DNA from: an uncultured Candidatus Berkelbacteria bacterium
GTDB lineage: Bacteria; Patescibacteriota; UBA1384; XYA2-FULL-43-10; CAINNR01
Length of the DNA: 40,858 nt
Direction: 5' to 3'
Assembly (NCBI GenBank): GCA_903851235.1
Contig: CAINNR010000027.1
Span: 1-40,858, forward strand
Under the pieces are notes generated by a model that saw nothing but the letters and a program-made list of their open reading frames with translations, ran no database searches and was not told the DNA's origin. The position numbers and the translations under genes are program-made. Numbering within the stretch: the stretch's first letter is position 1; each line of letters starts with the position of its first letter. Shown in pieces: positions 1 to 40,858 of the stretch.

Positions 1-135
1 ACCGAAGGAGTCAACACAAAACTTAAAACTATTAAACGCTTATCATATGGTTTTAGAAATATTGATAATTACATTAGAAAGGCAATGCTTGCTTTCATTC
101 CAATTAGTCTACTTTTATCACATTACTTGACATAG
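1..135 (+). CDS. ISL3-family transposase, C-terminal fragment (cut by window edge)
   Basis: An open frame runs from base 1 to a TAG at 133-135 and is not in the ORF track. The 44 visible residues include KTIKRLSYGFRNIDNYIRK, which matches the typical end of ISL3-type (DDE) transposases. These enzymes cut and join the ends of their own insertion sequence. Only the last part is in the window, so activity cannot be judged. The reading frame is intact to its stop. The position at the very edge suggests that the contig broke in a repeated element. The family call rests on motif memory, not on a search. Confidence 0.7.
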   Translation, partial: TEGVNTKLKTIKRLSYGFRNIDNYIRKAMLAFIPISLLLSHYLT

Positions 136-159
136 AGCCTAGCAAAAAGGGAATTAAAA

Positions 160-191
160 AAGCCACCAGCAGAACCCGGCGCTGATGGCTT
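160..191. terminator. hairpin downstream of the ISL3 transposase
   Basis: AAGCCaCCAGC (160-170) pairs with GCTGaTGGCTT (181-191) with one mismatch. No strong T-run follows on either strand. It could be a weak terminator or part of the end of the insertion sequence. I see no gene in 136-254. Confidence 0.35.
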
Positions 192-254
192 AATTACTTC
201 TCAAATCTCGAAAATCAAAGTTGAGGCTAAGACTGAACTGCCAGAATTCCGGCG

Positions 255-839
255 CTAATTGATTTTAAAGCTTGCAACAATGTTTTTGATATCGGCAAAA
301 ATCTTTGCTCCGTCAGTTGGATCGGCTTGAGCTTGGTTGTAGCCAAAAACATAATTGGCATTTTCACCAAGTTTTGTTGCCGCTTCCTCAATCGCTTCAG
401 CTTGATTTTTTGCCCAATTCTCTGGTGTGTAGACCGATATTACTATCGGATACCAGTACCCGGCTTTATCGGTTGTCCAAGTCTTATCCGCTGTCGGCAG
501 CCAAATATACAACTCGTCAGTCGCGTTCGGATCGTTGATTTTGCCGGATGCGACAACATAGCCCTGCTCTAAATCATTAAAGGTCAAAGAAAAACCGTAT
601 TTGCTATTTGAATAGTTTTTCCAGCTAGTTGCGGTTGTCGCTGGTGTGGCCGATGATGACACCACCGGTGCCTTGGCTGTCGATTTTAATGAGGCGATCT
701 GTTTATTTAAGTCGTCCATTTTCACTTGATTGTCAGCACGGACGGAATCAATCTGCTTTTGCATAACATAAAAAACTCCGCCGCCGACGATTACGATTGT
801 GACGACAACACTGATAAAAATCTTCCAAAAATTCGACAT
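255..839 (-). CDS. membrane-anchored coiled-coil surface protein (paralogue A)
   Basis: Unknown function. Residues 1-8 are cytoplasmic, about 9-27 form one membrane helix, and about 28-53 look like a short coiled coil (QKQIDSVRADNQ). A Ser/Thr/Ala/Pro-rich linker follows, then a domain starting WKNYSNSKYGFSLTF, a pattern seen in extracellular PsbP-like domains. The protein should therefore be anchored by its N-terminus and face outward. ATG at 839 has a clear ribosome site (AGGAGGAATT). The first 50 residues are nearly identical to those of the gene at 5377-5991, while the C-terminal domains differ. It is the last gene of the mltG-containing minus-strand cluster, 23 bp after the FN3 protein. 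Confidence 0.8.
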   Translation of the reverse strand: MSNFWKIFISVVVTIVIVGGGVFYVMQKQIDSVRADNQVKMDDLNKQIASLKSTAKAPVVSSSATPATTATSWKNYSNSKYGFSLTFNDLEQGYVVASGKINDPNATDELYIWLPTADKTWTTDKAGYWYPIVISVYTPENWAKNQAEAIEEAATKLGENANYVFGYNQAQADPTDGAKIFADIKNIVASFKIN

Positions 840-862
840 AATTCCTCCTGTAAATTTTTAAA

Positions 863-2068
863 TTATTTTGTTGTGAATTGAAAAGTTTTCAGCATATTCA
901 ACTGATCCAGATCGGCACCGTCGGAAAGAGTTATTGTGTATAACTCCCCTTTACTAACAACCAAGTGCTCGACAAACGGCGAACCGCCGGAAGCGCTGAG
1001 GTTAATTTTCTCCGCCACTTGGCCGTCAATCGCTTCGTTGGTGATTGTAGCGATATAGCCGGCTTTTTGTTTCAAAGCTTTTTCGGCATCAACCGCTTTT
1101 TGTAGCGTCAAAGTGGTGCGATCCGAATCAACTTCAAAAACCCACTTGTCTCCGATATTCTGTTGGAAAGTCAACTGATCTTTGTTGGCGTTTAAGGTGT
1201 AAACCCAATCTTTGGGACACATTATGCTGTAATTATCGGTTGTGCTGGTGTAGGTTTTCCAATCAGTTGTCGCTGCCGCCAAACCGAAATTCGGGTCGAC
1301 CAAAAGCCAAGACTCGCCAATTTTTCTGCCGCTATTGTCGCTAGCAATAATATCATAATTACCTTCGCCAAGCGAATAAACACCTTTGTCACCGGCGGTG
1401 ATTCTTGCTCCGGCTTTTGTCGCCACAGAGAGATTATATTTTAAGTTTGAGCCACCCTGTGTGGTAACTGTTCCCAGAGCTGATTGCGAAAGTTGAAAAC
1501 TCCAAGAACCAACCGGACCGGTAAAACCGCCGGGAGTCGATTGATCCGTTCGTTGTGGCGCCAAATTCCACTGACTGGTATTGGTGAAATAACTTGGCAA
1601 AATATTGTACTGCTGGACCGGAACCGCCACCTTGACAATATTCGCATTCGAGTTGGCTGATTGTGCAATATAGGAGTAAGCGGCGGTGTAATAATAAGTT
1701 TTACCGCTAACAATAGTTTGGTCCAGATAGGTTGCGACATCTTTTGTCGTCGCGCCGATTTGAACGGCATCCTTAGTCTTGCCGTTTTCCGAACGGTAGA
1801 TAATATAGCCGTTAACGTTACTGGCGGTTGATTTTTTCCAAGTCAAAACGACTCCAACCGGTGAAGTTGTTTGATAAACCGCCGTCAATCCGGTTGGCTG
1901 GCTGGAACGATAAATCGTATCGGCGGAAATCAATCCGGATTTAACCAAGTAAATTCCAACACCAATTAGAATCAGCAAGAGAGCGATCAACGGGATAAAC
2001 ATTCTCGGCCTTTTGAAGAAGCTTGTCTTTTCCAACTTTTCCCCAGATGATTTTTCTTTTGGATCCAT
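863..2068 (-). CDS. membrane-anchored protein with FN3 domain and PsbP-like C-terminal domain
   Basis: Unknown function, probably a surface protein. A charged N-terminus precedes a membrane helix at about residues 24-43. An FN3-like domain lies at about 60-150 (GVVLTWKKSTASNVNGYIIY is its B-C strand region). A middle region is followed by DWKTYTSTTDNYSIMCPKDW at about 265, the start of the same type of C-terminal domain as in the two paralogues at 255 and 5377. ATG at 2068 has a strong ribosome site (GCAGGAGGAGAA). It lies 19 bp after mltG on the same strand and is likely cotranscribed. No catalytic motif is visible. Confidence 0.8.
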   Translation of the reverse strand: MDPKEKSSGEKLEKTSFFKRPRMFIPLIALLLILIGVGIYLVKSGLISADTIYRSSQPTGLTAVYQTTSPVGVVLTWKKSTASNVNGYIIYRSENGKTKDAVQIGATTKDVATYLDQTIVSGKTYYYTAAYSYIAQSANSNANIVKVAVPVQQYNILPSYFTNTSQWNLAPQRTDQSTPGGFTGPVGSWSFQLSQSALGTVTTQGGSNLKYNLSVATKAGARITAGDKGVYSLGEGNYDIIASDNSGRKIGESWLLVDPNFGLAAATTDWKTYTSTTDNYSIMCPKDWVYTLNANKDQLTFQQNIGDKWVFEVDSDRTTLTLQKAVDAEKALKQKAGYIATITNEAIDGQVAEKINLSASGGSPFVEHLVVSKGELYTITLSDGADLDQLNMLKTFQFTTK

Positions 2069-2086
2069 TTCTCCTCCTGCAAAAAA

Positions 2087-3037
2087 TTAAAGATATTTTG
2101 TGATGTTGGCATTTTGTTCGGCTTGGGTTTTTGCCAAATGTAATTTACCATCATTACCATAAATAAAGAAATAATAACTGCTCGGAGTCGGATTCAATGT
2201 CGCCTCAATACTGGCAAGACCGGGGTTACATATCGGACCGGGAATGCCGGAATACAGATAGGTGTTATACGGGCCAACAACGGTTTTCGTTTCGCCGGAT
2301 AATAACGCTCGCCAAAATCTGTAGTTATTGATGCCGAAGCTTGGATAATTGTTCGTATCTTTCTGAAATTCAACCGTTACATCCGATTCGAATTTCATCC
2401 CGATTTTCTGGCGATTAATGAAAACCCCGGCAATCGCTGCTCGATCAGCATCATTTGCCGCTTCGCGTTCAACGATTGATGCAATCGACAAAATATTATC
2501 ATTGACAACCAGTCCAGTGGTTCTGATATTATAATCATCAACCATTTTAGTGATTACTTCATCGGCGGTCGGTGTGTCGCTCAAATCGTAGGTGTCAGGA
2601 AAAAGTTTGCCATCCAGATTTTTCGTTTTTGCTAGGAATTCCGCCGGATCAATTTTTGCTTTGTCATAAAGATAAGCGGCAATTTGTTCCGCTCGCCAGC
2701 CTTCGGGAATCGTAACTTTAATCACTTGATGGCTGCCGGTCGAGAAAATATCGGCGACCTGGACTTCAGTTGAGTTTGCCGGGATTAAATAATCACCGGT
2801 TTTTAGCGCTAACTTTTTGAATTTCAAGTAGAGTCGAAACGACCAACTGGAGTTAATCACTCCCTTTGATTCTAAATTGTTGGCTATCTCGGTCGATGAT
2901 TGACCGGCAACAATTTTAACTTCAACTTTATGGTCGGACGACCCAACCGGCTTTCCAATTTGCTGTCGAAAATAAAAAAGAAAAGCAAAAACGACGACAA
3001 TAAAAAGCAAAAGAAAAACCAGAAGAGTTTTCCTCAC
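2087..3037 (-). CDS. mltG: endolytic murein transglycosylase MltG
   Basis: MltG (YceG-like) cuts nascent peptidoglycan strands at the membrane and sets strand length. One N-terminal membrane helix is at residues 4-22. An N-terminal LysM-like region follows, then the YceG catalytic domain with ASIVEREAANDADRAAIAGV (the catalytic Glu is in EREA) and the family signature GPYNTYLYSGIPGPICNPG near residue 260. The length (316) is normal. It starts with GTG at 3035-3037, overlapping the ruvX TGA in GTGA, so translation is probably coupled. ruvX-mltG is a common neighbour pair. This is one of the safest calls in the window. Confidence 0.96.
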   Translation of the reverse strand: MRKTLLVFLLLFIVVVFAFLFYFRQQIGKPVGSSDHKVEVKIVAGQSSTEIANNLESKGVINSSWSFRLYLKFKKLALKTGDYLIPANSTEVQVADIFSTGSHQVIKVTIPEGWRAEQIAAYLYDKAKIDPAEFLAKTKNLDGKLFPDTYDLSDTPTADEVITKMVDDYNIRTTGLVVNDNILSIASIVEREAANDADRAAIAGVFINRQKIGMKFESDVTVEFQKDTNNYPSFGINNYRFWRALLSGETKTVVGPYNTYLYSGIPGPICNPGLASIEATLNPTPSSYYFFIYGNDGKLHLAKTQAEQNANITKYL

Positions 3038-3447
3038 AGTGCCTCTTGCGATGATTCCTCCTCGTTAGCGATATATTGTTCCAAAATTAGTCGGGCGGCG
3101 GTTTGATCAACCTTGTCTTCAATTTCCTCTGGCGTTGCACCTTCTTCACGTAAGAGTTCAAGCGCCGCTTGTGTTGTTAAGTTTTCTGCTTCAAAATATA
3201 TCGGTAATTTTGTCAGCAATTTTAATTTTTGGCCGAATTTTTCAACTTCTGGTGCCAAACTTCCGGCGTCTTCGCTTTCAAAAACAGGCATGCCAATAAC
3301 AATTCGCTCAATTTTTTCTTGATTGCAAAGTCTGGCGATTTTTTCAAAAACATCCGCTTGATTTATCAGCGTTGCCAGCTCGTACGGAATCTCCTTGCCA
3401 ACAGCCAAGCCGATTCTTTTTGTACCAAAATCAATTCCTAAATACAT
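3034..3447 (-). CDS. ruvX: YqgF/RuvX-family putative Holliday junction resolvase
   Basis: RNase H-fold nuclease family, implicated in 16S rRNA 5'-end processing and proposed as a Holliday junction resolvase. GIDFGTKRIGLAVG at residues 4-17 carries the first metal-binding Asp. IVIGMPV is at about 48. EAENLTTQAA stands where the family usually has DERLTT, and KVDQTAARLILEQYI gives the last Asp. The loop usually reading GLPLNMDGS is replaced by GMPVFESEDAGS. Length 137 is normal. It lies 2 bp after the baseplate-J-like gene and overlaps mltG by 4 bp, so the three genes are surely one operon. Confidence 0.93.
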   Translation of the reverse strand: MYLGIDFGTKRIGLAVGKEIPYELATLINQADVFEKIARLCNQEKIERIVIGMPVFESEDAGSLAPEVEKFGQKLKLLTKLPIYFEAENLTTQAALELLREEGATPEEIEDKVDQTAARLILEQYIANEEESSQEAL

Positions 3448-3449
3448 CG

Positions 3450-5306
3450 TTATTTCCCGTAATTATAATCAATAGTGATCCCGCGGGTCAGAGCCGGCAG
3501 TGTTCGAAGAAACTTTGGCGTTGTAACGATATTGGCTGACAAAACTCCGGAGTAACCAGACAAAATATTAGTGGCATTGTTGACTGATTTAAATTTGATC
3601 GCCGATTTCATCGCTTCGGTATCATACTTGCCGGAAGTAAAGCCGTCGAATGTACCGCTGAGTGTCAACGAACCGTTTGCCACATCACTTTTACCGACAA
3701 CATATTTAACACTTTCCGAATCGTTTGTCACGATTTTCTCGTCGGCCGCCAGTTTGCTGTTGGCGCTGGCCAAAAGTATCGTCCGAAAATCATCTTCAGA
3801 GAACACTATCGCATCAACTTTTATTTTCGCTGTATAGTTGAAAGTATCGACTTGATCGCCGGTTTTCGCCGACGCGCTTTCTGAAGTTATCGACGGCAAA
3901 ATCGCCGAGTCCAAAAGCTTTTCGTTACCGGGAAGGCCGGATTTGAGTTTATTGATAATCGTTGTTTGGAGTTCATTTTCAGTTGAGGTCTTGGCGTCGG
4001 AGATATCTTTGTCGGTAATGATCTTTACCACCTGATTGGTACCGCCGGTCATTGCCGCCGTACTTTTGCCATAAATTTTCGATTGCTGTATCGCCGGCAG
4101 TGAAGTGATAGTGAAATTTGTCGGCGCAATATTACCAGCGTCGCCGACATCAGTCGCCTGAACATTAACATCAGCCGTCCCTGATGAAATGATGACGAAT
4201 TGCCCGTTTTGCAAACCAACTGTCGCGCCGGGAATGCTGGCAGTGGCAGTTGAAACGAAGTTGGTTCCGGAGGTTGAAACAAATTTTGAGCCGGTTGGCA
4301 AACTAACGGCATTTTGATCCCAATTATTATAAACTGTGACTTTTCCGCTGGCAGCCTGCCCAATATTTTTTGTTCCTGAGGCAGCAAATGGTTTGGTTAA
4401 ATCTTCTTCATCGACGAGCGCTTTCCCGGGAATGGTTGAGGTGCCACTATCAATTGCCGTTACGTTTTTACTAACCTTGATATCGGCGGTTGAAGTAAAC
4501 GGTTTGGAAATAACGGAAACTGTCACCGTAGCTTTTGGCAGAACAATATAGGCACCAAAAATCAAAAGTAGGGCAATGAAACCGAAAACGCTCCAAATAA
4601 TAATTTTCTTTCGGCTTTTGGCTGTCCGCATTTTGCCAAACACCTGGTCACCGCTGATGTCCGGGCGAGAAAGATCGCGCTGTTTCATCTCCGCCTCCAT
4701 TGGTTTTTTTATTATTTTGTAGTCTGATAACTCAGCTGGCGACTCGGGAATCGGTTCCGGATGGGAATCCGCTTCTTCAATTAGTTTTTCCTCAATAATT
4801 GCTCCACCGCCAATATTTTCATCAGCATCGCGAACAGCTTCAATAATATCTGTATTTTCTGCCGGCATTTCTTCTGCAATCTGATTATCGACATCCGGTA
4901 TCTGACCACTGACTTCCATATCTTCACTACCGTCACGATCATATTGATGAACTCTTACACCGTCAATCTCTTCGACTCGTTCCAACGGCATTTTTGATTT
5001 CACTTCCGGTATCTGATTTCCGGCATCTGACATTTCAGCTCCGGCTTTTGCATCATCGATGCTTTCATAAACCGGTAAACCGATTTGCGACGCTAAATTG
5101 TGGGCGATGTTGTCGTTGGTTACAAGCGCGACTTCCTTTTTTAACGACTTGCTACGCTTAACTAAAAGCTTTAAGTTGACGATAGAATTCGCAAGCGTTG
5201 AACCACGAGGTATTACAAGGGAAACCGCTCTGTCTTCGACTTTGGAAATCTTGTCGATGACATCGGTTATCTCTTCATCAGTTTCTAAATAAATCAGTTT
5301 GGACAT
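3450..5306 (-). CDS. membrane protein with baseplate J-like extracellular region
   Basis: Residues 1-90 form a soluble alpha/beta domain (SLVIPRGSTLANSIVNLKLL, then VALVTNDNIAHNLASQIGLP). An acidic linker runs to about 200. One membrane helix is at about 235-257 (IIIWSVFGFIALLLIFGAYI). The large outer part contains NIGQAASGKVTVYNNWDQ, LPTGSKFVSTSGTNF, and a glycine-rich stretch ending DVGDAGNIAPTNFTI, a pattern annotated in this group of organisms as baseplate J/gp47-like. I infer a cell-surface or envelope-spanning role; no phage genes are nearby. The neighbours ruvX and mltG follow directly. Confidence 0.78.
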   Translation of the reverse strand: MSKLIYLETDEEITDVIDKISKVEDRAVSLVIPRGSTLANSIVNLKLLVKRSKSLKKEVALVTNDNIAHNLASQIGLPVYESIDDAKAGAEMSDAGNQIPEVKSKMPLERVEEIDGVRVHQYDRDGSEDMEVSGQIPDVDNQIAEEMPAENTDIIEAVRDADENIGGGAIIEEKLIEEADSHPEPIPESPAELSDYKIIKKPMEAEMKQRDLSRPDISGDQVFGKMRTAKSRKKIIIWSVFGFIALLLIFGAYIVLPKATVTVSVISKPFTSTADIKVSKNVTAIDSGTSTIPGKALVDEEDLTKPFAASGTKNIGQAASGKVTVYNNWDQNAVSLPTGSKFVSTSGTNFVSTATASIPGATVGLQNGQFVIISSGTADVNVQATDVGDAGNIAPTNFTITSLPAIQQSKIYGKSTAAMTGGTNQVVKIITDKDISDAKTSTENELQTTIINKLKSGLPGNEKLLDSAILPSITSESASAKTGDQVDTFNYTAKIKVDAIVFSEDDFRTILLASANSKLAADEKIVTNDSESVKYVVGKSDVANGSLTLSGTFDGFTSGKYDTEAMKSAIKFKSVNNATNILSGYSGVLSANIVTTPKFLRTLPALTRGITIDYNYGK

Positions 5307-5320
5307 GTTTTTTCGCTTCT

Positions 5321-5366
5321 TGTAGCCCAGACCTTAGTCTGTTAACACGCTAAAGCGTGGACTACA
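5321..5366. repeat. compound palindrome (three-way-junction repeat)
   Basis: Two perfect hairpins lie side by side: CAGAC-ctta-GTCTG (5328-5341) and CACGCT-aa-AGCGTG (5346-5359). They are enclosed by an outer stem TGTAGCC / GGACTACA with one bulge. It sits in the 70-bp gap between two minus-strand genes. No T-run follows, so it is not a standard terminator. It looks like an intergenic mobile palindrome of the REP type. Confidence 0.7.
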
Positions 5367-5376
5367 GGGAAATTAT

Positions 5377-5991
5377 TTATTTTGCAAATTGGAAAGTGGA
5401 AAGGATTTGATTCTGAACCGTTGTTAATGCCGCTTTATTTTTCGCAAGACCGTCTAGATTACCGGTGTCGGCTGAAATGTGGAATATATTTGCACCATTT
5501 TTTACTAAAATGCCGTACAATGTTGTCATTCCATTATCAAGCCCTTCATAGGCTGATAGTCCTACAAATGTATTTTTTGTCGCCCCAGTAAAAGATGCAT
5601 CCTTGGTGGCTTTGGCAATATATGCATCGAGACTCAGAGAAGAATGTTCGGCTTCGATACTTATTAAATGAGGTTGTTCATAACCGCCGGTAGAAGTAGA
5701 GTCAATAAAAACTCCGTCATCTTCAAAATAACTGCTGGCGGTACTCACCGTGTCAGTGGGAGGATATTTTATGCTAAAACCGACAGTTGCATTCGTATAA
5801 GTTTTCCAATCGGCGGTTGAATCGGTTGTTGATGATTTTAGGGTTGCGATTTGTTTGTTTAAGCCATCCATTTTAGTTTGATTGTCGGCACGAGTGGAAT
5901 CAATTTGCTTTTGCATAATATAAAAAATTCCACCACCGACAACAATGGCTGTAACTACAACACTGATAAAAATTTTCCAAAAACTGCTCAT
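5377..5991 (-). CDS. membrane-anchored coiled-coil surface protein (paralogue B)
   Basis: Close paralogue of the gene at 255-839: the anchor and coiled coil (SSFWKIFISVVVTAIVVGGG, then QKQIDSTRADNQ) differ at only a few positions. The C-terminal domain begins DWKTYTNATVGFSIKYP and then diverges. Predicted to be N-terminally anchored with an outer PsbP-like domain of unknown function. ATG at 5991 has a strong ribosome site (AAAGGAGGAGA). It is the first gene of the surface cluster, 9 bp from the NYN gene upstream and separated from the baseplate-J-like gene by the palindrome at 5321-5366. Confidence 0.8.
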   Translation of the reverse strand: MSSFWKIFISVVVTAIVVGGGIFYIMQKQIDSTRADNQTKMDGLNKQIATLKSSTTDSTADWKTYTNATVGFSIKYPPTDTVSTASSYFEDDGVFIDSTSTGGYEQPHLISIEAEHSSLSLDAYIAKATKDASFTGATKNTFVGLSAYEGLDNGMTTLYGILVKNGANIFHISADTGNLDGLAKNKAALTTVQNQILSTFQFAK

Positions 5992-6000
5992 TCTCCTCCT

Positions 6001-6534
6001 TTATTTGCCAAATTTTTTAACCATTTCCTTTTTAACACAAATTGTCGCCGAACATCTGGCTTTCATCATCCGACTGATTGATTTGTCAAAACCGACATAA
6101 ACAACTTTTTTACCCTCGTCTTTGCCTTCCAAAATCGCCGGCAAAATGTCCGCATCTGATGATATTATATAACATTTTCGATATTTATTCTTTAGTGCAC
6201 CAACTGCAATGTCCAAAGCGATTTGAACATCAACTCCCTTTTCGTGATAGGAGAGGTTTGAATAAAGCATAAAACCTTTTTTTACCACAATTTTTTGCTT
6301 TTCCAGATTATAAAAAAGTGCTTGCTGATTTGCATACAATTTATAGGATTTCTCCTTATGGTGTGTTCTCTGAACAATTTCTCCAACGCAGTATTCAATT
6401 TCGATATTTTTGTTCTCAACAATTTCTTCAGCAAATCCGCGATAATCAAAATCAGTCAAATGGGTACGAGGAGATAAGTGTTTTGCCCCATGATAAAAAT
6501 TACTACCATCAAAAATAACCAGATCTTTGTTCAT
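6001..6534 (-). CDS. NYN-domain (PIN-like) putative ribonuclease
   Basis: NYN domains (LabA/DUF88 family) are PIN-fold nucleases thought to act on RNA. VIFDGSNFYHGAK near the start gives the first acidic residue. KGVDVQIALDIAVGAL and IISSDADILPAI give the remaining acidic cluster, followed by GKKVVYVGF. The ORF track begins at a TTG at 6552, but I prefer the ATG at 6532-6534 (MNKDLVIFDG): TATAAT lies 6 bases upstream of it, so the TTG would be inside the promoter. That gives 177 residues. No ribosome site is visible, consistent with a leaderless message. Confidence 0.88.
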   Translation of the reverse strand: MNKDLVIFDGSNFYHGAKHLSPRTHLTDFDYRGFAEEIVENKNIEIEYCVGEIVQRTHHKEKSYKLYANQQALFYNLEKQKIVVKKGFMLYSNLSYHEKGVDVQIALDIAVGALKNKYRKCYIISSDADILPAILEGKDEGKKVVYVGFDKSISRMMKARCSATICVKKEMVKKFGK

Positions 6535-6540
6535 ATCTCT

Positions 6541-6546
6541 ATTATA
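6541..6546 (-). promoter_or_regulatory. -10 element of a leaderless promoter for the NYN gene
   Basis: TATAAT on the minus strand ends 6 bases before the ATG at 6534. The expected start of transcription falls at or next to the start codon. The -35 region is weak (TTTTAT at 17 bases). Confidence 0.5.
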
Positions 6547-6562
6547 GTCCAACCCAACATAA

Positions 6563-6599
6563 TATAAAACCCCCAGATCCTTTGACAGAGCCGGGGGGT
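6563..6599 (-). terminator. intrinsic terminator downstream of the FtsA-like gene
   Basis: On the minus strand ACCCCC pairs with GGGGGT around a long loop and is followed by TTTTATATT. It would end transcription arriving from the FtsA-like gene, 100 bp upstream. The stretch 6600-6698 holds nothing else I can recognise. Confidence 0.55.
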
Positions 6600-6698
6600 G
6601 TTTAGCTAAGTTATGTTTTTAATATAGCGCAACAAGATTTATTTTGCAATAGTTTTTTTGATATTCGTCGTTTGGATAAATTAGTCATCCATTGGTGA

Positions 6699-7943
6699 TT
6701 ACTCCTTTAGCGAGTCCACCACTCTGTCGATTGTGCCCGAGATAACGGATGGAGTGCCGGCAAGATCGATTGCCATATTCGCCAGTGCCATTGGGGTAAT
6801 GTCTTGCGGATCGTCCAGACTTTCAGTTTCATCCAAAACCGAAGAAACATCACGCGGACGAATAAAATTAACCTTCGGTTTTTTCGCGAATGGCAGGTCG
6901 TCTATCCACTCCGAAGTTTCAAGAATTTTTTTGATATCCGGCAACATTGAGCCACCACCGCAAAGCAGGATTTTTGACGGCAACAGATCGACCCCAGCAA
7001 ACTCCTCCAATGCTAATTGGACGCCGGAAAGCCAGGTCTGGCAATCACCATCAATGGCTTTTTTCATTTGTTCCGATTTGGCTTTCTCCAATTCGCCTGC
7101 CGAATAAGCCATCTTTAATTTCTCGGCTTCCTGAAAACTTAGATTAAATTCATTCGCCAATCGTTTAGTGAAGACTCGACCACCGATGGCGAACATTTTT
7201 GTTCCTTCAACGCCACCGTTTCGGACAACTGCGATATCGGTTGTGCCACCGCCAATGTCAATAAAGATGGCGGAAAACTCAACCGACTCCTCCATCCCCA
7301 TACTTCTGGCTACGGCGTATGGCTCAGCGACAACACCCAAAAGATCCAAACCCAAACCCTCGGTGATTGTTTGCAGCGCACCCAAGTGAACCACCGGAGC
7401 GAAAGCGTTAAAAATACCAACGGAGATATCTCGACCCTGAAAACCAACCGGATTTGTCACTTTGTAACCATCGATTTTGACATCAACCACCGCTGAATTG
7501 ACCAAACGGACATCAATTTCCGAGTAGCCGGTCTCCCAAGCCAAATTTGCCCGAGTTTTTTCAAAAGCTTTCTTTTGCACTTCAGTGATGATGGTTTTCA
7601 GCTCGCCAACGGTAACTTTTGACTTTGGCGCCGGTCGCTGATAGTGAACGGTTGTCGTTGTACCTTTAACCAACTCGCCAGCGATGCCGACAACGCACTG
7701 AGTCGGAGCAACGCCGGATTCCTCAGCCGCTTGATCCAGAGCTTTTTCGCAATTGGAAATTACACCGGAGATGTCGGTAACTCGGCCTCCCTGCATATCG
7801 GATAATTTTTGTCGTTGGCGACCAACGCCGATAACCGAGGCTTGGTCATCATCAATTCGAAAAATCAACGCCTTAACAAACTCGGTGCCAATATCAAGCG
7901 CCAACGCATAATTTTTCTTTTTCCCCATCCCGAGAAATCCCAC
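6699..7943 (-). CDS. FtsA-like actin-fold ATPase
   Basis: ATPase of the FtsA/PilM branch of the actin superfamily. ALALDIGTEFVKALIF (residues 14-29) is the phosphate-1 motif, IFIDIGGGTTDIAVV (about 225) phosphate-2, and ILLCGGGSMLPDI (about 325) the adenosine motif. VTNPVGFQGRDISVGIFNAF at about 160 fits the SHS2/1C subdomain of FtsA, which argues for FtsA over PilM. FtsA tethers FtsZ to the membrane at the division site. No ftsZ or pilus genes are adjacent, so the role is inferred from sequence only. Length 414 is normal. It is divergent from the orphan gene at 8142. Confidence 0.88.
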   Translation of the reverse strand: MGFLGMGKKKNYALALDIGTEFVKALIFRIDDDQASVIGVGRQRQKLSDMQGGRVTDISGVISNCEKALDQAAEESGVAPTQCVVGIAGELVKGTTTTVHYQRPAPKSKVTVGELKTIITEVQKKAFEKTRANLAWETGYSEIDVRLVNSAVVDVKIDGYKVTNPVGFQGRDISVGIFNAFAPVVHLGALQTITEGLGLDLLGVVAEPYAVARSMGMEESVEFSAIFIDIGGGTTDIAVVRNGGVEGTKMFAIGGRVFTKRLANEFNLSFQEAEKLKMAYSAGELEKAKSEQMKKAIDGDCQTWLSGVQLALEEFAGVDLLPSKILLCGGGSMLPDIKKILETSEWIDDLPFAKKPKVNFIRPRDVSSVLDETESLDDPQDITPMALANMAIDLAGTPSVISGTIDRVVDSLKE

Positions 7944-8064
7944 AGTCCCTCTCTTTCACAAACAAAATGATGTCGACAGTATTATATAGTACTATTATAT
8001 AACCAACGATGATGATTTGTAAAACTCTTGAATTTCCATTCGTATTATGATAACTTGCTCTTAG

Positions 8065-8107
8065 GTCGCCTGATGAGAATCTGCGACAAAAGCCGAGAGA
8101 TCGGCTT
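8065..8107 (+). promoter_or_regulatory. structured 5' leader of the orphan gene at 8142
   Basis: Two hairpins lie between the likely promoter region and the ribosome site: GTCGC (8065-8069) with GCGAC (8083-8087), and AAGCCGA-gaga-TCGGCTT (8090-8107, seven perfect pairs). No known riboswitch core is recognised. Confidence 0.45.
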
Positions 8108-8141
8108 ATCCCTCGGACAGAGATGTCAAGGAGCGATAACG

Positions 8142-8972
8142 ATGACGACGACAACAAGGGTACCGAATGCAATTTTGAGAGATCTGGTTGTGAATTATCT
8201 TGAGCAAAGTTTGACGCCTTACCAACGACAGCTGGTAATAAGTGCCCTTTTGGTAATGCCAGCAATAAATCCGGATGCATTTGCAGCCAACTCCGAAGAA
8301 GCCAATCTTGTTCTCGCCCAATGTGGTGAATTAGCCGACAGTTTAGAACAACGGGTAACCGAAAAACCGACACTCTATAAATCTGACACAGCCTCGATTT
8401 GGGGTCTAATTGCCCAGCTATCGGTTGTCTCAGGCGATGAAAAAATACTGGCTTTGCGTTGGAAAATGCTTTGTCTGACGGACGAAGTTAGAACATCGCG
8501 AGGCTCCAAAATCAAAAGGTTCCGATACCCAACCATCTGTCGAGATGAATTCCTAAATGGAATGATGAAACAGGCTAATAAAAAACTGGCGCGATTAATT
8601 TTGGCAATCTGCACCTCGGCGCTGGGTGTTGCCCAGCCGGAAAATACCCAAGAGCATGGTAACTACGACCGTGCGAATCAACTAATTGGCATTAAACAAG
8701 TCGTTACCAGTTTCATCAAAAGTTCCGGTGATTTCTTTGGAGACGAAATTCTTCTGGCTGAAGCCAAAAAAATCAGAACGGAGCCTGGTAACCAAGACGC
8801 CATCGTTGAGATTAGCTATACAGTTTTTGGGCTTCTTTGCCAACGAGTCGAAATGATGCCGGTGCTAGGAGAGATAGCCAGACTTTCATCGCCGAGTCTT
8901 ACACCCGAAGAAATATTGAACACACAAGCAAAAGTCCTAGACGCTTTAAAAGCGCTTGAAGTAACAAAGTAG
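8142..8972 (+). CDS. orphan gene of unknown function
   Basis: I do not recognise this 276-residue soluble protein. It is largely helical by eye, with no signal peptide, membrane segment or catalytic motif. The ORF track starts at 8028, but the ATG at 8142 (MTTTTRVPNAIL) has a good ribosome site (AAGGAGCGATAACG) and the upstream bases form hairpins, so I use 8142. An intrinsic terminator follows 10 bases after the stop. The gene is transcribed alone, against the surrounding minus-strand genes, and belongs to a set of similar single-gene units in this window. Confidence 0.75.
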   Translation: MTTTTRVPNAILRDLVVNYLEQSLTPYQRQLVISALLVMPAINPDAFAANSEEANLVLAQCGELADSLEQRVTEKPTLYKSDTASIWGLIAQLSVVSGDEKILALRWKMLCLTDEVRTSRGSKIKRFRYPTICRDEFLNGMMKQANKKLARLILAICTSALGVAQPENTQEHGNYDRANQLIGIKQVVTSFIKSSGDFFGDEILLAEAKKIRTEPGNQDAIVEISYTVFGLLCQRVEMMPVLGEIARLSSPSLTPEEILNTQAKVLDALKALEVTK

Positions 8973-8981
8973 ATCACTTTC

Positions 8982-9009
8982 CCCGACCATCATTGGCCGG
9001 GATTTTTTA
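8982..9009 (+). terminator. intrinsic terminator of the orphan gene at 8142
   Basis: CCCGaCC pairs with GGcCGGG around ATCATT (one mismatch), followed by ATTTTTTA. Confidence 0.8.
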
Positions 9010-9029
9010 TATACTGTTATTGTAATATC

Positions 9030-9046
9030 GCTTTAATTCGCCTGAC
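9030..9046. repeat. 17-bp direct repeat, distal copy (duplicate of the alaS 3' end)
   Basis: GCTTTAATTCGCCTGAC here is identical to 10051-10067, the last codons of alaS. The two copies bracket the metallopeptidase gene. This looks like a duplicated target or attachment site. Confidence 0.75.
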
Positions 9047-9076
9047 TCTAGTGCGCTAGTTCAAAACAAAATCTTC

Positions 9077-10033
9077 TCATAATGAATTCACCACAGCAGC
9101 GAATTCTTCGCCGGTTTTTGCCTTACCAATCCGTCTGAATACACCTTTACCAAAAGTTCGGTCGATTAATTTTCCGACTTCCAATATTTTTCCAGAGAAA
9201 TATGCGCGATAAAATTGGTCTATAACCTCACTTTGATTTTCAAACATTTCCTGGTGACTTTGATATATTTTTTCAATTAGCATATTTAAGGCTGTCCTTT
9301 CTTTTCTGTAAACAAAAGTTTGACCATCAATTTCATCTCCTTGTCTTCTAGCAAAATAAATTTCATCACCCGGCACAGAATCGCCATATAAATCAACGGC
9401 ATCAAAACCTTGCTTGGCTACTTCGGTTTCAGTAATTTCCTCTGAAAAAACACTCGGTTTGCTCTCTGTAATGTTTTTAACAGCCGAAGCTGATAAAGAT
9501 TCGGTTACTGCTTCATTCAATCTGACAAAAAATTCTTCGGAACCATCCCTGGAAATGATAACAAAACCACCCCTGGCTCTGAAATCAACATCCAATGAAT
9601 CATTATCCAAAACCTGAAAAGCTCCGAATGATTTCATATGAAACATTTCGTGTGCAGTTCTGGCAAACGCTAACAGTCTTGACTCAACTCTTTGTAATAA
9701 TATTATTTGTCTTCCTGCATCCATTTCCCCGCCGACCGTTTTCTCGCCTCGTTCAATTTTTTCTAGAATTTTCACATTATTTTCCGGCACCTCAAGTGGC
9801 ACAAGACCCAAAGATTTTATTATTTGACTTGTGACTTGATTCGCAATAACAATAATCTCTTTTTCCTCCGGAGTTTTTTCTAGTTCGCCTTTTACCTCCG
9901 GCGGATTCTTAAAACTTTCCGCCAGATCGGCTAAGACTACTTTTTTGTCATCATCAGAGAGACCGGGAATTGTCACTCTGTCGAATGATGACTCTTTGCC
10001 CGATTGACCGAAACCTTGCTCACCATTTGGCAT
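9077..10033 (-). CDS. zincin-like metallopeptidase-domain protein of unknown role
   Basis: FARTAHEMFHMKSF near residue 130 contains HEMFH, an HExxH zinc motif. RLNEAVTESLSA about 45 residues later supplies a Glu that could be the third ligand, as in gluzincins. The rest is not recognised; there is no signal peptide or membrane helix, so it should be cytoplasmic. The ORF track starts inside alaS at 10111, but ATG at 10033 (MPNGEQGFG) has a ribosome site (CTGGAGAACTAAT) and begins just after the alaS stop. The gene lies between two copies of a 17-bp repeat from the alaS 3' end, so it was probably acquired. Confidence 0.72.
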   Translation of the reverse strand: MPNGEQGFGQSGKESSFDRVTIPGLSDDDKKVVLADLAESFKNPPEVKGELEKTPEEKEIIVIANQVTSQIIKSLGLVPLEVPENNVKILEKIERGEKTVGGEMDAGRQIILLQRVESRLLAFARTAHEMFHMKSFGAFQVLDNDSLDVDFRARGGFVIISRDGSEEFFVRLNEAVTESLSASAVKNITESKPSVFSEEITETEVAKQGFDAVDLYGDSVPGDEIYFARRQGDEIDGQTFVYRKERTALNMLIEKIYQSHQEMFENQSEVIDQFYRAYFSGKILEVGKLIDRTFGKGVFRRIGKAKTGEEFAAVVNSL

Positions 10034-10034
10034 A

Positions 10035-11789
10035 TTAGTTCTCCAGAACAGCTTTAATTCGCCTGACGCCGGCGCTGGATGATTCTTCCTTGGTAATTTT
10101 GAAAACTCCAAGTTCGCCGGTATTTTTTACATGCGGACCACCGCAAATTTCTTTTGAGAATGATCCAATGGTATAAACCTTTACCTTTTCGCCATAGCGA
10201 TCGTCAAAAACACCGCTGGCACCAGAGGCTTTAGCATCGGCGATTGATGACTCCTTAACCTCGACCGGAATATTTTCTTTTATTTTTTCGTTGACGATAC
10301 TTTCAATTTGCTCAATTTGACTTGGCGTTAATTTCTCCGACCAATTAAAATCAAAACGCAAACGCTCATCAGTGATATTTGAACCTTTTTGTAAAACATC
10401 AGGTGACAAAATCTGTCGCAACGCTGCCAATAATAGATGAGCCGCAGTGTGCAAGCGAGTTGTTTCAATTTTATTATCCGCCAAACCACCCTTAAACATT
10501 CCGGCCGAAGCCGTGCGAGAAAGCTCTTGATGTTTTTTTAAGCGATTATTAAATTCTGACAACAATTCATCCTTGAGTCGATCTGTCACCTCGAAACCTT
10601 TCCTTTGCATAATTTCAAGAATTAATTCGGGATGGAGTCCTTTTGATTGATAAAGGTCAAAAAATTTATCAAAATCCATTTTATCACCAACCAATTCAAC
10701 TCCACTTATAAGCACACTGCTATATTTAATTTCCTCTTCATTCAGCGTTGTCAATATTTTTTCATCTGACAAATCATATACGCCTTCGAAAATATCACGA
10801 AATATCGGGTAAATACTATTAGACACATTATCAATTTTACCTACAAGTAAGTATGAATAAACCAGAGCTCTACGAATCAGCCTGCGGATAACATAGCCAG
10901 CACCTTTATTGGAAGGAATCGCGCCGTCGGCAATGGCAAAAGTTGCAGCTCGCAAATGATCAGCAATAATTCGAAACTCTTTTAGGTTATCGTGATATTT
11001 TTTCCCCGAAAGTTCTTCAATTTTTTTTATTACTGGCGAAAATAAATCGGTTTCAAAAACATCATCTTTCTTTTGTGAGATCATCAACAACCGCTCAAAA
11101 CCCAAACCAACATCGACATTTTTCTGCATCAATGGTTCGTATTCGTCGGCAGATATTTTGTTAAATTCCATGAAAACGTTGTTGCCGATTTCGACGAATT
11201 TATCACAGTGACAACTTGGACCGCAATTTTTGGAACATTTTTCGATTCCGCTGTCGATAAACATTTCGGTACACGGACCGCACGGACCGGTTTCGCCCAC
11301 CGGACCCCACCAGTTTTCTTTTCTGCCATATTTGTAGATGCGATTTTCCGGAATTCCAATCTCATTTCTCCAAGTTTCAAAGGATTCTTGGTCAAACGGC
11401 GCAGTTTCGTCTCCGGCAAAAACAGTGACTGAAATATCATCTTTGTTAAATCCAAGAACCTCAGTATAAAAATCAAAAGTGTTGTGGATTGATTCCTTTT
11501 TAAAATAATCGCCTAACGACCAATAACCTAACATTTCAAAAAAAGTGCAATGTTGAGAGTCGCCGACTTCATCGATGTCATCTGTCCGCAAGCATTTTTG
11601 TACATCACACAATCTTTTCCCCAAAGGATGTTTTTCACCGAGCAGATATGGCACCAGTGGATGCATCCCGGCAGTGGTAAAAAGCACTGACGGATCATTT
11701 TCCGGCAACAGAGAAGCAGACGGAAGCACTTTGTGCCCCCGTGTTTGAAAAAACTCTAGAAATTTTTCCCGTAATTCCTCGGACTTCAT
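10035..11789 (-). CDS. alaS: alanyl-tRNA synthetase, compact form
   Basis: Charges tRNA-Ala in the cytoplasm. The class II catalytic core covers residues 1-240 (HKVLPSASLLPENDPSVLFT, then GETGPCGPCTEMF), with a CSKNCGPSCHCDKF Cys-rich insert. The tRNA-recognition region follows. The editing domain keeps its zinc ligands HTAAH (about 455) and CGGPH (about 560). The protein ends at SSSAGVRRIKAVLE, about 290 residues shorter than E. coli AlaRS, so the oligomerising DHHA1/C-Ala part is absent. Short AlaRS is common in this group as far as I know. The last codons carry one copy of the 17-bp repeat. Confidence 0.96.
   Translation of the reverse strand: MKSEELREKFLEFFQTRGHKVLPSASLLPENDPSVLFTTAGMHPLVPYLLGEKHPLGKRLCDVQKCLRTDDIDEVGDSQHCTFFEMLGYWSLGDYFKKESIHNTFDFYTEVLGFNKDDISVTVFAGDETAPFDQESFETWRNEIGIPENRIYKYGRKENWWGPVGETGPCGPCTEMFIDSGIEKCSKNCGPSCHCDKFVEIGNNVFMEFNKISADEYEPLMQKNVDVGLGFERLLMISQKKDDVFETDLFSPVIKKIEELSGKKYHDNLKEFRIIADHLRAATFAIADGAIPSNKGAGYVIRRLIRRALVYSYLLVGKIDNVSNSIYPIFRDIFEGVYDLSDEKILTTLNEEEIKYSSVLISGVELVGDKMDFDKFFDLYQSKGLHPELILEIMQRKGFEVTDRLKDELLSEFNNRLKKHQELSRTASAGMFKGGLADNKIETTRLHTAAHLLLAALRQILSPDVLQKGSNITDERLRFDFNWSEKLTPSQIEQIESIVNEKIKENIPVEVKESSIADAKASGASGVFDDRYGEKVKVYTIGSFSKEICGGPHVKNTGELGVFKITKEESSSAGVRRIKAVLEN
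10051..10067. repeat. 17-bp direct repeat, alaS copy
   Basis: GCTTTAATTCGCCTGAC lies within the last codons of alaS and is repeated exactly at 9030-9046, 1,021 bp away, on the other side of the metallopeptidase gene. Confidence 0.75.
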
Positions 11790-11827
11790 ATCATTTTAAA
11801 TTTTGAGTTACAATTTTGACTTTTGAA

Positions 11828-12508
11828 TTACTGATTATTCCCCGTTCCATAAAAAACCGAGACCAAATTTTTCAGCGCTTGTCCCCAAATAACATTTCTG
11901 GTTTGAGTGTTGGTCACGGTCATGACGATTGGCGTTGGAGCAACAACCGGCGCGCTCAAATCAAGCTGGCTTTGATAAAGTTTATGATAAGCGGCTTCAT
12001 AATTCATGACTCGGTTGGCATAACTATTTGAACTTTGCGACTGTAAAAGTCCGGACCGAAGCCATTTATCGGCATTACCTGTGCCAGCGTTATAAGCCGC
12101 CAAGGCCGCGACCTCGTTGCCGTTATATTTTTGCATCAGAACATGAACTTGCCAGGTTGCAAATTGAATACCAATATCTGGGTCAAATAATTTGCTTGTG
12201 GTGAAATCAGTCATACCGACCCCCTGAGCGATCGTCCTACCGGTTGGCGGCATAACTTGTCCAATTCCAAGTGCCCCAACCGGCGATTGTGCCAGCGGGT
12301 TAAAACCGGATTCAGTTTCTAAAAGCGCGGCGATTCTGTACGGATCTTCATTGTAGGCTTTGCTCCATTTTTTTATTAAGTCCGGATATTTCAGTGGTAA
12401 AACGCTGTCACCAAGAATTGATGGCAAATAAAAATACCCCGCAACAAGTGCGACCAGTACGGCAATCGAAATGATCACCTTTTTAACTCGTGATCTTTTA
12501 TTCTGCAT
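11828..12508 (-). CDS. membrane-anchored lytic transglycosylase (SLT domain)
   Basis: Cleaves peptidoglycan glycan strands outside the membrane. One membrane helix is at residues 10-27. The SLT goose-lysozyme fold follows: ALLETESGFNPLAQSPVGAL holds the catalytic Glu in ETES, then GIGQVMP, and AALAAYNAGTGNADKW near residue 135. No cysteine suggests a lipoprotein. ATG at 12508 has no clear ribosome site; TACAAT lies 8 bases upstream, so it may be leaderless. A bidirectional terminator-like hairpin lies upstream at 12536-12566. It lies 38 bp before alaS on the same strand. Confidence 0.92.
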   Translation of the reverse strand: MQNKRSRVKKVIISIAVLVALVAGYFYLPSILGDSVLPLKYPDLIKKWSKAYNEDPYRIAALLETESGFNPLAQSPVGALGIGQVMPPTGRTIAQGVGMTDFTTSKLFDPDIGIQFATWQVHVLMQKYNGNEVAALAAYNAGTGNADKWLRSGLLQSQSSNSYANRVMNYEAAYHKLYQSQLDLSAPVVAPTPIVMTVTNTQTRNVIWGQALKNLVSVFYGTGNNQ

Positions 12509-12535
12509 CTAAAATAATTGTAACATATCAGAAAT

Positions 12536-12566
12536 CAAAAAAACAGAAGTCAACTTCTGTTTTTTT
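12536..12566. terminator. bidirectional intrinsic terminator
   Basis: AACAGAAGT-ca-ACTTCTGTT is a perfect 9-bp hairpin with an A-run on the left and a T-run on the right. It can end transcripts in both directions; on the minus strand it would end the zinc-ribbon and tRNA transcript. Confidence 0.85.
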
Positions 12567-12568
12567 TG

Positions 12569-12590
12569 CTGCCCGAGGTCAGAGTCGAAC
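12569..12590 (-). pseudogene. tRNA 3'-end remnant
   Basis: TGCCCGAGGTCAGAGTCGAACC matches 20 of 22 bases of the T-arm and acceptor end of tRNA-Leu(TAG) at 28917. The remaining tRNA is missing and the T-stem no longer pairs. It sits just past the stop of the zinc-ribbon gene. Confidence 0.6.
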
Positions 12591-12603
12591 CAGCGTAAGA
12601 CTT

Positions 12604-12855
12604 TTATTTTAAGCACTTTGAAGATTTTGGTAAATAGTTTTTCCGAGTTGAAACCTTTTTGCCGGATCTTTTTTTAATAACTTTTCGCGCCGATCCGGCG
12701 ACTTCGCCGCCAGAATCAACAAATTCGAAGCTATTCATAATAAACCATTCTAGTGGATCAAGAAGTTTGCCACAAAGTTGACACATATAATCAATATTTC
12801 CAACTTTAATGGCACTTTTATAGTCATGTCTGCAATTATTCTGTTCTCTTTTCAT
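12604..12855 (-). CDS. small zinc-ribbon-like protein
   Basis: An 83-residue protein of unknown function. NNCRH and MCQLCGKLLDPLEW give C-x-H and C-x2-C ligands that suggest a small zinc-binding fold. The C-terminus is very basic (RKVIKKRSGKKVSTRKNYLP). The ORF track start at 12906 lies inside tRNA-Leu, so I take ATG at 12855 (MKREQNNCRHDY); no strong ribosome site is seen. A truncated second copy lies at 28007-28114. The gene sits between a tRNA remnant and tRNA-Leu(TAA). Confidence 0.65.
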   Translation of the reverse strand: MKREQNNCRHDYKSAIKVGNIDYMCQLCGKLLDPLEWFIMNSFEFVDSGGEVAGSARKVIKKRSGKKVSTRKNYLPKSSKCLK

Positions 12856-12876
12856 ATTGACCGACAAATTATCAAT

Positions 12877-12963
12877 TGGTGCCCAGGGTGGGAATCGAAC
12901 CCACACGACCTTTCGGCCACATCATTTTAAGTGATGCGCGTATACCAATTCCGCCACCAGGGC
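12877..12963 (-). tRNA. tRNA-Leu (anticodon TAA)
   Basis: Acceptor GCCCTGG pairs with CCAGGGC. The anticodon stem CATCA/TGATG holds loop CTTAAAA (anticodon TAA). A long variable arm (GTGGCCGAAAGGTC) is present, as in all leucine tRNAs. The 3' CCA is encoded. Confidence 0.95.
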
Positions 12964-13031
12964 TTTTTTATAAATAATTAATTCTAAATCTTAAATTATG
13001 GTTTTAAAGCTGATGATTCATAATTCAATTT

Positions 13032-13997
13032 TCAGATAATCTTCCATCCGCCTTCAATTTTCTTCAGCCGTCCATCAATTACGAAGCCGGCCGCTCGTTT
13101 ATGCCCGCCACCACCGAACAATCCGGCGATTCGCGCCACATCAATCTTAGACGATTCTGTCCGCAAACTGCCTTTAATTTTACCATCAGCCGTTTCGTAA
13201 AGCAAGAGCGTGGCAACATCATCAGGAATTGTACTGATTAAATTGACAACACCGGCCAAATCTTGGTCACTGGCGCCAACGCTTTCAATATCGGCGCGAG
13301 TGATTACCGAGTAGATTAGTTTGATGCCGGTTAAATTGACAATTCGATCGAGCGCAATGCCCCAAAGCTTTAGCATCGCCAAACTTTTATGCTTTGAAAT
13401 GTTGCTAGAAATATTTTTCAATTTCGCGCCGTGACTCATTAATTCCGCCGCCAACGACAAAGTCTTGGCCGAAACATTAGCATGCTGAAAACCGCCGGTA
13501 TCGGTATAAATTCCGGTCAAGAGCATCGTTGCGATTTCCGGTTCCAGTTCCAAATTAATTTTCTTAAACAGCCCAAAAATAATCTCGCAGGTTGAGGAAA
13601 CATTTTCGTCGATAACATTGATCGTCGCGTACTTCCAAATATCATTTTTCGGATGATGATCAATGTTGACAATCGGAATTCCCCGGGTTTTAGCGGCAAT
13701 AATTCGTTCGGCGTAACCGGTCCGCTTGAGGTCGCCATTGTCGATCAGGATAATGGCATCAAAATCGCCGACCAAAAAATCGCTTTTGGCGTCACGCCAA
13801 TCCGGTAAATATTTAAAAACCTCCGGCACACCATGGGATGAAGCAACCGTAATTTTTTTACCAAGTGACCTAAGCAGCCGGGCCATGGCTAAAGTCGCCG
13901 AAACAGTGTCGCCATCCGGCCGTTCGTGAGCGACCAAAAGAAACCTCTGGACATCTTCCCGCTCCAGAAAAGTAATGAGTTTATTGTATGAGGCCAT
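13032..13997 (-). CDS. nrnA: DHH-family phosphoesterase, NrnA-like nanoRNase/pAp phosphatase
   Basis: Degrades very short RNAs and/or converts pAp to AMP. VAHERPDGDTVSA (residues 23-35) carries the first metal-binding Asp. IILIDNGD and IDHHPKND supply the next (the DHH motif), and TGIYTDTGGFQHANVSAKTL follows. The DHHA1 part ends in ARIAGLFGGGGHKRAAGF, which binds substrate. All key residues are present and length 321 is normal. It is on the minus strand with the MBL-like and S1 genes upstream (47 bp gap). NrnA is the best fit; other DHH subfamilies are less likely. Confidence 0.9.
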   Translation of the reverse strand: MASYNKLITFLEREDVQRFLLVAHERPDGDTVSATLAMARLLRSLGKKITVASSHGVPEVFKYLPDWRDAKSDFLVGDFDAIILIDNGDLKRTGYAERIIAAKTRGIPIVNIDHHPKNDIWKYATINVIDENVSSTCEIIFGLFKKINLELEPEIATMLLTGIYTDTGGFQHANVSAKTLSLAAELMSHGAKLKNISSNISKHKSLAMLKLWGIALDRIVNLTGIKLIYSVITRADIESVGASDQDLAGVVNLISTIPDDVATLLLYETADGKIKGSLRTESSKIDVARIAGLFGGGGHKRAAGFVIDGRLKKIEGGWKII

Positions 13998-14044
13998 AGT
14001 TCAAATTAAGCCAATTGATCTAAAAAATTTTAGGAATTAGAAAT

Positions 14045-14524
14045 TTACGATTGTTCCAAAAAAATCGTCTGGTGTCCTTCCTCCGGAAGTGCTGATTTAA
14101 CCACCTTTGCCGATTTAGCGACTTCGCCCTCCAAACCCTCTTTGTTTAATGCTCCGACGTTCGGGTAAAGCATTGGAATGATCATACTTGGCTCAAGAGT
14201 GGCTGAAAGTTCCAGCGCATCTTTCAAATTCATCGAATCCTCTTCACCGGCCGGCAAGAACAAGAGATCCACACCGTCAAGCGCTTCAATTTGTTTATCG
14301 GAAAACTTTTTGGATTTCCCTGGATAAAGCATCATTACTTCTTCGGCCAAAATTTTAAATACCGGTTGCTCAAACGGCGCTTCGACAAAAACATTTTTTC
14401 GCTCATATTCGCCCGGGCTATTGATGACAAAACCATCAATATCAACCGAATCAGATGCCAAAGTAATGTTTGCATCGCGAGTTTTTATTCTGAATTTATC
14501 CCCGCCCAAATAAGTTATGATCAT
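14045..14524 (-). CDS. MBL-fold-like protein lacking metal ligands
   Basis: MIITYLGGDKFRIKTRDANITLAS resembles the start of UlaG-like metallo-beta-lactamase-fold hydrolases. VINSPGEYERKNVFVEA and GVDLLFLPAGEEDSMN fit later strands of that fold. The HxHxDH motif is missing and the protein is short (159 residues), so it is probably not a metal-dependent hydrolase. It overlaps the end of the S1 gene by 4 bp (ATGA), so the two are translated together. A binding or regulatory role is possible but not shown. Confidence 0.65.
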   Translation of the reverse strand: MIITYLGGDKFRIKTRDANITLASDSVDIDGFVINSPGEYERKNVFVEAPFEQPVFKILAEEVMMLYPGKSKKFSDKQIEALDGVDLLFLPAGEEDSMNLKDALELSATLEPSMIIPMLYPNVGALNKEGLEGEVAKSAKVVKSALPEEGHQTIFLEQS

Positions 14525-15792
14525 TTCTCCTCCTTATTCTTTTTTGACTTTGCTCTTTCTTTAGGCTTTGGTTTTTGAGTTTCACCTGACACTTGGTCTT
14601 TGGATTTTGGATTTTCTTCGGATTTAGTCATTCGAAATTCGGATTTTTCTTCAAGCGGTTTTGTGTCCTTCAGCTCCTCAGTCTTTTTTCTGACCGCTTT
14701 CAAACTCAACCCCAATCGATGTGTTTCCGGCTCAATTGAAATGATCTTGAATTGATAATCCTTGCCCAAACCGACCATCTGACCGGGGTCTATAATATGC
14801 TGATCCGAAAGCTCAGAAACATGAACCAAGCCGTCAATTTGATCGTCGAGTGAAACAAAAGCTCCAAACGGCGTAATTTTTGTTACCACACCACTGACAA
14901 TTTGACCGACTTTGTATTTCTTCGCTGCATCAGTCCAAGGATCATTGGCCAATTTTTTCAGCGACAATGATAACCGTCCGTCTTCGACTGCAATAACTGA
15001 AACTTTAATACTGTCGCCAACCTTAAACAGTTTATTCAAATCGGTAACACGTGACCAGGAAACCTCGGAGATATGAACCAATCCCTCAACCAACGGGTCA
15101 ATTTTGACAAATAACCCGAAATCGACAACGCCGGAAATTGTTCCCTCCAAAACATCACCAACCTTGTATTTTTCAATTTTTGATGCCAGCTTCTCAGCAT
15201 CAACCGCTTTCTCGGAAAAGATAAGTTTGTTTGCAATTTTGTCGCAATTGATAACTTTGACAGCGATTTTTTCGCCGATTATTTTGTTTAGGCGTGATAA
15301 AATCTCTTCACGATCGCCACCGGAAACTCGCGGATAATGTTCAGGAGAAAGTTGCGACACCGGCAAAAATCCGGGAATTCCACCGATTTCAGAGATCAAA
15401 CCACCCTTGTTTGCTTCATTAATGGTAATTTCCACCGGCTCGCCGGTTTTAAAGTGTTCCTCCATGTCCTTCCAATAACGCTCGCGATCGGCCCTTTTCA
15501 GCGACAGAACAACATTACCATCTTCATCTTCAAGCAAAATAACATAAGCAAAAATCGTGTCGCCGACTTTGACATCAGAGTTTAGCGTAATCTCTTTCTC
15601 CGGCACATAACCCAAAGACAAACCGGCAACGTCGGCCCAAATTTTATTTCGCGAAATTGATAAAACTTTGGCTTCAACAATCTCTCCTTCGCTGTACGGC
15701 AAAAGCTGATCGCCGGCTTCCTCAATTAAGCTCTCCATCGATTCGTTGGCAACTTTTTTGGTTTTCTTCTCTTTGATTTCAATTTCCGACAT
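14521..15792 (-). CDS. rpsA: ribosomal protein S1-like, four S1 domains
   Basis: Binds mRNA at the ribosome. Four S1 domains are visible: GEIVEAKVLSISRNKIWADV, VEITINEANKGGLISEIGGI, GDVLEGTISGVVDFGLFVKI and GQIVSGVVTKITPFGAFVSL. E. coli S1 has six, but four is usual in many bacteria. The basic tail (SEFRMTKSEENPKSKDQ) looks like one of the low-complexity insertions in this genome. The ORF track starts at 15813; ATG at 15792 has the better ribosome site (AAAGGAGAAAAAGAA), giving 423 residues. It overlaps the MBL-like gene. Confidence 0.9.
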   Translation of the reverse strand: MSEIEIKEKKTKKVANESMESLIEEAGDQLLPYSEGEIVEAKVLSISRNKIWADVAGLSLGYVPEKEITLNSDVKVGDTIFAYVILLEDEDGNVVLSLKRADRERYWKDMEEHFKTGEPVEITINEANKGGLISEIGGIPGFLPVSQLSPEHYPRVSGGDREEILSRLNKIIGEKIAVKVINCDKIANKLIFSEKAVDAEKLASKIEKYKVGDVLEGTISGVVDFGLFVKIDPLVEGLVHISEVSWSRVTDLNKLFKVGDSIKVSVIAVEDGRLSLSLKKLANDPWTDAAKKYKVGQIVSGVVTKITPFGAFVSLDDQIDGLVHVSELSDQHIIDPGQMVGLGKDYQFKIISIEPETHRLGLSLKAVRKKTEELKDTKPLEEKSEFRMTKSEENPKSKDQVSGETQKPKPKERAKSKKNKEEK

Positions 15793-15821
15793 TTCTTTTT
15801 CTCCTTTATTCATAATGTTTA

Positions 15822-16214
15822 CTACTTTCTTTTTTTCTTCGGTAAATATTGAACATATCGTTCGTGATTTTTAATAATTCGAATTTCGCTTTGCATTTTG
15901 GTCAGTGAATAAATGGTAATTACAAAATACCAAATAACAGTTGCGACAAATAGTGTCAGCATCACGACTCGCGCGCCGACATAAGCGATACTTTCATAGC
16001 GAAAAAATGAAATTAACAACCCCAAAATTCCGATAGTTAGAAAAAAGTTAAATAATCTTGATTTTAAGCCTTTGTGGATGCTTTGATTGAAGCCGAGAAA
16101 AACCGAGATGATGATGAATAACAGAAAAAACCCGACGAGAATCAGAAATAATTTCTGATTGCTCGGCGCCACGGCTGAAAACAGATATTCGGTTGTTAAA
16201 TAATTTTGTAGCAT
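15822..16214 (-). CDS. small membrane protein, about three helices
   Basis: Unknown function. Helices are visible at about residues 22-42, 55-72 and 77-100, with a basic C-terminal tail (YLPKKKRK). It lies 29 bp upstream of the S1 gene on the same strand, so it may be cotranscribed. ATG at 16214 has no strong ribosome site. Upstream, at 16288-16302, a short palindrome (ATAGTT-att-AACTAT) could be an operator, but I cannot support that further. Confidence 0.7.
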   Translation of the reverse strand: MLQNYLTTEYLFSAVAPSNQKLFLILVGFFLLFIIISVFLGFNQSIHKGLKSRLFNFFLTIGILGLLISFFRYESIAYVGARVVMLTLFVATVIWYFVITIYSLTKMQSEIRIIKNHERYVQYLPKKKRK

Positions 16215-16417
16215 GGTTGTTAGTTAATAATTGATAGCGAAGAATGAATAGCCATAATCCAATAACTCTTTAACCAGTGGTAAAACTATAGTTATTAACT
16301 ATATGACTTAGGCAAATTTTATTATTCGAGGCTAAAAATCGAGAACTTTTCACTTCGTCCGAAGCATAAGTGCGTAAGCCCTGTAATTACTAGTTTTTCC
16401 CGTTATCAGTTAATTTT

Positions 16418-16504
16418 TGGTGCCGAGGACAGGAATTGAACCTGCACGCCCTTGCGGGCACAAGAACCTCAATCTTGAGCGTATACCAATTTCGCCACCT
16501 CGGC
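16418..16504 (-). tRNA. tRNA-Leu (anticodon GAG)
   Basis: Acceptor GCCGAGG/CCTCGGC. Anticodon stem CAAGA/TCTTG with loop TTGAGGT (anticodon GAG). Long variable arm (GTGCCCGCAAGGGC) and encoded CCA. It directly abuts tRNA-Val. Confidence 0.95.
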
Positions 16505-16580
16505 TGGTGGAGCCAGAGGGACTCGAACCCCCGACCTTCTCAGTGTAAATGAGTAGCTCTACCAACTGAGCTATGGCTCC
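16505..16580 (-). tRNA. tRNA-Val (anticodon TAC)
   Basis: Acceptor GGAGCCA/TGGCTCC, D-arm AGCTCAGTTGGTAGAGCT, loop TTTACAC (anticodon TAC), T-arm CGGGGGTTCGAGTCCCTCT, encoded CCA. It has no gap to tRNA-Leu(GAG), so the two are cotranscribed. Confidence 0.95.
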
Positions 16581-16589
16581 ATGTTATAC

Positions 16590-16613
16590 AAAAAACTCGG
16601 GATCTAGCCCGAG
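16590..16613 (-). terminator. intrinsic terminator upstream of tRNA-Val
   Basis: On the minus strand CTCGGG-ctagat-CCCGAG is followed by TTTTTTG. It is a second terminator behind the one at 16681 and isolates the tRNA pair from upstream transcription. Confidence 0.7.
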
Positions 16614-16680
16614 ATATATGATCTGATATCTATTCAAGCTAGATTAATGATTTTCTAATTTGATTGTAGCAAATAGATTT

Positions 16681-16707
16681 AAAAAAGGCAAGTCACTGCG
16701 ACTTGCC
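16681..16707 (-). terminator. intrinsic terminator of the small membrane protein
   Basis: On the minus strand GGCAAGTC-gcagt-GACTTGCC is followed by TTTTTTTAAA. The stem overlaps the stop codon of the gene at 16693. Confidence 0.9.
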
Positions 16708-16995
16708 GGAATCTTTTGGCTCAGAAATGAAAGCTTGGAGAAAAACACGCTCAAGCCCATACATGATAATCAGTGTTTCGTAAGCCCCATATGGCCGGTT
16801 GGATGGTGAAACTAACGATAAGATGACAATAGCAACCAGAGTCCAAACGCCAAGAATGGCGCAGCCCCTAACTAACCGCGGATTTGCCAGATAAAAGGAT
16901 TTGTCACATTCGGATCGGATCAACCAATCAAATGCCATCATCGGCCAAGCAACGTTCATTGCAATAAGCGAGAGAAAATCAAGGAACTTCTCCAT
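16693..16995 (-). CDS. orphan small membrane protein
   Basis: A 100-residue protein with two likely helices, at about residues 5-23 and 44-63 (GCAILGVWTLVAIVILSLV). Function unknown. ATG at 16995 has a ribosome site (AAGGGGAGCGATGCG). It has its own promoter (TTGTTT-17-TAGAAT) and an intrinsic terminator that overlaps its last codons, so it is a single-gene unit like the other orphan genes here. Confidence 0.65.
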   Translation of the reverse strand: MEKFLDFLSLIAMNVAWPMMAFDWLIRSECDKSFYLANPRLVRGCAILGVWTLVAIVILSLVSPSNRPYGAYETLIIMYGLERVFLQAFISEPKDSGKSQ

Positions 16996-17034
16996 CGCAT
17001 CGCTCCCCTTCGGTGGTTTCCGACTCTCCAGGTG

Positions 17035-17063
17035 ATTCTAGCTAAAATATAATAAAAAAACAA
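17035..17063 (-). promoter_or_regulatory. promoter of the small membrane protein
   Basis: On the minus strand TTGTTT and TAGAAT are 17 bases apart. The -35 lies in the T-run of the FG-GAP gene terminator. Confidence 0.5.
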
Positions 17064-17075
17064 GTCCCGAGGGAC
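17054..17075 (-). terminator. intrinsic terminator of the FG-GAP gene at 17114
   Basis: On the minus strand GTCCC-tc-GGGAC is followed by TTGTTTTTTT, about 40 bases after the stop. Confidence 0.75.
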
Positions 17076-17113
17076 CGACATTAATAGTTTTGATACCGTT
17101 AAACAGAGTTCAA

Positions 17114-19108
17114 TTAAAAACCAACGCCGGTGTTTGGTAAGGAGACGGCGGTCAATGTTGAGCTGGCATAATGGCTTTGGGCCGTGTATGAACCATTGGT
17201 GTCATACGCTCGAACATAAATCGTTCTTGGCTGGCCAGACGAGGAGTTTGGTACAGCACAGCTGAAACTTTCTCTCGTCGAGTTGAAAGCTCCATCGGTT
17301 GGCGTACAGTCACTCCAATCAGCCGAATAAGCATTACTGCCAAGGCTGTATTGGACCATCGCAATATTGGTTGTAGAGTTCGGGGCTGACACAATCCCAG
17401 TAACGCTGGTGGTGATATTGCCTAGGTAAAAAATACTGGAATCCATAGTAATCGTATGGGGAAAATTATAAACAAGATAAACATCTCCGGCGTCTCTTAA
17501 CCCCGGATCGGCGCTATAACCGTAGGCCGCTCCAGCAAGAAGATCCGGCTGACCATCACCATTCATGTCCTCAAACCTCGTATTATCACCGCCGGGGAAA
17601 CTTTGACTATCTGTAGCTCCATCATATCTAACGCTGTAAACCGAGTCCGCATCAAGATTGTTTCCAGTACCCTTATAAGTAGCAAGCATACTACCAAAAA
17701 AAACATAAAGAGTACCGGAAAATTGTCTGGAATTATGACTTGCAGCCGGAGCGCTGGAAACGATGTCTAAAACGCCATCATTATTGACATCAACCAAAGC
17801 CAGATAGTGAAATGACAAACTGTCGTTTTGCGCTGAACCGTCGATTCGTATATTGTAGTTGTTGGTATTTGTCATATCAATCATTTGGCCGGGCCCCGAG
17901 TATTTACTAATCAGACTGCTATATATGACATAAATCGACCCTGAATTTGTTTTAGAGTTATAATCTGCCTGTTGTCCCCCCAAGACTAAATCGGTTTTAC
18001 CGTCTCCATCGATATCTCCACTTACACTGGGAGAAACAGCCAATTTCTCGTCCGCCGACCCGTAATATAAAATACTGTAATTGGCAGAGTTGGCCAGATC
18101 AATATTCTGCCCAACACCAAGGTGACTGTTTACCAGCGAATTATTAATTACGTAGATAGCACCGCTACTACTTCTTGAGGCAATACTTGCCGTCACAGAG
18201 CCAACCATTAGATCCAATTTACCATCGCTGTCAATATCGGCTACGTTGATATCGGGATCGCCAAGATCATCCCCGGATGAAGCCCCATCATACCTCAAAT
18301 TATATTTTGATGGATCTGACATATCGATAGTCTGGCCAACACCCGAGTAACCGCTCAACAAACTATCATAGACTATCCAAACAGCCCCCGAACGACCATT
18401 ACCATAATGTGCTTGAGTAGAATCCATTATCAGATCATTTTTCCCGTTGTTATTAAGATCAGCAACAGTAGAATAGTCACCAAAATTGTCTGTTGCTGAG
18501 GCGCCATCGAACCGCATATTCCAATTGGTCGAAATTGCCATATCAACGTTGTTTCCCGTTCCGGAGTATTTATCTATCAGAGAATCTAATATTACATACA
18601 GAGAACCTGACGTGGGCCTACCATTGGGACTTTCAAGTACTCCAGCCACGACGATGTCCGGTTTGCCGTTATTATTGACATCAGCAGTAAACGCACTAGC
18701 ATAACCGAACCTGCCATTTATCGTTGACCCGTCATATCTGATTGTATAATTTGATGGGTCGGAAAGTTCGACATCTTTTCCCGTACCAATGATTTTGTTA
18801 TATAAGGTTCCGTTAATGTAATATAGTGACCCGGAATCAGTTCTCCCGTTATTGTCAGCTCTTTCAGCACCTACAATAAAATCTTTTATGCCATCGCCAT
18901 CGACATCTGCAGCTGAAATGCTATCAAACCTTCCTAATTTATCAGCGACGGTCGCCCCTTTAAATCGGATATTGTAGCTCGCTGGGTCGGCCATATCGTG
19001 GGTAGCGGGTGTAGAAGCTAAGACATTTAACTTCAAAATGGGCAACAAAAAACCGACAACAAGAGCAGTCAAGACAAAAATATATTTCCATTTCACGAAT
19101 ATCTTCAT
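17114..19108 (-). CDS. secreted FG-GAP repeat protein, C-terminal LPNTGVGF
   Basis: A signal peptide (basic KIFVKWK, hydrophobic stretch, probable cleavage near LNVLAS) precedes seven repeats of about 70 residues. Each starts like YNIRFDGA and contains a calcium-loop pattern such as DVDGDGIKD or DVNNNGKPD. Seven FG-GAP repeats suggest an integrin-alpha-like seven-bladed propeller, probably for adhesion or ligand binding outside the cell. The last residues are SLPNTGVGF, an LPxTG-like motif with no hydrophobic tail behind it. It is a paralogue of 19262-21211. The stop is followed by a terminator. Confidence 0.88.
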   Translation of the reverse strand: MKIFVKWKYIFVLTALVVGFLLPILKLNVLASTPATHDMADPASYNIRFKGATVADKLGRFDSISAADVDGDGIKDFIVGAERADNNGRTDSGSLYYINGTLYNKIIGTGKDVELSDPSNYTIRYDGSTINGRFGYASAFTADVNNNGKPDIVVAGVLESPNGRPTSGSLYVILDSLIDKYSGTGNNVDMAISTNWNMRFDGASATDNFGDYSTVADLNNNGKNDLIMDSTQAHYGNGRSGAVWIVYDSLLSGYSGVGQTIDMSDPSKYNLRYDGASSGDDLGDPDINVADIDSDGKLDLMVGSVTASIASRSSSGAIYVINNSLVNSHLGVGQNIDLANSANYSILYYGSADEKLAVSPSVSGDIDGDGKTDLVLGGQQADYNSKTNSGSIYVIYSSLISKYSGPGQMIDMTNTNNYNIRIDGSAQNDSLSFHYLALVDVNNDGVLDIVSSAPAASHNSRQFSGTLYVFFGSMLATYKGTGNNLDADSVYSVRYDGATDSQSFPGGDNTRFEDMNGDGQPDLLAGAAYGYSADPGLRDAGDVYLVYNFPHTITMDSSIFYLGNITTSVTGIVSAPNSTTNIAMVQYSLGSNAYSADWSDCTPTDGAFNSTRESFSCAVPNSSSGQPRTIYVRAYDTNGSYTAQSHYASSTLTAVSLPNTGVGF

Positions 19109-19261
19109 ATTTATTTACTCAAATAGACCGAGCTAGATGATTAAACTATTTCTCCCCCAATTATTGCCTGACATATATATTTTATCGCAGAAGAACCAAG
19201 TTAGAAATCCAGCGATATAACAGTTGGCACTGATAGTACTAATAATTTTTTAAATCATCGG

Positions 19262-21211
19262 CTAAAAACCGACGCCGGTATTGGGAAAGGCAACAGTACT
19301 ACCTGGAAAATTGAATGTCATGGTTGGTTGATCAACCGATGCCGTAATTACGCCATCGGTGTCGATTGCTCGAAAAGTTACCTGTTGACTGGTTGCAAAA
19401 CTCCTATCAAATGAGCAACTGAAGTTTGCCGAGTCGCCGTTAAATGATCCACCGACCGGTATACAATTGTTCCAATTTCCACTACCGATTTTGTATTCGA
19501 CTAATGATGGTTTGGTTACTGACTTTGAGTAATCAATTGTGCCGGAAATTTGATAATTATTGCCCGAGATAACCAAACTTGATGAGTTAACAGAAATCGT
19601 GTGCGGAAAACCAAGGATTATATAAAACGCACCAGCATCAGTTGCTCCGTTATTATCAATAAATGATGATTCCACCAATATGTCTTGACTACCGTCAGCG
19701 TTAATATCAAAAGTCTCCAAACTCATACCCAATTCGTCCATCGACAACTCTCCATCATACCTCCGCGAGAAAACGCCGGTATCATTGACACCAAACTCGA
19801 TAGTTTGGCCCAACTGATGCATCTTGGAGTTGAACAAGCTATTTTCCAGAACATAGATTGAGCCATTGTAGGTAAGCCCATGGCTTGAAGCTCCCATGAA
19901 AGTTATTAAAATTTCGTCAAGAGAGTCGTTGTTAATGTCGGCGTAGCTAAACATTGGTACACCGCCAGGAGCTATACTATTGTTAATTCTTAGGGAATAA
20001 TTGTTGGCATTTAATAGGTCAACTTCTTTGTGACCCGAGTAGGAACGACCGAAAACCGAATCCGGGACATAATAAAGCGCTCCATAGCCCTGTGATCCTG
20101 GCGGTATTTCATAGCCCGATGAAGACAAGAACAAATCCCTGATACCGTCTCCATCAACGTCATAATCGAATGTTTCAGATAAATTGTACATTTGAGAGTT
20201 ATCTGCAGGTCCGTCAAACTCGATATTATATGTGCTTGGTTGACCAACATTATAGGCGTGCCCATCTTGGAACCCAGACATCGTGGTGTCATCGATCACC
20301 CAAATAGCACCATTGTTGACTCTGCCTAGGGTACTGGCATGAGCGGAACTAATAATCGTTTCATTTTTCGAATCAGAATCAAGATCTTTAACCATTGGGA
20401 ATGAAAACACATCATTGGCACTGGCGCCGTCAATACGAAAACTGTAGTTGGTAACTCCCAGATAGTCAAATGTATAATTATTGCCGGTCGGCGTCACGAT
20501 CTGGCTTCTGATTAATCCGTTTCGCAAAAAATACGCCGAACCGCTGTTGCCACCGTTATTATCTGCATGACCAGCACCGACAATAATGTCTGGCGTTCCA
20601 TCGTTATCAAAATCTTCACTGGAAAATCCGTCTCGCGAGATCCTATCTCCGCCTGCGGCCCCATCATAACGTATAGTAAAGTTATTGTTACTTGCCATAT
20701 CAATGTTGTTGCCTGTACCGGAATATCTAGCCAATATAGTACCACTGACTAAATACAGAGAGCCACTTTGGCTTCCGTTATAGTCGACTATGGAAGAACC
20801 GACTAATAAATCCGGCTTGCCGTCTCGATCGAAATCAGCAACTTTAATATTTTTTTCCGCTAAATTATCACCATCCTTTGGACCGTCAAACCTTAAACTG
20901 TACTTTGTCGGGTCGGATAGATTGATCGTTTGCTTGGTTTGAATCAAACTCTGGAGCAGAGAATCATATATAACATAGAGAGCGCCATTTTCAACCCTGC
21001 CATACGTGCTGGCCGAATAAGCGTCTAAGACCAAATCTGGTTTTCCGTTGCCATTAACATCCATGAAATGTGAATTTCGAAAGTCGCCACCTAACTGATC
21101 GCCGGCACTAGCACCTTCGATTTTGAGGTTGTAAGTTGAAGGATCGTTAAACCAATGAATTTGCGGGTCGGAACTTCCGGCCACAACAGGCTTGACCAGA
21201 AAAGTCGACAA
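19262..21211 (-). CDS. secreted FG-GAP repeat protein, C-terminal FPNTGVGF
   Basis: Paralogue of the downstream gene, also with seven FG-GAP repeats (YNLKIEGASAGDQLGG is the first) carrying DVNGNGKPD-type calcium loops, then a C-terminal domain ending AFPNTGVGF. The ORF track starts at a TTG at 21211, which cuts the signal peptide in half. The same frame is open back to 21268, where ATT follows AAGGAGGGAAT and would restore a full signal peptide (IFVKLSNNIWQWFFCLIFVL). I keep the TTG coordinate but think the true start is upstream. tRNA-Leu(CAG) lies just upstream. Confidence 0.85.
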   Translation of the reverse strand: MSTFLVKPVVAGSSDPQIHWFNDPSTYNLKIEGASAGDQLGGDFRNSHFMDVNGNGKPDLVLDAYSASTYGRVENGALYVIYDSLLQSLIQTKQTINLSDPTKYSLRFDGPKDGDNLAEKNIKVADFDRDGKPDLLVGSSIVDYNGSQSGSLYLVSGTILARYSGTGNNIDMASNNNFTIRYDGAAGGDRISRDGFSSEDFDNDGTPDIIVGAGHADNNGGNSGSAYFLRNGLIRSQIVTPTGNNYTFDYLGVTNYSFRIDGASANDVFSFPMVKDLDSDSKNETIISSAHASTLGRVNNGAIWVIDDTTMSGFQDGHAYNVGQPSTYNIEFDGPADNSQMYNLSETFDYDVDGDGIRDLFLSSSGYEIPPGSQGYGALYYVPDSVFGRSYSGHKEVDLLNANNYSLRINNSIAPGGVPMFSYADINNDSLDEILITFMGASSHGLTYNGSIYVLENSLFNSKMHQLGQTIEFGVNDTGVFSRRYDGELSMDELGMSLETFDINADGSQDILVESSFIDNNGATDAGAFYIILGFPHTISVNSSSLVISGNNYQISGTIDYSKSVTKPSLVEYKIGSGNWNNCIPVGGSFNGDSANFSCSFDRSFATSQQVTFRAIDTDGVITASVDQPTMTFNFPGSTVAFPNTGVGF

Positions 21212-21324
21212 AACAAAAATCAGGCAGAAAAACCATTGCCAGATATTGTTCGATAATTTAACGAAAATATTCCCTCCTTGATAAAACTCAGGATTAATTT
21301 TATTCTATCACAAAAATTTATTTT

Positions 21325-21411
21325 TGGTGGGCGAAAGAGGACTTGAACCTCCACGACCTTGCGGCCACAGCGCTCTGAACGCTGCGTGTCTACCAATTCC
21401 ACCATTCGCCC
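21325..21411 (-). tRNA. tRNA-Leu (anticodon CAG)
   Basis: Acceptor GGGCGAA/TTCGCCC. Stem CAGCG/CGCTG with loop TTCAGAG (anticodon CAG). Long variable arm (GTGGCCGCAAGGTC) and encoded CCA. Confidence 0.95.
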
Positions 21412-21457
21412 GTTTTATTGAATTGCAAATCATGTGATCAATTCATACTGCTTATTA

Positions 21458-23029
21458 TTACGGCCGTACTCTCTTGGTTTTTAAATACCAATTGGAAAAA
21501 TCGTTCAGATGATCCCATGGTTCGAAACCTTTGATGCCGACGATTCCCAAAACCGAGGACTTGGTTGAAAAAACGAAGTTTTGGTTTGGCAGAAATATTA
21601 CCGGAACTTGGTCGCTAAGAATGGCAAAAAATTGATCATATTTCTGGTTTCTCGCCCTGCTGTCGGCTGTCATTCTGGCGTCCTCCAAAAGCAGATCGGC
21701 GGCTTTATTGGAAAAACCGGAGAAATTATTGCCGCTGGCAATTTGGCTCGAATGCCAAAAAGGATATGGATCGCGGTCGTAACTGGAATCAAAGCCGTAC
21801 AAAACCGCTTCGTAATCCCGCTTGGCCAATAAATTGGTATAATCCACAGCGCCTTTTTTGTCGATGGTGATGTTGATTCCACGTTTAGCATATTCGGTTT
21901 GCAAATTTTCAGCGGTCGAAACGGAAAGCGGCTTATCCAAAACCAGAAGTTTAAACGATATTTTCGGAGAAAATATCTGGCTGGAATTTATTTTTTTTCG
22001 GATGGCAACATCTTTGAATTTATTGTTGGCGAGGTTGAAAACCAAACCAAAATCACGCGAAGTTGTAAATGAGAAGTTGGAAACATCATCTTTCTTGATC
22101 GTAAGACCGGCAACAGCCGAACTGCCAAACCAGGAGTTGAACTTGTCACTCGCCTGAGTTTCATCGCTTGTAATCTGGAAATCAACCTCAGAGATGTACG
22201 GCTTCTGACCAAAATAATTTTCCGACCTCTGGAGAATCACCTCATCAATTGAATTATTGTTACCGGAAACCGCTTTGTCGAATTTATATGGTCCGGTCCC
22301 AACTGGTGAAGAAGAAATTGACGAAGCATCAATATGGGCGGGAATAATTCCAAACAAAGTATTATAGATAAAAGCTCCATAGGGGCTCTTCAGTTGGAAA
22401 ACTACCGTATTTTGGTCGGGAGTTGTAACCCCAACATCCGCCCAAGCGTCAAAATATGGGCTTTTGATGTTATCATCCTTTATTGAATTGATAGTCGCTG
22501 CAACATCAGCCGATGAAAATTCGGCGCCATCCTGCCAAACAACGTTGTCACGCAAATGGAAGGTGTAAGTTTTGCCATCAGCCGAAATTTCCCAACTCTT
22601 TGCCAGATCCGGCGCGATTGTGCCATCGGCAATGATTTTTGTCAGCCCCGAATAGATTAGTTGATTGATCGTTCTGTCGGTGTCGGTTTTTGCCAAAACC
22701 GGATTTAAATATTTCGCCTCTCCGACTAAAACTTCAGAATAAGTCCCGCCAACGGCCGGAACCTTATTAGTTTTTGATAACCAATCGCGATCGAATTTAT
22801 AACCACTAAGGCCGAGAAAAATGACTAGCAAAATACCGAGCGCAATTTTATCGACTCGATTTAAAACTCGTGGCAAGCGGGTTAAGCGACGAAAAAAATT
22901 CCCGGTGATTGATATTAGCGGTTTGATTTTGTCTGATAAAATAGTTCCCCAATTCCTAACTATTCGTTTTTTGTTTTTTGTTTTTTGTTTTTTCTCCCTA
23001 TGTCCCCAAAAATCGCTGATGTCAGCCAT
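21458..23029 (-). CDS. ABC-transporter peptide-binding protein (SBP family 5), membrane-anchored
   Basis: Captures peptides (or nickel) outside the cell for an ABC importer. A long basic N-terminus precedes one membrane helix at about residues 64-80 (ALGILLVIFLGLSGY), not a lipobox. The family-5 core begins GGTYSEVLVGEAKYLNPVLA, with PDLAKSWEISADGKTYTFHL and VVWQDGAEFSSADVAATINS; the C-terminal part ends in DQVPVIFLPNQNF. Length 523 is normal. No permease or ATPase genes are nearby. ATG at 23029 has a ribosome site (CCAAGGAGAACC), 15 bp after secG, so the two are cotranscribed. Confidence 0.9.
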   Translation of the reverse strand: MADISDFWGHREKKQKTKNKKRIVRNWGTILSDKIKPLISITGNFFRRLTRLPRVLNRVDKIALGILLVIFLGLSGYKFDRDWLSKTNKVPAVGGTYSEVLVGEAKYLNPVLAKTDTDRTINQLIYSGLTKIIADGTIAPDLAKSWEISADGKTYTFHLRDNVVWQDGAEFSSADVAATINSIKDDNIKSPYFDAWADVGVTTPDQNTVVFQLKSPYGAFIYNTLFGIIPAHIDASSISSSPVGTGPYKFDKAVSGNNNSIDEVILQRSENYFGQKPYISEVDFQITSDETQASDKFNSWFGSSAVAGLTIKKDDVSNFSFTTSRDFGLVFNLANNKFKDVAIRKKINSSQIFSPKISFKLLVLDKPLSVSTAENLQTEYAKRGINITIDKKGAVDYTNLLAKRDYEAVLYGFDSSYDRDPYPFWHSSQIASGNNFSGFSNKAADLLLEDARMTADSRARNQKYDQFFAILSDQVPVIFLPNQNFVFSTKSSVLGIVGIKGFEPWDHLNDFSNWYLKTKRVRP

Positions 23030-23044
23030 GGTTCTCCTTGGAGA

Positions 23045-23266
23045 TTAAGATAGAAAAAGCGGGATTGTTACCGAGGCGACAAACAGAACAATAAAAACAA
23101 TGGTTGCATAAAAGAGCACCTTTTCCAGTCCACGTTTTGAACGATAAAAATTGCCTTCGCCACCAAACGCGCCACCCAAACCTGACCCCTGTTGTTGCAT
23201 CAAAATCGAGACAATAACCAATATTGCTAAAACCAACTGAACGATTTGCAATGTTTTTGTAAGCAT
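23045..23266 (-). CDS. secG: preprotein translocase subunit SecG
   Basis: Small subunit of the SecYEG export channel in the cytoplasmic membrane. Two helices are at residues 5-23 and 52-71. Between them lies the family hallmark SILMQQQGSGLGGAFGGEGN, and then RSKRGLEKVL. Length 73 is typical. It is followed by the peptide-binding protein gene in the same operon. Confidence 0.95.
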   Translation of the reverse strand: MLTKTLQIVQLVLAILVIVSILMQQQGSGLGGAFGGEGNFYRSKRGLEKVLFYATIVFIVLFVASVTIPLFLS

Positions 23267-23386
23267 AATATATTAATTCAAAAATTAAAACTCAAAATGC
23301 AAAATTCAGAAATTTACTATCAGAGTTTGTCCACCGTAGACGAACTCGATAATTTTATATTTTGATTTTTAAATTTTAATTTTTTT

Positions 23387-23684
23387 TGGTGCCGATGGCC
23401 AGAATCGAACTGGCGACACGAGGATTTTCCTCTGGTTGGACTATCTCATCACCCTGCCATTGTCAAATGTCGTGGGGTGCCGGGCGCTAATGCAGGATTA
23501 TCGTTGGGGCTCACCTGCTAGTCTCTACACCTTATCGCAAACTTTTAACCCTTGCGATCTTGGCTCGGGATTGTCTTTTAATCTCTCAAAAGAGTTTCCC
23601 CGAATTCACCCGGTTTTTAATCGTTGATTACTCAACGATGGACCGAAAATTCAGTCCACTGCTCTACCACTGAGCTACATCGGC
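23387..23684 (-). tRNA. tRNA-Phe (anticodon GAA) interrupted by a group I intron
   Basis: The 5' exon is 23653-23684 and the 3' exon 23387-23429 (with CCA). Joined, they give acceptor GCCGATG/CATCGGC, D-arm AGCTCAGTGGTAGAGC, anticodon stem GTGGA/TCCTC with loop CTGAAAA (anticodon GAA), and T-arm GCCAGTTCGATTCTGGC. The interruption falls in the anticodon loop between positions 33 and 34. One U-U mismatch lies in the anticodon stem. tRNA-Cys lies upstream and may share its promoter. Confidence 0.92.
23430..23652 (-). ncRNA. group I self-splicing intron in tRNA-Phe
   Basis: The 223-nt insert has the marks of a small group I intron. The exon end GGACT pairs with the internal guide GGTCC, with the expected U-G pair at the 5' splice site (P1). 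TTTTC just before the guide pairs with the 3' exon GAAAA (P10). P2 is ATCGTTGA-gtaa-TCAACGAT. Core strings AATCCCGAGCCAAG and GGTGTAGAGACTA resemble cyanobacterial tRNA-Leu introns, and GATAGTCC completes P7. The intron ends in G. It encodes no protein. The subgroup (IC3-like) is my inference. Confidence 0.9.
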
Positions 23685-23863
23685 ATAAAATTGAAACTTT
23701 ACTCCTTGCATCCAACCTACAATTTTCAAATTCAATTTTGAATCCATGATTGTTAGATGCAAAGTTCCGTTTTCCAATTTCTTCCCCCGATATTCTTTTT
23801 TGATTCAACAATCCGTAGTCTCCAAAAAATTTTCTGTTTTAATTATTGGTTGGTTATCTATCT

Positions 23864-23937
23864 TGGAGGCCTCGGCCGGAATTGAACCGGCGTACGCGGT
23901 TTTGCAGACCGCTGCGTAACCACTCCGCCACGAGGCC
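23864..23937 (-). tRNA. tRNA-Cys (anticodon GCA)
   Basis: Acceptor GGCCTCG/CGAGGCC with the T discriminator typical of tRNA-Cys. Loop CTGCAAA (anticodon GCA). Encoded CCA. A good promoter lies upstream at 23950-23978. The 179 bases between it and tRNA-Phe hold nothing I recognise. Confidence 0.95.
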
Positions 23938-23949
23938 AGTCTATTGAAT

Positions 23950-23978
23950 ATCTTAACTCAATTAGTTATTTTTGTAAA
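23950..23978 (-). promoter_or_regulatory. promoter of tRNA-Cys (and perhaps tRNA-Phe)
   Basis: On the minus strand TTTACA and TAAGAT are 17 bases apart, with the tRNA starting 12 bases downstream of the -10. Confidence 0.7.
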
Positions 23979-23997
23979 TGATTTCCATCGCAGAGCC

Positions 23998-24026
23998 TTT
24001 ACAATTCTGATTTTTTTTGCCATACT
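23998..24026 (+). promoter_or_regulatory. promoter of the HAD gene
   Basis: TTTACA and CATACT are 17 bases apart, about 45 bases before the start codon. Confidence 0.5.
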
Positions 24027-24071
24027 GTTAGTGCCGATCGTGCTGAATTAAGAAAGAAGGTGATGAATTTG

Positions 24072-24620
24072 ATGTCATATGCCGGTCATGGTTATCCACT
24101 CCCAACATGGACCGCCAATTCCGTCGGGGACATTGACTTCAAAGTCATCAAAGAAGCAGGTGTCCTGTATTGTCTGCTAGACTTGGACGGAACTTTCACT
24201 CCGACGTTGTCAATGGATGTTTGTCAAAACGCAGTTAGAAACATCCAAACCGCCTTGTGGGAGGGTTTTATCCGAGCGGCTTGTATTATTTCCAATGTCG
24301 GAGTTTGGCCACTAGCCCATCGTGTTTCGGCGATTGCCACAAAGTACCACTTGCCACATCATGCCTGCTACTGGCCTTGGCCGATGAAACCTTCGGTCAA
24401 AGCTTTCGAACACGCCTCGGCGTTGATCACATCCGATACCGATCACCATAAATTTGTAATCATTGGTGATCAGCGTTCTGACATGGAAGCGACTAAGTAC
24501 GGGTATCGGACGATTCTGGTTCCACCTCTTGGAACATCGACCTGGTGGAATAGTTGGAAACGTAAGATGGAAGATGACCACCGGCGCCGAATAGGCGCAA
24601 GATTCCCCCACGAACTTTAA
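24072..24620 (+). CDS. HAD-superfamily hydrolase (YqeG-like class)
   Basis: Predicted phosphatase. LLDLDGTFTP is the nucleophile motif DxDxT, IISNVG is motif II, the Lys in PMKPSVKAF is motif III, and IIGDQRSDMEATK is motif IV. The arrangement resembles YqeG, but the C-terminal region differs and the substrate is unknown. The ORF track starts at GTG 24060. I prefer ATG 24072 (MSYAGHGY), because AAGGTGAT fits the 16S tail at a proper distance, as in the other orphan genes. It has its own promoter and a terminator that overlaps the stop. Confidence 0.82.
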   Translation: MSYAGHGYPLPTWTANSVGDIDFKVIKEAGVLYCLLDLDGTFTPTLSMDVCQNAVRNIQTALWEGFIRAACIISNVGVWPLAHRVSAIATKYHLPHHACYWPWPMKPSVKAFEHASALITSDTDHHKFVIIGDQRSDMEATKYGYRTILVPPLGTSTWWNSWKRKMEDDHRRRIGARFPHEL

Positions 24621-24648
24621 TCGCGGCTAATACTGCGATTTTTTTTAT
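24619..24648 (+). terminator. intrinsic terminator of the HAD gene
   Basis: AATCGC pairs with GCGATT around GGCTAATACT and is followed by TTTTTTTAT; the stem overlaps the stop codon. Confidence 0.85.
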
Positions 24649-24649
24649 C

Positions 24650-24678
24650 TTTACAATTTCTATTAGTTTTGATAACAT
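24650..24678 (+). promoter_or_regulatory. promoter of tRNA-Gly
   Basis: TTTACA and TAACAT are 17 bases apart; the tRNA starts 11 bases after the -10. Confidence 0.7.
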
Positions 24679-24688
24679 TTTATCAGTT

Positions 24689-24764
24689 GCGAGAGTAGCT
24701 CAGTTGGTAGAGCGCGTCCTTGCCAAGGATGAGGTCGCGGGTTCAAGTCCCGTCTCTCGCTCCA
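24689..24764 (+). tRNA. tRNA-Gly (anticodon GCC)
   Basis: Acceptor GCGAGAG/CTCTCGC, D-arm AGCTCAGTTGGTAGAGC, anticodon stem with loop TGCCAAG (anticodon GCC), T-arm GCGGGTTCAAGTCCCGT, T discriminator and encoded CCA. Confidence 0.95.
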
Positions 24765-24794
24765 TACCCACTATATATATGATAAAAAAATATT

Positions 24795-25136
24795 ATGAGC
24801 AGAAAAAGTCGACTAAAAAAGAAAAATAAGCAAAAATTACAGAAGCGTTTCGAGGAAGTTTCGCCGCAAGTAGAAGACGAAGTTGTTGACGATTTGACAG
24901 TTGATTCCGATCAGTCAAATCAAGTTGATAAGAAAAAAGTCGTGGCGGCAGAATCGGATAGTATCATTGACACACCAACTCGCAAATTGATCGGCCGAGA
25001 TGTCCGAATGATACTTTTCACTCTCGTCGGGTTAGCGATAGTTCTTGTTGCGGTCAAAATTCTTCAACAACAAAGCGGTTATATCGACACTTTTGGCAAT
25101 TGGCTCTACAAGATCACAAATATACAGACGATGTAA
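24795..25136 (+). CDS. small single-pass membrane protein
   Basis: Unknown function. The N-terminus is very basic (SRKSRLKKKNKQKLQKRF), an acidic stretch follows, and one helix lies at about residues 73-91 (ILFTLVGLAIVLVAVKIL). The short outer tail ends at TNIQTM. It lies 30 bp after tRNA-Gly and may share its transcript. A terminator follows 6 bases after the stop. Confidence 0.72.
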   Translation: MSRKSRLKKKNKQKLQKRFEEVSPQVEDEVVDDLTVDSDQSNQVDKKKVVAAESDSIIDTPTRKLIGRDVRMILFTLVGLAIVLVAVKILQQQSGYIDTFGNWLYKITNIQTM

Positions 25137-25142
25137 TTACTA

Positions 25143-25175
25143 AAATCCAAACGCAGGAAGTTTGGATTTTTATTT
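25143..25175 (+). terminator. intrinsic terminator of the small membrane protein
   Basis: AAATCCAAAC-gcaggaa-GTTTGGATTT is a perfect 10-bp hairpin followed by TTATTTT. Confidence 0.9.
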
Positions 25176-25337
25176 TGAACTATATTGATGTCGAAGCTTT
25201 GAGTTTTCTATAAGTTCTGTTTCTCTGCCGACTGATGCTGCGATGCTTCGGCAACATCGGCCGATGACAACTTCGACCTCAACCGGAAAAGCGTCGAGCC
25301 CAAATGCCGCACAACTTTTTACTTTGGTAATTTTCAT
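25170..25337 (-). pseudogene. comM: ComM/YifB N-terminal remnant
   Basis: ATG at 25337 with a strong ribosome site (GGGAGGAGTCGCAGGC) opens MKITKVKSCAAFGLDAFPVE, the conserved start of the Mg-chelatase-like ATPase ComM. After VEVEVVIGR the usual GLPSFxIVGL is distorted to CCRSIAASVG, then ETELIENSKL is still recognisable, and the frame stops at the neighbouring terminator. About 450 residues, including the ATPase core, are missing. It should be non-functional. The rest of 25338-25440 holds nothing I recognise. Confidence 0.7.
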
Positions 25338-25440
25338 GCCTGCGACTCCTCCCAAATTATCTTCCGACAGATGACCCTGTGGGCAACTTAAACGAACTTA
25401 CCAATAAATCTGATCAAACGATTTTATTAAAGCGAGAGTA

Positions 25441-25469
25441 TTGCAGAATTTTTAGTGAAATGATATATA
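25441..25469 (+). promoter_or_regulatory. promoter of the orphan gene at 25510
   Basis: TTGCAG and TATATA are 17 bases apart, 40 bases before the start codon. Confidence 0.6.
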
Positions 25470-25509
25470 TTAAAAGCTGGTCGCATAACTCACTACAGGA
25501 GAACCGATC

Positions 25510-25995
25510 ATGCCCGGGTTGCTCGATAAATCATTGGCCACAAATGCAATTGGTTTGGTACTGCCAACAATCAAAAAGGCAATGAGAGAAGGAGTTGTTA
25601 AACGTCGCCATCTGGCGATCGTGATTGTTGACAATGAGATATGTGAACCAATTTCTCCATTGGTCGAATATTTCATCGGCGGCAAAAAAAATTGGAAACA
25701 TCCGTACGACAAGATCGCTTGGGATAAAATTCACCTGTCAATCAGAACCGGATTTGATTCAGGATATGTGATTTCCCAAGCACCACATTTGCTCCTTGAT
25801 TACGATCCGCCATATGCCGGCAGTGTCGCTGATGAAGGTTTCATTGTCGCCTGCTCCGGTGTCCAGAGTTATTTCGACGAAATGTTTGCTCGCATGATTG
25901 CCGCGGCTTGTAAAGCACTATGTCAGGAGAAAATGGCAATAGAAGTTCTCCCATCTGGCAGGGGCACTGTCGGAGTCAATCCAGATTTAGAATAA
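25510..25995 (+). CDS. orphan gene; possibly GlcG/HbpS-like fold
   Basis: A 161-residue soluble protein that I do not firmly recognise. LAIVIVDNE near residue 35, KIAWDKIHLSIRTGFDSGYV, and GSVADEGFIVACSGVQSYFD have the order and spacing of GlcG/HbpS (DUF336) proteins, but this is a weak match. ATG at 25510 has a ribosome site (ACAGGAGAACCGATC). It has its own promoter and a perfect terminator 12 bases after the stop, and it converges with miaA. Confidence 0.7.
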   Translation: MPGLLDKSLATNAIGLVLPTIKKAMREGVVKRRHLAIVIVDNEICEPISPLVEYFIGGKKNWKHPYDKIAWDKIHLSIRTGFDSGYVISQAPHLLLDYDPPYAGSVADEGFIVACSGVQSYFDEMFARMIAAACKALCQEKMAIEVLPSGRGTVGVNPDLE

Positions 25996-26007
25996 CAGCC
26001 GAGCATT

Positions 26008-26036
26008 GCGCGAACGATTTCGTTCGCGCTTTTTTT
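26008..26036 (+). terminator. intrinsic terminator of the orphan gene at 25510
   Basis: GCGCGAACG-attt-CGTTCGCGC is a perfect 9-bp hairpin followed by seven T; it reaches the end of miaA on the other strand. Confidence 0.92.
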
Positions 26037-26955
26037 ATTTCAAAAATTTTTTAATTTCTTTTCTCGCTGATTGCAAATTTTTGCACCAAACAATTTCCGG
26101 AAAGCGTCGGAACCAAGTCAACTGTCTTCGGGCATAAGCATGAATGGCAAATTTCATTCTAGCTTTCATTTCTTCAAATTCAATTTTGTTTATTCCCCCT
26201 TCAGTTCTTTGGTTCTTCAGCAAAAATTCTGCAAGAATTCTATATTCCAACCCAATTTTCTCCAACCACTTCGGATCGACGCCGAAATTCAATAATTCTT
26301 GAACTTCGGTAATGAACCCCTCTTCGAACCAATTTTCGACTCGTTGATCTATCCGTCGATAAAGAATTTCCCGCGGCAGATCAACAGCAATTTGCAAAAC
26401 TTCAAAATCCGGTTTCTTCTTCTTCACAATTTCACCGGACTGCGCCCGCTCAATTGCGCGGATTACCCGATGAGGATTATTAAAATCTAGTTGTAAGTCA
26501 TCGGTCTTAAGCCGTAAGCAAATCCTCTGCAGCTCCTTTAATGTTTTGCCTTCCAATTCTTCTCTCTTGAATTTTTTGACATTCGAACTTTGAACTTTGA
26601 ATTTTTCAGTTACGAGTTGAAATCCTTCGACAAGTGACTGAACATAAAGTCCCGTTCCACCGACGATAATTGGTGTTTTGTCACGAGAAAAGAGATTGTC
26701 GATGATCAATCTGGCGCGCTTTAGCCAATCAAACATCGTAAAACTCTCCCCCGGATCGCAAATATCGATTAAATGATATTTAACATTGCCGTAATCATTT
26801 AAATCTTTTCCGGTGCCAATATCGAGTTGCCGATAAACTTGCCTTGAATCGGCTGAGATAATTTCACCTTGGTATTTTTTGGCAATTGAAACTCCCCAGT
26901 CGGTTTTCCCGCTAGCCGTCGGCCCAACAATAGCAATAATTTTTCGTTTTTCCAT
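26035..26955 (-). CDS. miaA: tRNA dimethylallyltransferase MiaA
   Basis: Adds the dimethylallyl group to A37 of tRNAs that read UNN codons. IIAIVGPTASGKTDWG is the P-loop. ISADSRQVYRQLDIGTGKD is the family signature, followed by GGTGLYVQSL, NPHRVIRAIE and YARRQLTWFRR. KFKVQSSNVKKFKREE near residue 130 is a low-complexity insertion in a variable loop. The ORF track starts at a TTG (26991) inside the upstream terminator. ATG at 26955 (MEKRKIIAIV) gives the normal 306 residues. Confidence 0.95.
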   Translation of the reverse strand: MEKRKIIAIVGPTASGKTDWGVSIAKKYQGEIISADSRQVYRQLDIGTGKDLNDYGNVKYHLIDICDPGESFTMFDWLKRARLIIDNLFSRDKTPIIVGGTGLYVQSLVEGFQLVTEKFKVQSSNVKKFKREELEGKTLKELQRICLRLKTDDLQLDFNNPHRVIRAIERAQSGEIVKKKKPDFEVLQIAVDLPREILYRRIDQRVENWFEEGFITEVQELLNFGVDPKWLEKIGLEYRILAEFLLKNQRTEGGINKIEFEEMKARMKFAIHAYARRQLTWFRRFPEIVWCKNLQSARKEIKKFLK

Positions 26956-26970
26956 CTGATTATCTATATC

Positions 26971-27001
26971 AAAAAAATCCCCCGATTTCAATCCGGAGGA
27001 T
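26971..27001 (-). terminator. intrinsic terminator between the small acidic protein and miaA
   Basis: On the minus strand ATCCTCCG pairs with CGGGGGAT (one G-U) and seven T follow. It starts at the stop of the upstream gene and ends 15 bases before the miaA ATG, so miaA needs read-through or its own start. Confidence 0.8.
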
Positions 27002-27189
27002 TACTCTTCCTGACTTTCCTCTGATTTTTTCCGTTTTAATCGCTCAATTTCAAAAACACTTCTGCCGGAAACCGGCATCTCTTTGTGATCCGACTTGTCA
27101 GCCTCTTCAAGCAATTCCCGTTCGAGTTTTTCAAAATATTCATCATCAAACTCATCCGGATCATTGCTGGCTAAAATATTATCATCCAT
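27001..27189 (-). CDS. small acidic protein of unknown function
   Basis: A 62-residue protein, strongly acidic in the first half (DEFDDEYFEKLERELLEEAD) and basic in the second (FEIERLKRKKSEE). Probably helical and soluble. No family is recognised. A terminator overlaps its end. ATG at 27189 lacks a clear ribosome site. The 121 bases upstream hold nothing I recognise. Confidence 0.55.
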   Translation of the reverse strand: MDDNILASNDPDEFDDEYFEKLERELLEEADKSDHKEMPVSGRSVFEIERLKRKKSEESQEE

Positions 27190-27310
27190 GATTTATTATT
27201 TCGATATGGTGGTCATTCTGAAAATATTTCGAGTGATTTTGATACGAAAAATTTGTGCGGAAAGTTATAAAGTAAAATTAATTGCTGGTTCTTGCTACTT
27301 CTTTCCGAGG

Positions 27311-27958
27311 TTATCGCGATATTTCATCATTATTATCCTCTGACCCAAAAACTTCTTCCTCGGTATTTCTAGCTTGTTGTAGAGCTTTTTCTTTCGCTTG
27401 TCGAAGGGGCCCCATCTTATCACGGTAGGCAGGGTTCTCCATGTATCCTGAGATATCATTCGATATCTCGTGTTCGATAATTGTCCTGTCCTTTGAAGCA
27501 GCTTCCGACATTTCGCTGGGAATGGGCATAGATCCTGTCAATATTCCAGCCAAAAGACTTACATCATCATCAGATAGTTCACGTTGGTGCGTAAGATCTT
27601 TAGTTAGATATCTCTGGTATCGAGCAAAAGAATTTCTAACATGATGCGCATATAATTCTGCATTTTGAGGATGGTAGCGAAGAGCCTGAGCAAGTGGCAT
27701 TCCCCTGTATAGATTTTCAAACAATTCAGCTTCTATTCGTTGCTCTCCTCTATCAACTTCCGCACTCATCAAATTTCCAACTGCATGAGTGGCATAAATT
27801 TTACCTAAAATAATACCAATTCTACCTCTATCCTTGCCAATTGTTGCTTCGCCTTTTTCTTCAAGTTTGGCAACCAATTTTTCAGCATCTTCTTGGCTGA
27901 TGGGCAAATCTTGCGGTTCGCCGTCTTCTATTCCTGGCCCTTTCGTTTCACCGAGCAT
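27311..27958 (-). CDS. hypothetical protein of 215 residues
   Basis: Not recognised. It has no signal peptide or membrane segment; it is rich in Glu, Ala and Arg and looks helical. PISQEDAEKLVAKLEEKGEA near the start and MGPLRQAKEKALQQARNTEE near the end could be coiled coil. ATG at 27958 has a strong ribosome site (TAGGAGGAACT), which supports a real gene. The upstream neighbour is the truncated zinc-ribbon copy. Confidence 0.7.
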   Translation of the reverse strand: MLGETKGPGIEDGEPQDLPISQEDAEKLVAKLEEKGEATIGKDRGRIGIILGKIYATHAVGNLMSAEVDRGEQRIEAELFENLYRGMPLAQALRYHPQNAELYAHHVRNSFARYQRYLTKDLTHQRELSDDDVSLLAGILTGSMPIPSEMSEAASKDRTIIEHEISNDISGYMENPAYRDKMGPLRQAKEKALQQARNTEEEVFGSEDNNDEISR

Positions 27959-28006
27959 AGTTCCTCCTAAAAAAATAAGTCAGGTTTTAAGTTTTATCCA
28001 ACACCT

Positions 28007-28114
28007 TTATTTTAACCGTTTTGCAGGTTTTGGCAAATAATTCTTTCGAGTTGAAACTTTTCTGCCGGATCTTTTTTCAATATCTTTTCGCGCCGAACCG
28101 GCGACATTGTTCAT
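28007..28114 (-). pseudogene. truncated second copy of the zinc-ribbon gene
   Basis: The last 32 codons (VAGSARKDIEKRSGRKVSTR, then KNYLPKPAKRLK and stop) match the end of the gene at 12604-12855. The similarity continues into the 3' flank (TTTATTTTAA). The zinc-ligand half is missing; homology stops at 28105, next to repeat A. A short ATG frame opens at 28114 but is probably chance. Confidence 0.75.
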
Positions 28115-28120
28115 TTTGTC

Positions 28121-28148
28121 TGTCATTGCGAGCGAAGCGTGGCAATCT
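28121..28148 (-). repeat. CATTGCGAG repeat, copy A (3' side of the GIY-YIG gene)
   Basis: TGTCATTGCGAGCGAAGCGT is followed by GGCAATCT. ATTGC and GCAAT can form a stem. It lies in inverted orientation to copy B at 28447-28529, with the GIY-YIG gene between them. The stop of the original GIY-YIG frame (TAA, 28148-28150) touches the repeat. Confidence 0.8.
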
Positions 28149-28197
28149 TAAATTATTTCAAGATACAAGTCTTTAAAACTCGGATTATCTTTTATAA

Positions 28198-28440
28198 TCA
28201 AATAATTTTCTTCTGTCTTGAACCGGATTCTATCTGTTTTTCTCGATTGATGGCCGAATTTGGATCATCAAAACATTCAAAATAAACTAACCTTGTCAGA
28301 TTGTATTTTTTTGTAAATCCATCAACCAATTTATTTTTATGTTCATAAACTCGTCGGATAATATCGCTCGTAACTCCGGTATAGATGACGGAATTGGTAA
28401 AATTGGCCATCAGGTAAACGAAATATTGTTTTGATTTCAT
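28198..28440 (-). CDS. GIY-YIG single-domain endonuclease, C-terminus frameshifted
   Basis: Small nuclease of the UPF0213/YhbQ type. FVYLMANFTNSVIYTGVTSD holds the two strand motifs (VYL and YTG), RRVYEHKNK the catalytic Arg and His region, and NREKQIESGSRQKK the helix with the metal-binding Glu. The frame stops early at KKII. One base further, the sequence continues NYLIIKDNPSFKDLYLEII and stops at 28148, the usual family ending. A single-base deletion therefore truncated it by about 15 residues; activity is uncertain. The start codon is 6 bases from repeat B and the end touches repeat A. Confidence 0.85.
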   Translation of the reverse strand: MKSKQYFVYLMANFTNSVIYTGVTSDIIRRVYEHKNKLVDGFTKKYNLTRLVYFECFDDPNSAINREKQIESGSRQKKII

Positions 28441-28446
28441 TTATAG

Positions 28447-28529
28447 ATTGCCACGTCGCTGAGCACAGCTCCTCGCAACGACAAGCAGATTGCTTCGCCT
28501 CAGCCAATGGCTGATGGCTCGCAATGACA
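28447..28529 (+). repeat. CATTGCGAG repeat, copy B (double, 5' side of the GIY-YIG gene)
   Basis: Two degenerate units in tandem: GATTGCCACGTCGCT to CTCGCAACGACA (28447-28484), then AGATTGCTTCGCC to CTCGCAATGACA (28487-28529). Both are inverted relative to copy A. The far edge cuts directly into the DinD-like gene. Confidence 0.78.
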
Positions 28530-28849
28530 AAATGATGGTTCAGTTTTTGGTGAGGGAACTGATCGGACAATACAAAATATTCCTTCTGTGTTGGCACAAT
28601 CAGCTTCGCGTAATTTCCCATCATTGGTCGGTAATTTCAACTGTTCCCAAAATGGGAACGGTTGGGATATTTCCTTATCTCTAATTTTCATTTTTGCCCA
28701 ATATGTCTTCGGCTGCGGACTATCTGTAAGTGCACCAACAATATCTAAAACCGAAAACCACCACTCATTTTTATAGATTATTTTTCTAATTTATAGATTA
28801 TTTTTCTAATTTCTTTTCCCTGAAAAAGGGCTATTTTGGTTGTTTCCAT
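28530..28849 (-). pseudogene. DinD/BRO-type gene, N-terminal part, disrupted
   Basis: ATG at 28849 with a ribosome site (TTGAGGGAAT) opens METTKIALFQGKEIRKIIYK. After a frameshift it continues NEWWFSVLDIVGALTDSPQP, KTYWAKMKIRDKE, then QLKLPTNDGKLREADCANTE, and VRSVPSPKTEP. This is the order of conserved blocks in DinD-like and BRO/antirepressor-type proteins. A 20-bp tandem duplication causes the frameshift, and repeat B cuts the frame right after KTEP, where the family continues FKRWLA. The remaining C-terminus is absent. Confidence 0.8.
28771..28810. repeat. 20-bp perfect tandem duplication
   Basis: TTATAGATTATTTTTCTAAT occurs twice without a gap. It lies inside the DinD-like gene and shifts its frame, since 20 is not a multiple of three. 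Confidence 0.95.
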
Positions 28850-28916
28850 ATTCCCTCAAATTAACTCGCACATTGACCAAACTTACTGCAAATCGATCGT
28901 GAAGAACAGAGAATGT

Positions 28917-29003
28917 TGGTGCCCGAGGTCGGACTCGAACCGACACGCTTTTTACAGCACTAGTTCCTAAGACTAGCGTGTATACCAATTTCACCACTCG
29001 GGC
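28917..29003 (-). tRNA. tRNA-Leu (anticodon TAG)
   Basis: Acceptor GCCCGAG/CTCGGGC. Stem CTAGT/ACTAG with loop CTTAGGA (anticodon TAG). Long variable arm (GTGCTGTAAAAAGCG) and encoded CCA. Confidence 0.95.
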
Positions 29004-29014
29004 GAACAGTGGAA

Positions 29015-29020
29015 ATTATA
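29015..29020 (-). promoter_or_regulatory. -10 element of tRNA-Leu(TAG)
   Basis: TATAAT on the minus strand ends 11 bases before the tRNA. The -35 is weak (TGGTTT). Confidence 0.5.
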
Positions 29021-29057
29021 TCCTATTCAGACGGGAAAAACCAGTCTTCATACAAGG

Positions 29058-29465
29058 TTAAACTATTGGGCTCTGCATTCCCAGCTCATCACGGACTTTT
29101 TTAACCACATCTTCAAGCTTCCAGTCGGATTTGACCAAGTAGTCAAAAACAGTCGTAACACCTCTACTGTCTTCGCCGATTTGGGCGACTTTGTTTGGGT
29201 CAGAAACATTGGTCAAAAATATCACCGAGGCATCCTTGCCCCAAGAATCTTTTTGTAACTCTTTGACCATTTCCTGTCCATCCATTTTTGGCATAAGAAC
29301 ATCGAGCAAAATAAGATCGGGGTGCTCGGCTATGGCTTTTTCCAATCCTCTCTCGCCATCAACGGCCTCAGAAACCTCAAAACCCTCGTCTTTTAACTTG
29401 AAAGACAGCGCTTCGCGAAGCGGAGTTTCGTCCTCAACAATCAAAATCTTTTTTTTCTCACTCAT
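29058..29465 (-). CDS. response regulator, receiver domain only
   Basis: CheY-like phospho-acceptor protein. KKILIVEDE gives the acidic pocket, LILLDVLMPKMDG the phosphorylated Asp (about residue 54), FLTN the conserved Thr, and YLVKSDW the conserved Lys. No output domain follows (135 residues), so it acts through protein contact. No histidine kinase is nearby. ATG at 29465 has a ribosome site (TTTGGAGGGAGT). The 138 bases upstream hold nothing I recognise. Confidence 0.93.
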   Translation of the reverse strand: MSEKKKILIVEDETPLREALSFKLKDEGFEVSEAVDGERGLEKAIAEHPDLILLDVLMPKMDGQEMVKELQKDSWGKDASVIFLTNVSDPNKVAQIGEDSRGVTTVFDYLVKSDWKLEDVVKKVRDELGMQSPIV

Positions 29466-29603
29466 ACTCCCTCCAAATTTATTAAATTTTGAACCTCTTC
29501 AATTATTTCATCCAAAACATTCGTAAGTCTCTAACCATTCCGTACTATCTTACCGAAATTCAAAGAAGAAAACAATTTTCATTACATTCATTCGAGATAA
29601 AAT

Positions 29604-29942
29604 CTAACACTTTTTGTTCTCAATCACATATTCCAAAAATAACCTGTTCTTAAAGCCGCCACGTTTTTGTCGCTTAACCCTCTGCTCTGTTTTTAATAAT
29701 TTTGTCTCAATATTTATATTTTCAGCAATCGCGTCAATTAATTCCAAAATATCGGCCAACTCGTTTATAATCTCTGATTTCTTATCCGATTCGAATAACT
29801 CCTTAGATTCCTCCAAAACCTTTTTCTTCAACTCGGTCAACATCTCCGATTTTTTCAACACTCGAATTTTCGGCTGACAATTATCAGCGACAATAATTTC
29901 CGGAATTTTGTCGCGTATTAATTTGTTGTAAACTTTTTTCAT
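29604..29942 (-). CDS. MazG-like nucleotide pyrophosphohydrolase
   Basis: House-cleaning enzyme family that hydrolyses non-canonical or excess NTPs. YNKLIRDKIPEII is the family start. KVLEESKELFES and EIINELADILELIDAI supply the EExxE and ExxD metal-binding motifs. KRGGFKNRLFLEYV is the typical end. Length 112 is normal for the COG4997-like group. Its ATG overlaps the HIT gene stop by 4 bp, and the order recG-HIT-MazG-like suggests one operon. Confidence 0.88.
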   Translation of the reverse strand: MKKVYNKLIRDKIPEIIVADNCQPKIRVLKKSEMLTELKKKVLEESKELFESDKKSEIINELADILELIDAIAENINIETKLLKTEQRVKRQKRGGFKNRLFLEYVIENKKC

Positions 29943-30334
29943 TTTTTGTCTTTCAAATAATTGGCTTTATCGGGGAAAATATTTCGGATGCCACCAACCG
30001 GATTTTTAACATCACCCCTGTAGCGCGGAATCAGATGGATATGGAGATGGGGAATAGTTTGTCCGGCCACAATACCCTCATTTATTCCAAGATTAAATCC
30101 ATTAGGTTTAAACTTTTGGCTGACGATTTCTTTCGTCTCGCAAATCATTTTATAAAGTTCGTTGATTTGATCTGCCCCAAGATTAAAAAACGATTTGGTA
30201 TGTTTTTTCGCTACTACCTCGACATGACCGGGCGAGACAGGAAAATCATCATATCTCGAATAGAAATTCTCACTTTCGATTATTTTTGAACTCCGGTATC
30301 CTTTTTCACAAAAGAAACAGCTTTGATTGTTCAT
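29939..30334 (-). CDS. HIT-family nucleotide hydrolase/transferase
   Basis: Histidine-triad protein acting on AMP-linked nucleotides. SCFFCEKG near the start resembles the zinc-type N-terminus. FPVSPGHVEVVAKKHTKSFF is the middle block, and QTIPHLHIHLIPRYRGDVKN holds the HxHxH catalytic triad. Length 131 is typical. ATG at 30334 follows TTGGAGAA, 17 bp after recG, and the end overlaps the MazG-like gene. Confidence 0.93.
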   Translation of the reverse strand: MNNQSCFFCEKGYRSSKIIESENFYSRYDDFPVSPGHVEVVAKKHTKSFFNLGADQINELYKMICETKEIVSQKFKPNGFNLGINEGIVAGQTIPHLHIHLIPRYRGDVKNPVGGIRNIFPDKANYLKDKK

Positions 30335-30351
30335 TTCTCCAATTTAAAATT

Positions 30352-32400
30352 TCACTCCAAATGTTTCCCCGCTTCTCCGACTTTCTCCAACAGCCTTGGA
30401 TATTTTTCTATTCCGGATGCAACATCTTTCGCCGCTTCCGTTGCTCGTTCTATCATCATCTTATCACTGATATCGGCGAAACGAAAATCCCAAAAACCCG
30501 ACTGCTCATTACCATACATTTGCCCCGGACCGCGTAAGGTCAAATCCTTCTCGGCCAACTCAAAACCGGAGGAAATTGTTTCCATAAAAGCCAAACGTTG
30601 GTGGGCAATTTCCGAGTTTGATGATGAAAAAAGCAGGCAATATGATTGCTTGTCCCCCCGCCCGACTCGACCGCGAAATTGATGAAGTTGGGCCAAACCG
30701 AAACGCTCGGCATCTTCGATTAACATTACCGTTGCATTTGGAATATCGATACCAACCTCGACCACCGAAGTAGCAACTAAAATATCATAATTCCCGGCTT
30801 TGAAATCAGTCATTATCAGCTCTTTCTCCTTTGATTTCATCTTCCCGTGCAACATCGCAATCTTCAAATCGGGAAAAATCTCCTTTGACAATTTCTCATA
30901 TTCTTTAGTAACAGTTTTCCTCTCCTGTTCAAAAAGATTTTCTTTGACAATTTCTTTTTCTTCAATCAGCGGACAAATTACAAACGCAAGGTGGCCCTTT
31001 TTTGCTTCTCTGCGGATAAATTCGTAGGATTTTGCCCGATCGGCCGGTTCGATGATTTCTGTTTGAACCTTTTTCCGATCGGCCGGCATTTCGTCTATAA
31101 CTGAAACATCTAGATCGGCGAAAACCACCAGTGACATCGTTCGCGGAATCGGTGTCGCCGTCATCGAAAGAAAGTGCGGGCGAAGACCATTTTTAACTTG
31201 CAATAGTTTATTGCGTTGATTGACACCAAATCGATGTTGCTCGTCGATGATTACCATGCCAAGATTTTCGATTGGATCTTTCAAGTGTAACAACGCGTGT
31301 GTCCCGACAAGTATTTCCGGATTTTCAACTTTTGACTTTTTATTTTCAATTTTGATTTTATTCTCCGCCGCAGTCACAAGCCCAACTGATATTCCATGTG
31401 GTCGCAAAACGTCACTCAAAGTCTGATAATGCTGATTCGCCAAAATTTCCGTCGGCGCCATTAACGCGACACGATAACCGTTTTTAATCACAACCGCGGC
31501 GGCAAAAGCGGCAACAACAGTTTTGCCGCTACCGACGTCACCGTTTAGCAGTCTGTTCATCGGTTTGTCGGAAGCCAGATCTTTAATAATTTGCCAGGCG
31601 GATTTTTTCTGCGCAACTGTCAATTTAAACGGTAGAGATTCGGCGAAATTCCTCAAAAAAGTCTCGTCGATAATCATTTCCGCTGCCCTGTGAACCAAAA
31701 TATCGCGCTTTGAAAGTTGTTTTTGCAACGAGAATAAAAAAAGCTCATCAAATGCCATTCGCTGTTGCGCACGCTCCAGTGTTTCAGCATCAGCGGGTTG
31801 GTGCAAATTCAAAATCGCATCCTTTATCCCGATCAAATTGTATTTTTCGATGATTATCTCCGGAATGTACTCTTTAATGTTTGCAATTTGCGCTTCGACA
31901 TTCACCAACAATTTGGCAATGTAGTAACTGGAAATTCCGACAGTTTCCGAATAAATCGGAACAATTTTCGGTCCGTTGGCACGGTTTGGCGACTCCATTT
32001 GCAGTTGGTGAGAGAAAGGGTCGAAGCTAATTTTGCCATTTAAAACAATCTCCTGCCCGGCTTTCAGCATTTTCTCCAGATACGGTTGGTTAAACCAAAC
32101 GACTTTCAATGATCCGGTGGCATCAGCGACAACCGCCTCGGTAACGGTAAATCTTCGACGACTCGTACGCCGATTTGTAATATTAATAACTTTCGCCTTG
32201 ATCGTTTGATTATTGGAATTTGTTTCTTGCGTCTTGTTACTTGTAATTTCAGCAATCTTGCTGATTTTCGTATAATCCAAATACGTTCTGGGAAAATCGT
32301 ATATTAAATCCGTCAACGTTTCAACGCCCAACTTTTCTAACCGCTCGGCCATCTTCGGGCCGACACCGTGCAAAAATTGTACCTTGGTTTCCAAATTCAT
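30352..32400 (-). CDS. recG: ATP-dependent DNA helicase RecG
   Basis: Remodels stalled replication forks and Holliday junctions. The N-terminal wedge/OB domain includes VQFLHGVGPKMAERLEKLGV and FTVTEAVVADATGSLKVVWF. Helicase motifs: LLNGDVGSGKTVVA (I), PTEILANQHY (Ia), IIDEQHRFGVNQR (II), LSMTATPIPRT (III), VVEVGIDIPNAT (V), QFRGRVGRG (VI). Low-complexity inserts are NKTQETNSNN and NKIKIENKKSKVEN. The ORF track starts at 32493, within the divergent gene region; ATG at 32400 (MNLETKVQFL) fits the promoter TTTACT-16-TATAAT just upstream, giving 682 residues and a leaderless message. Confidence 0.96.
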   Translation of the reverse strand: MNLETKVQFLHGVGPKMAERLEKLGVETLTDLIYDFPRTYLDYTKISKIAEITSNKTQETNSNNQTIKAKVINITNRRTSRRRFTVTEAVVADATGSLKVVWFNQPYLEKMLKAGQEIVLNGKISFDPFSHQLQMESPNRANGPKIVPIYSETVGISSYYIAKLLVNVEAQIANIKEYIPEIIIEKYNLIGIKDAILNLHQPADAETLERAQQRMAFDELFLFSLQKQLSKRDILVHRAAEMIIDETFLRNFAESLPFKLTVAQKKSAWQIIKDLASDKPMNRLLNGDVGSGKTVVAAFAAAVVIKNGYRVALMAPTEILANQHYQTLSDVLRPHGISVGLVTAAENKIKIENKKSKVENPEILVGTHALLHLKDPIENLGMVIIDEQHRFGVNQRNKLLQVKNGLRPHFLSMTATPIPRTMSLVVFADLDVSVIDEMPADRKKVQTEIIEPADRAKSYEFIRREAKKGHLAFVICPLIEEKEIVKENLFEQERKTVTKEYEKLSKEIFPDLKIAMLHGKMKSKEKELIMTDFKAGNYDILVATSVVEVGIDIPNATVMLIEDAERFGLAQLHQFRGRVGRGDKQSYCLLFSSSNSEIAHQRLAFMETISSGFELAEKDLTLRGPGQMYGNEQSGFWDFRFADISDKMMIERATEAAKDVASGIEKYPRLLEKVGEAGKHLE

Positions 32401-32403
32401 TAT

Positions 32404-32435
32404 TTGAATTATATCACCGAGGATGCTAGAGTAAA
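32404..32435. promoter_or_regulatory. overlapping divergent promoters (recG and the orphan gene at 32457)
   Basis: Minus strand: TTTACT (32430-32435), 16 bases, TATAAT (32408-32413), 7 bases from the recG ATG. Plus strand: TTGAAT (32404-32409), 17 bases, TAGAGT (32427-32432). Each -35 overlaps the other's -10, so the polymerases should compete. Confidence 0.5.
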
Positions 32436-32456
32436 TGCAGAAACGAGGTGATGGCG

Positions 32457-32726
32457 ATGACACAGACTGGCGATCCTGTGATCGATCGGTCACTCAAAGG
32501 TCGAGTCTATCCTGACTACCTTGCTGCTTTGCGCTATCGAAACGCCAACAATCTTCCACTCTTATCAAAACCAATGTTGATCGCAGACATTGCTTGGATC
32601 ATCGGAGAGATTGCAGAAAAAAAGGCTGCTGATGCCAGACTACTGGCGCGACACTACCAGGAAGAGGACAAACGCGACCAGGCGTTTCTATCACGACCAC
32701 CAGCATTACTGTCGGAGGAGCGATAG
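32457..32726 (+). CDS. orphan small protein
   Basis: An 89-residue soluble protein, not recognised. A central helical part (MLIADIAWIIGEIAEKKAAD) is followed by a charged stretch. The ORF track starts at GTG 32448; ATG at 32457 (MTQTGDPVID) has the extended ribosome site GAGGTGAT at a good distance. A terminator overlaps the stop codon. It is divergent from recG with overlapping promoters. Confidence 0.65.
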   Translation: MTQTGDPVIDRSLKGRVYPDYLAALRYRNANNLPLLSKPMLIADIAWIIGEIAEKKAADARLLARHYQEEDKRDQAFLSRPPALLSEER

Positions 32727-32745
32727 ACCAGTCGCTCCTTTTTTC
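32717..32745 (+). terminator. intrinsic terminator of the orphan gene at 32457
   Basis: GGAGCGA-tagaccag-TCGCTCC is a perfect 7-bp stem followed by TTTTTT; it overlaps the TAG stop. Confidence 0.92.
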
Positions 32746-32788
32746 TTGATCAAAATTTTTGAATTTCCACTCTTTCGGTTATTTCGGC

Positions 32789-32794
32789 TATAAT
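32789..32794 (+). promoter_or_regulatory. -10 element of a leaderless promoter
   Basis: TATAAT ends 7 bases before the ATG at 32802 and no ribosome site is present. The -35 is weak (TTCCAC at 18 bases). Confidence 0.5.
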
Positions 32795-32801
32795 AGTATC
32801 T

Positions 32802-33140
32802 ATGGAATACTCGGACCCAAAAATTGATGTCGTGATAATTGTGCCTCCAAGTGAGCGAATCTCCCCGGAAGTTCTTGCCTCGTTGCCTCCAACGACCAGA
32901 ATCTGCGACTGGGATACGAATGTGCTCGATCTTATCGAATCTGAAAAACCGGAAATCGTTGCATTCTTTGATATCAATCACGACTTTCTCGAACCGGAAA
33001 CGCTTAAATATGGCATGGAAAAACGATTCGGACAGCAGGGAGTTAAAGTTGAAATTATTAACAATGTTGACGATTTTAATCGGATCTCCGGTCGTGAGAT
33101 TAAACCGCCGGATCCGGAACTCCATCCGCGTTTGCCGTAA
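32802..33140 (+). CDS. hypothetical protein of 112 residues
   Basis: Not recognised. IDVVIIVPPSERISPEVLAS and IVAFFDINHDF suggest an alpha/beta fold; the end is Pro-rich (KPPDPELHPRLP). No signal or membrane segment. ATG directly follows TATAAT by 7 bases, so the message is probably leaderless. It converges with mnmA, 2 bp apart, with no visible terminator between them. Confidence 0.65.
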   Translation: MEYSDPKIDVVIIVPPSERISPEVLASLPPTTRICDWDTNVLDLIESEKPEIVAFFDINHDFLEPETLKYGMEKRFGQQGVKVEIINNVDDFNRISGREIKPPDPELHPRLP

Positions 33141-33142
33141 AT

Positions 33143-34327
33143 TTATTTTTTGATCACTCCACCGCCTATTACCTCATCACCAATATAAAATACCGCACTC
33201 TGGCCCGGCGTTATCGCTCGCTGTGGCTTTCGAAATTTGACGATCAACTCGCCATTTTTTTTCACAACCTTGCAGGCAATTTCCGGATGGTGATAGCGAA
33301 TTTTGACCTTCAAATCCGGAGTACGGAGCATAGGGTATGGGGTATGAATAAAATTCAGATTTGAAACTACCATCTCCTTTTTATAAACATCTTCGTCAAA
33401 GCCAACGACCAGTTGATTTTTTTTAGCATCGAAACCAGTCACATATAGCGGGCTCTTGTCATTTATTAGTTCTGAGCTACAATTTTGAATTTCCTCCTCG
33501 GCTCGCGCCAGGCGAGATGGGTTGGATTTTGAATTTTGATCTATTCCCTTCCGTTGTCCGATCGTATAATTTAAGAGGCCGTCATGTTTGCCGATAATAT
33601 TTCCCTCAGCATCAACAATTTCGCCCGGCAAAAAATAATTCTCTGGTAAATAACGGCGCAAAAATGTCCGATAGTCTCTATCGGCAAAAAAACAAATCTC
33701 CTGACTCTCCGGTTTCTCTTTCACCGGTAAGTCATATTCGATCGCTAAATCACGGACAGCTTTTTTCCGCATTTCGCCGAGCGGAAATAAGACTTTTGAT
33801 AATTGATCTTGCTTCAAGCGATAAAGCATATATGACTGATCCTTTGTTTCGTCGACACCCTTCAGTAAATTGTATTCGGTTTTGATTTTTGATTTATCAT
33901 TTTGTTTTTTGAATTTTGAGTTTTGACTTATTCTGGCGTAGTGTCCTGTCGCTAACCTTTCACAACCGATCGTCAAAGCTTTTTTCATCAGCAAATCGAA
34001 TTTGATCGTTTCGTTGCAAACGATGCACGGATTCGGCGTTCGTAGATTTTTGTATTCCTCAATAAAATAATCAACGACCTCCTTTTTAAACTCAACTTTG
34101 GCATCAATGACGTAAAACGGAATCTCCAATTTCGCCGCCACCATTCTGGCGTCTTCCAATGCTTCCCAGTTACAACATCGATTTTCTTTTTGGCATGATT
34201 TATTTTCGGACAAAGGATCGGACCACAGCTTCAAAAAGAGCCCGACTAAATCGTGCCCCCGATCGTGTAATATTTTTGCCACAACAGAGGAATCAACTCC
34301 GCCGGACATTGCAACCGCTATCCTCAT
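33143..34327 (-). CDS. mnmA: tRNA-specific 2-thiouridylase MnmA
   Basis: Places sulfur on U34 of tRNAs for Lys, Glu and Gln, using sulfur relayed from IscS. AVAMSGGVDSSVVA is the PP-loop. NPCIVCNETIKF and ESQEICFFADRDY carry the two catalytic cysteines. GLLNYTIGQRKG and the C-terminal beta-barrel are present. Two insertions interrupt variable loops: NSKFKKQNDKSKIK near residue 160 and NSKSNPSRLARAEEEIQ near 290; the latter contains a CTCGC/GCGAG palindrome. Frame and motifs stay intact. It overlaps the PIG-L gene by 4 bp. Confidence 0.95.
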   Translation of the reverse strand: MRIAVAMSGGVDSSVVAKILHDRGHDLVGLFLKLWSDPLSENKSCQKENRCCNWEALEDARMVAAKLEIPFYVIDAKVEFKKEVVDYFIEEYKNLRTPNPCIVCNETIKFDLLMKKALTIGCERLATGHYARISQNSKFKKQNDKSKIKTEYNLLKGVDETKDQSYMLYRLKQDQLSKVLFPLGEMRKKAVRDLAIEYDLPVKEKPESQEICFFADRDYRTFLRRYLPENYFLPGEIVDAEGNIIGKHDGLLNYTIGQRKGIDQNSKSNPSRLARAEEEIQNCSSELINDKSPLYVTGFDAKKNQLVVGFDEDVYKKEMVVSNLNFIHTPYPMLRTPDLKVKIRYHHPEIACKVVKKNGELIVKFRKPQRAITPGQSAVFYIGDEVIGGGVIKK

Positions 34328-35139
34328 TTTATTACCGGCGTTAATTTTTCTGAAAACAGTTCATTCTCTCTCACCATCGAAACCAAAAGATCGTGCAGAA
34401 GCGGGGTTCGCAATTGTGATTTATAAATTTCCAGTGAATTTTGTTTCTGATTTTCCTCGGCCGGAGTTAAATCAAATTTTTGCCAGTTATGAGAAAAATC
34501 CAGCAATTTGACCGGCGGTGTCATATGTTTGTTCGGATACAATCCGACCGGCTGGGGAAAATATCGCCAGTGGACAATAAAAGAGTAGGCGTAAAGATCG
34601 GTTCGGTTGGTCAAAATCCCATCAATCGTTTGACCGATATATTTGTGGTCACGATTTTGGTCGGAAGCATCGGGGTAAATTACCACCGTCGGTTTAAAAC
34701 TGTCGATTTCGTTCTGCAAATCGCCTGTTAGATCGGCGGAGTTGATACGATTTTTTAAATAATAATCCGGTAAGTTTAAAAACTTTAACTGATTACTGTT
34801 AACACCAAGTGATTTTGTTACCGCCAAAAACTCCTCTTTACGATCGGCGCCGATCCCACGATAATTGCTATTGGTGATAGCGACAATTTCGACTGCCGAC
34901 TTTTTCTCTTCCGCTCGTTGAATGTAACCGGCGGCGGCGATCGTTTCATCATCAAAGTGCGGAGTAAAAACCAAAACTCGATCCGTCGGAGTCGGCTCGT
35001 GCACGCTGGTCAAAAGTCCAAATGCGCTTTCAGGCATCATCGAATAGCTTCTGGCATAAAGATAATAACCGCCGGCGGCGATAATGACCAGTGCGACAAT
35101 TGATAATATTATATTCCGTTTGCTAAAAAAATGCTTCAT
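34324..35139 (-). CDS. PIG-L/LmbE-family deacetylase, membrane-anchored
   Basis: Zinc enzyme family that removes acetyl groups from N-acetylglucosamine-type sugars. A membrane helix is at residues 8-27. DRVLVFTPHFDDETIAAAGY holds the PHxDDE zinc motif, VVIYPDASDQNRDH the second metal region (DxNxDH), and a late His is in FIVHWRY. The substrate is unknown; a cell-envelope sugar is likely because the anchor places the enzyme outside. It is upstream of mnmA with a 4-bp overlap; an inverted repeat lies in front of it. Confidence 0.88.
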   Translation of the reverse strand: MKHFFSKRNIILSIVALVIIAAGGYYLYARSYSMMPESAFGLLTSVHEPTPTDRVLVFTPHFDDETIAAAGYIQRAEEKKSAVEIVAITNSNYRGIGADRKEEFLAVTKSLGVNSNQLKFLNLPDYYLKNRINSADLTGDLQNEIDSFKPTVVIYPDASDQNRDHKYIGQTIDGILTNRTDLYAYSFIVHWRYFPQPVGLYPNKHMTPPVKLLDFSHNWQKFDLTPAEENQKQNSLEIYKSQLRTPLLHDLLVSMVRENELFSEKLTPVIK

Positions 35140-35154
35140 AGTAAATTAATCTCT

Positions 35155-35216
35155 AAACCAGAATGTCTAATGACGAACAAATGGCAGATCCCTATTATAA
35201 TTCGACATTCTGGTTT
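35155..35216. repeat. 13-bp perfect inverted repeat with 36-bp spacer
   Basis: AAACCAGAATGTC (35155-35167) and GACATTCTGGTTT (35204-35216). It occupies most of the 86 bases between folD and the PIG-L gene. The spacer holds TATAAT on the minus strand, a possible -10 for the PIG-L/mnmA transcript. No T-run follows. Confidence 0.75.
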
Positions 35217-35225
35217 CATATTTTA

Positions 35226-36059
35226 TTAGTCATTATTACTTCTGATTTCGTCGTTTTTTAAAGCCGCTAACAATAAATTTTCATACAAAAACGCAACGGT
35301 AATCGGTCCAATTCCTCCCGATACCGGCGTATAAAATGCCGATTTTTCATAAGCCGCCGGGTCGATGTCGCCCTTTAACTTGCCACCGACTTCGGTCGTG
35401 CCGGCATCGATCAAGATTGCGCCCTTTTTAATCATATCAGATTTGATTAGTCCCGGCTGACCGGTGGCCGAAATAATAACGTCGGCATCGATTGTCAGAG
35501 TCGCCAAATGTGCTGTCTTGGCATCGGCAATGCGCAGGTCGGCAACTTGATGTTTTAATATTCGTATTAATGGCTCGCCAACCAAAAATCCTCGGCCGAT
35601 GACCGCAACACTGGCAGTTTTTAAATTCACACCGGCGGATGTTAAAGCTCGCATTACCGCCAAAGTCACCGGCGGACGAAACGAACATTCAATGTCAGAG
35701 CAAAAACGCAGGGCGTCAACATCTTTTTTCAGTTTGATGGCAGAAATTAATTTCTTTCGATCCAAACTTTTGGGTATCGGCAACTGGATCATTATCCCGC
35801 TGACGGCTTGATCAGAATTTAACTGATTAATTTTTCCCAAGATCGTATCTGAATTTACCGTTTCCGAAAATTTGAAAATATCGAAACGAACGCCTAAAAA
35901 TTCGGCGGCGCGTTGTTTTTGCTTAATATATCTGGCCGAAACTTTATCGTCACCAATCCAAATAACCGCCAAAGTCGGTCTGGTGGTTAGCTGGCTGATT
36001 TTTTCTTTGATTTCAAGCAAAATCTGGTCGCGAATTTTTCTGCCATCAAATTTTATCAT
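35226..36059 (-). CDS. folD: bifunctional methylenetetrahydrofolate dehydrogenase/cyclohydrolase FolD
   Basis: Interconverts 5,10-methylene-, methenyl- and 10-formyl-tetrahydrofolate. ARYIKQKQRAAEFLGV carries the catalytic Lys. GIMIQLPIP, KKDVDAL and VIGRGFLVGEPL (dinucleotide site) follow, then DAGTTEVGGKLKGDID and TPVSGGIGPITVAFLYEN near the end. VIGRGFLVG replaces the more usual VVGRSxxVG. Length 277 is normal. The tail (KNDEIRSNND) resembles another low-complexity sequence of these genomes. It lies 14 bp after iscU. Confidence 0.95.
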   Translation of the reverse strand: MIKFDGRKIRDQILLEIKEKISQLTTRPTLAVIWIGDDKVSARYIKQKQRAAEFLGVRFDIFKFSETVNSDTILGKINQLNSDQAVSGIMIQLPIPKSLDRKKLISAIKLKKDVDALRFCSDIECSFRPPVTLAVMRALTSAGVNLKTASVAVIGRGFLVGEPLIRILKHQVADLRIADAKTAHLATLTIDADVIISATGQPGLIKSDMIKKGAILIDAGTTEVGGKLKGDIDPAAYEKSAFYTPVSGGIGPITVAFLYENLLLAALKNDEIRSNND

Positions 36060-36073
36060 TTGAATTTCGTTTG

Positions 36074-36493
36074 TTATTTGGATTTTGAACTTTGGGTTTT
36101 CCTGCGATAATCTTTTATTGCAGATCTAATTCCGTCTTCAGCCAAAATTGAACAGTGATATTTTGCCGGCGGGAACTTCCCCATGCGTTCAGCAATCTGT
36201 TTTGATGACAATTTCAACGCTTGGTCAATTGATTTTCCCTTGACCAATTCGGTTGCAATTGATGACGAAGCGATCGCCGCGCCACAGCCCAGTGTTTGAA
36301 ATTTAATATCAGCAATATATTCTTCCTTCTTACCGCTTACTAGCTTACGACTTAAGACTTTAATATAAATTTTCATCACATCTCCGCAATTCGGATTACC
36401 AACGGTGCCAACGCCATCGGCATTTTCAATTTCACCCAAATTTCTCGGGTTCTTAAAATGATCCATTATTTCATCACTATATAAACTTTCCAT
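36074..36493 (-). CDS. iscU: iron-sulfur cluster scaffold IscU
   Basis: Scaffold on which Fe-S clusters are built. SLYSDEIMDHFKNPRNLGEI is the family start. The three cluster-ligand cysteines are in VGNPNCGDVM, TLGCGAAIASSS and KYHCSILAE. The ORF track starts at TTG 36508; ATG at 36493 (MESLYSDEIM) follows AAGGAGTTTT and gives 139 residues. The 177-bp gap to iscS holds a probable small RNA on the other strand, whose promoter overlaps this ribosome site. Confidence 0.95.
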   Translation of the reverse strand: MESLYSDEIMDHFKNPRNLGEIENADGVGTVGNPNCGDVMKIYIKVLSRKLVSGKKEEYIADIKFQTLGCGAAIASSSIATELVKGKSIDQALKLSSKQIAERMGKFPPAKYHCSILAEDGIRSAIKDYRRKTQSSKSK

Positions 36494-36501
36494 AAAACTC
36501 C

Positions 36502-36530
36502 TTGACAAATTATTAATGATTCGCTATGAT
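36502..36530 (+). promoter_or_regulatory. strong promoter of the small RNA between iscU and iscS
   Basis: TTGACA (consensus) and TATGAT are exactly 17 bases apart. Expected start near 36537. The -35 overlaps the iscU ribosome site on the opposite strand. Confidence 0.8.
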
Positions 36531-36536
36531 GTGTTC

Positions 36537-36672
36537 GATGGGTGTCCTCCTACACCTATCAGAGTGGTTCCACTTCCACAGAGTGGGACTTGGCATCTAC
36601 CTATCGACTACCGACGACGCTATGCGTCGTGACTACCCGCCGGACCAAAACTTATTGGCCGGCTTTTTTTTT
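36537..36672 (+). ncRNA. candidate small RNA between iscU and iscS, with CCTCCT loop
   Basis: A consensus promoter and a strong terminator (GCCGGaCCA with TGGCCGGC, then nine T) define a transcript of about 130 nt. Hairpin GGTGT-cctcct-ACACC (36541-36556) shows an anti-Shine-Dalgarno loop; ACGACGC-tat-GCGTCGT (36614-36630) is a second perfect hairpin. A frame from ATG 36538 (MGVLLHLSEWFHF) has no stop before the terminator, so I favour a non-coding RNA. It is antisense to the iscS-iscU intergenic message. Confidence 0.65.
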
Positions 36673-37873
36673 ATTTAAACGGTGACATCTTTCGTAACTT
36701 TTCTATAATTCCCGGCATGACTTGCAAAACTTTATCAATTTCCGCTTCAGTTGTTTTGCGACCAAGTGTAAAACGAATCGAGCCGTGACACTGCTCCGGT
36801 TTTAATCCCATTGAAATCAAAACGTGTGAAGGTTCAAGTGAACCAGAGGTGCAAGCCGAACCGGTTGATGCCGCAATCCCCTCCATATCCAAATTTAGCA
36901 GTATCGCCTCACCTTCAGCGTTGATGAAAGAAATATTGACATTCGCCGGTGAGCGATATTTACGACTGCCATTTAAAAATGAATTCGGAATTTTCAGCAA
37001 TCCATCGATCAATTTATCTCTTAATTTTTCTATTCCTTTATTATCATCTATTATTTTTGATTTAGTATTTAGAATTTCCAACGCTTTTGCAAAACCGACA
37101 ATTGACGCAACATTCTCCGTTCCCGCTCGCTTTTTATATTCCTGACCGCCACCAATAATTTGATGCTTAATTGGGACGCCGGAGTGGATGTAAAGTAGCC
37201 CAATCCCCTTCGGCCCGTAAATCTTATGAGCCGACATTGTCAGTAAATCAACATGAAGATAATCAACATTCATATTGAAATGTTCCGCCGCTTGCACCGC
37301 ATCGCTGTGGAAGAAAATCCGCTGATCGCGTTCTTTGTTGATTTTTTCAATCAACTGACCGATCGCTCGAATCGGCTGAACAGTACCAATTTCATTGTTA
37401 ACATACATAATAGAAACTAAAACCGTGTTTTTTTTGATTGCCGATTCGATATCAGAGAGCTCGATTAAGCCATCTCGATTCGGTTTGATCAAGGTTGCTT
37501 CGATTTTCCCATCAGCTTCCAACTCTTTGACAGTTTCCAAAACCGCATGATGCTCAAAAGCCGAAGTGATAAGATGTGGCTTTTTCTTATTCGTAATTTC
37601 GTTTAGGTCAGGAGTAAACGCTTCAATGATGCCCTTTATTGCTAAATTATCCGCTTCGCTCCCTCCAGAGGTAAATATCACCTCGGTTGATTTACAATTC
37701 AAAAACTCGGCAATTTGATGCCTCGCGTTATCAACCGCCGATCGCGCCTCCTGGCCAAAAGAGTGGACTGAAGAAGCATTACCGAATTTTTCAGAAAAAT
37801 ATGGAAGCATGGCTTCCATCACATCAATATCAACCGGCGTTGTGGCAGAATGATCAAGATATATTTTGTTCAT
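36671..37873 (-). CDS. iscS: cysteine desulfurase IscS/NifS
   Basis: PLP enzyme that takes sulfur from cysteine for Fe-S clusters and tRNA thiolation. IYLDHSATTPVD opens the protein. SGGSEADNLAIKG and the His in FEHHAVLETVK contact PLP, SAHKIYGPKGIGLLY carries the PLP-binding Lys, and STGSACTSGSLEPSHVL the active Cys. RAGTENVASIVGFAKALE is also typical. Length 400 is normal. The order antitoxin-iscS-(sRNA, opposite)-iscU-folD suggests one minus-strand unit; iscU is the natural partner and MnmA (3 kb away) another sulfur user. Confidence 0.96.
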   Translation of the reverse strand: MNKIYLDHSATTPVDIDVMEAMLPYFSEKFGNASSVHSFGQEARSAVDNARHQIAEFLNCKSTEVIFTSGGSEADNLAIKGIIEAFTPDLNEITNKKKPHLITSAFEHHAVLETVKELEADGKIEATLIKPNRDGLIELSDIESAIKKNTVLVSIMYVNNEIGTVQPIRAIGQLIEKINKERDQRIFFHSDAVQAAEHFNMNVDYLHVDLLTMSAHKIYGPKGIGLLYIHSGVPIKHQIIGGGQEYKKRAGTENVASIVGFAKALEILNTKSKIIDDNKGIEKLRDKLIDGLLKIPNSFLNGSRKYRSPANVNISFINAEGEAILLNLDMEGIAASTGSACTSGSLEPSHVLISMGLKPEQCHGSIRFTLGRKTTEAEIDKVLQVMPGIIEKLRKMSPFK

Positions 37874-37906
37874 AACAATATTATTTAAATCAAAAGTTAA
37901 TAATTT

Positions 37907-38143
37907 TTAGTTGTCAGTCTTGACCTTTGAGTTTTCATTTTTAAGTTTGCTTGCGATATTTCGCAAATCAGCAACACACTTTTTACAACCTTCGCCGGAA
38001 ACTGCCAACTGATATTCGCTTTGCGGAACTAAATACGCCACCGGCTTCGAATAACGGCTAACTTGATAAACTTCCCCGGCTTCGACTTCGTGGATGATTT
38101 TCGAAATCTGATTTTGCAGTTCGTTGACATTAATGTTTTTCAT
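37907..38143 (-). CDS. Phd/YefM-type antitoxin without partner toxin
   Basis: KNINVNELQNQISKIIHEVE followed by VYQVSRYSKPVAYLVPQSEY is the DNA-binding N-terminal domain of Phd/YefM antitoxins. The C-terminus is a low-complexity tail (KLKNENSKVKTDN) after GEGCKKCVADL. The ORF track starts at 38194, but a near-perfect promoter ends 6 bases before ATG 38143, giving 78 residues and a leaderless message. No toxin gene is adjacent; iscS follows after 33 bp. It may regulate that operon (inference). Confidence 0.85.
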   Translation of the reverse strand: MKNINVNELQNQISKIIHEVEAGEVYQVSRYSKPVAYLVPQSEYQLAVSGEGCKKCVADLRNIASKLKNENSKVKTDN

Positions 38144-38149
38144 TAATTC

Positions 38150-38179
38150 AATATAACATCTGCGGTAACATTCTGTCAA
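38150..38179 (-). promoter_or_regulatory. leaderless promoter of the antitoxin (and iscS)
   Basis: On the minus strand TTGACA and TATATT are 18 bases apart, and the -10 ends 6 bases before the ATG at 38143. Confidence 0.75.
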
Positions 38180-38262
38180 TAAGCATGACTGCAAATGATT
38201 GTAATTTATTTCAAATAATGATAGTCTGGCTCTGACAACATCTGATAGAGGAGGTCATCCCA

Positions 38263-38757
38263 GTGTCATGTTTCGCCTGTGATCAGGAGCCATGCACTTG
38301 CATTGGTAGATGTTTTGGTGACGCTCTTGAGATTGTTCAAAAAGTTTTTCAAGACAACATTCCTGCGATGTACGAGCTGATAAAAACAGCTTTACATAAC
38401 TGTCAGCGGCCTGGTCTATTTTCGATACCAGACAATGTTGAACAATGGGTATGTCAAGGATACAAACTTTACGAAAAAAACGGCGAGGTCATGATCCACA
38501 TATTTTTCTACCACGACGAACACGAACGTGGAAACACCGAAAAAAGTGCGGATATGAGTGGTATCTACACTATGATGCACAGAACATTTGGCGATGATTT
38601 TCGAAACGCCTTGTCAATAGCTGTTAACAACGTCGGTGTTTACACCATCGATTTGTATACAACTGACGGCGGTCAACAACAAATTCGAGTAGTCGCAACC
38701 AAAGGAGACATTGAGCGACTCGGTAACGTCGCACTCCAGTGGCTAGCCGATAGATAA
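38263..38757 (+). CDS. orphan protein with Cys-rich N-terminus
   Basis: A 164-residue protein, not recognised. SCFACDQEPCTCIGRC has five Cys in 15 residues and may bind zinc or another metal. The rest looks like an alpha/beta domain (VMIHIFFYHDEHERG; IDLYTTDGGQQQIRVVA). GTG at 38263 has a full ribosome site (AGAGGAGGT) at a good distance. A terminator follows 8 bases after the stop. It is another single-gene unit. Confidence 0.7.
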   Translation: MSCFACDQEPCTCIGRCFGDALEIVQKVFQDNIPAMYELIKTALHNCQRPGLFSIPDNVEQWVCQGYKLYEKNGEVMIHIFFYHDEHERGNTEKSADMSGIYTMMHRTFGDDFRNALSIAVNNVGVYTIDLYTTDGGQQQIRVVATKGDIERLGNVALQWLADR

Positions 38758-38764
38758 CAATTAT

Positions 38765-38789
38765 CCGACTCCAATCGAGTCGGTTTTTT
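38765..38789 (+). terminator. intrinsic terminator of the orphan gene at 38263
   Basis: CCGACTC-caatc-GAGTCGG is a perfect 7-bp stem followed by TTTTTTA. Confidence 0.9.
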
Positions 38790-38800
38790 ATTTTGATTCG

Positions 38801-38830
38801 GCAAGAAAAGAGCGGCCTATTCTGACCGCT
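38801..38830 (-). terminator. intrinsic terminator of the two-gene unit at 38829-39226
   Basis: On the minus strand AGCGGTC pairs with GGCCGCT (one G-U), followed by CTTTTCTTG. It overlaps the stop of the last gene. Confidence 0.65.
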
Positions 38831-39026
38831 ATGTGATTATCTCAACTTCTTGCTGATGATTCGGTTCATGGTTCCTTAAACTGCTGATGGCATTGACCAG
38901 GCGCTGACCGAAAGGATCGAGCAAGGATATCGCCTGTGCCAAATTTGAAAGTGGGAAAACCTCGTCGCGTCCTTGACCCTGTTGGATCAAGAATCGACTG
39001 TCAATACGATTCGGGTAGAATCTCAT
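38829..39026 (-). CDS. orphan small protein (second gene of a pair)
   Basis: A 65-residue protein, not recognised (LSNLAQAISLLDPFGQRLVN is a likely helix). ATG at 39026 has a ribosome site (AAGGAGTGGTTGAAT). It overlaps the stop of the upstream gene in TAATG, so the two are translated together. A terminator lies at its end. Confidence 0.55.
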   Translation of the reverse strand: MRFYPNRIDSRFLIQQGQGRDEVFPLSNLAQAISLLDPFGQRLVNAISSLRNHEPNHQQEVEIIT

Positions 39027-39226
39027 TATTCAACCACTCCTTTTCTCAACGGATTGATAGAGCGAATTGCGTGAATCGAGTCTCGAAGTTGGACAAAGCC
39101 CGGATCAATTGCCCTATATGCGGCTACTATTCGGTCAACCGGCAATTGATGGCCTTCACGGTGATACTCCGCTGCCCGAAGACATCTCAAGAATTCACCA
39201 CCATATCTTTTTGGTGCCACTTCCAT
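39026..39226 (-). CDS. orphan small protein (first gene of a pair)
   Basis: A 66-residue protein, not recognised (YGGEFLRCLRAAEYHREGHQ; probably helical). The ORF track starts at 39259, inside the promoter; ATG at 39226 (MEVAPKRYGG) has an extended ribosome site (AAAGGGGTGATTACC). Its TAA overlaps the next ATG. Confidence 0.55.
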   Translation of the reverse strand: MEVAPKRYGGEFLRCLRAAEYHREGHQLPVDRIVAAYRAIDPGFVQLRDSIHAIRSINPLRKGVVE

Positions 39227-39254
39227 GGTAATCACCCCTTTCGATATAGATGCT

Positions 39255-39282
39255 ATCATAAAATCAAAGTTATTCCCAACAA
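39255..39282 (-). promoter_or_regulatory. promoter of the two-gene unit
   Basis: On the minus strand TTGTTG and TATGAT are 16 bases apart, with the start codon 29 bases further. Confidence 0.55.
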
Positions 39283-39302
39283 TATCATTGCCTGCGTTGC
39301 CT

Positions 39303-39375
39303 TGTCATTGCGAGAAGCGAAGCCCTTCGAAGTCTAGTGAAAGTAACCATGGTGAGTAACACTATTGGGCAATCT
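39303..39375 (-). repeat. CATTGCGAG repeat, copy C, with long loop
   Basis: TTGTCATTGCGAGAAGCGAA opens the copy and GGGCAATCT closes it, with about 45 bases between. Same orientation as copy A and likewise joined to GIY-YIG codons on its far side. Confidence 0.65.
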
Positions 39376-39423
39376 TAGAAAATATCTTTGATATAAACCT
39401 CTAAAATTTGGGTTATTTTTATT
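39375..39423 (-). pseudogene. GIY-YIG endonuclease C-terminal scar
   Basis: The minus strand reads NKNNPNFRGLYQRYF up to TAAGATTGCC at copy C. This matches the family ending IKDNPSFKDLYLEII and the same ten bases (TAAGATTGCC) at the first locus (28141-28150). Only about 16 codons remain; the frame no longer ends properly. Confidence 0.6.
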
Positions 39424-39450
39424 AAAAAACCTTCGACATTGCCGGAGGTT
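39424..39450 (-). terminator. intrinsic terminator of the orphan gene at 39466
   Basis: On the minus strand AACCTCCG pairs with CGAAGGTT (one G-U) and is followed by TTTTAAT. Confidence 0.7.
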
Positions 39451-39465
39451 GTGAAAAATCAAGAC

Positions 39466-39747
39466 TCATTCAAAATTTGCTGCCGGAACTTCGCCACGTG
39501 CTTGCATTTCCTGGTACAACTTCCAGACTTCTCCTCGTCCAGATTCGACGTCTGATGATTGCTGCCGAACAATCTCGACCGGCTTTTCCCCGGTGCAATC
39601 AACGATCACAATCATCGAACCATTTATATATTCGTACGTTGACGCTATCAAATAGCGGTTGCCGAGATCAGCCACGTAACCGGCAACAGTCACAACATAA
39701 CCGAATTGCGGTTCTTGTACCTCCACCGAACATTCAGCGTTGGCCAT
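39466..39747 (-). CDS. orphan small protein
   Basis: A 93-residue protein, not recognised. Beta-strand-like stretches (QFGYVVTVAGYVADLGNRYL; MIVIVDCTGEKPVEIVRQ) suggest a small beta domain. The ORF track starts at GTG 39756; ATG at 39747 (MANAECSVEV) has the ribosome site GCGAGGTGTCCGAA at a better distance. It has its own promoter and terminator. Confidence 0.6.
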   Translation of the reverse strand: MANAECSVEVQEPQFGYVVTVAGYVADLGNRYLIASTYEYINGSMIVIVDCTGEKPVEIVRQQSSDVESGRGEVWKLYQEMQARGEVPAANFE

Positions 39748-39783
39748 TTCGGACACCTCGCTCTCAAGATGAACGACAAAAAA

Positions 39784-39812
39784 ATTGTATAGAATTTCTT
39801 TTCATAAATCAA
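39784..39812 (-). promoter_or_regulatory. promoter of the orphan gene at 39466
   Basis: On the minus strand TTGATT and TACAAT are 17 bases apart, about 36 bases before the start codon. Confidence 0.6.
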
Positions 39813-39923
39813 GATACCCAGTTGTGAATCCGAAAACCTCCCCTAAATACAAAAGCATGCCCCGATCTGCTGTATGATTTTAATTAGATGAACAATTAAA
39901 ACAAAAACAAAAAGAAGGGAAAC

Positions 39924-40030
39924 ATGCTTAAGATACAATCTCATCACATTAGCGATTTGTATGTTTTAGTAGACGATGTACTCTGCCAGTGCAAATGTTT
40001 GTATTTGATTTTACCATTTGATATACTTAA
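39924..40030 (+). pseudogene. transposase N-terminal remnant
   Basis: ATG at 39924 with a ribosome site (AGAAGGGAAAC) opens MLKIQSHHISDLYVLVDDVL, which resembles the start of IS982-like transposases. The frame loses any likeness to a transposase within about 25 residues, and FN3 protein sequence begins in another frame near 40031. This is either a deletion at an old insertion or an assembly join at a repeat. The family call is tentative. Confidence 0.45.
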
Positions 40031-40858
40031 CTTAGTAACAATCAAACAGGAAACCTTACAACCAGTCCGGACTACACCTTTACCACCACTCTACCGGTTG
40101 AATCACAAGCCGGTCCGGCAATTACCGGTTCAACCGCCCAACGTCCAGGTGCCGATCCGGAAGAGGTAACCATTATCTGGACCACCGACCGTTATGCTTC
40201 CAGTCAGGTCTGGTATGGTACCGATTCAACTGTTCTTGATCAAAAGACTACAGAAGACACAACACTAAACAAAACTCACTTTGTTGTCATTACCCATTTA
40301 CATCCCAATGTCCGTTACTACTACAAAGCCTACTCTGCCGATACTTACGGTAATGTTGTCTGGGGTGATGAAAACTACTTCGTTACCGCTGAAACCGGTC
40401 TATCATCAACTCCAACCATCACCGGTGTAAAGTCTACCGATACAACACTAACCTCAACTATCATCTCATGGCAGACAACGACAGTGGCAACATCACTGGT
40501 TGAACTTGGAACTCTCCCTGCTACTTATGACACCAATATTGCCGACCAATCACTTGGCTCTACAACCCAACACGTTGTCCGTCTTGGTGGTTTGATTCAA
40601 GGAACGACTTATCATTATCGGGTAATGGGTCAAAGCTCTAACAACACCTGGATCGCTTCCGATGATTACACCTTCTCCACTGTTCCGATACCGGCAATAT
40701 CTAATATCCAAGTTAAAGATATCGGTTCAATGAATGCCACCATTACCTGGAGTTTAAACATTCCGGCTCAAAGTCAAGTTAACTATGGTGCAACATCACT
40801 TAGTCAATCACAGGGTGATACTCTCTCTGCTACCGCTCATTCGGTAAAGCTAAACTCA
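40031..40858 (+). CDS. large FN3-repeat surface protein, fragment (no start, no end)
   Basis: An open frame without a start codon runs to the window end (276 codons) and is absent from the ORF track. It encodes the end of one FN3-like domain (TTSPDYTFTTT) and then three more. The second starts near VTIIWTTDRYASSQVWYGT, the third near STIISWQTTTVATSLVELGT, and the fourth near ATITWSLNIPAQSQVNYG. Such repeats occur in long extracellular adhesins or enzymes. The 5' part was lost at the junction with the transposase remnant. The gene continues beyond the window. Confidence 0.85.

Follow-up and report, generated by a model that had tools for sequence, protein, structure and literature searches.

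A putative IC3-like group I intron with an additional hairpin in the only tRNA-Phe gene found in a Berkelbacteria draft genome

In the genome of an uncultured Candidatus Berkelbacteria bacterium (GCA_903851235.1), the gene for tRNA-Phe(GAA) is located in a 40,858-nt stretch of contig CAINNR010000027.1, referred to here as the window, and is split by 223 nt. An earlier interpretation made from the letters alone (the sequence-only reading) had placed the gene at 23387-23684 and the split between positions 33 and 34. These limits proved to be exact and the intron sits between U33 and G34; the strand, left unstated there, is minus. The acceptor, D and T arms, described as perfect, form complete stems of 7, 4 and 5 bp, respectively. 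The anticodon stem forms four of its five pairs and has a U28-U42 mismatch that the earlier description had omitted. With default settings, ARAGORN called no tRNA at this position, and when introns were allowed, the gene was miscalled as tRNA-Ile(GAU).

The insertion had been proposed to be a group I intron, and the Rfam search bore this out, because RF00028 matched over its full length (1-253) with 67.8 bits (E=3e-15; gathering score, 50). A covariance model of the tRNA-Phe intron, R1, gave 233 bits. The pairings proposed at the splice sites were also recovered, namely P1 between exon GGACU and intron GGUCC, with a U-G at the splice site, and P10 between intron UUUUC and exon GAAAA, as was the terminal G of the intron. 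The longest ATG frame within the intron has 45 codons, in agreement with the claim that it contains no ORF. A P3/P7 pseudoknotted core with P4-P6 and P8 is present (Table 1). All 76 tRNA-Phe relatives that were parsed have the U-G in P1 at the 5′ splice site and the terminal G; at the P9 position, 40 of the 76 form a hairpin of 4 bp or more, which is absent from the window copy.

Table 1. Positions in the window of the split tRNA-Phe gene, its exons and the elements of its intron.
Feature	Position	Strand	Sequence or supporting evidence
tRNA-Phe gene, whole	23684-23387	minus	GCCGATG TA GCTC AGTGGTA GAGC A GTGGA CT / 223 nt / GAAAA TCCTC GTGTC GCCAG TTCGATT CTGGC CATCGGC A CCA
5′ exon, nt 1-33, ending in ...GUGGACU	23653..23684	minus	Matches the 5′ half of G002 and G006 tRNA-Phe (both intronless) at 100%
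3′ exon, nt 34-76, opening with the anticodon GAA; CCA encoded	23387..23429	minus	Matches the 3′ half of G002 and G006 tRNA-Phe (both intronless) at 100%
Group I intron, 223 nt, at U33/G34; terminal G at 23430	23430..23652	minus	RF00028; R1, 233 bits; covariation
Internal guide, UUUUC (P10, with exon GAAAA) then GGUCC (P1, with exon GGACU)	23640..23649	minus	Guide-exon pairing in 75 introns
P2 hairpin, GUAA tetraloop	23621..23638	minus	Double changes in 7/7 pairs
P3, strands 23613-23609 and 23484-23480; encloses P4, P5, P6, the 5′ strand of P7 and hairpin X	23480..23613	minus	100% paired; double changes in two pairs
P7, G-binding helix, GACUA (23523-23519) and UAGUC (23443-23439)	23439..23523	minus	98.7% of cells paired; nearly invariant
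Hairpin X, GCAGG...CCUGC, at the P7.1 position	23492..23518	minus	100% paired; double changes in 4/5 pairs
P8 hairpin	23450..23479	minus	Double changes in 3/5 pairs
Short 3′ tail without P9 hairpin	23430..23438	minus	P7 and the splice site are 9 nt apart

The structure, comprising P1, P2, P3, P4, P5, P6, P6a, P7, P8, P10 and an extra helix (hairpin X), was scored on an alignment of fifteen tRNA-Phe introns from relatives. Strong covariation was observed in P1, P2, P3, P5, P6a, P8, P10 and the extra helix. Paired cells amounted to 94.9%, compared with 80.0% in shuffles, and double changes were seen in 140 cells, compared with 46.6 in shuffles (0 of 500 as high); these counts overstate independence because the shuffles ignore relatedness, yet many pairs change at once. 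When the structure was slid by one base, pairing fell to about half or less. Pairing between the internal guide and the exons was then scored in 75 distinct introns, where P1 pairs were formed in 353 of 375 cases (shuffled mean, 280; maximum, 305) and P10 pairs in 362 of 375 (shuffled, 344; maximum, 352), counts to which the same reservation about relatedness applies. Nucleotide 37 of the tRNA and its guide partner were G-C in 39 introns and A-U in 35, with one exception; nucleotide 31 and its partner were C-G in 40 and A-U in 35, and nucleotide 30 and its partner were G-C in 45 and C-G in 30. Thus, the guide tracks each half of the anticodon loop region, and the anticodon itself is read by it.

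Hairpin X, approximately 27 nt long, follows the 5′ strand of P7 and precedes the 3′ strand of P3. Its loop, GUGAGYCCCAACRAUAAU, is almost invariant, and the spacing from P7 to P3 was 30-31 nt in 70 of the 74 tRNA-Phe introns measured. IA introns (T4, Twort and other phages) share an extra stem at this place, where their P7.1/P7.2 lie. By analogy with P7.1/P7.2, which have been described in the P7-P3 region of IA introns (PMC1995217, PMC3984707), hairpin X is likely to stabilise the region that binds G. The window intron differs from IA introns in having a single hairpin and a tRNA host, and R1 scored at most 28.6 bits on phage introns (28.6 bits on an Enterococcus phage intron and at most 19.3 bits on a T4 stretch). 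Given these low scores, an assignment to IA2 on the basis of the extra stem is unsupported.

R1 scored 61.0 bits on an alphaproteobacterial tRNA intron from Tritonibacter mobilis (L192), which we take to be IC3 from its likeness to the Azoarcus intron. The window intron shares an anticodon-loop site, small size and lack of an ORF with L192 and with IC3 tRNA introns, such as those of cyanobacterial tRNA-Leu(UAA), Azoarcus tRNA-Ile(CAU) and Agrobacterium tRNA-Arg(CCU), and the P3-P4-P6-P7 core strings AAUUCGGGGAAAC, AAUCCCGAGC and GUGUAGAGAC are also the same. It differs from the IC3 tRNA introns in its host, tRNA-Phe, in its site, 33/34, and in that the window copy has no P9 hairpin, and from L192 in the presence of hairpin X, which L192 does not have. 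IC3 introns are recognized by their core sequence and by the lack of an additional stem in the P7-P3 interval. The core of the window intron agrees with IC3 by the R1 scores on L192 and on phage introns, whereas hairpin X is present and covaries. For this reason we call the intron IC3-like and not plain IC3; as judged from these sequence comparisons, its core most resembles those of alphaproteobacterial tRNA introns.

At least 116 of 380 genomes drawn from the Patescibacteria phylum match R1, a number that includes other tRNA introns. A pattern scan for P7 plus hairpin X across approximately 85,000 species, which covers only introns bearing hairpin X, returned 76 stretches, nearly all of them Patescibacteria/CPR by name or labelled just ‘bacterium’. 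Two in this set come from MAGs named Methylomirabilota (L165 and L174), whose tRNA-Phe intron would reflect either lateral transfer or misbinning. When the host tRNAs of the scan set and of further loci were assigned with a strict cloverleaf parser, 76 were tRNA-Phe(GAA), all with the intron at 33/34, and the remainder were mostly tRNA-Asn(GUU) with the intron at 35/36. The nearest named relative, a Berkelbacteria sequence from Lake Pavin (L172), equals the congeneric genome G001 in the score and length of its R1 match. Searches of plasmids for a close copy of the intron and of viral contigs for the exact core pattern found none, and phages gave only weak 43-nt matches; at L195, a group I intron that lies beside nrd genes in an Enterococcus phage is 84% alike over 43 nt around P3-P5. 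In the Berkelbacteria genome studied here, the 16S and 23S rRNA are also interrupted by group I introns (L047, L046 and L045 on contigs C29, C11 and C8). On visual inspection, the broken frames in the 16S intron region look like a LAGLIDADG enzyme; the 96-aa frame has no Pfam hit.

The assembly (1.04 Mb, 39 contigs, 98% complete) yielded 48 tRNA matches, including intact tRNAs for all other amino acids. The sequence-only reading had named a second, uninterrupted tRNA-Phe as the finding that would mark the split copy as dead, but no second GAA anticodon was found among the 48 matches in the whole 98%-complete assembly, and the joined 75-nt tRNA, used as a query against it, gave full identity at the two exons only. 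The split gene is the only tRNA-Phe found in this draft, in which a second copy could sit in the missing 2%. Phenylalanine codons therefore depend on splicing, unless a second gene is located there. With respect to the remaining tRNA set, tRNA-Gly(UCC) was not seen among the tRNA matches and may be split too or outside the assembly, and a weak tRNA match (32 bits) at L044:393-466 on contig C29 is perhaps a tRNA remnant.

Genome G002, of the same family, carries an uninterrupted tRNA-Phe in which 75 of 75 bases are identical to the joined exons. The gene order is that of the window, with tRNA-Cys (100% identical) upstream and secG and an SBP_bac_5 gene downstream of tRNA-Phe; this locus is an orthologous, natural empty site. 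The tRNA-Phe of G006, of the same order, is identical and also uninterrupted. The U33-G34 join is therefore seen in nature. The intron is present in the tRNA-Phe of G001 and of G003, which belongs to the same family. The mismatch in the anticodon stem could suggest that the split gene is dead and that another tRNA substitutes for it, but no other tRNA-Phe was found in the assembly, the guide covaries with the exons, and the identical U28-U42 occurs in G002 and G006, whose tRNA-Phe has no intron. The mismatch is accordingly a lineage trait and not a sign of decay, and we regard a dead copy as highly improbable. Because intronless relatives have it too, the idea that the intron favoured U28 for a longer P1 is also rejected. 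That the split gene is an artefact or chimera of what is a draft metagenome assembly has a negligible probability, because G001 and G003 have the same gene, intron and neighbours and the intron recurs in dozens of independent assemblies.

The intron is thus very probably a functional group I ribozyme that has an IC3-like core, lacks an ORF and interrupts the only tRNA-Phe found, and it is predicted to splice. The precursor would be transcribed with the intron in place, and the guide would form P1 with the last nucleotides of the 5′ exon and P10 with the anticodon, which opens the 3′ exon. A guanosine bound at P7 would attack after U33, and the freed U33 would then attack after the terminal G, joining U33 to G34 and giving the anticodon loop CUGAAAA. 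These steps follow established group I chemistry, and the anatomy needed by each is present and conserved. Splicing in the cell probably proceeds without any protein, since the core helices are all present and covary and the related tRNA introns of Azoarcus and Anabaena are self-splicing. The window copy has no P9 hairpin and might need extra stabilisation, and group I introns assisted by proteins such as CYT-18 are known (PMC3984707); even so, dependence on a host protein, for example a splicing factor of the synthetase or RNA-chaperone type, appears unlikely.

Group I introns were also observed at 35/36 of tRNA-Asn(GUU) in many Patescibacteria (L120, L155, L171, L178, L180, L197, L198, L203, L210 and others). 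Their core is as in the tRNA-Phe intron, and hairpin X is present in L120, L155, L171, L178 and L180. They differ in the host tRNA, in a site shifted by 2 nt and in that several carry an HNH-like, endonuclease-like ORF (E=4.8e-4, which falls slightly short of the Pfam cut-off); P9 is present in those inspected, in contrast to the window intron. Genome G034 has both tRNA-Asn and tRNA-Phe introns. Single parses gave candidate introns at 35/36 of tRNA-Asp(GUC) (L216) and in CAU-anticodon tRNAs (L175, L229 and L230). In a FastTree tree that included the hairpin X columns, all tRNA-Phe introns fell inside the tRNA-Asn introns, next to those bearing hairpin X; this nesting was not recovered in a poorly resolved IQ-TREE tree built without the hairpin X and guide columns. 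Movement of the intron from tRNA-Asn to tRNA-Phe is plausible, and the tRNA-Phe introns may have arisen once. A fuller history can be offered only tentatively: a Patescibacteria-specific lineage of tRNA introns, with an IC3-like core and a P7.1-like hairpin, may have moved from tRNA-Asn 35/36, where endonuclease-bearing forms occur, to tRNA-Phe 33/34, and may then have lost P9 in some lines, with hairpin X bracing the G-binding site instead.

Bacterial tRNA group I introns have been found mainly in tRNA-Leu, fMet, Ile and Arg (PMC4033280, PMC8450103). The suggestion that a tRNA-Phe host is unusual holds against these classical hosts, but not within Patescibacteria, dozens of which share this intron and its site. 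For CPR genomes, PMC8172020 mentions tRNA group I introns, and a passage of PMC12641178 refers to a preprint from 2025 about a novel insertion site in tRNAs of Patescibacteria; as far as that passage goes, the tRNA-Phe host and the 33/34 site may therefore have been described already. The newness lies mainly in the combination of an IC3-like core with the extra hairpin. Because annotation tools miss or misname such split genes, tRNA-Phe would seem to be absent from many Patescibacteria genomes. As a whole, this intron family, together with intronless orthologues as natural controls and endonuclease-bearing kin, makes it possible to test within one phylum how tRNA introns are gained, lost and moved between hosts.
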